A DNA stretch of 33,751 nt from a virus: IMG/VR virus record IMGVR_UViG_3300010885_041216, positions 1 through 33,751 of that record, one strand, 5' to 3'. Position 1 is the stretch's first letter; each line of letters opens with the position of its first letter. Positions 1-33,751 of the stretch are shown here, piece by piece. A model generated the notes under the pieces. It saw only the letters and a program-made list of their open reading frames with translations. It did no database searches and was not told the DNA's origin. The translations under genes and the position numbers were made by a program.

Positions 1-11
1 ACTTTTTCACC
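1..11. repeat. Terminal direct repeat, left copy (possible cos end)
   Basis: ACTTTTTCACC opens the window and is repeated as its last 11 bases. The two copies meet in the gene-free gap between the gpZ-like gene and terS, the usual place for a cos site. It could be a filled-in cohesive end of a packaged linear genome, or a leftover overlap from circular assembly. The sequence is not GC-rich as many cos overhangs are. Confidence 0.5.
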
Positions 12-125
12 CGCATTTCCCAGGACGCGTATAGAACCTATGACACCGGGTATATGCGAGATGGCGTGAATTACACTTAATTAGTTGATTCAATTTTTTT
101 CTAATTTTTTTCGTTAAAAGTTCAA
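12..125. other. Gene-free flank of terS, candidate cos region
   Basis: No credible gene lies here or in 33677-33740. After joining the ends this gives about 190 bp of noncoding DNA directly upstream of the minus-strand terminase genes. GCGAG at 55-59 and CTCGC near 33734 form a distant inverted pair, and the stretch 93-125 has long T runs. I see no convincing promoter. The assignment as a cos region is inferred from position and the terminal repeat. Confidence 0.4.
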
Positions 126-785
126 TCATTGCTGTGCCCTGGCCAGTGCTCTGTCTAGGTAGTAGTCGAGATTGCTTGCAAACTCTTTATCAAACTCAAA
201 TGAAATATTGCTCTCCACCTCAGCTTGCGCGCGTCTGTTGCGGTCAATGTAAAGTGAAGCTGAAACTGTTTTAAGTTTAGTTAATTGCTCACGCACCATG
301 AGCTTACCTTTATTGGCGCCCCTCTTCACAACGAATCCTTTATAAGTTCCTTTTGATGGCACTACAAAATTCCCGTTACGAATGAAGAAAGAATATGACT
401 CCTTAAGCTCATCACGATTGAGGCCAGTGGGTGCGCGAAAACCGCCAGCAATGAACTTACCTCGCCCATACTTCACGCCCTTGCGTACCGCTCTTGCATT
501 GAATGCTGATAGCGATAGCCGCTTAGTGCTGAAGTTTAAACTCGCGCTCATTGAGTTGATGCTTTTGCCATCGCCATTGTTTTGCTTTCCGTAAATAGCG
601 CCTGACTTCTTAAGCTCTGAGATTTTACCGTTAAATTCTTCAGCAAATAAACGATAAGCAAGCAATGATGTTTTGCTCAGTGTTCTTGTGATGCTTCGTT
701 TGTACGCTTGAAAAGTTGCGCCAGGTGCTTTGCGTGCCAGTGCTTTATTGAGTAAGCCTAAATCTTTATCATCAACGCTGATCAT
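126..785 (-). CDS. Minor tail protein Z-like (gpZ family)
   Basis: A 219-residue basic protein. The N-terminal part (ARKAPGATFQAYKRSITRTLSKTS) resembles the start of lambda gpZ-type prophage minor tail proteins, which begin with a helical segment followed by a set of Arg/Ser-rich helices. The middle (RKGVKYGRGKFIAGGF) and the later VKRG-NKGKL stretch also fit that family. In lambda, gpZ acts at tail completion and DNA positioning. Here the gene overlaps the upstream peptidase gene by 4 bp (ATGA), so it is translated with the end of the replication module and not with the other tail genes. The family call rests on pattern recognition only. Confidence 0.6.
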   Translation of the reverse strand: MISVDDKDLGLLNKALARKAPGATFQAYKRSITRTLSKTSLLAYRLFAEEFNGKISELKKSGAIYGKQNNGDGKSINSMSASLNFSTKRLSLSAFNARAVRKGVKYGRGKFIAGGFRAPTGLNRDELKESYSFFIRNGNFVVPSKGTYKGFVVKRGANKGKLMVREQLTKLKTVSASLYIDRNRRAQAEVESNISFEFDKEFASNLDYYLDRALARAQQ

Positions 786-1108
786 TTTAAGAATCCATTC
801 AATTTTAAAAATCGCAAAATTGCGACTTCTAAAGCTTCAATAATTTTATGCGGAATTTGTATTTCGTACTCTGTTTCAATCGCGTGAAAGATTTCGTGAA
901 CGTATGTTTTAAATGCTTCAGAGTCGGATTGATCGGCGCTTAAAACAATTTGACGAATTGGCGGGTTTGTTTCCGGATTAAAGCGGCACTCACCAAAAAC
1001 CTTTTTGCCATTCTTTGTTGTCTCGAAATGGTCAAGCCATACAGTCTCATAAGCAATATTGTGCTTTATCCTTGTTTTAGGCTTAATGTGTTTTCTCAGT
1101 GATGCCAT
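782..1108 (-). CDS. Small HExxH zinc metallopeptidase-like protein
   Basis: A 108-residue protein when started at the ATG at 1108. A longer reading from 1225 would overlap the upstream small gene by almost 90 bp and adds an unrelated N-terminus, so I prefer the internal ATG. The key feature is HEIFH (residues 71-75) with a downstream IIEALE segment whose Glu91 could be the third zinc ligand, as in SprT/ImmA-like zincins. It is too short to be a full SprT. There is no signal peptide, so it is probably cytoplasmic. A CGTACG motif lies 17 bp upstream of the start. Its substrate is unknown; a role in cleaving a regulator is only a guess. Confidence 0.55.
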   Translation of the reverse strand: MASLRKHIKPKTRIKHNIAYETVWLDHFETTKNGKKVFGECRFNPETNPPIRQIVLSADQSDSEAFKTYVHEIFHAIETEYEIQIPHKIIEALEVAILRFLKLNGFLK

Positions 1109-1137
1109 AAGCAAAGGGTAAGCCCGTACGAAATTAA

Positions 1138-1335
1138 TTAATTGCCGCCAAGCCTTGAGAAAAGAACGCGCCCCTGGGTTGTGCCCTGCTTTAAGCCATC
1201 GCGTGAATCGCAATAGGCATTCCAAGCCGCTTGGCGCTCTTTAGTGCCATGTTGGGATTTCTGCCAAGCCTCGAAATAAGCTTGAATTTGTGCCTGAGTG
1301 TATTCTTGTTTAAAATTTTCTAATGTGTCTTGCAT
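1138..1335 (-). CDS. Hypothetical small phage protein
   Basis: A 65-residue hydrophilic protein with a predicted helical N-terminal half (ENFKQEYTQAQIQAYFEAWQ) rich in Gln and aromatic residues. It sits 3 bp downstream of the nuclease gene and is therefore likely in the same operon. I recognise no domain. It is kept because spacing to both neighbours is tight and there is no better reading of this stretch. Confidence 0.5.
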   Translation of the reverse strand: MQDTLENFKQEYTQAQIQAYFEAWQKSQHGTKERQAAWNAYCDSRDGLKQGTTQGRVLFSRLGGN

Positions 1336-1338
1336 AAA

Positions 1339-1677
1339 TTATCGAATCAGTTTGATGAAATCGTCAGCTTTTAAGCAAGCCATGAGCTCGCTTTTGTTAC
1401 GCCTAAAAAACAAAATAGGCATGTCACTTGAACCGGCTGCATGCTTGATTGCTTGCTCATAAGCGGCCCATACGTTTAAGCTCTCTTGGTTTTTAACCTC
1501 GATTGCAAAAGGGTAAAGCTCCTTTGCCGCTGGGCTCAACTTCAAATCAACGCCAGTCACCCCTGAAGGCGTTATATCAATGTCACCTTGACGCAAATCG
1601 GGCGCGTATTTGTAAAGTAATTCTTTGACTTGTTGACAAGCCTTGCGGCCTTTTGCTTTTGCTGAACTTGTTAGCAT
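1339..1677 (-). CDS. PD-(D/E)XK (resolvase/VRR-NUC-like) nuclease
   Basis: A 112-residue protein with the layout of small phage restriction-fold nucleases. GVD (Asp44) is followed by FAIEVKNQ (Glu60, Lys62), the ExK pair of the metal site, then a helix with Gln75 (AAYEQAIKHA) and PILFFRRNKSE near the C-terminus. These match VRR-NUC and Holliday-junction-resolvase-like enzymes that process branched DNA during replication or before packaging. It begins 9 bp after the helicase stop codon, and a GTACGG-type motif covers that junction. The fold is a confident call; the exact substrate is not. Confidence 0.65.
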   Translation of the reverse strand: MLTSSAKAKGRKACQQVKELLYKYAPDLRQGDIDITPSGVTGVDLKLSPAAKELYPFAIEVKNQESLNVWAAYEQAIKHAAGSSDMPILFFRRNKSELMACLKADDFIKLIR

Positions 1678-1686
1678 TTTTTTACC

Positions 1687-2853
1687 TTAAAACCGTACAT
1701 GATTATCCACTAAATATCTTTTCGAGCCAGTGGCCTTGGGCTTTTCATCAAGCTTATTTGTTGGGATTGAATCAACAAGGCCATTTGGATTGGCCCAATT
1801 TGGCTTGCCCTCGTTTTCCGCACTCTTTGCCCAATAAGGGAATTTCTCGCCCTTATCTTTTTCCCATAAAGCAAATTTTCCATGCTCAACTCTGCCAATG
1901 TAATACTTTTGATTGTAGCCTTGCGCTTCACTGTCGTAATTTAAAACAGCCGTCCACAATTGCCTTGAGCCATCATTTCTGTTTTTCATTGCTGCAACCA
2001 AATTCACCTCTTTGCCATCAAGAGTATATCTTGCAAATGTGATGACCTTTGTTGCGGTCTTTGCAATCTCTGAGCTTCCATGCAAATCATCAAGCGTTGG
2101 AACGTCGGGCCTGTGGTTGTTTCTTTCAAGTTTTCTAATGTGAGACACCAAGATGATTGGCGTGTCGTGATTGCCACTTAAGTTTTTCATGCTTTGACAA
2201 ATTTCCTTGATTGCAAAAGCTTCTTTGTCAGAGTCGAGATTGAAGTAATGCAAATGATCAACCACAATCAACTCGGCATCATTTTTGATATTTAAAAAAA
2301 GCTTCTTAAAGCCATCAATACCAAGTGGCTCATCACGATAGTGCAAAAAAATGTTTTCGTATTTTGAAAGATTGGCAGCCGCCTCTTCAATGAGCTCCGG
2401 GTATTTTTCAGACAAAACACCATTCCAGAAATCCGTGAGGCTTATGTTTGATTTTTGGATTTGCCCGCTTTCAGATTTGCGAAAATAAAGCGAGTAAAAT
2501 TCTTTGTAAATCATCCTGTATTGAATCTCTAATCTCGCGGCCTCAAGAGCAAAAAAGTAAACCTTTTTGCCATCAAGCGCGGCTTGCATTGCAATTGAAA
2601 GTGCAGTTTGCGTTTTGCCAAGGCCAGAGCCGGCAGAAACAACAACAAAGTCGTTTTTATTTATGCCACCGAGGCACTCATCAAGAAAATTAATGCCAAA
2701 TGAGATTCTGTTTTTACCAAGTGCAATCAAAGTTTCATTTACGGTTTTTGGGTCAATCGCTGCGCTCACAAAGCCAGTGCGGTCCACTGACTTGCTGAAT
2801 TCATTTTGGTTGTGATCAAAAAGACTTTCAAAATCTTGATTGTTGTTTTCCAT
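1687..2853 (-). CDS. DnaB-like replicative helicase (RecA-fold ATPase)
   Basis: A 388-residue protein with a RecA-type core. Walker A is AGSGLGKT (74-81), followed by a helix and VYFFALEA (about 98-105), which corresponds to the DnaB FSLEM region. Walker B is LIVVDH (195-200), and SHIRKLERNNHRPDVPTLDDLHGSSEIAKTA matches the DnaB H4 region that ends in a Gly-Ser/Ala-x-Asp-like helix. The N-terminus is short compared with host DnaB (about 470 aa), as is common for phage helicases. It starts immediately after the primase stop (TAAATG), so the pair is translationally coupled and probably forms a phage primosome. Confidence 0.85.
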   Translation of the reverse strand: MENNNQDFESLFDHNQNEFSKSVDRTGFVSAAIDPKTVNETLIALGKNRISFGINFLDECLGGINKNDFVVVSAGSGLGKTQTALSIAMQAALDGKKVYFFALEAARLEIQYRMIYKEFYSLYFRKSESGQIQKSNISLTDFWNGVLSEKYPELIEEAAANLSKYENIFLHYRDEPLGIDGFKKLFLNIKNDAELIVVDHLHYFNLDSDKEAFAIKEICQSMKNLSGNHDTPIILVSHIRKLERNNHRPDVPTLDDLHGSSEIAKTATKVITFARYTLDGKEVNLVAAMKNRNDGSRQLWTAVLNYDSEAQGYNQKYYIGRVEHGKFALWEKDKGEKFPYWAKSAENEGKPNWANPNGLVDSIPTNKLDEKPKATGSKRYLVDNHVRF

Positions 2854-3723
2854 TTACGCCCCCACTTCAGGAATTAGTTTTTTAATTTCGTTGATGCAAA
2901 CTTTTGAGTCATTGCCGTAATACTTCAGCCATTGAAAGATAGTTGGCCCGCCACCGTCCATTGAGCCAATGCGGTTCTCGCTGCAAATGAAAGTCGATGT
3001 GCCTTTGCCATTCACAAAAATGTTTCGCTTGCCTTTTGCTGAAGGCTTGAAAGTAAAAATCTCGCCATTGACTAAATCATGGCCTGAAAAGCGACTGAGT
3101 GCCTCTTGTTGGTCAAACGCATAAAGCCTGTCAAAGAAAGCTTTGCCTTCAATGTTTTCGCTTATGAGAGCTTTTGATTGGCGCTTGTATTCTTTTGGGG
3201 CTTCTAAATCTTTGTAGTAATCAAGCATGTCTTGGCTTGTGTACTTGATTGGATTAAATTCTTTCTTTTCGATCAAAAAAGGATTTGCCGGGTCTTTCAT
3301 GTGGTAAAAGCCTGGCACTCTTAAAAGCCGGCACAAATCCTTTGCGCGCTTATCGCCATTGTAATAAGGCACCAAGCGATTTGCGACAATTGCAGAATAA
3401 TAGCGTTTTGAGATTTCAAAATCTTTGTCATCGCATGCCCAATAAACATGAAAGCCGTTTCTTGTCTCAACAACCATCGTTGGCTTTAAACCTGTTTTGA
3501 TTTTTTGCATTTGCTCCTCTTTGGTGCCCTCGTCAATGTCGATAGCCCATGCATTAATGCCGATAAGGTTTTCAACTTTCCTCTCGTTGGATTTAAAGCT
3601 TTGCACTGTGTGGAATATGCCAAAGCCTCGCTCATTCCATGCTTTCGCATCATTGCGGTTGATTGGCGTTGTGCCTTTGTGATTTGCCTTGTCTGAGTCG
3701 TGTAGTGCGTATGTGTAAACCAT
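2854..3723 (-). CDS. AEP-type primase (PrimPol-like)
   Basis: A 289-residue protein from the ATG at 3723. An upstream ATG at 3819 would overlap the preceding gene by 91 bp, whereas 3723 lies 5 bp after its stop. Features of the archaeo-eukaryotic primase fold are visible: AWAIDID (Asp62, Asp64), the metal site; ETRNGFHVYW with His92; and KDLCRLLRVPGFYHMKDP (about 129-144), the third conserved block. The C-terminal part has a FKPSAKGKRNIFVNGKG stretch with no motif I know. It would synthesise primers for the adjacent DnaB-like helicase. Confidence 0.8.
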   Translation of the reverse strand: MVYTYALHDSDKANHKGTTPINRNDAKAWNERGFGIFHTVQSFKSNERKVENLIGINAWAIDIDEGTKEEQMQKIKTGLKPTMVVETRNGFHVYWACDDKDFEISKRYYSAIVANRLVPYYNGDKRAKDLCRLLRVPGFYHMKDPANPFLIEKKEFNPIKYTSQDMLDYYKDLEAPKEYKRQSKALISENIEGKAFFDRLYAFDQQEALSRFSGHDLVNGEIFTFKPSAKGKRNIFVNGKGTSTFICSENRIGSMDGGGPTIFQWLKYYGNDSKVCINEIKKLIPEVGA

Positions 3724-3728
3724 ATTGA

Positions 3729-4466
3729 TCACGTCACCGGCCCCCAATTTACGTTTCGGAAGTCGATTGTTTTTTTCTTTTCCTGAGTTTTTAACGGATT
3801 CTTTGAACGTGAAAACCAACCAGTCAAAAATGTTCCAACGTTCTTGACGCTCTTGCCAGTCTCATCAAGCCAGAGTGAGGCGTTGCCAATTTCTTCGATT
3901 AAGAAATCTGAATTGTATTTTGAAAGCCAAGAGTCGAGTGTGGCTTGTTTCTTCACTTTGCCAATGAGTGCTTTGCCCTCTTCACTAAGCTTTGAGTGTG
4001 CCCATTCTGGCATTATTAAAACACTGCTACTGTCATGCGTATGTGCGGCTGTAATAATATCTTTATTCTTTATTCTTTTATCTTTTATCTTAGGCGCGCT
4101 AGGTGCGCGCTCAGTGCGCGCGCGTTTTGAATCTCTATCCATAAAAATCAACAAGTTAGGCATTGAGCATCGGTATGTCATCGCCGTCTCATCGAAGGAG
4201 CATAAGCCTAGCATCGCCATAGCATCGAGGTAGCATCGCACCCTCATGTGGTTTGGGTAGCCCAAGCAAGTCATCAAATAAGTCTTATCAAACTCAAAAA
4301 CGCAGTGCTCCTCAGAGAGACTTTCTTCCTTTTTCTTTTCAAGCTTTTCAGCGCAAAGCTCAACAAAGGTCCAGTAACGTCCAACGCCCTCTAAACCAAA
4401 TTTACTTTTGATTGCTTGAATAGATTTGCCACGATGTGAGTCAGTAAAGTGTTTAAAAAATTTCAT
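3729..4466 (-). CDS. Phage replication protein / helicase-loader-like
   Basis: A 245-residue protein. The N-terminus (MKFFKHFTDSHRGKSIQAIKSKFGLEGVGRYWTFVELCAEK) matches the winged-helix start of Lin1244/DnaD-like phage replication proteins. A Lys/Arg-rich linker (about 115-135) follows, and then a C-terminal domain with FLIEEIGNASLWLDETGK and a WFSRSKNP stretch. The family binds origin DNA and helps load the helicase. The position ahead of primase and helicase fits. Its ATG overlaps the stop of the upstream small gene (ATGA). Confidence 0.65.
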   Translation of the reverse strand: MKFFKHFTDSHRGKSIQAIKSKFGLEGVGRYWTFVELCAEKLEKKKEESLSEEHCVFEFDKTYLMTCLGYPNHMRVRCYLDAMAMLGLCSFDETAMTYRCSMPNLLIFMDRDSKRARTERAPSAPKIKDKRIKNKDIITAAHTHDSSSVLIMPEWAHSKLSEEGKALIGKVKKQATLDSWLSKYNSDFLIEEIGNASLWLDETGKSVKNVGTFLTGWFSRSKNPLKTQEKKKTIDFRNVNWGPVT

Positions 4467-4654
4467 TTCTTGCCCTCTAAATGTTTTTCAACATCACTGA
4501 ATAGCTCAAGAGCTTGCGTGATTAAATCAAGCTCCTCTTCATTTACGCCTTCAGGTGCATGAATTGTGAATGTGCCATTGGCTCTTTTGAATTTCGCTTT
4601 TGCGATTTCAAAACGATAAGGCTGTGGATAGTGTTTCTTTTCTTTAGTCGCCAT
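4463..4654 (-). CDS. Small early protein, unknown function
   Basis: A 63-residue protein when started at the ATG at 4654, which is preceded by the strong Shine-Dalgarno GGGGGAAG about 4 bases away. An upstream ATG at 4693 has no such site. The sequence (MATKEKKHYPQPYRFEIAKAKFKR, then an acidic helix EELDLITQALELFSDVEKHLEGKK) has no motif I recognise. It is the first gene of the replication operon and is coupled to the next by ATGA, so it is probably expressed early. It may be a DNA-binding or regulatory peptide, but that is a guess. Confidence 0.55.
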   Translation of the reverse strand: MATKEKKHYPQPYRFEIAKAKFKRANGTFTIHAPEGVNEEELDLITQALELFSDVEKHLEGKK

Positions 4655-4774
4655 TTGCTTCCCCCAACTAATCACGAGGGGCAAGGCCGGCAAGGTTCAA
4701 ACTGTGAAGCAAGGAAACCCCACCGGCTATGCGATTTGAATGACTCGTGAAGAGTCAAAAGCAAGATAATCAAA

Positions 4775-4792
4775 GCTTATTGAAAAATAAGC
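4775..4792. promoter_or_regulatory. Inverted repeat, candidate repressor operator upstream of the replication operon
   Basis: GCTTATT (4775-4781) and AATAAGC (4786-4792) are perfect 7-bp arms around a 4-base spacer. The same half-site occurs in the repressor upstream region (5398-5430) and in each unit of the array at 7781-7873. It lies 120 bp upstream of the first replication-operon gene, where a promoter must be. Binding by the repressor is inferred. Confidence 0.5.
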
Positions 4793-4817
4793 ATGAAAAT
4801 TTGATGATGTTAAAAAA

Positions 4818-4849
4818 GGGCAACAAGGGGAAGTGAGGGGAATACGGGG
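4818..4849 (+). other. G-quadruplex-type motif with ~10-bp phasing
   Basis: Four G tracts (4818-4820, 4827-4830, 4837-4840, 4846-4849) are separated by 6, 6 and 5 bases, which satisfies the usual four-tract quadruplex pattern. The period is close to one helical turn. It lies between the repressor gene and the replication operon, on the template strand of that operon. It could be part of an origin or an initiator-binding array. Nothing else explains the repetition. Confidence 0.4.
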
Positions 4850-4896
4850 AACATTAAACGATGTGCGAGAGCGCGTTAAATCTTATTTTGCTGATC

Positions 4897-5349
4897 TTAT
4901 TTTTTTTTAGAAAGAACGCTTTTTGAAAAGGCGCGCAACATTTCATGGCCACCTTGAACTTTACCAAGCTCAGAAATGGCTTCCAAAATATCGAGCGGGA
5001 TTTCAGTTTTTGAAGAGCGACCTTTGCCTGGCTTAATTCTTTCAATCTCGCTTGTCAGGTAGTCTTTAATCTTTTCAAGATTGTCTTTAAGGTCTGCATT
5101 TGCATCAATTTTGATTGGAGCTGTCACTGAGTTTTCGCTCACCAACTCATCAACGCCAACCTTTAAAGCTTTTGCGATGATAACAAGGCGACCAAAGCTT
5201 GGGTTTGTTTGGCCCTTCTCAATTTGAGCAATGCTTGATTGAGTGATGCCAAGCAAATCAGCCAAATCTTTTTGGCTCAATTGCAATCGCTCACGCTTTT
5301 TTGCGATTCTTTCGCCTAATATTAAAAAAATTTTACTTGTTTTTTCCAT
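4897..5349 (-). CDS. XRE-family HTH transcriptional repressor
   Basis: A 150-residue protein with a classic helix-turn-helix of the HTH_3/XRE family at about 12-66: LGERIAKKRERLQLSQKDLADLLG, then ITQSSIAQIEKGQTNPSFGRL and an IAKALKVGVDEL third part. The rest is charged and helical (DNLEKIKDYLTSEIERIKPGKGRSS) and contains no S24 peptidase dyad, so induction would not go through RecA-stimulated self-cleavage. There is no Shine-Dalgarno before the ATG; the base run TTTTTGACG abuts it, so expression may be low or leaderless. Candidate operators flank the gene on both sides. It could be the prophage repressor or a Cro-like factor. Confidence 0.8.
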   Translation of the reverse strand: MEKTSKIFLILGERIAKKRERLQLSQKDLADLLGITQSSIAQIEKGQTNPSFGRLVIIAKALKVGVDELVSENSVTAPIKIDANADLKDNLEKIKDYLTSEIERIKPGKGRSSKTEIPLDILEAISELGKVQGGHEMLRAFSKSVLSKKK

Positions 5350-5350
5350 A

Positions 5351-5381
5351 CGTCAAAAATGCGCTAGACAACCGTCAAAAA
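5351..5381. promoter_or_regulatory. CGTCAAAAA direct repeats over the repressor start
   Basis: CGTCAAAAA occurs at 5351-5359 and again at 5373-5381, a 22-bp period, placed immediately upstream of the repressor ATG. A similar CGTCAAAATGC occurs at 8639-8649, just upstream of the integrase start. They may be binding sites for a second regulator. This is sequence pattern only. Confidence 0.35.
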
Positions 5382-5397
5382 GTCGATTACTAATAAA

Positions 5398-5430
5398 AAT
5401 AAGCAATAAGCTACTTATTAAAATATAAGC
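5398..5430. promoter_or_regulatory. AATAAGC operator-like cluster between repressor and recE-like gene
   Basis: AATAAGC is present at 5398-5404 and 5405-5411. The second copy forms a dyad AATAAG-CTA-CTTATT (5405-5419), and AAATATAAGC follows at 5421-5430. Both AATAAGCAA and AAATATAAG recur in the 21-bp array at 7781-7873. The position in the divergent gap between repressor (minus) and recE-like gene (plus) is that of a lysis/lysogeny control region. Confidence 0.5.
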
Positions 5431-5545
5431 TATAGAGATTTAAATTGTAATCAAAGGCATTTTTCCTTTCTTTTATTATTTTAATACTTTGTGAATACAA
5501 GGTCCACTTATTGCCCATATATAGCAAAGCCGGGGGGTATTGCAA

Positions 5546-6442
5546 ATGAAACAATCAAATATCGTCCAAAAGTCCGGAATACCGGTCAAAACTTTAGAAA
5601 AACAACAGAATCAAAAGAGTGATTTAATCGGCCTCGTTTATGATCTTGAGTCTCAGGCTTATTTTTCTCAAAAAGCTGCAAACGCTTCATTCTTAAAATC
5701 CCTCGGCTCAAATTCACCCGCGAAAGCAAAAGCACTGAGCGAAATTACAAGAAAACCAACGCCTGCAATGCAAATTGGCACCTGTGTTCACACCCTTGTA
5801 TTGGAGCCTGAAGAGTTCGAGAAGCGATATTTGGTGAAAGAGCTGAACCTTAGAACAAACGCCGATAAGGAATTTAAAGCTGAAGCCGAAAAGCAAGGCA
5901 TCAATATCATTGGCGAGGATGATTTTGCGCAAGCAAAAGCCATGCGTGACTCGGTGATGAGCCACAAAGAGGCTCGCGCTTTATTCACTGGCGGGAAATC
6001 AGAAGTCAGCATGTTCTGGACCGACCCAACATCGGGTGCGCCATGCAAAGCAAGAGCCGATTATTTCAATCAAAAGAAACGCGTGATTGCTGACCTTAAA
6101 ACTTGCGATGACGTGAGCAATGAAGGCATAAGCCAATCAATCTCGAAATACTCTTACCACCTTCAAAACGCGCATTATCTCATGGGCGCTCGCCTAATCA
6201 CTGGCATTGATGAAATTGATTTTATTTTTGTCTTTGTTGAAAAGTCACCGCCTTATGAGGTCAGAGTGGGCCGCTTGCCAATGGACGTTGTTTGTTACGC
6301 TGAAGCCGCTTTGAAACCACTTTTACGCCTTTATCATGAGTGCATCACTTCAGGATTTTGGCCAGGGCATGAGCAAAAGATTGAAACCTTTGAGCTCGCG
6401 CCTTGGAAATATAAACAGTTGACCCAATTAGATAATCAATAA
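5546..6442 (+). CDS. RecE-like PD-(D/E)XK exonuclease (PDDEXK_12 / DUF3799 type)
   Basis: A 298-residue protein. The ATG at 5546 has GGGGGG 8 bases upstream; the TTG at 5540 is too close to that site. Motifs of the RecE/PDDEXK_12 nuclease family are in order: MQIGTCVHTLVLEPEEFEKRY (His82), GKSEVSMFW (Glu153), CKARADYF (Asp172), VIADLKTCDD (Asp183, Lys185) and YHLQNAHYL (Gln207, Tyr211). Such enzymes chew back one DNA strand to prepare ends for annealing. The next gene may be its partner, although it is short for a single-strand annealing protein. Confidence 0.8.
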   Translation: MKQSNIVQKSGIPVKTLEKQQNQKSDLIGLVYDLESQAYFSQKAANASFLKSLGSNSPAKAKALSEITRKPTPAMQIGTCVHTLVLEPEEFEKRYLVKELNLRTNADKEFKAEAEKQGINIIGEDDFAQAKAMRDSVMSHKEARALFTGGKSEVSMFWTDPTSGAPCKARADYFNQKKRVIADLKTCDDVSNEGISQSISKYSYHLQNAHYLMGARLITGIDEIDFIFVFVEKSPPYEVRVGRLPMDVVCYAEAALKPLLRLYHECITSGFWPGHEQKIETFELAPWKYKQLTQLDNQ

Positions 6443-6454
6443 AAAGGAGTAAAT

Positions 6455-6805
6455 ATGAGCTACCAAAACAACCAAGAACAAAAAGTTTACAAGAATGCCA
6501 ACCTTGGCAAGCTTTATAAAAAATCTGGCCAATATGGTGATTTCTATAGTGGCGATTTTTGCTCGCTTCAAATCTTTGGCAAGATTGATCAAGAGGGTAA
6601 CATCTCTTTGCAATTCCCAACCGAGTTTGCTCAAGAGCTTAAAGAAATGGTGAACGCTTTTAAAGATCAAAGCGGATTGGCTGAGAAATATGAGGCTGAT
6701 CGCCAGGCTTATCTTGCTAAAAAAGAAGCGCAAGAAACTCAAAAGCCAGCGCCACAAAAGCCAACTTACGCGCCTAAAACATACGCGAAAACTTATAAGC
6801 GCTAA
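6455..6805 (+). CDS. Hypothetical protein following the RecE-like nuclease
   Basis: A 116-residue protein preceded by AAAAGGAG 6 bases before the ATG, 12 bp after the nuclease stop. The first 70 residues (YKNANLGKLYKKSGQYGDFYSGDFCSLQIFGKIDQEGNISLQF) look like a compact beta-rich domain. The C-terminus is a Lys/Pro/Tyr-rich repeat (KPAPQKPTYAPKTYAKTYKR), probably disordered. A ssDNA-binding or recombination-accessory role fits the neighbour but is not shown by any motif I recognise. Confidence 0.6.
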   Translation: MSYQNNQEQKVYKNANLGKLYKKSGQYGDFYSGDFCSLQIFGKIDQEGNISLQFPTEFAQELKEMVNAFKDQSGLAEKYEADRQAYLAKKEAQETQKPAPQKPTYAPKTYAKTYKR

Positions 6806-6824
6806 TTAAACTGAGGTTTAAATC

Positions 6825-7034
6825 ATGTTGGAAAGCATTAATCCAATCAGCAAAAGAGTTCTTTTTGATATTTTTGAAACGGCTGAAATGATTGGCAGAT
6901 CGCCAAAGGCTGTCAGGCGTTTGATTGAAAAAAGGCTCATCAATCCAGTAAGGCATGACAGGCGCATTTTCTTCAACATACAAGAAATAAACCGGTTTGC
7001 TCAAATTGAGCCTGAAGCTGAGGCATGCGAATGA
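6825..7034 (+). CDS. Excisionase / MerR-like HTH_17 DNA-binding protein
   Basis: A 69-residue protein with the winged-helix pattern of Xis/HTH_17 proteins: LFDIFETAEMIGRSPKAVRRLIEKRLINPVRHDRRIFFNIQEINRFA. The second helix and recognition helix are clear, and the RRIFF wing is typical. Xis-like proteins bend DNA at att sites or act as small repressors. The integrase lies 1.6 kb downstream on the same strand. The stop overlaps the next start (ATGA). Confidence 0.65.
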   Translation: MLESINPISKRVLFDIFETAEMIGRSPKAVRRLIEKRLINPVRHDRRIFFNIQEINRFAQIEPEAEACE

Positions 7035-7243
7035 AAACAATCAATTTAAGACAAGAGACAATCGAATTTCAGCGCTTGAACGTAATGCGCGCCATTATTC
7101 ACTCAAACAATAACAAGGCTGAAGCCGCTCGAAAGCTAGGCCTTAATCGTACAACGTTGATTGAAATGATTAAGCGCTTTGACCTTGCTTATCTTATGGA
7201 GCAACCAAGAAAAAGAGGCGATTCAAATGATAACTCTTGGTGA
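7031..7243 (+). CDS. Fis-type HTH protein
   Basis: A 70-residue protein from the ATG at 7031, which overlaps the previous stop; an ATG at 7025 is in the same frame. The C-terminal part (MRAIIHSNNNKAEAARKLGLNRTTLIEMIKRF) is a textbook Fis/NtrC C-terminal helix-turn-helix (HTH_8). No AAA+ or receiver domain is present. It could act as a nucleoid-type or att accessory factor. It is coupled to the HTH_17 gene before it. Confidence 0.65.
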   Translation: MKTINLRQETIEFQRLNVMRAIIHSNNNKAEAARKLGLNRTTLIEMIKRFDLAYLMEQPRKRGDSNDNSW

Positions 7244-7340
7244 AATTTTTCTTTGGTTTGGGGTGGCAATAGTGGTCGGCTTTGCATTTGTTTTAGGATG
7301 TTGCATTGCCGCGCTATTGTTACCAAGCAAAAAGAATTGA
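7227..7340 (+). CDS. 37-residue single-span membrane peptide
   Basis: A short gene in another frame that overlaps the end of the Fis-like gene by 17 bp. AGAGG lies about 9 bases before its ATG. The peptide starts MITLGEIFLWFGVAIVVGFAF and continues with a hydrophobic segment (VLGCCIAALLL) before the basic tail PSKKN. The single long hydrophobic stretch and positive C-terminus suggest an inner-membrane peptide with the tail in the cytoplasm. Function unknown; superinfection exclusion or lysis control are possibilities only. Confidence 0.45.
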   Translation: MITLGEIFLWFGVAIVVGFAFVLGCCIAALLLPSKKN

Positions 7341-7525
7341 TCCGGTGGCCTGAGACAGAGTCAATTTCACACCGGCAATAAAGAGCCCCGGATTAATACC
7401 GACAAGCTCTTTCGCCCCGCTAGTTGAAAACTTCCGTTTTTTAATTAGTGGGGCATTACAAAAAAGAGTGGCGGCATTGCAATAACAAATGAACCTTTGT
7501 TTTGGTTTCCTTTGCCGCCATTTTT
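7341..7525 (+). ncRNA. Candidate structured noncoding RNA with four hairpins
   Basis: No credible gene lies here, but four successive stem-loops can be drawn. SL1 pairs CCGGTG (7342-7347) with CACCGG (7370-7375). SL2 pairs AAAGAGC (7380-7386) with GCTCTTT (7406-7412). SL3 pairs GCCCCGCTAGTT (7414-7425) with AATTAGTGGGGC (7443-7454), extended by GAAAAC/GTTTTT around a TTCC tetraloop. SL4 pairs TGGCGGCA (7469-7476) with TGCCGCCA (7513-7520), encloses AACAAA/TTTGTT (7484-7489, 7496-7501), and is followed by TTTTT like an intrinsic terminator. The strand is inferred from that T run and from plus-strand neighbours. Confidence 0.5.
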
Positions 7526-7545
7526 AAAACAGTGGTGAATGTTTA

Positions 7546-7746
7546 ATGTTTGAGTTTCTAAACTTAAAAGCGAGTAAATTAAGAATGTACTTTACCGCAT
7601 CATTTTCGCCTGAAGAAATTGAGGAAATGATTAAGAGCGAACCGCATGAGCTCAGTTGTCTCATTTACATTTGCACTTGTGAAAACAAGGCACTAAAAGA
7701 AAGTCAAAAAACTGGCAGAAAAACGCCAAGCAATTCAGCAATTTAA
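7546..7746 (+). CDS. Hypothetical small protein
   Basis: A 66-residue reading frame with no domain I know (FSPEEIEEMIKSEPHELSCLIYICTCENKALKESQ). The upstream GTGGTGA is a weak ribosome site. It is plausible because it fills the space between the structured stretch and the 21-bp repeats on the same strand, and its composition is protein-like, but a non-functional frame cannot be excluded. Confidence 0.4.
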   Translation: MFEFLNLKASKLRMYFTASFSPEEIEEMIKSEPHELSCLIYICTCENKALKESQKTGRKTPSNSAI

Positions 7747-7780
7747 CAACTTCATTTTAATTCAATTCAAATTTATTCCG

Positions 7781-7873
7781 ATTTAAATATAAGTGTTGCT
7801 TATTTAAATATAAGTGTTGCTTATTTAAATATAAGTGTTGCTTATTTAAATATAAGTGTTGCTTATTTAAATA
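7781..7873. repeat. 21-bp tandem repeat array (4.4 copies)
   Basis: Four identical 21-bp units start at 7781, 7802, 7823 and 7844, followed by a partial 9-bp unit at 7865. Each contains the dyad ATAAG-N5-CTTAT and the palindrome ATTTAAAT, and on the other strand reads AATAAGCAA as in the repressor region. The spacing of two helical turns puts every site on one face of the helix. Likely operators or iterons upstream of the gene at 7895. Confidence 0.8.
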
Positions 7874-7875
7874 CC

Positions 7876-7881
7876 TATAAT
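7876..7881 (+). promoter_or_regulatory. Candidate -10 box (TATAAT)
   Basis: A perfect TATAAT stands 3 bp past the partial repeat and 14 bp before the preferred start codon at 7895. No good -35 hexamer is at 16-18 bp; TTGCTT in the last repeat is only 11 bp away. It is likely that proteins bound to the repeats would control this promoter. Leader length would be very short. Confidence 0.4.
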
Positions 7882-7894
7882 ATAAAATGTGTTT

Positions 7895-8323
7895 ATGAGT
7901 GCCAAGAGCAACCATGAGCAAATAAAAGACACCGATTGCAACGCTGAAAATGCTATCTGCAACGCTGAAAATGCTATCTGCAACGATGAAAATATCGAAA
8001 GCCATGATGAGCACTCAAAGATTGAGGCTCTTTTAATCCTCGTTGAAAGCCTCTTAAAACACATCAACAACAAAAAGCCATGCATTGCCCTCATGCTGCT
8101 TCTCGCTTCGTGTGGCAACAATCTGAGCCCACCACAATCAAAAGCCAACTCAATCTCTTGCGACGTTTTGCGCGACCTTAAAGAGCGCGGAATAAGCCAA
8201 TCACTCACCTATACTGAGCTTCAGGAAATCCAAGCCAGGGTTTATTCAAACGCCTACAAAGAGCTTTCAGGCCAAACTGGCGAGGCCGTCAAGCTCAACC
8301 CACCACTTCCTTGCGTGCTTTAG
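7895..8323 (+). CDS. Lipoprotein-like protein downstream of the repeat array
   Basis: A 142-residue protein from the ATG at 7895; a GTG at 7889 is in frame. The N-terminal part carries a sevenfold-residue repeat (CNAENAI twice, then CNDEN) and a charged helix. A hydrophobic stretch with a lipobox-like end (CIALMLLLASC followed by GNN) is internal, near residue 60-73, rather than at the N-terminus. The C-terminal part has no motif I recognise. A possible reading is a shorter lipoprotein starting inside, but I see no good start codon. It sits between the operator-like array and a terminator, so it may be a lysogen-expressed gene, for example in exclusion; that is inference. Confidence 0.5.
   Translation: MSAKSNHEQIKDTDCNAENAICNAENAICNDENIESHDEHSKIEALLILVESLLKHINNKKPCIALMLLLASCGNNLSPPQSKANSISCDVLRDLKERGISQSLTYTELQEIQARVYSNAYKELSGQTGEAVKLNPPLPCVL
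7937..7993 (+). repeat. 21-bp coding tandem repeat (2.7 copies)
   Basis: Units start at 7937, 7958 and 7979 (the last partial, one mismatch) and encode the heptapeptide repeat CNAENAI. The period is the same 21 bp as the noncoding array 70 bp upstream, but the sequence is different. Confidence 0.7.
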
Positions 8324-8460
8324 ATTAAGATATTTTAACACGCATTGTTTGCCCCTCTATTCCCCGCGTTGACTATCTCAAACTATCTCATTCCCATTCA
8401 ATCCAAAGCCAAATTGCCCGCACTATAAAAGCTTAAACCCCTAAAAAATAGCCAAAACAC

Positions 8461-8493
8461 AGCCAAAGGAGCTCAACTCTTTTGGCTTTTTTT
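8461..8493 (+). terminator. Intrinsic terminator after the lipoprotein-like gene
   Basis: AGCCAAAGGAG (8461-8471) pairs with CTCTTTTGGCT (8477-8487) with one G-T pair and a 5-base loop, and seven T residues follow through 8493. It separates the transcript of the gene at 7895 from the integrase. Confidence 0.85.
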
Positions 8494-8506
8494 GTGCGTC
8501 CTTAAA

Positions 8507-8607
8507 TGGATATAACAGATCTTTCCTAAAGGCGCGCAGTATCCACTTTTGTTCAATGATTTCATGTTCTTAGTTGCTCGCAAAAGGCTTAACATTGGAT
8601 ATGGATA
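8507..8607. promoter_or_regulatory. TGGATA sites, possible integrase arm-type sites
   Basis: TGGATA occurs at 8507-8512, 8596-8601 and 8602-8607, and inverted at 8540-8545. Repeated hexamers on both sides of a core next to an integrase gene are what arm-type Int or Xis sites look like. Short and AT-rich, so weak evidence. Confidence 0.3.
8521..8531 (+). other. Candidate attP core (tRNA anticodon-loop copy)
   Basis: CTTTCCTAAAG is identical to 9903-9913, which is the anticodon loop and flanking stem of the tRNA-Arg(CCT). Many tyrosine integrases cross over exactly there. The repeat flanks the integrase gene on both sides. Flanking bases differ, so identity is limited to 11 bp. Confidence 0.4.
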
Positions 8608-8661
8608 ATAGAAACTAAATGCTCGATTTCCAAAGCACCGTCAAAATGCTAACATTAAAGA

Positions 8662-9858
8662 ATGGCATTCATAGACAAACGAAAAGGGCGCAAGGGCGTT
8701 TATGTTTACTATCATGAGTCGGGCACCGGCAAGCTGAAGCAATTGCCTCGCAAGCTCACCAAGCACCTCGACAACAAGCCACCAATCGAGGCCCAAGCCT
8801 GGCTTGAGAATTGGGAAAAGAGCCACGGCAAGACGGTTGACCGCGCCAATCGAATTCACTTGAGAAGCGATGAAAGACTTCAAACCCTTTGGAGCAAGTA
8901 CCAATCAGAGCGGGCCAAGAGCCGAAAGCGCCGCGAGAAAACAACCGAAAGCGAGCTTGGGGTTTTCAATAACCACTTTTTGCCATTCTTTGTCGGTGAG
9001 CACCAAAACAAGAATCCAGAAACTTGGCACGATCTTGTGCCCGACTTTCACACTTGGCTTTACAGTAAAGATTATAAAGATGGCACCATTCAAAAGTCGC
9101 TTTGGACCCTTGAACGCTTTGGCCAGTTTCTCGTGTTTCAGCGAATCATGTCTTTCCCCTTCTCTGTCTTAATTCCGGCAAGGGAAAATAAGAAAATCAC
9201 ACCACTCAAGGTGAGGCTGACACCTGAAGCCGTTTTGAAGTTTGTTCAAAAGTACCGGCCAGCCAAAAATCTTGGCCGCTCATCCGTCATCTCAGCCGAT
9301 GAAATGAAGCTCGCCGTTTTGCTTTCTTACTTTGCAGCTCTCTCGCCTTCAGAGCTTGGCGGGCTTGAAAAGGAAAGCTTCTTTACTGGCGAGTACACTG
9401 AAGCCAACTCAAAAACATTGCCAGGCTTCCGCGCTGAGAAAATGGGCTCTCTCTTATCCGTGGCCATCACCAAAACAATTTCAAGCGGGCGCAACAAAGT
9501 GCCTGTTGAATTCACAAAAAATGACTATCGCCGCGCTGTGGTTAACATTTGGAATAGAGAGGCCGCCCTTATGATTGCCAACATTCTTGAAAGTCGCCCC
9601 AAGGGAAGGCTTTTCCCGCTTTCTTATGACGGCTTAGTTCAAGCTTGGAACCGCGAAGTCAGGCCCCACCTTGGCACCACTATTCACGACTTGAGGCGCT
9701 CAAGTGCGCTTTATCTTGGAAGAATCAAAAGAATAAGCCTTACCCTCTTGCAAGAGCACATGCGTCACTCTGAAATCGAAACAACCATGCTTTATATTCG
9801 TGAGCCAAACATTCCAGAAAAGCATGAAAAAGTGATTCAGAACTTCAAAGCGATTTGA
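8662..9858 (+). CDS. Tyrosine recombinase (integrase)
   Basis: A 398-residue phage integrase. The N-terminal part (DKRKGRKGVYVYYHESGTGKLKQ) resembles arm-binding domains; a SAM-like core-binding domain spans about 70-170. In the catalytic domain, TIHDLRR gives His342 and Arg345, MRHSEIETTMLYI gives His369 and the nucleophile Tyr378, and GRNKVPV probably holds the beta-hairpin Lys. The segment where the first catalytic Arg is expected reads YFAALSPSELGGL: Ser228 replaces Arg in the usual GLRxSEL. The gene ends 14 bp before the tRNA-Arg gene, the expected target. Function is well supported; activity without Arg I is an open question. Confidence 0.85.
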   Translation: MAFIDKRKGRKGVYVYYHESGTGKLKQLPRKLTKHLDNKPPIEAQAWLENWEKSHGKTVDRANRIHLRSDERLQTLWSKYQSERAKSRKRREKTTESELGVFNNHFLPFFVGEHQNKNPETWHDLVPDFHTWLYSKDYKDGTIQKSLWTLERFGQFLVFQRIMSFPFSVLIPARENKKITPLKVRLTPEAVLKFVQKYRPAKNLGRSSVISADEMKLAVLLSYFAALSPSELGGLEKESFFTGEYTEANSKTLPGFRAEKMGSLLSVAITKTISSGRNKVPVEFTKNDYRRAVVNIWNREAALMIANILESRPKGRLFPLSYDGLVQAWNREVRPHLGTTIHDLRRSSALYLGRIKRISLTLLQEHMRHSEIETTMLYIREPNIPEKHEKVIQNFKAI

Positions 9859-9872
9859 TAGGGTTTGCGCGT

Positions 9873-9948
9873 GACCCCATAGCTCAACAGGATAGAGCAC
9901 CACTTTCCTAAAGTGGAAATCCCCGTTCAAGTCGGGGTGGGGTCGCCA
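9873..9948 (+). tRNA. tRNA-Arg (anticodon CCT)
   Basis: A full 76-nt cloverleaf. Acceptor GACCCCA pairs with TGGGGTC (9938-9944), D stem GCTC/GAGC, anticodon stem CCACT/AGTGG with loop TTCCTAA (anticodon 9907-9909), T stem CCCCG/CGGGG with TTCAAGT loop, discriminator G and encoded CCA. All stems pair without mismatch, so it looks functional. It overlaps the last 22 bp of the endolysin gene on the opposite strand. A complete tRNA in a phage attachment region is unusual, since most carry only the 3' half. Confidence 0.95.
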
Positions 9949-10445
9949 CTCACCAATCGCACATATCCTAAGACGCGCATTTTATTGGTGCCATGAGGTG
10001 AGCGCACTTTTCTAAAGCAGCCATCACCCTCGCGATTGATACCGCTTCCATTTGAGCTTGTGTTAAATTCAATCGTTTTCAGCATGCCGTTTTCTAACAC
10101 GCCCTCAATGAGGCCGGCGTGCCCTTTCGCGGGCTCGTCGATTCGCTGCCAAATGATCACGCTTCCTGGCTCCGGTTCCGCAACATGCCCGCGCAAGCTT
10201 TTACGATAAAAAGCAACGGTTGAGCCTGTGATTGCACAATCAAGCTGTAAACCATGCTCTTGCGCTACTTTGTGCGCGAGATAAAGAATTGCGCTTAAGC
10301 AATAAGGCGAACCAAGGGGCGCTTTTGTGAAGCTATTACAAGCATCAATGAATGGGCTGCGGTTAGGCTCCCGCTCACCTTCCCCCCCCACCAAAAGAGA
10401 GGCTTCATTGATAAGCGCGAGAGCAAAGTTTGAGGGCTGAGTCAT
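9927..10445 (-). CDS. Endolysin with CHAP-type peptidase/amidase domain
   Basis: A 172-residue protein. The CHAP/NlpC-like arrangement is visible: SPYCLSAILYLAHKVA places the catalytic Cys at the start of a helix, PGSVIIWQRIDEPAKGHAGLIEG supplies the His, and KTIEFNTSSNGSG supplies the polar Asn. Such enzymes cut peptidoglycan peptide or amide bonds. No signal peptide, so export should depend on the holin. The last seven residues (SGDPTPT) are encoded by the complement of the tRNA 3' end. The start overlaps the stop of the preceding small gene (ATGA). Confidence 0.75.
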   Translation of the reverse strand: MTQPSNFALALINEASLLVGGEGEREPNRSPFIDACNSFTKAPLGSPYCLSAILYLAHKVAQEHGLQLDCAITGSTVAFYRKSLRGHVAEPEPGSVIIWQRIDEPAKGHAGLIEGVLENGMLKTIEFNTSSNGSGINREGDGCFRKVRSPHGTNKMRVLGYVRLVSGDPTPT

Positions 10446-10642
10446 TGCTTAAGCTCCATTTTGTCCATTGGGGCGAGCCTGTCGATTTGATTGCAAGCCA
10501 TCACAATTTCAATATAAGCCTCGTCAATTTCATCAAGCCTTGATGAATCGCTGCCAATGCTAATGAGGTACTTTACTTTAAAAAATAGATTTTCAAGCTT
10601 CATTAATCGTGTTGCGCTCTTTTTGTAATCATCAAAGCTCAT
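10442..10642 (-). CDS. Hypothetical small helical protein
   Basis: A 66-residue protein, predicted mostly helical (FDDYKKSATRLMKLENLFFKVKYL, then RLDEIDEAYIEIVMACNQIDRL). No membrane segment or motif. It is coupled to the endolysin by ATGA overlap and lies after the fibre genes, so it could be a lysis regulator or a fibre accessory. No function is assigned. Confidence 0.5.
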   Translation of the reverse strand: MSFDDYKKSATRLMKLENLFFKVKYLISIGSDSSRLDEIDEAYIEIVMACNQIDRLAPMDKMELKQ

Positions 10643-10646
10643 TGTT

Positions 10647-10934
10647 TTATATCGGTGAGGGCTTCGGGTATTTTGCTTTAACAGCTAAACGCATGTTTTG
10701 AAGCTCTTGAACCGCAAATTCCCCGCCATCAAAATAAGCGTTTAAGAAATCCTCAATGCCCGGATATTCTGCCATTCTGTTTTTGTAACACTCTTCGAGT
10801 TCTGTGGTTGAGACGATGATTTCGCAATCAGGGTATTCATTTATTAATCCCTGCATGGCAAGCTCAAACTCGTTTTCCTCAACAATTGACAAGGCCATTT
10901 GGATTTCATTTTTTTTGACTATGATTTTTTTCAT
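10647..10934 (-). CDS. Hypothetical protein after the collagen-like fibre
   Basis: A 95-residue acidic protein from the ATG at 10934, one base after the fibre stop codon. An upstream ATG at 10973 would overlap the fibre's end. The N-terminus (MKKIIVKKNEIQMALSIVEENEFELAMQGLINEYP) suggests a small alpha/beta fold. The position just after a tail fibre is that of tail-fibre assembly chaperones, but the sequence does not resemble one I know. Confidence 0.5.
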   Translation of the reverse strand: MKKIIVKKNEIQMALSIVEENEFELAMQGLINEYPDCEIIVSTTELEECYKNRMAEYPGIEDFLNAYFDGGEFAVQELQNMRLAVKAKYPKPSPI

Positions 10935-10935
10935 C

Positions 10936-13899
10936 TTAACATCCTGAGTACACGCTAATTGACCCTGCTTCAAGCTTCACAACCGCTGAAGTTCCACCGT
11001 TAAAGCGCTCATTGTGAGGGTATAGTTGCACGTTTGGAAGGTTTGAGCTAATTGTACCAATCTCAGTTAAATCACTAATCAAGCCCGTAATTTGATAGTG
11101 AAGCTCACTTGAGCCAGCCGCATTGTAAAAATCAACTTTGAAAATATTATCGGTAGCGGAAATTGAATAAAGGTTTAACAATGTGACTTTTGTTGTTGCG
11201 CCTGGGGTAGCGCCATTGTGATAAATGTAAAACTTCGTATCACCCGCTCCAGAGTCATGACCAAAGCAAAAAAAGTTAGTCAATGAATTCATTAATGGGT
11301 TGTTATTTGATGAGCCGTTGATTGCTGTTGCTGAGGATGAGTTATTCATGCCACAAAAATGCCTTGCTCCCGCCACCGTTGCGGCATCGTTAATCATGAA
11401 AATCGTACTAAATCGCAACCCCCCACCAACACTGAATGAAGTTGAAGCACCACGAAAGCCTGTTGTTGATCCCGCTGTTGAAGTTGTGTTTAAAGTCACA
11501 TGCGGAATTTTACCAATGACTGAAGCACTACTGTATGGGGCAAGGGCAATCGTGCCGGTTGAGCCTGTGGTCATGCCGTTCAAGCCTGACAATATTGATG
11601 AGCCCATCGTCACTCGGATTGAATAGTTCATTTCATTTCCGTCTAGTTTAAAGCGTGTCAGCTCATTAAGCTGCGTCCCGAGCTTGGTTTTAATCGTTGC
11701 GGTCGTCTCGTCGCCTGTATTGGTGCCTGAAAGGTTAGAACCTAAAACAGTTCCACTTGCTTTCACGTTTCCGTTTACATCTAAAAGCTCTGAAGGTGTA
11801 TCGGTTCCAATCCCTACTCTACCGTTTGCTAAAATGGTAAGAAGATTTGTCGTCCAGTTTCTAAACTGATAAAGCGGTCGAGTCACAACCGCCGCTAAAA
11901 CACCTAAAGTTGTTTGCGTTTGCGCTCTGAACACGTTGATAGGATTTGTTCCGGTGTCATCCGTGTTGAAAATGAAACCCTGATACAAAGACGCAGAGTT
12001 GATGTTTCCGTTTGCTTGCGTGTGCGCAAGTGAAGGAACAAATGTTCCGTCCGTTGTCGCGGCGTTGCCGATATTCAAGTTTGCGGTTGAATCCGAAACT
12101 GAGAATGAAGCGATTGCCTCTGCGGTTGAAGGTATCGCAGTGGTTTTCACGCTCAATGTCGCACTGCCTGCGGTTGGAATAGTATTGATTCCGACTTTTC
12201 CAGAGCTAGTGATTCTCATTCGCTCAGTACGAGTAGCGCCTTCACCTGTTGCAAAAGTAATTGCTTGAGGTACTGCACTTGTAGAAACAGCCCCGTCTAC
12301 TGAAAAAGTAATTCCTGCCGTTGTGATATTAGTTGTGCCATCATGACCAGCGCCGACGATAGATAAAGTCTGATCACCATTTTGTACTGCTGTAGGTGCG
12401 TCAAGAGTATTGCGAGAGCGAGTAGATTTGAAAACACCTCGATGCCCAGAAGTATCACTAGAAGTGATAATGTTAAATCCGGGGGCCGTAGATTCAGCGC
12501 TCAAAGTTATAAAATCACTGGTATAAAGTGTTGAGCTAACTGTTTTATCAACAGATGAAACTTGAAGCGGTGAAACTCTATTGGTAACACCAATTCCCAA
12601 ACTTCCGGTCACTGTGTCACCGGTCTTTAAAACATAGCGAGCATCACCTCTAGTATCGTTGTGATATTGAGTGTGATCATCTGCATTGAGATTGCTTAGT
12701 AAGCTATGATCACTAACGCCACTTGCACCCGCTGGGCCTTGCGGGCCAGTCGCTCCGGTTGCGCCGGTTGCACCTTGTGGACCTGCGGGGCCAACGTCAC
12801 CTTGAATGCCTTGCGGGCCTGTTGCGCCAGTTGGTCCTTGAATCCCTTGGGGTCCAGTGTTTCCAATTGGTCCTTGCGAGCCAGTGTCTCCGGTATCGCC
12901 TTTCAAACCTTGAATGCCTTGAATGCCCTGCGGGCCTGCCGGTCCAGTTAAACCAATCGGGCCTTGCGGTCCAATGTCGCCAGTGTCTCCTTTTAGGCCT
13001 TGAATTCCTTGCGGGCCTTGTGGGCCTGTCAGACCAATTTCACCCTGTAAACCTTGAGGCCCAACATCTCCTTGAGGCCCTTGAATACCTTGCAAGCCTT
13101 GTGGCCCTTGAGTTCCAACATCACCTTGCAAACCTTGAATGCCTTGAGGTCCTTGTGGCCCCGGCTCGCCTTGAATACCTTGCGGACCGGTTGCACCTTG
13201 AGCACCTTGCGGGCCCATCGGACCAACATCGCCAGTGTCGCCCTTTGGTCCTTGCGAACCTGCCGGGCCGGTGAGCCCTTGTGCGCCCTGCGGACCGGTA
13301 TCGCCAACGTCGCCTTTAATACCTTGAGGCCCCTGTAAACCTTGCGGACCTTGGGGGCCTGTTTCTCCCTGAATTCCTTGAGGCCCAATGTCTCCTTGCA
13401 CTCCTTGAGGGCCTTGCGGTCCGGTTGAGCCAGTTAATCCGATTGGCCCCTGTGAACCGGTTAAACCAGTGTCACCTTTTGGCCCCTGTGGTCCAGTTGC
13501 ACCGGTATCGCCTTTTAATCCTTGTAAGCCTTGCAGGCCTGTCGCTCCGGTGTCGCCTTTAATTCCTTGAGAGCCTTGTGGGCCTTGAGGCCCTGTTGCG
13601 CCGGTCGCTCCGGGCAAGCCTTGAGCACCGGTTGCGCCAGTGTCGCCCTTAATTCCCTGCGGACCTTGAGGGCCAATTGCTCCCGCTGGGCCGATCTCTC
13701 CTTGATCACCTTTTAAACCTTGCGGACCTTGAGCGCCGGTTGCTCCAGTTTCGCCGGTGTCACCCTTATCGCCTTTTGGGCCTGGCACCGCGCTTGGCAA
13801 GAGGTTCAAATTTACATCATCATTTGGAGCGTTAATTGAAACGCTGATTTCAACGCTGTCATTGCTTGGCTCGCTAATGTTTACAATAATGTCACTCAT
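10936..13899 (-). CDS. Collagen-like tail fibre protein
   Basis: A 987-residue protein. After a short N-terminal virion-attachment segment (about 1-38), residues about 39-395 are uninterrupted Gly-X-Y repeats dominated by GPQGPQG and GDTGATG, which form a collagen triple helix. [25 protein letters not shown] then resembles linkers in phage fibres, followed by repeats with the [18 protein letters not shown] motif typical of trimeric fibres. The C-terminal 250 residues would be the receptor-binding tip. It likely binds the host surface. Start overlaps the upstream stop (ATGA). Confidence 0.85.
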
Positions 13900-14261
13900 A
13901 GAGTCACCCCTGGGGTCAGTTCAAAAGTTCCCTCGCAAATTCTTTTCTTCGTGCCATCAGGCTTTTGCATCAAAATGTCGTAAACAAAGAACGCGGATTT
14001 TTTAACGTGATCGCTCTGAACGGGAATTGGCATAGCTGAAGTCACTGCCGCACTCAAATTCAAATGAGCAATGCCAAGAGCGGGGTTGCCTTTATTCACT
14101 GTGAATTCAGCAATGACGGTTGTTAAATCGGCCTTTGATTTGATTTTGCCAAAAAAAATGTAATTCGTAATGTCGATTGCGGTTGTGCCGTTCTTGCATT
14201 CGATTGCAAGCGTGTAATCATCACCTTGAGCCACTTTCAAATCGTTTCTCTTAACGCTCAT
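13896..14261 (-). CDS. BppU-like N-domain / fibre-associated structural protein
   Basis: A 121-residue protein from the ATG at 14261, which forms an ATGA overlap with the lipoprotein stop; a longer reading from 14408 would run through that gene. The sequence [43 protein letters not shown] and the [25 protein letters not shown] stretch resemble the Ig-like N-terminal domain of baseplate upper proteins. It is coupled to the collagen-like fibre by ATGA, so it probably forms part of the fibre base. Family call is moderate. Confidence 0.55.
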
Positions 14262-14818
14262 TTGCAACATTTCTCCATTATCTGATTCATGTAATAAGGC
14301 ACCGTCATTTCGCGCCCTTTGTAATTTTTGAAAGCATGCGAGTAATTGAGCGGGCTCAAATGCGTGCTCTCGTGAAGAGCGGTGCTCGCAAAGTCGCAAA
14401 TTGACCAACCACCAATCATGCGCCGATTGAAATAAAAGATGCCTTTTTCAGCGTACGCAACCGCACTTGTGAAACGCTGGCTGTAATAACTAATCACGGC
14501 CTCAATTTGCGCTGATTTAATCTTTGAATAAACAATTTGAGGCGAGTCTTTTGTTTCATTGAGCTTTAAGCCAGGCTTAAGCATTTCATTTTTAAAGCAT
14601 TCGCCGTTTACTGCTTCATTCACCTTTTCTTCGATTTTAGTGACCGTGATGGCATCATCAATGGTGGCGAGAGAACTTGGCAGAAATTTGAATTTCGCGT
14701 TTTCAATTGGCTCTTTTACCGGCTCAACAACAACGCTCGGCTTTTGTTCAAACTTGATTGGTTTGTGAGAGCAAGATGAAACCGCCAAAACAGCAATCAG
14801 AATTAAAACTTTATTCAT
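14258..14818 (-). CDS. Lipoprotein with HExxH peptidase-like motif
   Basis: A 186-residue protein with a lipoprotein signal (MNKVLILIAVLAVSSC, Cys16 the acylated residue), so it would sit in the cell envelope. The distal half has FASTALHESTHLSPLNYSH, with HESTH at 149-153 and His161 as a possible third zinc ligand, as in zincin peptidases. It stands inside the lysis/fibre region, ATGA-coupled on both sides. It may act on envelope proteins during lysis, or be a surface-exposed lysogeny protein. No family name can be given safely. Confidence 0.6.
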   Translation of the reverse strand: MNKVLILIAVLAVSSCSHKPIKFEQKPSVVVEPVKEPIENAKFKFLPSSLATIDDAITVTKIEEKVNEAVNGECFKNEMLKPGLKLNETKDSPQIVYSKIKSAQIEAVISYYSQRFTSAVAYAEKGIFYFNRRMIGGWSICDFASTALHESTHLSPLNYSHAFKNYKGREMTVPYYMNQIMEKCCK

Positions 14819-15108
14819 TTTTGAGTCCTCACAGTAAAGCCAGCGTCAATGAGGCGCTTTCTGTTTTCAGCAACGGTCAAATCTATCTCATCAGTGTGGA
14901 GCTCATAACAGTGAGCAAGCTTTAAAAATCCGCATTTATATTCGGTGTAAAAATTATAAAAAAGAGCGGGCTTATTTGGGTGAATCCACCACGTTCGATC
15001 TTTGAAGTTCAAGGGAATAGAGCTCAGTAAGGCGCAAGAGTTCTGCGTTAATGTGATCAAGCCTGTTGTGATCGCGAGTGAGATAATCTTTTGCGTTTTC
15101 GTGATCAT
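14815..15108 (-). CDS. Small lipoprotein, candidate o-spanin-like
   Basis: A 97-residue protein from the ATG at 15108 (AAAAAGGAAT just upstream); an in-frame ATG at 15126 also has a ribosome site. The N-terminus (MITKTQKIISLAITTGLITLTQNSC) is a lipoprotein-type signal ending at a Cys. The gene overlaps the previous one (14972-15211) in another frame by 137 bp, an arrangement known for Rz/Rz1 spanins. The mature part (WWIHPNKPALFYNFYTEYKCGF) is not proline-rich as in Rz1, so this remains a candidate. Confidence 0.5.
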   Translation of the reverse strand: MITKTQKIISLAITTGLITLTQNSCALLSSIPLNFKDRTWWIHPNKPALFYNFYTEYKCGFLKLAHCYELHTDEIDLTVAENRKRLIDAGFTVRTQK

Positions 15109-15211
15109 ATTCCTTTTTGAGCTCATACACCTTTCTTGTCGTTTCGCTGCTAATCCTATCCGCGAAAATCTCGCTTAAATTTGCCAATAGTTTAAAGATT
15201 GATTCAGCCAT
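14972..15211 (-). CDS. Coiled-coil protein of the lysis region
   Basis: A 79-residue protein, strongly charged and helical (FADRISSETTRKVYELKKEYDHENAKDYLTRDHNRLDHINAELLRLTELYSLELQ). It overlaps the lipoprotein gene in a different frame. An i-spanin would be coiled-coil with an N-terminal membrane anchor; here only a weak amphipathic segment (IFKLLANLSEIFA) is present, so it is not a normal i-spanin. It could be a soluble partner. Confidence 0.45.
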   Translation of the reverse strand: MAESIFKLLANLSEIFADRISSETTRKVYELKKEYDHENAKDYLTRDHNRLDHINAELLRLTELYSLELQRSNVVDSPK

Positions 15212-15244
15212 GTTTTAAGCGCCTGGGCTTGCAGAAATGCCGGC

Positions 15245-15460
15245 CTATTTGTTCAAGCGTTGTGGCAAAACCTTATCCAAAAGAACGCCAATGGTGTTGC
15301 AAATTGCGCCAACTTTTTTGATGCCGTCAGCAACGATGTAAATGATTGAAAGTGGCTTGTCGGATTTAACCATTCGCAAAGCAAATTCGATTGAAACGGT
15401 GATCATTCCGGTTGCGGTCATCATATTGTGGTTGATGAAGTTCAAGATTTGGTCAAGCAT
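15245..15460 (-). CDS. Holin-like small membrane protein
   Basis: A 71-residue protein with two hydrophobic segments (MMTATGMITVSIEFALRMV and IIYIVADGIKKVGAICNTIGVLL) and a basic C-terminus (PQRLNK). Size and position just ahead of the other lysis genes fit a holin that makes the pore through which the CHAP endolysin leaves. AGAGGAAA provides a ribosome site, and a start-associated CGTACG motif stands 33 bp upstream. Family cannot be named. Confidence 0.55.
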   Translation of the reverse strand: MLDQILNFINHNMMTATGMITVSIEFALRMVKSDKPLSIIYIVADGIKKVGAICNTIGVLLDKVLPQRLNK

Positions 15461-15477
15461 GGTCTTATTTCCTCTTG

Positions 15478-15499
15478 CTTAAAGAGTAATGCCGTACGC
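15478..15499 (-). promoter_or_regulatory. Start-associated CGTACG motif (holin-like gene)
   Basis: Read on the minus strand: GCGTACGGCATTACTCTTTAA, directly preceded by A8. Shares the CGTACGnnnTTAnnCTTTAA pattern with the copies at 24655, 25657, 28451 and 30190. A ribosome site and ATG follow. Confidence 0.5.
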
Positions 15500-15522
15500 T
15501 TTTTTTTAATTTGAGGGGCCAA

Positions 15523-15846
15523 TTATTCTAAAAAATGAGCCAGTGGTGCATGGTCTTTGCAGCAATACACCTGATCAAGTGCGGTCTTATTGTTGCAACC
15601 AGGCTTTTTGCATGTTTTGTAAATCTCATTGCGGCTTGGGTATTTGGGGCGGCCCTTTTTCTTATAAGAGCTTTTGTTTTTTGCTCTGAATTCTGCCTTA
15701 AGCTTTGAGTATAGGCTTTCAGTTTTCGCAAGCAACCACTCGGCCTCGGCTGCCGTGATTTCGTTGTATTCTTTTAGCTTCTTTATGTTTTTGATGAGCG
15801 TACTGAAAACGCGATAATTTTTTAAGCGCAAAGCTTCATTTGGCAT
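15523..15846 (-). CDS. Small protein with C-terminal Cys-rich zinc-binding motif
   Basis: A 107-residue basic protein. The first 60 residues are a helical hairpin (LRLKNYRVFSTLIKNIKKLKEYNEITAAEAEWLLAKTESLYSKLKAEFR). After a Lys-rich linker, CKKPGC and, 12 residues later, CCKDH form a likely zinc knuckle. Comparable motifs are seen in short phage DNA- or RNA-binding proteins. Its position between fibre genes and holin suggests a late regulator, but this is not shown. Confidence 0.5.
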   Translation of the reverse strand: MPNEALRLKNYRVFSTLIKNIKKLKEYNEITAAEAEWLLAKTESLYSKLKAEFRAKNKSSYKKKGRPKYPSRNEIYKTCKKPGCNNKTALDQVYCCKDHAPLAHFLE

Positions 15847-15890
15847 CGTAGTCTCTCCATTACGGTTGCCCTTGCTTCACTAATTAAATG

Positions 15891-16166
15891 CTAAATAATC
15901 AGTTGATTTTTGCCAGTGTTATAAATTTGACGTTCTTTAAATTTATTGGAAAGCCACTCATGGGCCCGCATGAAGTCGCCGGCATGGTCGCGAGTAATCC
16001 AATCGCTCAGAGCTTTGCCATTGTAGCCTTGATTGTAAAGCCACACTAACACTTGGTCGCAATTTTGCATTTGATGAATCAAAAACATAAGTTCAACATG
16101 CCTTGGGTCAGGCCCTAAGATGTGTTTAATTAATCGCTTTTGATAATCATTAATTTTTTTGGTCAT
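15891..16166 (-). CDS. Hypothetical protein
   Basis: A 91-residue protein, helical and hydrophilic (DYQKRLIKHILGPDPRHVELMFLIHQMQNCDQVLVWLYNQGYNGKALSDWI). No recognised motif. The start codon overlaps the stop of the gene before it (16166), so both are likely co-translated. Location downstream of the adhesin suggests a fibre-assembly or host-interaction role; this is a guess. Confidence 0.5.
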   Translation of the reverse strand: MTKKINDYQKRLIKHILGPDPRHVELMFLIHQMQNCDQVLVWLYNQGYNGKALSDWITRDHAGDFMRAHEWLSNKFKERQIYNTGKNQLII

Positions 16167-16498
16167 TAAACATGCGAGCCATTCAGATAAAACGGAATTT
16201 TATTGAATGTTTGTTCCACAACCCAAATGTTTTTCTTTTGTGTTTTGGTTTGCATAACTCCATAAACTTCAACTTGCAAATCAACGTCGATTTCTTGTTG
16301 AATCATCTTTTGCAAATTTTTGTTCGCATCGAATGACAAAACTTCGTTTCCGTTTCGTGCCAACTCATACAAATAAACTTCAACGTCTTGGCGCAACCAA
16401 CCTTTTGCGGAAATTGTACGCTCAACCCATGATTTGTCGCTTGGTTCATTCAACCAAAAATCAACAAATATACCTTTATTAAAAACTCCGATTGTCAT
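16166..16498 (-). CDS. Hypothetical tail-region protein
   Basis: A 110-residue protein preceded by AAGGAG at 6 bases. Sequence VFNKGIFVDFWLNEPSDKSWVERTISAKGWLRQDVEVYLYELARNGNEVL looks globular, alpha/beta. It lies between the glycine-rich adhesin and small genes of unknown role. No family recognised. Confidence 0.5.
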   Translation of the reverse strand: MTIGVFNKGIFVDFWLNEPSDKSWVERTISAKGWLRQDVEVYLYELARNGNEVLSFDANKNLQKMIQQEIDVDLQVEVYGVMQTKTQKKNIWVVEQTFNKIPFYLNGSHV

Positions 16499-16520
16499 TA
16501 ATTATCTCCTTAAATTTTAA

Positions 16521-17228
16521 TTATCCTACTTGTGAATCATCGTAAATGATCCCAATAAAACCTTGCCCGCCATCGCCGCCGCGCCCACCTGCGCCGCCCG
16601 CTCCATCGCCCTCTGCGGGGCTACTTCCTCCGCCTCCTGCACCTCCTGCACCAGCCGCACCAATTGTGATTGTATAAACTGTATTTGGAACGATTGGGAA
16701 AGATTTTGAAATCCCATGCGCATCCCCGCCATTTCCGCCTGATCCACCACCACCACCACCACCACCCGCTGTTAATGCTGCTCCAGTTCCGGGACCAGAA
16801 GCACCAGCAGAACCAGTTAGCCCTTGCACTGCCCTTCTAAAAAAAGAAAATTGTGAACCAATTGCGCCCAATGTACCTGTGCCATGCGCCCCGCTTGATC
16901 CTGATCCACCAGCCCTTCCAGCAGTTGATCCTGCAGCCCCAGCCGCACCGCCGCTTCCACCGCCACCGCCGCCTGTGCCTGTAAATGTTAAATTGACAAC
17001 ATCGCCAACAATCGAGGTGTTTCCGCCTGTGCCGCCAGTACCGCCTGCCGATCCTGCCGCACCTGCCAAATTTGAGTGACCACCATTTCCACCGCCGCCG
17101 CCGCCGCCTCCACCGCCGCCGCCGCCTGATCCAACTATGATTGCTTCATAAGTGGTTGCACTTGAAGTATATGATCCTGATGCATTAAAAAAAATTTGCT
17201 TTTTCCATTGTTTTTGCACTTGAGGCAT
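16521..17228 (-). CDS. Glycine-rich tail adhesin-like protein
   Basis: A 235-residue protein, about half glycine. Long Gly tracts (up to 13 in a row) and G-G-x repeats make four or more blocks separated by short segments with aliphatic residues. This composition matches polyglycine-II receptor-binding domains such as those of gp38-type adhesins, and the common phage proteins ending in VYTITIGAAGAGGAGG. The N-terminus QKQWKKQIFFNASGSYT would attach to the tail. A Shine-Dalgarno (AAGGAG) precedes the ATG. Probably part of the host-recognition tip; partner is unknown. Confidence 0.6.
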   Translation of the reverse strand: MPQVQKQWKKQIFFNASGSYTSSATTYEAIIVGSGGGGGGGGGGGGGNGGHSNLAGAAGSAGGTGGTGGNTSIVGDVVNLTFTGTGGGGGGSGGAAGAAGSTAGRAGGSGSSGAHGTGTLGAIGSQFSFFRRAVQGLTGSAGASGPGTGAALTAGGGGGGGGSGGNGGDAHGISKSFPIVPNTVYTITIGAAGAGGAGGGGSSPAEGDGAGGAGGRGGDGGQGFIGIIYDDSQVG

Positions 17229-17246
17229 TTGAATTTTCTCCTTTAA

Positions 17247-18938
17247 TTAGCTATGTAAAGTCACGCGTAATGTTTGTGGGTCACCGCTTGGCCATTGCAA
17301 AACATACAACCCCAAAAATGTATTCGCCGGAAGTGTTTGCACGATGAAATTCGTACTTGAACCTGAAACCCATTCGTTCGGTTCTAATGATGTTACATCA
17401 TTAGAAAGCGTAGGTGCAGAGTTGAAAATGCTTTTCATTTCCGTTTGCACATAACCTGCCGGTGATGCTTGCGAAGGTCCGCCATCAACGCGAATGACTA
17501 CGTTATAATTTACGCCACCACCACGGTTAACTTGCAAAACTTGAAATGGAAAAAGCCCATCATTTTTTAGATAACTTCCTGAAACCGTTCCAACCATTTC
17601 AATAAATGAAAGCGTTGTAAAAACCGATGATTGATCGCTTGCAAACTTGATGAGCTTTTTTGTGTGCCTGGTAAAGCCGGCAATGCCCGCTTGGGCAACG
17701 CCGCTTTCGTTGTAAATAACTAAATTGCTTAATGATGAGCGGTTGATTTGTTTAACAACAAAAATCCCGTTATTTGCTGAAGTGGTGTGCGATTCAAGTT
17801 GAGCAAATTCACCCACTGTGAATTGAGCTGAAGGGTCAATCGCAAGCGAATAAATCCAACGGTTTGTGCTCGCAGTTCCAACCGCACCACCTTGGGCAAC
17901 GCCCGCAGCATTGTAAACCACGATATTATTGCCACCACTATTTAAGGCAGTGATTGTGAAGCTACCATTATTTAAGGCGTTGGTGTGTGAAGCCATTTTT
18001 GCCTTTTCACCAACAGTGAAATCAGGTGATGAAACTGGGCTTGAATAAGTGTAAACCCAACGACCAACACTTGCATTTCCGGTAACAGTTCCTTGAGTTG
18101 CTCCGGTTGCATTTTTAACCCATACGTTGTTGCCGGCCTCATTTACTTTGTAAATTGTTTTTGTGCCGTTGTTGTTTGCGCTTGTGTGTGAAGCGAAAAC
18201 GCATTGCTCGCCTGCAACAAATTGAGCATTAACCGGGTTTGTGAAATTGTAAGAAAAAATGGTGTGTTGAATGGTGCCAGCGGCTGAGGTTTGCGCAACG
18301 CCTGAGCTATTCACAACAACAATGTTTGAGCCACCTGATTGGTTCACTTCAACGATTGTGAAAGTTCCATTATTTGCAGCGTTTGTGCATGAAGCAATTA
18401 CAACAGAATCACCGATTGAAAAATCAGAGTCAGGCGTGCTTGAAAGATTGTATCTTACTTGGCCACTTGAAAAAACAACGATTGAAGAAACACTCAATGC
18501 GCTTTTGGCATAAGTGATTGACTGAGTTGAAATCTGAGGTGTGGCAAGTGAAATGGATTGAGTCGCCAAAGCTGGCGCAATGTTCACAACCGATTGAGTG
18601 GCCCCTTCAAATTGGTGATCAATGCCAGTAATCGGGATTTTGCATTGATTGTGCGTTCTAATATCAATTTTAAGCTGGCCAGAAACGCCTGATTTCCTAA
18701 GCCCGAATCGACAATAAGAAGGCAAAAAATCTTTATAAAGCGGAATAGCATCAATCGCTCTCTTATAGCCAAAAGCGACAACAAGTTGCCCATCAAGGCC
18801 AAAGCTCAAATTGTAGTTACCCGCTGAAAAAAGGCCGTCCAAGTAATTCAAATCAAGCCGAATTGAGTTAATTAGATCGTCGTCAACAGGGCGTTTAGCA
18901 TCGGTTTGAGTGCTTGCAATCGGATTTGGTAGCGCCAT
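17247..18938 (-). CDS. Tail protein with repeated ~60-residue modules
   Basis: A 563-residue protein. After an N-terminal domain of about 120 residues, four clear repeats of roughly 60 residues contain a core like FTVGExxxxASHTNxxNNGxFTI and V-x-NxxGVAQ, and a fifth is degenerate. Such beta-rich repeats form a shaft. The C-terminal segment (LPANTFLGLYVLQWPSGDPQTLRVTLHS) would be the tip or contact. It follows the hub-like gene and precedes the adhesin, so it may be a distal tail component. A CGTACG motif lies at 18955-18960, 17 bp upstream of the start. Confidence 0.65.
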   Translation of the reverse strand: MALPNPIASTQTDAKRPVDDDLINSIRLDLNYLDGLFSAGNYNLSFGLDGQLVVAFGYKRAIDAIPLYKDFLPSYCRFGLRKSGVSGQLKIDIRTHNQCKIPITGIDHQFEGATQSVVNIAPALATQSISLATPQISTQSITYAKSALSVSSIVVFSSGQVRYNLSSTPDSDFSIGDSVVIASCTNAANNGTFTIVEVNQSGGSNIVVVNSSGVAQTSAAGTIQHTIFSYNFTNPVNAQFVAGEQCVFASHTSANNNGTKTIYKVNEAGNNVWVKNATGATQGTVTGNASVGRWVYTYSSPVSSPDFTVGEKAKMASHTNALNNGSFTITALNSGGNNIVVYNAAGVAQGGAVGTASTNRWIYSLAIDPSAQFTVGEFAQLESHTTSANNGIFVVKQINRSSLSNLVIYNESGVAQAGIAGFTRHTKKLIKFASDQSSVFTTLSFIEMVGTVSGSYLKNDGLFPFQVLQVNRGGGVNYNVVIRVDGGPSQASPAGYVQTEMKSIFNSAPTLSNDVTSLEPNEWVSGSSTNFIVQTLPANTFLGLYVLQWPSGDPQTLRVTLHS

Positions 18939-18940
18939 TT

Positions 18941-20725
18941 TTATAAGGTAACAACGTACGTCCTTTTTGAGTCGCTAAAATCAAGGCCAGAATCAGAGAT
19001 AAAACAGTACCTTTTTTGGCTTTCAGTCACCTCATCATAGTTGGCGAACTTGAGCCGGTGGCTTGTTGTGAGAGTGGTTGAAAAGTCGCTCGCAAAGGTC
19101 ACTTGATCGCCGCTTATTGCAACAATCTCGTTTACTGGCTCGCCAGCAACATAGTCGCGAGCGGTGTTGTCATAAAGCCTCAATTTCCAACCAACCCGGT
19201 ACATGTCGCCACGACCTGCCGGCAAAACCACTGTTTTTTGGTTTATTACGGTCATCACCATGTCTGAAGGGGCAATGAAACAAAAGCGGTTAAAAGAGCC
19301 CGAAGTAAAGGCAACTTTAAAAGCAACATCGCCAGTGTTTTGATTAATCCCTAGTGACACAATCTCAACCTCATTTGAAAAATTGATGGAGCCATCAAAC
19401 TCAGGCGTTTGAGATGACGTGAGCTTTACTCTTTCAAGTAACTCAAGCCCGCTTTTATCCATGTGCGAGTTGAATGAGATTTCAGGGATTGGAACACTCA
19501 AGCGATTTAAGAGCATTTTTTGAAGCTCAAAAATAATATTGTAACCGTCTTGAGCCTCTCTTATATATTTAAAGCTGTATTTAAGAGCGGGCTTTTCGCC
19601 ATAAGTTGCAATTGAAGCTGCATCGGTGAAAGTGTTGCTTTTGAGATATTTGCCGGTGATTTCGTTGTAATCCCAATCAATCTGAATCTTATTGGTGATT
19701 TTGTTATCATCAACAGACCATTTTGGATTCTTTACAATGCTTGAATCGTCAATCACGTTTTCACCAATAATCTCGACCGGGTCCATTTGCTTTATTGTGA
19801 TTTTTGAATTTTGATTGGTCACCATTCTGAGCCTAAATGGTGTCAAAAGTTGGTCTTCAATTAGCTTTAAAGCGCTGCTAATGTCGTAAAAATAACAGGT
19901 CACTTGAGTCGTTGAAAAATGCTTTGCCCTCAGCTCTTCAATTCCAGTTATATCAATCAAGCTTGGGTCAATCGCGCACCCACTTTCGAGCACGTCATAA
20001 GAGCCAACGCCGGAGCCTGAAGTTAAAATTTGTAAGATAATCTCAATCGGATTGCCAACCACCGTTTCAAAAAGAAAAATGTCAGAGCCGGCATCATATT
20101 CTTTTGCAATGCTTGAGAGCTGGGCCCTTGCGCAACCGGTGAAATAGTTATTCACTAAATCAATGCCAGTGTAGGAAATCACTTCTTTATCAATGATGAT
20201 GTTTCCAGAAGCTGGCCATGATGCCAGTGAATCGCTGGCAGTGATGACGGTTGTTGCTGCCAAAATATCAACCGCAAGCTTTGTTTTAATCTGGTAAATT
20301 TCTTTGTCAATCCGGTCAGTTTCTTCACTGCTTGAAATATTGTAGGAATTGTCAGAATAATCAATTTTTTTTATGCGAGTAATTGGCAATTCTTTATATT
20401 CGCTAAAATCCATACCAACATTTACGCGCCCAATGAAAATTCTGACCTGTTGGCCAATAACGTTTGCGCCAGTGCCTTGAATAATTTGCGAAAGTGAGTT
20501 GTAACGGTCAACGATTTTAAAGCTGAAAGTTGAGATTGTAGTGCTCACGCGTCTAAGGTCAATCGTTGTTGGATTCAATACGCATGAAGCAATCGTTTTA
20601 TTTAAAAAAGGCTTAATCACCAAACCGCTGTCAGGCTGACAAATAGAAAAATACTCGCCGTAAAGTTGAATAACGACATTTTCCTGGTAATTCTTATTTG
20701 TAACAACCTCAGTATTGTAACTCAT
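18941..20725 (-). CDS. Tail tip/baseplate hub-like protein
   Basis: A 594-residue protein with the size, position and order expected of a tail-hub protein after the distal tail protein. The N-terminus (about 1-130) is beta-rich; the block with IIIDKEVISYTGI and FTGCARAQLSSIAKEYDAGSDIF resembles repeats found in baseplate hub proteins. The C-terminal part has further beta modules (ETYDEVTESQKRYCFISDSGL-like). It would form the distal channel closure and bind the fibres. Start overlaps the previous stop. No catalytic motif seen. Confidence 0.6.
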   Translation of the reverse strand: MSYNTEVVTNKNYQENVVIQLYGEYFSICQPDSGLVIKPFLNKTIASCVLNPTTIDLRRVSTTISTFSFKIVDRYNSLSQIIQGTGANVIGQQVRIFIGRVNVGMDFSEYKELPITRIKKIDYSDNSYNISSSEETDRIDKEIYQIKTKLAVDILAATTVITASDSLASWPASGNIIIDKEVISYTGIDLVNNYFTGCARAQLSSIAKEYDAGSDIFLFETVVGNPIEIILQILTSGSGVGSYDVLESGCAIDPSLIDITGIEELRAKHFSTTQVTCYFYDISSALKLIEDQLLTPFRLRMVTNQNSKITIKQMDPVEIIGENVIDDSSIVKNPKWSVDDNKITNKIQIDWDYNEITGKYLKSNTFTDAASIATYGEKPALKYSFKYIREAQDGYNIIFELQKMLLNRLSVPIPEISFNSHMDKSGLELLERVKLTSSQTPEFDGSINFSNEVEIVSLGINQNTGDVAFKVAFTSGSFNRFCFIAPSDMVMTVINQKTVVLPAGRGDMYRVGWKLRLYDNTARDYVAGEPVNEIVAISGDQVTFASDFSTTLTTSHRLKFANYDEVTESQKRYCFISDSGLDFSDSKRTYVVTL

Positions 20726-20928
20726 TTATTTTTTTCTAAATCTCTGATTCTGTCGTGGTGATCATCTAAAGCCTTTTCATGATAACTTACCTTTTCAATT
20801 ACGGTTGCAAGCTTAACATTTAATTCAATAACAGAGGCTTTCATTGAATTAATGGATTGCGCAATGATGTAAATTCCGCCACTGATAACCCCATAAAAAG
20901 CCCATTCAATAAATTTTGAAAATTCCAT
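20722..20928 (-). CDS. Small membrane-anchored coiled-coil protein in the tail operon
   Basis: A 68-residue protein with an N-terminal transmembrane segment (WAFYGVISGGIYIIAQSI) followed by a coiled coil ending DDHHDRIRDLEKNK. This layout is like short phage proteins annotated as holin-associated or i-spanin-like. It sits in the tail module, which is odd for a lysis gene, so a role in tail-tip membrane contact or in lysis timing are both possible. ATGA overlap with the next gene. Confidence 0.5.
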   Translation of the reverse strand: MEFSKFIEWAFYGVISGGIYIIAQSINSMKASVIELNVKLATVIEKVSYHEKALDDHHDRIRDLEKNK

Positions 20929-20934
20929 AAATAT

Positions 20935-21675
20935 CTATCCGTTGCTTTTCATCTCAGTAAAATAAATGATGCCAGTATAGTTTGAGCCAGTTAAATTTGA
21001 GCTAACATATTGTATTTGGCCGGTTGCAGTGATTGAAAAAGTCACGCCAGTTGAATCGCCAAAATATGAGTCACTGATTTGCCAGCCGGTTGATTTATAT
21101 AAAATCATCAATTCGCCAAGAGCCTCTTTTTGTTGCGTGCTAGTAATGCGTCTGACCTCATAACTCACGCGGCCTGAAGTTGAGCCTGAAAAGTTTAATC
21201 CTTGAATTGAGACTGGCGTTGTTTGATTGTTTAAAATGTTTGCGCTCATAGACTCCTTAATGTCCAAATCATCATTGGCGTTAATGATTCGCCTCATTGA
21301 AATTTTTAGTGAATAGATAAAAGAGCTTGGGCCAACGGCTGTGATTTTCTTTTTTTCGAGCTCAAACTTGTCGAGTTGATAAAGATAATAAGTCGTTAAA
21401 TCCTTATCGTCATAATATCGAAAAGCGTTGCCATAAATTGCATGGGTCACATAAAAGCTTTGGAGCTGGCCCACTAATGATTCGCTCAAAAATGAAAAAT
21501 TAACCTGTCTTGTCGCCTCGATGTAGTTTAATTTTACTTGCTTCACGCCACTTTGGCTTTCGGCTTCAGTGATTTTTGCGCTGATTTTCTCCCCATCATC
21601 ATCAATGGCGGGATAATCAAAAGTGATTGTTGATGCGAATAAAGCACCAAATTGAATCTTTGGAATTAAGCTCAT
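20935..21675 (-). CDS. Distal/minor tail protein
   Basis: A 246-residue protein. The N-terminus (MSLIPKIQFGALFASTITFDYPAIDD) and the segment FYVTHAIYGNAFRYYDD match minor-tail/distal-tail proteins that follow the tape measure in siphophages and link the tube to the tip. The C-terminal third (SIQGLNFSGSTSGRVSYEVRR) is beta-rich. Overlaps the tape measure stop by ATGA. Moderate call by position and shape. Confidence 0.55.
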   Translation of the reverse strand: MSLIPKIQFGALFASTITFDYPAIDDDGEKISAKITEAESQSGVKQVKLNYIEATRQVNFSFLSESLVGQLQSFYVTHAIYGNAFRYYDDKDLTTYYLYQLDKFELEKKKITAVGPSSFIYSLKISMRRIINANDDLDIKESMSANILNNQTTPVSIQGLNFSGSTSGRVSYEVRRITSTQQKEALGELMILYKSTGWQISDSYFGDSTGVTFSITATGQIQYVSSNLTGSNYTGIIYFTEMKSNG

Positions 21676-23306
21676 GAATTCACCCCATAAAGTCGAAAGT
21701 TTCTAAATTCCAAATAATAGTTGAGCGCTTCAAAAATGTTTAAAAGCGGGTCATTTTGATTGTTTGTTGTAATTGTTGCAGTTGTGCCTTGTGAAACAAT
21801 GCCAATCAATTGGTCAAGCTTTGCAGCGACAACATCGTTGCCAGAGTTCCCATTGCCAGCTCTTTGAGAGGCAACGGCATTGACTACCTCATCATAGTTT
21901 TGGCGTGGCACCACAAGCTCGCCAGGTGTTAAAAATGCACTCACACTGTCTTGATTTGGCCCACTACCTGGCACAATACCGCCGGCGTTTGCTGCTAAAA
22001 CGTCAGCCGTTCTTTCCGCTCCAAAAGCAATTGCTGCAGCGGCTGCAATACCACCGAGCACCGGACCAATCAAAGGAATGCCGGCAAGTGAGCTGTATGC
22101 CTTTGTCGCCATTTCAGCGGTTGAGATTGCGATGTTTGAAAGAGCGTATGCCTTACCAATGCTTTTTAATGTCGCGTTTTTTGATTGCGACAATTGAGCC
22201 ATTTGGTTTGAGCTTTCTTGAAACTCTTTTACCTCATCGGAATAAAGAACCTTATTGATTGAGGCAACCGCTACGCCGTATTTTTGCTTGTCTTTGATGA
22301 AACGATTGTTTTCGGCAATCTCTTGCTTTTGCTTTTCATTAATGGTCTGAAGCCTGATCTCGTTTTCATTTTGTTGAGCCGCAATCAAGCTCCCGCCATA
22401 AAGTCGCTGATATTCTGCTTGTTGCTCGCCTGATAAAGCCAAATAGTCAGCATCTTGAGCCAAAATTTGAGTTTGATATTGCGTGCGGTTATCTAAATCG
22501 CCAATTCTTGAGCGCTCTTGCTCTGCCCTATTTTCCTCAAGCTGTTGCTTAAGCAATTGCCTTTGGCTTTGGTGTTGCTCGGTATCTAATTTTTTAAGAA
22601 TTTCTATTTCATTTTTCTTTAAATCAATGCGCTCTTTGGTCGCTTTTTCAATCTCAAGGCGAATCAATTCATTTTCGGCTTTGGTTAAATCACGCTCGCC
22701 TCGCTTTTGAGCTTTTGGCTTTTCATCAATAACCGGTGGCGGTGCTAAGGCTGATTGCTTTTCCTTATCAAGCTCTGATTTCTTTCTAATGTATTCATTT
22801 TTTGCAACATCAATACTGTCACTTACAGCATTTTTAATTTTATTTAATCCAACTTGTATTTGAGATGGCGACAATAAAAGAGCGCCTTGAATGATAATTG
22901 AAATACCATTAAAAGCTTCAGAAACGAAAGTGACGAAAGCTTTGATTGCAGCCGTACCGCCAGCCAAAACCTCGTCTGAAAATTTGTAAATAACCGCACC
23001 AAGCGCAACAAGGCCAGTGATTGCCAAAACCCAAGGGTTTAATTCAAGCAATAATGTAATTGCAACCCATGCCTTTTGAAATTGAGCGAACGCGAGCGCG
23101 GCTGTATTGATTGCAGCAACCACGCCAAGAATTCCAGCAACAACGAGTGAAGCAATTGAAACAAACTTCACAAAAGAATCATTTTCTTTGATGCTCTTAA
23201 AGAATTCCGTAAGCTTGAAGGCAACCGTTGTCAGCGATGGTGCCAATTGCTCGCCAATGGCTTCTTTTAGGTTCCCAACGGCAACACTTAAGCGCTTAAA
23301 TGCCAC
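21672..23306 (-). CDS. Tape measure protein, C-terminal segment (after in-frame amber)
   Basis: Residues downstream of the amber codon at 23331-23333, in the same frame as the N-terminal segment. The block reads KRLSVAVGNLKEAIGEQLAPSLTT, typical of a tape measure. Hydrophobic segments VSIASLVVAGILGVVAAINTAAL and LELNPWVLAITGLVALGAVIY follow, then a long coiled coil (about 200-300) and the conserved end AANAGGIVPGSGPNQDSVSAFLTPGELVVPRQN. A GTG at 23306 could be a re-start, but it has no ribosome site. Joined with 23331-23918 the protein would be 748 aa. It fixes tail length and probably forms a membrane channel. Confidence 0.75.
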   Translation of the reverse strand: MAFKRLSVAVGNLKEAIGEQLAPSLTTVAFKLTEFFKSIKENDSFVKFVSIASLVVAGILGVVAAINTAALAFAQFQKAWVAITLLLELNPWVLAITGLVALGAVIYKFSDEVLAGGTAAIKAFVTFVSEAFNGISIIIQGALLLSPSQIQVGLNKIKNAVSDSIDVAKNEYIRKKSELDKEKQSALAPPPVIDEKPKAQKRGERDLTKAENELIRLEIEKATKERIDLKKNEIEILKKLDTEQHQSQRQLLKQQLEENRAEQERSRIGDLDNRTQYQTQILAQDADYLALSGEQQAEYQRLYGGSLIAAQQNENEIRLQTINEKQKQEIAENNRFIKDKQKYGVAVASINKVLYSDEVKEFQESSNQMAQLSQSKNATLKSIGKAYALSNIAISTAEMATKAYSSLAGIPLIGPVLGGIAAAAAIAFGAERTADVLAANAGGIVPGSGPNQDSVSAFLTPGELVVPRQNYDEVVNAVASQRAGNGNSGNDVVAAKLDQLIGIVSQGTTATITTNNQNDPLLNIFEALNYYLEFRNFRLYGVNS

Positions 23307-23330
23307 CTCGCCATTTTGAGATGCTTCAGC

Positions 23331-23333
23331 CTA
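23331..23333 (-). other. In-frame amber codon (TAG) in the tape measure gene
   Basis: The minus strand reads GGC TAG GCT GAA. One C-to-T change from CAG would give GQAEA, the sequence expected in tape measure proteins. terS also ends in TAG, so TAG is a normal stop here and general recoding is unlikely. Confidence 0.8.
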
Positions 23334-23918
23334 GCCCCTTGCTTTGCCATTGAGTTGGTCAATGATTTCAGCGAGCCTTTGTTGCTTGGTTCCGCCAGCC
23401 TCAACCTCAATGCCAAGCTTTGCAAGCGCATTGGTGTTGGTGCCAACGGTCTTAGTCACCTTGTCAAAAACCTCTGCAAAATCCTTACCCTTTAAAGTCG
23501 CAAAATCTGCAACGGCAGTTGTCAGCTCTTTTGTAATTTGAACGTTGCCAAGCATGGCTTGACCTTGCGCAAATGCGGCAATTGCGGCGTCATCATCAAT
23601 GCCAATCAACTCGGTTAATTGGTCTGCTAAAGCTTTATAATCCTCTTTGTACTTACTTACGCCATTTTCTTTGAGCGTTTGATCAAGTTGGCGGCTTGCC
23701 TTATCAGCTTCAAAGAAAGCGGTAACACTGTCAGCAACAACAAACTTGATTGAGGCAAATGCAGCGGCAGCACTTGCAGCAACGTCTGAAAAGCTTACTT
23801 TTGAGTCATCGTTTGCTTTTTGGGTTTTCTTAAGAGCTTCAGTGGCCTTGTCTAAGGCTTTCACCAACTCTTCAGACTTACCAATTAATCTGATTTCGTA
23901 ATCCGTACGATTTGGCAA
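23331..23918 (-). CDS. Tape measure protein, N-terminal segment
   Basis: A 195-residue reading from a TTG start preceded by GGGGA at 8 bases. It is a typical tape-measure N-terminus: RTDYEIRLIGKSEELVKALDKATEALKKTQKANDD, then a Phage_TMP-like helical domain (ITKELTTAVADFATLKGKDFAEVFDKVTKTVGTNTNALAKLGIE). It stops at TAG right after LNGKARG, and the same frame continues with AEASQNGEVAFKRL. The TAG replaces what is probably a Gln codon. It may be a natural nonsense mutation, a sequencing error, or a readthrough site. Confidence 0.75.
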   Translation of the reverse strand: MPNRTDYEIRLIGKSEELVKALDKATEALKKTQKANDDSKVSFSDVAASAAAAFASIKFVVADSVTAFFEADKASRQLDQTLKENGVSKYKEDYKALADQLTELIGIDDDAAIAAFAQGQAMLGNVQITKELTTAVADFATLKGKDFAEVFDKVTKTVGTNTNALAKLGIEVEAGGTKQQRLAEIIDQLNGKARG

Positions 23919-23920
23919 TT

Positions 23921-24217
23921 TTATTCCCCGCTTTTTTGCGCAAAATACTTTTCAAGCGCTTTGTTAATAGTATGCTCTTGATCGGAATTTAATTGCTCAA
24001 TAGGCTGTGAATTTTTTATCAATACATCAAAATCATCAATTTTTACGCCATGAATTGAAGCGTGAAATTGCTTGTCTTCGTGTCTGCGTCTAATGATGGC
24101 CTCATAAAACGCGAAAATATGACGACTTGGAAGGCTGATAATTGTTTCAATTTGCCAACCGTATTCACTAGCAAGCAAATCAACAATTTGCGTCCAATTT
24201 ATTTCTTGAGCCTCTTT
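23921..24217 (-). CDS. Tail assembly chaperone GT extension (reached by -1 frameshift)
   Basis: The -1 frame opens just at the end of the G gene and continues with EAQEINWTQIVDLLASEYGWQIETIISLPSRHIFAFYEA, with no start codon that has a ribosome site. In lambda and relatives the G/GT pair is made by -1 frameshifting, and the T part binds the major tail protein. The fusion would be 242 residues: 145 from G and 97 from here. The last part ends AQKSGE before the tape measure start. Confidence 0.7.
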   Translation of the reverse strand, partial: KEAQEINWTQIVDLLASEYGWQIETIISLPSRHIFAFYEAIIRRRHEDKQFHASIHGVKIDDFDVLIKNSQPIEQLNSDQEHTINKALEKYFAQKSGE

Positions 24218-24648
24218 TTTTTTAATTCATTAGCCTCGGTTTGCTGATTTGCAAACTCAACCAGCTCGTCAGCCGATTTGCCATAAATCGCAACGGTCAA
24301 GGCATTAGCCAATGCAACGGATTCTTTCAGCCCGCCAGTCAGCGCGCGTTTAAACTTTTCAACGCCGCCAACGATGAGCTTTTTTGAGTTGCCATCAACG
24401 TCAATCTCTTCGATTTCTTCAGCCTTAAAGTCGCTTTTGTCTTTGATGAGCCTGAAAATGATTTCGTAAATGGCATTTTGATTGCCGGCTTCCATGAGCT
24501 CTTGAATGGCTTTGCCGTATTTGTCCTTGATTGCACACTCAGTAGCCGCATCAAGCTCCTTGAGCTCATAAGTTTTCCCGGTGCTATAAATGGTGAATTC
24601 TGAAGCCTTTGGCCTGAAATCCTCTAAACTTGTCACTTTGTTTTGCAT
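24199..24648 (-). CDS. Tail assembly chaperone G-like
   Basis: A 149-residue protein between the major tail protein and the tape measure, the fixed position for gpG. It is acidic and helical in the middle (FKAEEIEEIDVDGNSKKLIVGGVEKFKRALTGGLKESVALANALTVAIYGKSADELVEF), ending ELKKKRLKK. It acts with its frameshifted GT form to hold the tape measure during tail assembly. Upstream there is a CGTACG-like motif (GTACGC) and, before that, a terminator. Confidence 0.75.
   Translation of the reverse strand: MQNKVTSLEDFRPKASEFTIYSTGKTYELKELDAATECAIKDKYGKAIQELMEAGNQNAIYEIIFRLIKDKSDFKAEEIEEIDVDGNSKKLIVGGVEKFKRALTGGLKESVALANALTVAIYGKSADELVEFANQQTEANELKKKRLKK
24214..24220 (-). promoter_or_regulatory. Slippery heptamer A AAA AAG for -1 frameshift
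   Basis: Read on the minus strand, codons TTA AAA AAA AAG AGG contain a nine-A run. Slippage on AAA AAG (residues 144-145 of the G-like protein) enters the frame of the GT extension without any stop between. A AAA AAG is the most efficient type of bacterial -1 heptamer. Confidence 0.75.
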
Positions 24649-24654
24649 GATTGC

Positions 24655-24675
24655 TTTAGATTAAAGGCGTACAAA
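24655..24675 (-). promoter_or_regulatory. Start-associated GTACGC motif (chaperone gene)
   Basis: The minus strand reads TTGTACGCCTTTAATCTAAAG between the terminator (24685-24720) and the ATG at 24648. No normal Shine-Dalgarno separates it from the start. A degenerate copy of the motif at 25657 and 30190. Confidence 0.4.
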
Positions 24676-24684
24676 ATTAATAGG

Positions 24685-24720
24685 AAAAAAAAGAGCCCAC
24701 AACCGAGATTGTGAGCCCTT
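24685..24720 (-). terminator. Intrinsic terminator after the major tail protein
   Basis: On the minus strand GGGCTCACAA pairs with TTGTGGGCTC (two G-T pairs) around a 6-base loop, followed by eight T residues. It sits 38 bp after the major tail protein stop, consistent with keeping downstream expression lower than that of the tube protein. Confidence 0.8.
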
Positions 24721-24758
24721 TAATTGAAAGCCACATTTTAAGTGACAACCAAGAGAGA

Positions 24759-25637
24759 TTAAGCTGAAACCGACAAGAATTTGAACACGCCGTTTTTATC
24801 GGTATCGTAAAGCATTTTGCATTTCACTTCAGACTCAGAGAATGCGCCTTGCTCAAAGCCAAGCGGCATGCCTGCGCCTTTACATTTGAAAGCGTCAATA
24901 ATGGTGATTTCACCATTTCCGCGCTTTTGAGACACAATGACAGCGCCAAATTCAGGGAATGCGTCCTGAAGAGAGCCGATTGTTACTTCCATTGAGCGAG
25001 AGCTTGGTGCTTTAACTTCAAAAGTTACAGTGTCGCCAACAACGAAAGCCGGTGTGCCAACGCCAGTGAAGCGAATGCCGATTGAAGCAACATCGTTTGA
25101 GCCACTTGTGATTGTTACTGCGCTTGAGTTGATTTTAAGCTCGTCGTTTTGGTAGCTAATATCTGTGCCACGAGAGAAATCAATGTCAGCGTGCGCGTAA
25201 ATGTCAATTTTGTTGGTGTCAGTTGCAACAACAGTATATTTTCCGCTCTTCAGGTTTGCTGCGCCAGTAGTTGGAATAACAGAAATGCTCGCAATTCCGG
25301 TTGTGGCATCAATTACGCTAGTGCCTTTGAATTCAACCGGTGTGCTAACAGAGCCAGCCGCGTCTGCGCTTGCTTCAGTTGGCGCTTTTCCAAGGAAAAG
25401 CTCAAACAAAAATGCCGGGTATTCTGAAAACTTCAAACTCATTTCGGCTGAAATTTTGGAGTCTTCGGAAGCCCATGCGTATTTGTTGGAGCCAGCATTG
25501 AGGTCAACGCTTTCGCCTGAAAGAGAAAGGCTTGATGATTTGAGGCACTTAAGCGTGCCGTAAGGCTTGCCGGTAGTGCGCGAGTAAGGCGTTACTTGGT
25601 GAACGCCAAAAATGATTCGTTTTTCTGATAAGCTCAT
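24759..25637 (-). CDS. Major tail (tube) protein
   Basis: A 292-residue protein, beta-rich, located between the tail terminator and the chaperones. The start MSLSEKRIIFGVHQVTPYSRTTGKPYGTLKCLKSSSLSLSGESVDLNAGSNKYAW and the C-terminal GSLQDAFPEFGAVIVSQKRGNGEITIIDAFKCKGAG are typical of tail-tube monomers. The middle carries an Ig-like insertion (ASISVIPTTGAANLKSGKYTV). It polymerises around the tape measure. A strong AAGGAG site and a CGTACG motif lie upstream; a terminator follows. Confidence 0.75.
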   Translation of the reverse strand: MSLSEKRIIFGVHQVTPYSRTTGKPYGTLKCLKSSSLSLSGESVDLNAGSNKYAWASEDSKISAEMSLKFSEYPAFLFELFLGKAPTEASADAAGSVSTPVEFKGTSVIDATTGIASISVIPTTGAANLKSGKYTVVATDTNKIDIYAHADIDFSRGTDISYQNDELKINSSAVTITSGSNDVASIGIRFTGVGTPAFVVGDTVTFEVKAPSSRSMEVTIGSLQDAFPEFGAVIVSQKRGNGEITIIDAFKCKGAGMPLGFEQGAFSESEVKCKMLYDTDKNGVFKFLSVSA

Positions 25638-25656
25638 GATTTAAAAATCTCCTTAG

Positions 25657-25678
25657 TTTAAAGACTAATAGCGTACGG
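25657..25678 (-). promoter_or_regulatory. Start-associated CGTACG motif (major tail protein)
   Basis: The minus strand reads CCGTACGCTATTAGTCTTTAA, the closest to the consensus. It lies in the gap before the major tail protein, followed by ACTAAGGAG and the ATG 20 bp downstream. Confidence 0.55.
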
Positions 25679-25698
25679 TTTTTAAGGCCTTAATAAGC

Positions 25699-26127
25699 TC
25701 AAAAGATAAGCTCATATTTGACCTCATACCGCATTTCAATCCCGCCAATGTAGCTTGCGCCATCGCTTGCCACTTCTTTTTTGCGCCCTTTATAAAAAAT
25801 CGAGTGGTAAGGCTTTGTGCCATTGCTTGAAAAATCCATCTTGATCGCTTGCTCAATGGCGTTTTGATAATTGTCTAAAATGTTGTCGATGTTGCCTTCA
25901 GTTGTTTCTGCTAAAATCTCGACAACAAGCTGCAATGTTCTTTCACTGAAGGTGTAACCCTGGACCGGCTCGCTTGCCTCTTCGCTGTCATCGCGAATTA
26001 CAATCAAATCTTGAGGCTCTTCTTGAATCGGAAGGTAAAAATTTGAATAAATTGCGTCAATGCCCGCGATGTTTGCGGCATCAAGAGTTGCCTTGATGTA
26101 ATCCCTAATGTCTTGTTGTTTACTCAT
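25699..26127 (-). CDS. Tail terminator/minor tail U-like protein
   Basis: A 142-residue protein overlapping the head-tail joining gene by 8 bp. It has a compact alpha/beta profile (DIRDYIKATLDAANIAGIDAIYSNFYLPIQEEPQDLIVIRDD; EILAETTEGNIDNILDNYQNAIEQAI; GGIEMRYEVKYEL) like gpU-type tail terminators that cap the tail before joining heads. Position directly before the major tail protein fits exactly. Confidence 0.65.
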   Translation of the reverse strand: MSKQQDIRDYIKATLDAANIAGIDAIYSNFYLPIQEEPQDLIVIRDDSEEASEPVQGYTFSERTLQLVVEILAETTEGNIDNILDNYQNAIEQAIKMDFSSNGTKPYHSIFYKGRKKEVASDGASYIGGIEMRYEVKYELIF

Positions 26128-26443
26128 AAATTTTGTGAAGGCTTAATTCAGCGCCACCCTGGCCATCGCGAACAACATCCGTGACTTTGTAATCATTTTC
26201 TCTGATTGTGATTCTGTCGCCTTGAGCTGGCTCTTGCGTAAAATCTGAGAGCTTTACTAAAAGCCTTGGCTTTTGAGTCATTACAGTCTGGCCAGTGATC
26301 GCGTTTGCTTGCGCGGTTTGAGTGTTAAAAACGCCAGTGAAGGATTCAAAATCAGTTGAGCCGGCTGGCTTGTGCACGCAAAGCTCGCCAAAGCTTACTT
26401 TGCAAGCATCTAAAATTTGCCCGGTCAATTGGTTCCAATCCAT
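26120..26443 (-). CDS. Head-tail joining protein (gpFII-like)
   Basis: A 107-residue protein in the place of lambda gpFII between capsid and gpU. Its C-terminal half (LLVKLSDFTQEPAQGDRITIRENDYKVTDVVRDGQGGAELSLHKIYE) is a beta-barrel pattern common to FII-type connectors. It stabilises the capsid vertex and receives the tail. The N-terminal helix is MDWNQLTGQILDACKVSFG. Confidence 0.7.
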   Translation of the reverse strand: MDWNQLTGQILDACKVSFGELCVHKPAGSTDFESFTGVFNTQTAQANAITGQTVMTQKPRLLVKLSDFTQEPAQGDRITIRENDYKVTDVVRDGQGGAELSLHKIYE

Positions 26444-26460
26444 TCAAGCCTCTTTCAATT

Positions 26461-26495
26461 AAAAAGGGGGCAATCAGCATTGCCAATCGCCCCCC
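26461..26495 (-). terminator. Intrinsic terminator after the capsid gene
   Basis: On the minus strand GGGGGCGATT pairs with GATTGCCCCC (two G-T pairs) around GGCAATGCT, followed by five T residues. It is 22 bp after the capsid stop codon. Same design as the terminator after the major tail protein. Confidence 0.8.
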
Positions 26496-26516
26496 AATTT
26501 AATGCTTTTTTAGTTA

Positions 26517-28445
26517 TTAAACGCCAGCGTTGTAATAACCTGCGCGCCAGTCAAGGGCTTTCACACCAACGTAGTGGCGGCAAGAGTAAATGATGCCGTC
26601 AACGGAAGTGGATTGCTCTTGAATCACCATAGGGCCCTCTTGGCCTTCGAGGTGAGAAACCTCAACGAGTGGGTTGATTGCTGGGTCAGCCGCCAAGAAA
26701 TACTTGTTGCCGGTTACGCGAGGGTCAATAATCAAGTTGAGAGCGCCAGCGTATGGATTTACGTTTGAAGCTTGTGCCGGTTGATAAGCGCCTAAGATTT
26801 GTTTTGCTTCTTTTTCAAGAGCCAAACCAACAATCAAGAACTTAGGCATGATGTCAGCGTAATCGTTGCCATCAATTGTCATTTGAGATTGCATTGCGAT
26901 GAATGCTGTTTCAAGTGCATCAATGGAAAGAGCCGCAGCGGTTGCAGTGTTGCCGTGGTCAGCGTGGAAAAGCGCCACTGAGTCAGCCATGTTTGGATTG
27001 CCAACCAAAGTGGTGGTGTAAACCAAAGAGCTCTCAGTGCGTTTTGCAGAAATCGCAAAAAGTTTCAAAACATCGTCAAAGTGACCAAGGTCGTCGTTGA
27101 TGATTGCTTGAGTGGAAAGAACAACGTTTTTCGCGTATGTCGCAAGTTGGTTATATTCTTTACGGCTGTCAGTCATTGAGCCTTCAGTGATTGTTGCACC
27201 TTCAGACAAAAGAGCAAGATTTGGCGCACCTGAATTCATCAAGCGAGAAGCTTGTTTGAAATCAACCAAAGTGCCTTTTTTTGTCCAAGCTTCAAAAGTG
27301 CTTGGTGCGGTCTTGAAAGAATCAATCACTTGTTTTTGAGCGATGTTTTCCATCAAGTTAGGAAATGCAGAGCTAACCAAAACAGCGCGAGCAAGAGCCA
27401 TTTTGCTCATTCCGCGTGCTTTTGAGCCAAGGATTTCCTCAGCCATACGCAAAACAGTCATTCCACGATATTGGCGGCCCAAATCAGTGAGCTCATTTTT
27501 TGGGTTGAGTCTGTGAGCGAGAGCGTTTTCAATCCCGCGAGTGATTGTTTCTGATTGGTCGCGTCCTGCCTCAATGTGTGGAGCGATGTTTTCTTTAGTT
27601 GATACCATGTCGATAATTTCCTTTCGTACTTGTTCGATTTGTTTTTTCTCTTTGATAAATTTTTCAGCCACTTCCACTGAAAGCCCGGCAGCTCTTACTG
27701 CGCTCAATACATCGAGAACGTTTTTGCTGCTTGATTCGGTTGCGGTGCGAACTTCCTCAACGGGTTGCTCAACTTTTACCTCTTCAGTTTTGGGCTCTTC
27801 TTTTGCAGAAATTTCTTCCGCTTTAATTTCATCTTGAGCAATCACTTGCTCTTGTGGTGCCAATGCTGGCTCATCCATTTTGATTTCTCCTTGAGCTTCA
27901 GCGCTCTCGATTGTTAAAGTATTTTTTGCATCGTCAGCGCGAACGCCGGCAAAAGCATCGGCCCCAACCGGCACCAATGAAACCTCAAGCGGCTCCCAAT
28001 CGGTTGCGCGATAAATTGGCACTCCGTTGTCATCGCCAACAAGAGTCATCGAATAAACGCGGTAACCAACCGAAACATTTCTAATGTTTCCATCTTTAAT
28101 GTCTTGAAAATAAGGTTCAACGTCGGCGCGTTTGCTGATTTTTGCGGTTCCATAACCCACGCCTTTGTCAATCCAAGCGCGAACCATGGAGCCCATCAAC
28201 TTATTCAAATCATCTTGTTGGTGAGTGTTGAGCAATGGAGCGCCATTGTTGAGCCTATCCATGCGAATCGCTTTTTCACTCACTTCGAGTTCCTCGTAAA
28301 AAGGGCCATCGAAAAAATCATTTCTCAATACGCGCTCGCCTGTGGTCCAAATAAAGTCAATTGCTCGCTCTTCAGGCTTTAAAGAGTTAGGTATAAAACC
28401 AAAAGCGCGTGATAATGAACCAATTTGAATTTGCTTTTTGCTCAT
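26517..28445 (-). CDS. Prohead protease-major capsid protein fusion
   Basis: A 642-residue protein from the ATG at 28445; the in-frame upstream TTG lacks a ribosome site. The N-terminal ~180 residues are an S78-type prohead protease (FDGPFYEELEVSEKAI; LLNTHQQDD with its His; NIRNVSVGYRV with its Ser). A charged acidic linker (about 205-240, KAEEISAKEEPKTEEVKVEQP) may be the scaffold region. The C-terminal ~350 residues are a HK97-fold/Mu gpT-like major capsid protein. The protease should cut itself and the scaffold during maturation. A terminator follows the gene. Confidence 0.8.
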   Translation of the reverse strand: MSKKQIQIGSLSRAFGFIPNSLKPEERAIDFIWTTGERVLRNDFFDGPFYEELEVSEKAIRMDRLNNGAPLLNTHQQDDLNKLMGSMVRAWIDKGVGYGTAKISKRADVEPYFQDIKDGNIRNVSVGYRVYSMTLVGDDNGVPIYRATDWEPLEVSLVPVGADAFAGVRADDAKNTLTIESAEAQGEIKMDEPALAPQEQVIAQDEIKAEEISAKEEPKTEEVKVEQPVEEVRTATESSSKNVLDVLSAVRAAGLSVEVAEKFIKEKKQIEQVRKEIIDMVSTKENIAPHIEAGRDQSETITRGIENALAHRLNPKNELTDLGRQYRGMTVLRMAEEILGSKARGMSKMALARAVLVSSAFPNLMENIAQKQVIDSFKTAPSTFEAWTKKGTLVDFKQASRLMNSGAPNLALLSEGATITEGSMTDSRKEYNQLATYAKNVVLSTQAIINDDLGHFDDVLKLFAISAKRTESSLVYTTTLVGNPNMADSVALFHADHGNTATAAALSIDALETAFIAMQSQMTIDGNDYADIMPKFLIVGLALEKEAKQILGAYQPAQASNVNPYAGALNLIIDPRVTGNKYFLAADPAINPLVEVSHLEGQEGPMVIQEQSTSVDGIIYSCRHYVGVKALDWRAGYYNAGV

Positions 28446-28450
28446 ATTCT

Positions 28451-28473
28451 TTTTCAAGGCTACCGCGTACGGA
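28451..28473 (-). promoter_or_regulatory. Start-associated CGTACG motif (capsid gene)
   Basis: The minus strand reads CCGTACGCGGTAGCCTTGAA in the 40-bp gap between portal and capsid genes, ending just before the ATG at 28445. CGTACG itself is at 28466-28471. No other ribosome site is evident. Confidence 0.45.
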
Positions 28474-28485
28474 ATTAAAAATTAT

Positions 28486-29955
28486 TTATTCCATTAATTT
28501 GTCGATTGTTGCCGGTTGTTGAGCAAAACCGATTTGGCTCATTTTTCTTGGGTCGGTATCAAGTGCCAAACCAAGCTGATCAATGAGGTCATTGTCAGAC
28601 TTCATTTCGGAAAGAACTATTTTCGGGTCATAACCAAGCTCACGCAAAGCTTCCGACTGAGTTTTTAAACCAGAGCGGATTTGTCTTTGAATGGCCAACG
28701 TTTCCCCGCCTGGGTCGATCATTTCGCGTTTTGGAGCTGTGAAAGACTGTGTGACGCCTTCAGTTTTTACGCCAGTCAAGGCCGCTGCCTCTAAAAACCA
28801 GCTACCAACCACTTCGCAAAATTGTGGGATTAACATATTCCAACGCCATTGATCGACGTTGCGGTACATTTCAATCGCTGCCATTCGAGCGCTTGAGAAA
28901 TTCACTTGTGAAAAATCGCCAGTCAGGGCCTCATAAGAAATGCCAAGGCCTGAAGCAATCGCATGCAAAACTTGGTTTGAATAATCTTTCATGCCATCCA
29001 CGCCAGGGGGCGAATTAAATTTAATGTCCATTCCCGGTGGCAATACTTCGAGCATTCCTGGCTCAAACTTGTCAACCGGTGGCGCGCTTTGCGAGTCAGC
29101 AATGCCATTAATGTCGTAAATAAAGCCAACATGACAGGCTGACATTTTCTGCCGTACCAGTTGCGCATCCTCATATTCGCCAAACTCATTGAGTTTCATC
29201 ATGACAGGCGCACCCCATGGAGCTCCCCTCACCTGGCCAATCCGATCAACTCTGAAAATAGGGATAATGTCGGCCGCATCAACTCTGATTCGCTCCTTGC
29301 TTCCAACATCGCCGGGGTGTTTGTTCCAAATGTGATAAGCTACGCGCTTACCTTTTGAATCAAACTCAACGCCCTGAATGACACTTTTTCCGCCGCCAAG
29401 GTCTGTAGTGTATGCATTATCAACAAAATCGCCCTCTAAAAGTTGGATTTGCAAAGGCACGCTTAAGCCATCATTGCTTTTTGTTTTAATTCTGCGTGCA
29501 AAACAGTCGCCACCTTCAGCAACCGATTTTATGACTTGAGCTTGTAAGGTGTAAATGTTCCCAAGGCCATAAAAGTCGCAAGCTTTAGATTCACCCCATG
29601 CTCGCCAAAGGTCTTCGATTTTCTTTTGCTGTGGCTCGCTCTTCGCTGTGAATTTGTGGCTAATCCCATCGCCAACAGTTGCCCCTGTAATAACCTGAAG
29701 TGCGCGGCTCATGTAAGGGTTGTTTCTTGCAAGATCGCGAGAGCGTGCGCGAAGTGTATCGAGCGCACCATTTAACTCAACGTTGCTTGAAGAGCTTGGC
29801 GCTACCCATCCTTGCGTGCGCCTTCCCTTTGTTGCAGCCTCATAGCGACGTGAGCCGCTATTCAAAAGCCCCAATGCCGTCCGTGACTTGGCTCTATTTG
29901 CTGCAATACTTGGCGAGAAAAAAGCAATAATTCGCTCAAAAATGTTTTCTTTCAT
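28486..29955 (-). CDS. Portal protein (lambda gpB type)
   Basis: A 489-residue protein of the Phage_portal_2 type. N-terminal sequence RSRDLARNNPYMSRALQVITGATVGDGISHKF and AEGGDCFARRIKTKS, middle QIQLLEGDFVDNAYTTD and VAYHIWNKHPGDVG, and the segment DYSNQVLHAIASGLGISYEALTGDFSQVNFSSARMA are strongly typical. It forms the dodecameric entry for DNA at one vertex. It lies between gpW and the protease-capsid gene, as in lambda-like phages. 489 residues is slightly shorter than gpB (533). Confidence 0.9.
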   Translation of the reverse strand: MKENIFERIIAFFSPSIAANRAKSRTALGLLNSGSRRYEAATKGRRTQGWVAPSSSSNVELNGALDTLRARSRDLARNNPYMSRALQVITGATVGDGISHKFTAKSEPQQKKIEDLWRAWGESKACDFYGLGNIYTLQAQVIKSVAEGGDCFARRIKTKSNDGLSVPLQIQLLEGDFVDNAYTTDLGGGKSVIQGVEFDSKGKRVAYHIWNKHPGDVGSKERIRVDAADIIPIFRVDRIGQVRGAPWGAPVMMKLNEFGEYEDAQLVRQKMSACHVGFIYDINGIADSQSAPPVDKFEPGMLEVLPPGMDIKFNSPPGVDGMKDYSNQVLHAIASGLGISYEALTGDFSQVNFSSARMAAIEMYRNVDQWRWNMLIPQFCEVVGSWFLEAAALTGVKTEGVTQSFTAPKREMIDPGGETLAIQRQIRSGLKTQSEALRELGYDPKIVLSEMKSDNDLIDQLGLALDTDPRKMSQIGFAQQPATIDKLME

Positions 29956-29958
29956 TTG

Positions 29959-30186
29959 TTAAAGGCCCTTGTCGAATGAAGTTAAAATGCGCTTTGTTCC
30001 AACCGTCTTTTGAAGGCCTTCAGAAAGCTCTGAAGTGTCTTTGAGCTCAGAAATAATTTGATTTCTGATTGATTGAAGTTCGCTGAGTGAGCGGTATTGC
30101 ACTTCCTTGTCTTGGTATTTAACCTTCAAAGTTCCGCTTTTAATTGCACTTTCAATTGCTTCCAGGTCCGAGGTAGTGAACGCCAT
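29959..30186 (-). CDS. Head-tail joining protein gpW-like
   Basis: A 75-residue protein with the gpW pattern: LEAIESAIKSGTLKVKYQDKEVQYRSLSELQSIRNQI. gpW is a small alpha+beta protein that plugs the portal after packaging. Position between TerL and portal is the lambda one. It is preceded by a CGTACG motif and has no ribosome site close to its ATG. Confidence 0.85.
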   Translation of the reverse strand: MAFTTSDLEAIESAIKSGTLKVKYQDKEVQYRSLSELQSIRNQIISELKDTSELSEGLQKTVGTKRILTSFDKGL

Positions 30187-30189
30187 GAC

Positions 30190-30211
30190 TTAAAAGCTAA
30201 CAGCGTACGCA
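30190..30211 (-). promoter_or_regulatory. Start-associated CGTACG motif (gpW-like gene)
   Basis: The minus strand reads TGCGTACGCTGTTAGCTTTT and runs into AAGTC and the ATG at 30186. It fills the 30-bp gap between TerL and the gpW-like gene. Confidence 0.5.
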
Positions 30212-30216
30212 ATAAA

Positions 30217-33180
30217 TCAGAGCCAGTTTGATTTTCGCCTTGGCTGAGGCCTTTGTGGTTGAGTTGGTGCCGTTGGTTGCACCTTATTGGCAACGTTTTG
30301 TGTATTTAATGGCACCGGCACGCTTGAGGGTGTGAGATGAGCCCACTGCGATTCATTGAACCGATCAAGGCCAACAACATGCGCAGCCGCTCTTGCGTAA
30401 ACATGTAAATCAAGTGTTTCGTTTCGCTCGCGTACCTTTTCCCAAAAAAACACCCTGTTTCCGTTCACCACTTTTGAAGTCACTTGCTCTGCGGTTAATT
30501 GTTTAAAATAATCCTCGTCATATTCTGGAAAGTGGCAAAAGCAAGCCGGGTATTCTTTGCCGTCTGTTGGCGCTTGTAGCTTAAGCCAAGAATAAAGCTC
30601 TGACTTGATGATTGAGCTCCCCACGGTCCAAACCTTTGCGCCTCTTGAAATACGTTTACCGCCAGCGTGAACGTCAACGGCCGTTGGCTGATTAACCATT
30701 GCTGGCGAATTATCACGGCCCTTTACCACCATTACGCGAGTTGGTGATTGGCGACGACTCCAATTGTAAACGGCTTGCGTATTAAAACCTGAGTCAATGG
30801 CCAGCATTTTGATTTCAAGTGCTCTGCCATCATCTTTAAAAAATTGCTCAGATAAAATTTCATCAAGCTTTTGAAATGGCTCTGAGGTGTCCTGAGAAGT
30901 GTCGCCAAAAAATTGGTGGCGAATGATCGACCAACGTTGCTTATCTTTCCCCCAACCAATCACCTCGCACTCGATTCGATCTTTTTGAACGTCGCAACCT
31001 GCCGTTAAAAACAAAACAGGCGCTGGCACGCTTCCAATTTCGTAATGCTCGCGCTGTAAGTAAAGCTTTGACCAATCAGGCGAATCGCCCTCTTTTGCCT
31101 TCCATGTTTCTCCCATTGCGGTGTTTACCCAAACCTTAAGCCGCTCAGGGTCGCTTTTTGCTTCGATGAAATCCTTAACCACTTGCTCCCACCTGCGCCA
31201 TGGCGAGTAAAGCTCATTAATGTGAAAGCCAGCGGTGCCGGTGAATGGCTTTTTTGCCTTCCATTTTCCGCCAATCAAAAGCTCGTGCTTGTTATTGTCT
31301 TGAAAAGTTTTCTGGCATTCAGCGCACTCATAGCGAACATTGATTGGTTGCTCTTCGCCTTCCCACTTGATGCGTGAAAATTCAAGCGTTTGAAAGTGAT
31401 TGCAATGTGGGCAAGCAATTTGAAACTCTCGTTGATCGCTTTCATTGTAGCTTTTCTCAATTCTGCAAACACCTGAAATAGTTGGTGTGCTCACTTCAAT
31501 GAATTTGCGATTGAAAAATGTTGTTGCACGCTTTTGGGCAAGCTTAACGGGGTCACCCTCAGTGCCAGCGCTTAAAGGATAGCGAGAAATTTCGTCAGCC
31601 AACACCACTCTCATTGGCCTTGATGCAAGAGAGGCCGGTGAATTTGCGCCAGCTAGTGAAATGTGGCCGCCTGGGAATTTCTTTTGAAGCAAAGTGTTTC
31701 CGCCATCGCGCGATTTTACGTCGTTTACTTTGTCGCGCAATACTTCAGTGTCGCGAATCATTGGCGCGAGCCTGTCTTTTGAGTACGCTTGAGCCATGTC
31801 AAGAGTTGGCTGCAAAACTAGCATCGGGCTTGGGTCTTGATGGATAAAATAGCCAATGCAATTATTGATGAGCTCAGTGTTGTGCGTTGGTATCATTTCT
31901 TTACCGCAAAGATAAAGTTTACTTTTGCTTGCAACTTGAATGCACTTTACTGGCACGCTTTTGACCAGGTTTATTTCTCTGATCATTCTGATTTTTGAGC
32001 GGTTATTTTGCTTTTCAGGTGGCACCATTAACTTAAGTTTTCTTTTAAGTTTAAAAACAGGCTGATTTTTATTTGGAAATAAATAAATTCTAAACCGATC
32101 TTGCGCATTGTAGCGATTGCCGTTTTTGTAATATGCGCTTTTTCCTTGTTTGACTGTGGCCTTAATTCCAAGCGAGCGAATAAGTTCAAGGCATGAATTC
32201 ATGAGCGCACGATTAACGCCAACAAGTTCGCAATGACCTTCCTTATTTATTGTTCCATCCGTATCCATTAAGCCTTGCAAAAGTTCGAACCTTTGCTCGT
32301 ATGATGCGCGCAAGTATTTCTCAGGAATGTGTTTGTTATTAATTAAGCCAAGTTCACTTAAATGAGTTTTAAAGCTTTTTTGATTTGAGCTTCTTGCAAT
32401 GCTACTAGGCTCAATCGTTACGTTAATCACGTTTAAATTTCGCTTATCTCGATTGCAAACAAAAATCGGGTAACCGTCATGCGCAATTGCTTCAGCAATT
32501 TCAAAATCATCTTTGTGAAATATCATTGAATTGTTCACGCTTATTCCATCGCCAAGCCAAGCGCCTAGCGTGTAAGGTGAAATCGGCAAGTTTCTCTCAG
32601 GCAATTGAATTGCTTTTGCAATTGGAATTGAAAAAGTTGTTTTGCCTTTGGTCTTTTGATGCTCGAAAATATATTTTGCGGTTCTGTCTTGAGTCTTGAT
32701 TGTGCTTGCGATTCTTTCATCAACGCGCCAAATATGTTCTGCATCGCAAACGATTTTTGAATCATCGCTGAAAACGAATTCAAAACACTCGCGCTCATTC
32801 ATGACCTCAGTTGCAAATGTTACGAGCGTTTTATTTCCTTCCTCGTCAAAAACATAATCGCCAGCCCTGAGCTCGCCCATCGTGGTCCAACCGTAAGGCG
32901 TCGGTATTGGCGTGTCGATGGCGAGGGCTTTACCGATCTGCGCGCTTGATTTGATCACCACGCGCTCAACAAACCGATTGCCAATCGAATCCATGATTTC
33001 GCGCATGTATGGTGTGCGGTCGGTACGCCATAGGCCAGGCTCCGCGCTTGACTCCGGTGAAAGCTTTCTAAACTTGTCGGCCCATTCGCTAATCGTCAGC
33101 GGTGGTGGCGGCGAGAAGAGCCTCATCGTCCGATTCGTCAAACTCTGTAATGCTTGCAGTTGTGTTGCCTCTTGGCTCAT
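30217..33180 (-). CDS. Terminase large subunit (GpA family) interrupted by an intein
   Basis: A 987-residue precursor; without the 350-residue intein it is 637 residues, close to lambda gpA (641). The exteins match the GpA family: N-terminal LTISEWADKFRKLSPESS, P-loop segment VVIKSSAQIGK joined to TELINN, Walker B VVLADE (525-530), zinc-type pairs CPHC (590-593) and CAEC (619-622), and the nuclease Asp in TAGCDVQKDRIE (730). It packages DNA and cuts cos. It overlaps terS by 92 bp; GGGGAG lies about 10 bases before the ATG. The intein must splice out for activity. Confidence 0.9.
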   Translation of the reverse strand: MSQEATQLQALQSLTNRTMRLFSPPPPLTISEWADKFRKLSPESSAEPGLWRTDRTPYMREIMDSIGNRFVERVVIKSSAQIGKALAIDTPIPTPYGWTTMGELRAGDYVFDEEGNKTLVTFATEVMNERECFEFVFSDDSKIVCDAEHIWRVDERIASTIKTQDRTAKYIFEHQKTKGKTTFSIPIAKAIQLPERNLPISPYTLGAWLGDGISVNNSMIFHKDDFEIAEAIAHDGYPIFVCNRDKRNLNVINVTIEPSSIARSSNQKSFKTHLSELGLINNKHIPEKYLRASYEQRFELLQGLMDTDGTINKEGHCELVGVNRALMNSCLELIRSLGIKATVKQGKSAYYKNGNRYNAQDRFRIYLFPNKNQPVFKLKRKLKLMVPPEKQNNRSKIRMIREINLVKSVPVKCIQVASKSKLYLCGKEMIPTHNTELINNCIGYFIHQDPSPMLVLQPTLDMAQAYSKDRLAPMIRDTEVLRDKVNDVKSRDGGNTLLQKKFPGGHISLAGANSPASLASRPMRVVLADEISRYPLSAGTEGDPVKLAQKRATTFFNRKFIEVSTPTISGVCRIEKSYNESDQREFQIACPHCNHFQTLEFSRIKWEGEEQPINVRYECAECQKTFQDNNKHELLIGGKWKAKKPFTGTAGFHINELYSPWRRWEQVVKDFIEAKSDPERLKVWVNTAMGETWKAKEGDSPDWSKLYLQREHYEIGSVPAPVLFLTAGCDVQKDRIECEVIGWGKDKQRWSIIRHQFFGDTSQDTSEPFQKLDEILSEQFFKDDGRALEIKMLAIDSGFNTQAVYNWSRRQSPTRVMVVKGRDNSPAMVNQPTAVDVHAGGKRISRGAKVWTVGSSIIKSELYSWLKLQAPTDGKEYPACFCHFPEYDEDYFKQLTAEQVTSKVVNGNRVFFWEKVRERNETLDLHVYARAAAHVVGLDRFNESQWAHLTPSSVPVPLNTQNVANKVQPTAPTQPQRPQPRRKSNWL
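31879..32928 (-). mobile_element. Class 3-type intein with LAGLIDADG endonuclease in TerL
   Basis: Residues 85-434 of the TerL precursor, beginning ALAIDTPIPTPYGWTT and ending MIPTHN before Thr435. Residue 1 is Ala, not Cys/Ser. The class 3 signature is present: Trp151 after the block B His149, Cys413 in block F (VKCIQVA) and Thr432 in the C-terminal PTHN. The endonuclease blocks are LGAWLGDG (about 205-212) and LLQGLMDTDG (about 300-309). Insertion lies exactly between Lys and Thr of the P-loop (QIGK/TE), a site used by inteins of other terminases. Both splicing ends look intact. Confidence 0.9.
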
Positions 33181-33676
33181 ATTTGGAAAGCTCCCCTAAG
33201 ATTTCGTAAACTTCCTTGATTAGTTCATCCTCAACCAATCGCGCATCGCTAATCCCTGACAGTCTTGGTGCAAGCTTTGATGGCATTGAAAGAAAGCGGG
33301 CCCTGATATTTGAAACAATTGAAGCCCATTCCGTTTCAAGCATTTCGATTTTGACATACTGGCCATTCATCGCTGCAAGCTCAAGCTCTGCCATGTCGGC
33401 TTGCGCTTTAGTGAGGCGAGCCTTTTGTTGATTGCCGTTGATTTCGTCAGGCTCTCGCTCGGCATCATAAATCTTTGCCAGTGCAATCTTGGCGGGCCAC
33501 TTCTTGAATTGCCCACCGGTATCAACAAGCTCAATTCCCTCAAGGCGCTTTTTGATTGTGCGATGCTCTCGGCCAGTGAGTTGCTCAAGTTGGTTGAGTG
33601 AAACAAAGCTCAAATCGAGCTTTTTTTCTGCAATTTTGCCAGTCGGGGTCTTTTTGGCCTTTTTTTCACGTTCCAT
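33089..33676 (-). CDS. Terminase small subunit (Nu1-like)
   Basis: A 195-residue protein, first of the packaging genes. The N-terminal half has a winged-helix-like segment (FVSLNQLEQLTGREHRTIKKRLEGIELVD), as in Nu1, which recognises cos. The region GQYVKIEMLETEWASIVSNIRARFLSMPSKLAPRLSG is typical of the family, and the C-terminus would contact TerL. It ends in TAG, and TerL starts inside it. Candidate cos lies just upstream. Confidence 0.8.
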   Translation of the reverse strand: MEREKKAKKTPTGKIAEKKLDLSFVSLNQLEQLTGREHRTIKKRLEGIELVDTGGQFKKWPAKIALAKIYDAEREPDEINGNQQKARLTKAQADMAELELAAMNGQYVKIEMLETEWASIVSNIRARFLSMPSKLAPRLSGISDARLVEDELIKEVYEILGELSKYEPRGNTTASITEFDESDDEALLAATTADD

Positions 33677-33740
33677 AAAATCTCATCATTTCAATAACTT
33701 AGGGATGACTTAAATTGAATTAATCTAGTGCCTTCTCGCG

Positions 33741-33751
33741 ACTTTTTCACC
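33741..33751. repeat. Terminal direct repeat, right copy
   Basis: ACTTTTTCACC, identical to positions 1-11. It lies 65 bp upstream of the terS start. Confidence 0.5.

Follow-up and report, generated by a model that had tools for sequence, protein, structure and literature searches.

The hairpins examined here occupy the gap that separates two small genes in a temperate phage not previously characterised, and they raise the question of whether this DNA specifies an RNA of its own or only part of a longer transcript. The source is a 33,751-nt stretch of the record IMGVR_UViG_3300010885_041216, referred to below as the window. An earlier note, made from the sequence alone, had described four consecutive hairpins in a gene-free stretch at 7341–7525 and proposed a defined RNA of about 185 nt. 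The hairpins follow a rightward operon that encodes, in order, an exonuclease VIII-like protein (exo), a 116-aa protein without relatives, an excisionase-like (Xis-like) HTH protein and a Fis-like HTH protein. Downstream of them are a 66-aa ORF, an array of 21-bp repeats, a 142-aa ORF, an integrase gene and a tRNA-Arg(CCT) gene. The coordinates of these features are collected in Table 1.

All four hairpins are present on the + strand (HP1–HP4), and their folding is not a matter of chance composition. The segment 7341–7525 folds with −67 kcal/mol on this strand, compared with −42 ± 4.2 kcal/mol for dinucleotide-shuffled sequences (z −6.0), and none of 200 shuffles folds as well. The opposite strand of the same segment gives z −3.0. 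Among 748 segments of 185 nt covering both strands of the whole window, this segment has the top z-score. Thus, the view that such density exceeds chance expectation holds, while the description of the DNA as AT-rich does not, the segment having 44% GC, about the phage average. No good reading frame was found in 7341–7545, in agreement with its description as gene-free.

The structure is, however, larger than first described. A further and longer hairpin, HP0, directly abuts the segment on its upstream side and extends the structure by ~90 nt; no other hairpin of the row is as stable. It had been overlooked because 7227–7340 was taken as a gene for a 37-aa peptide, so that the structure appeared to begin at 7341. 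The full row (7250–7525) consists of five hairpins separated by gaps of 0, 0, 1 and 9 nt and occupies the interval between the stop of the Fis-like gene (7243) and the ATG of the 66-aa ORF. On the + strand, 7244–7530 folds with −103.6 kcal/mol (z −6.74), compared with z −2.75 on the − strand. We conclude that an RNA structure on the + strand is present that is not explained by chance.

Table 1. Positions and properties of the hairpins and of other features of the window.
Feature	Position	Strand	Details
RepB-type primase beside DnaB-like helicase	1687–3819	−	replication pair
Repressor-like gene	4897–5349		divergent
Exonuclease VIII-like gene	5540–6442	+	DUF3799, 3.5e-36; PHROG exonuclease VIII, 5.9e-81; opens the rightward operon
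HTH_17/excisionase-like (Xis-like) protein	6825–7034	+	69 aa; Pfam HTH_17, 2e-07; PHROG excisionase/regulator, 8.4e-06
Fis-like HTH protein	7025–7243	+	72 aa; Pfam HTH_8, 2.9e-07
Proposed 37-aa hydrophobic ORF	7227–7340	+	overlaps the Fis-like gene; codon score −0.06; AGAGG ahead of the ATG
HP0	7249–7336	+	long imperfect hairpin within the proposed 37-aa ORF; −35.3 kcal/mol, z −4.62
HP1	7336–7379	+	stem ATTG..CCGGTG/CACCGG CAAT, large loop; −10.9 kcal/mol, z −1.14
HP2	7380–7412	+	stem AAAGAGC/GCTCTTT with inner CGG/CCG stem; −9.4 kcal/mol, z −3.34
HP3	7414–7454	+	17–18-bp stem with three G-U pairs; −24.2 kcal/mol, z −6.91
HP4	7464–7525	+	13-bp stem AAGAGTGGCGGCA/TGCCGCCATTTTT, A-tract before, T5 at end; −23.5 kcal/mol, z −3.91
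66-aa ORF	7546–7746	+	codon score 0.15
21-bp direct-repeat array	7781–7873		four perfect head-to-tail copies (ATTTAAATATAAGTGTTGCTT); perfect repeats at 7786–7866
tRNA-Arg(CCT)	9873–9948		complete, encoded CCA; ~15 bp behind integrase
Collagen-like repeat protein	10936–13899	−	long GPQGPQG repeats; probable tail fibre
Terminase large subunit	30217–33180	−	intein-like insert with LAGLIDADG endonuclease domain

The individual hairpins differ in how far they stand out. HP0, HP2, HP3 and HP4 each fold significantly better than their shuffles. HP1 alone falls within the shuffled range, although it is retained in the minimum free energy structure of the whole region; the 37-aa ORF ends in a stop codon that overlaps the base of this hairpin. 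HP3 had been described as a stem of about 18 pairs capped by TTCC. The length is correct, but the stem includes three G-U pairs and has two equally stable forms, one of 18 pairs with the TTCC cap and a single bulged T, and the other of 17 pairs with a 7-nt loop. On the other strand, HP3 reaches only −15.8 kcal/mol. HP4 has a GGCGGC/GCCGCC core and an interrupted inner part of ~36 nt.

The codon score of the 37-aa ORF is ~2.5 sd below that of true phage genes (coding mean 0.32, sd 0.15) and 0.7 sd above that of off-frame segments (mean −0.17, sd 0.16), on a measure that judges hydrophobic peptides badly, and its coding status is doubtful. Only one in 500 synonymous versions of this ORF folds as well as HP0; the structure is thus unlikely to be a by-product of codon choice, even if the ORF is translated. 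The score of the 66-aa ORF lies between the coding and off-frame distributions, and the protein matched no Pfam family.

These results bear on the possibility that the row has no function beyond an ordinary terminator at HP4. The folding of HP1 within the shuffled range, and the failure to find relatives in which covariation might be seen, would agree with such a reading, but the top z-score of the window, the separate significance of HP0, HP2 and HP3 and the rarity of synonymous sequences that match HP0 make it quite improbable. A survey of 80 other phage loci (685 kb) allows the density to be put in proportion: four of 13,482 segments exceed the 185-nt core in folding beyond the expectation for their G+C content. 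Such hairpin density is therefore rare, occurring roughly once per 150 kb, but it is not unique.

Several observations concern the nature of the folded molecule. The stems of HP3 (three G-U pairs) and of the HP4 base (two G-U pairs) would carry C-A mismatches on the opposite strand. The overall share of G-U pairs (6 of 61, 10%) is ordinary compared with 12% in the window and does not constitute separate evidence. On the reverse strand of HP4, the GGCGGC stem is followed a few nucleotides later by T6, with a z-score of only −1.5. When the region is folded as single-stranded DNA, the z-scores of the two strands are −4.8 and −4.2, compared with −6.7 and −2.8 as RNA. The latter difference, together with T5 at the end of HP4, points to a transcript of the + strand and not to a DNA palindrome.

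A single-stranded DNA element was nevertheless considered, in which the hairpins would be priming sites of a replication origin, the 21-bp repeats iterons and the RepB-primase-like protein their user, in the style of RSF1010. The origin of RSF1010 has two ssi hairpin priming sites on opposite strands. The phage encodes proteins with a RepB_primase domain (4.1e-10) and similarity to DnaB-like helicases (7.4e-24), the four repeats are 250 bp away, and single-stranded DNA of the region folds well on both strands. However, folding is far more strand-biased as RNA than as DNA, which fits an RNA; the T5 tail would serve no purpose in DNA; two opposed priming sites are a different layout from a series of five hairpins; and no clean switch in GC skew is seen. 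We consider an origin very improbable.

The repeats themselves look like either a regulator-binding array or origin iterons. They had been described as a repressor-type array adjoining the hairpins, along with regulatory genes. The Fis-like gene, the final well-supported gene upstream, does adjoin the row, while the array begins ~250 bp to the right of the hairpin segment and the repressor-like gene is ~2 kb to the left. A rightward TATAAT (7876–7881), without a −35 box, directly follows the array, and a leftward promoter-like site (TTGGCA-17-TATTAT, 7905 to 7877, 10 of 12 matches) points into it. The 142-aa ORF contains in-frame 21-bp repeats at 7937–7993 (TGCAACGCTGAAAATGCTATC, 2–3 copies).

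The last hairpin agrees with its earlier description as terminator-like. HP4 has 13 pairs and a G+C-rich stem followed by a T run at its base, as is characteristic of intrinsic (Rho-independent) terminators, and is probably such a terminator with an interrupted inner part. It is missing from the list of a consensus terminator scan because the scan allows loops of up to 8 nt. HP0 begins 6 nt past the stop of the Fis-like gene and the following hairpins are almost contiguous, an arrangement that corresponds to a hairpin-cluster termination unit. Clusters of hairpins, three on average, located soon past stop codons have been described as a common intrinsic termination unit (PMC8355165).

A search of 6893–7545 on the + strand found no sigma-70-like promoter site. 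With none seen ahead of the row, which directly follows the exo/Xis-like/Fis-like operon in the same direction, the simplest reading is that the rightward early operon ends here in a structured 3′ tail with a terminator. We assign this reading a probability of about one half. Transcription would start at a promoter upstream of exo and end in an untranslated tail of ~280 nt with five back-to-back hairpins, where HP4 and T5 would halt most of it. The upstream hairpins may help by holding the nascent RNA in a local fold, and the hairpins may also shield the 3′ end of the mRNA from exonucleases. The 66-aa ORF starts 20 nt past T5 of HP4, too near for a promoter to fit between, so that its expression from this side requires read-through, which would yield low levels and could serve to control the ORF. 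Two features do not fit an operon tail as readily: an ordinary terminator needs only one hairpin, whereas a run of five such stable, contiguous hairpins is rarely seen, and the inner part of HP4 is long and interrupted, with no more than T5 behind the stem.

With no promoter-like site found, ~90 nt of additional structure and a position directly behind the operon, the proposal of a defined RNA of ~185 nt is not supported. Either a regulatory RNA in its own right or an attenuator may be present instead. The former would be a trans-acting phage sRNA, made from an unrecognised promoter of its own or cut from the operon transcript, for example at HP3, with its stability provided by the hairpins and its 3′ end set by HP4. 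The strong strand-specific structure and the terminator-like end are in line with this, and both phage-derived and 3′-UTR-derived sRNAs are known (PMC12197685, PMC13250501). Besides lacking a recognisable promoter, such an sRNA would have loops that pair with phage translation starts no better than shuffled loops do, and no relatives were found, hence there is no sign of conservation. We regard it as unlikely.

HP4 would belong to the leader of the 66-aa ORF, from which it is separated by too short a gap to contain a promoter, and this position could also suit an attenuator coupled to translation. Pairing is feasible between a segment of HP0 (~7300–7312) and the 5′ arm of HP4 (~7471–7483), and the resulting helix may serve as an antiterminator. 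If a ribosome stalled near the start of the 37-aa ORF, the HP0 segment would be freed and transcription would read through; a ribosome reaching the stop codon would have no such effect. The alternative helix has −23.3 kcal/mol, compared with −22.7 kcal/mol for the HP4 duplex, and is reached by 6 of 400 and 8 of 400 shuffles, values (1.5–2%) that are uncorrected for the many alternatives inspected. In calculations that block the 5′ arm of HP0, the antiterminator accounts for 58–77% of the ensemble; when the stop-codon region is blocked, it accounts for 0%. Against this, the helix was picked after many alternatives had been viewed, the 37-aa ORF scores as noncoding and has no run of one regulatory codon, and the partner segments are separated by ~160 nt that include three hairpins. 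The HP0–HP4 pairing is a lead, not a result, and we judge an attenuator distinctly unlikely.

Adjacent hairpins in a phage early operon could also act in cis to let RNA polymerase pass later terminators, as seen in the put RNA of phage HK022 (PMC9378689). The put element is ~70 nt long, has two hairpins and is located just past, or ~270 nt past, an early promoter (PMC9378689). The present row is at the far end of its operon and itself ends in a terminator-like hairpin, and a put-like role is the least probable of the readings considered.

Searches for relatives in phage records, viral contigs and bacterial genomes returned no comparable element. No Rfam family matched the hairpin row above its gathering threshold, permissive scans stayed far below threshold, and the only Rfam match in the window is a tRNA. 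A blastn search of 7000–7900 against phages and tblastn searches of phages with four neighbouring proteins gave no match. No related loci were found through the exo, 116-aa, integrase and Fis-like proteins, and among 80 portal relatives and 80 exo relatives neither the neighbouring small genes nor similar DNA was seen. A covariance model of the row (R1) gave a convincing match only to itself in the searched loci and none in 141 genomes from an order that may include the host; as the model is built from a single sequence, an empty result says little. Two sets of candidates were rejected: two of the strongest segments from the 80-locus survey, both in exo-bearing phages (L163, L158), bear no relation to the row and match no Rfam family, and ten contigs with the DNA pattern of HP2 match that pattern alone. 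For the portal, terminase and head genes, relatives have only ~30–46% identity.

The host lineage can be approached through the tRNA-Arg(CCT), which lies beside the integrase gene and is probably part of attP. Exact tRNA patterns gave no match in genome and viral collections. A relaxed search found a near-identical tRNA-Arg(CCT) in 3 of 369 genomes of one phylum, which hints at the host lineage; integrase and exo relatives in that phylum are absent or distant.

Other parts of the phage have features of their own. An 11-nt direct repeat at the ends of the contig (1–11 and 33741–33751), with late genes running through the ends, points to a nearly complete genome that is circularly permuted. The replication pair of primase and helicase has only remote relatives in phage records. 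The intein-like insert in the terminase large subunit apparently begins with Ala (GKA/LAIDTPIPTPYGW region) and ends with HN/T. The terminase of one viral contig (L021) aligns to this subunit over its full length with 40% identity and also seems to carry an intein-like insert.

As an operon tail only, the row would represent a well-built case of hairpin-cluster termination in a phage to which nothing closely related is known from the collections. As a stable RNA or an attenuator, it would add a new regulatory RNA to the interval that separates recombination genes from integrase in a temperate phage, where excision and integration are decided. A broader proposal, to which we give limited weight, is that a ~280-nt, five-hairpin RNA family, so far undescribed, acts as a ribosome-read attenuator or a stable RNA to control passage from the early operon to the side of the 66-aa ORF and integrase in temperate phages of a poorly sampled bacterial lineage.

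The row can be compared with several known systems. As in origins of the RSF1010 type, a RepB-type primase, a helicase and iteron-like repeats are all present in the phage, where the origin is putative; the ssi sites form a pair on opposite strands, whereas this row of hairpins favours one strand as RNA. It resembles trp-leader-type attenuators in having a small ORF, mutually exclusive helices and a terminator ahead of an ORF, but differs in its doubtful leader ORF, the lack of a regulatory codon run, the very long spacing and the weak evidence for pairing. With phage sRNAs derived or processed from 3′-UTRs, it shares a structured 3′ end and a terminator-like hairpin and could be released as a stable RNA, although here the discrete RNA would be a candidate only and no target was found. 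Like put of HK022, it consists of adjacent hairpins in a phage early transcript; put is an antiterminator with two hairpins in ~70 nt, while the present row has five in ~280 nt and is located 1.7 kb into the operon. Hairpin-cluster terminators (PMC8355165) likewise have several adjacent hairpins on the same strand after the last gene of an operon, with about three hairpins compared with five contiguous ones here, where T5 follows the last hairpin and an ORF begins 20 nt further on.
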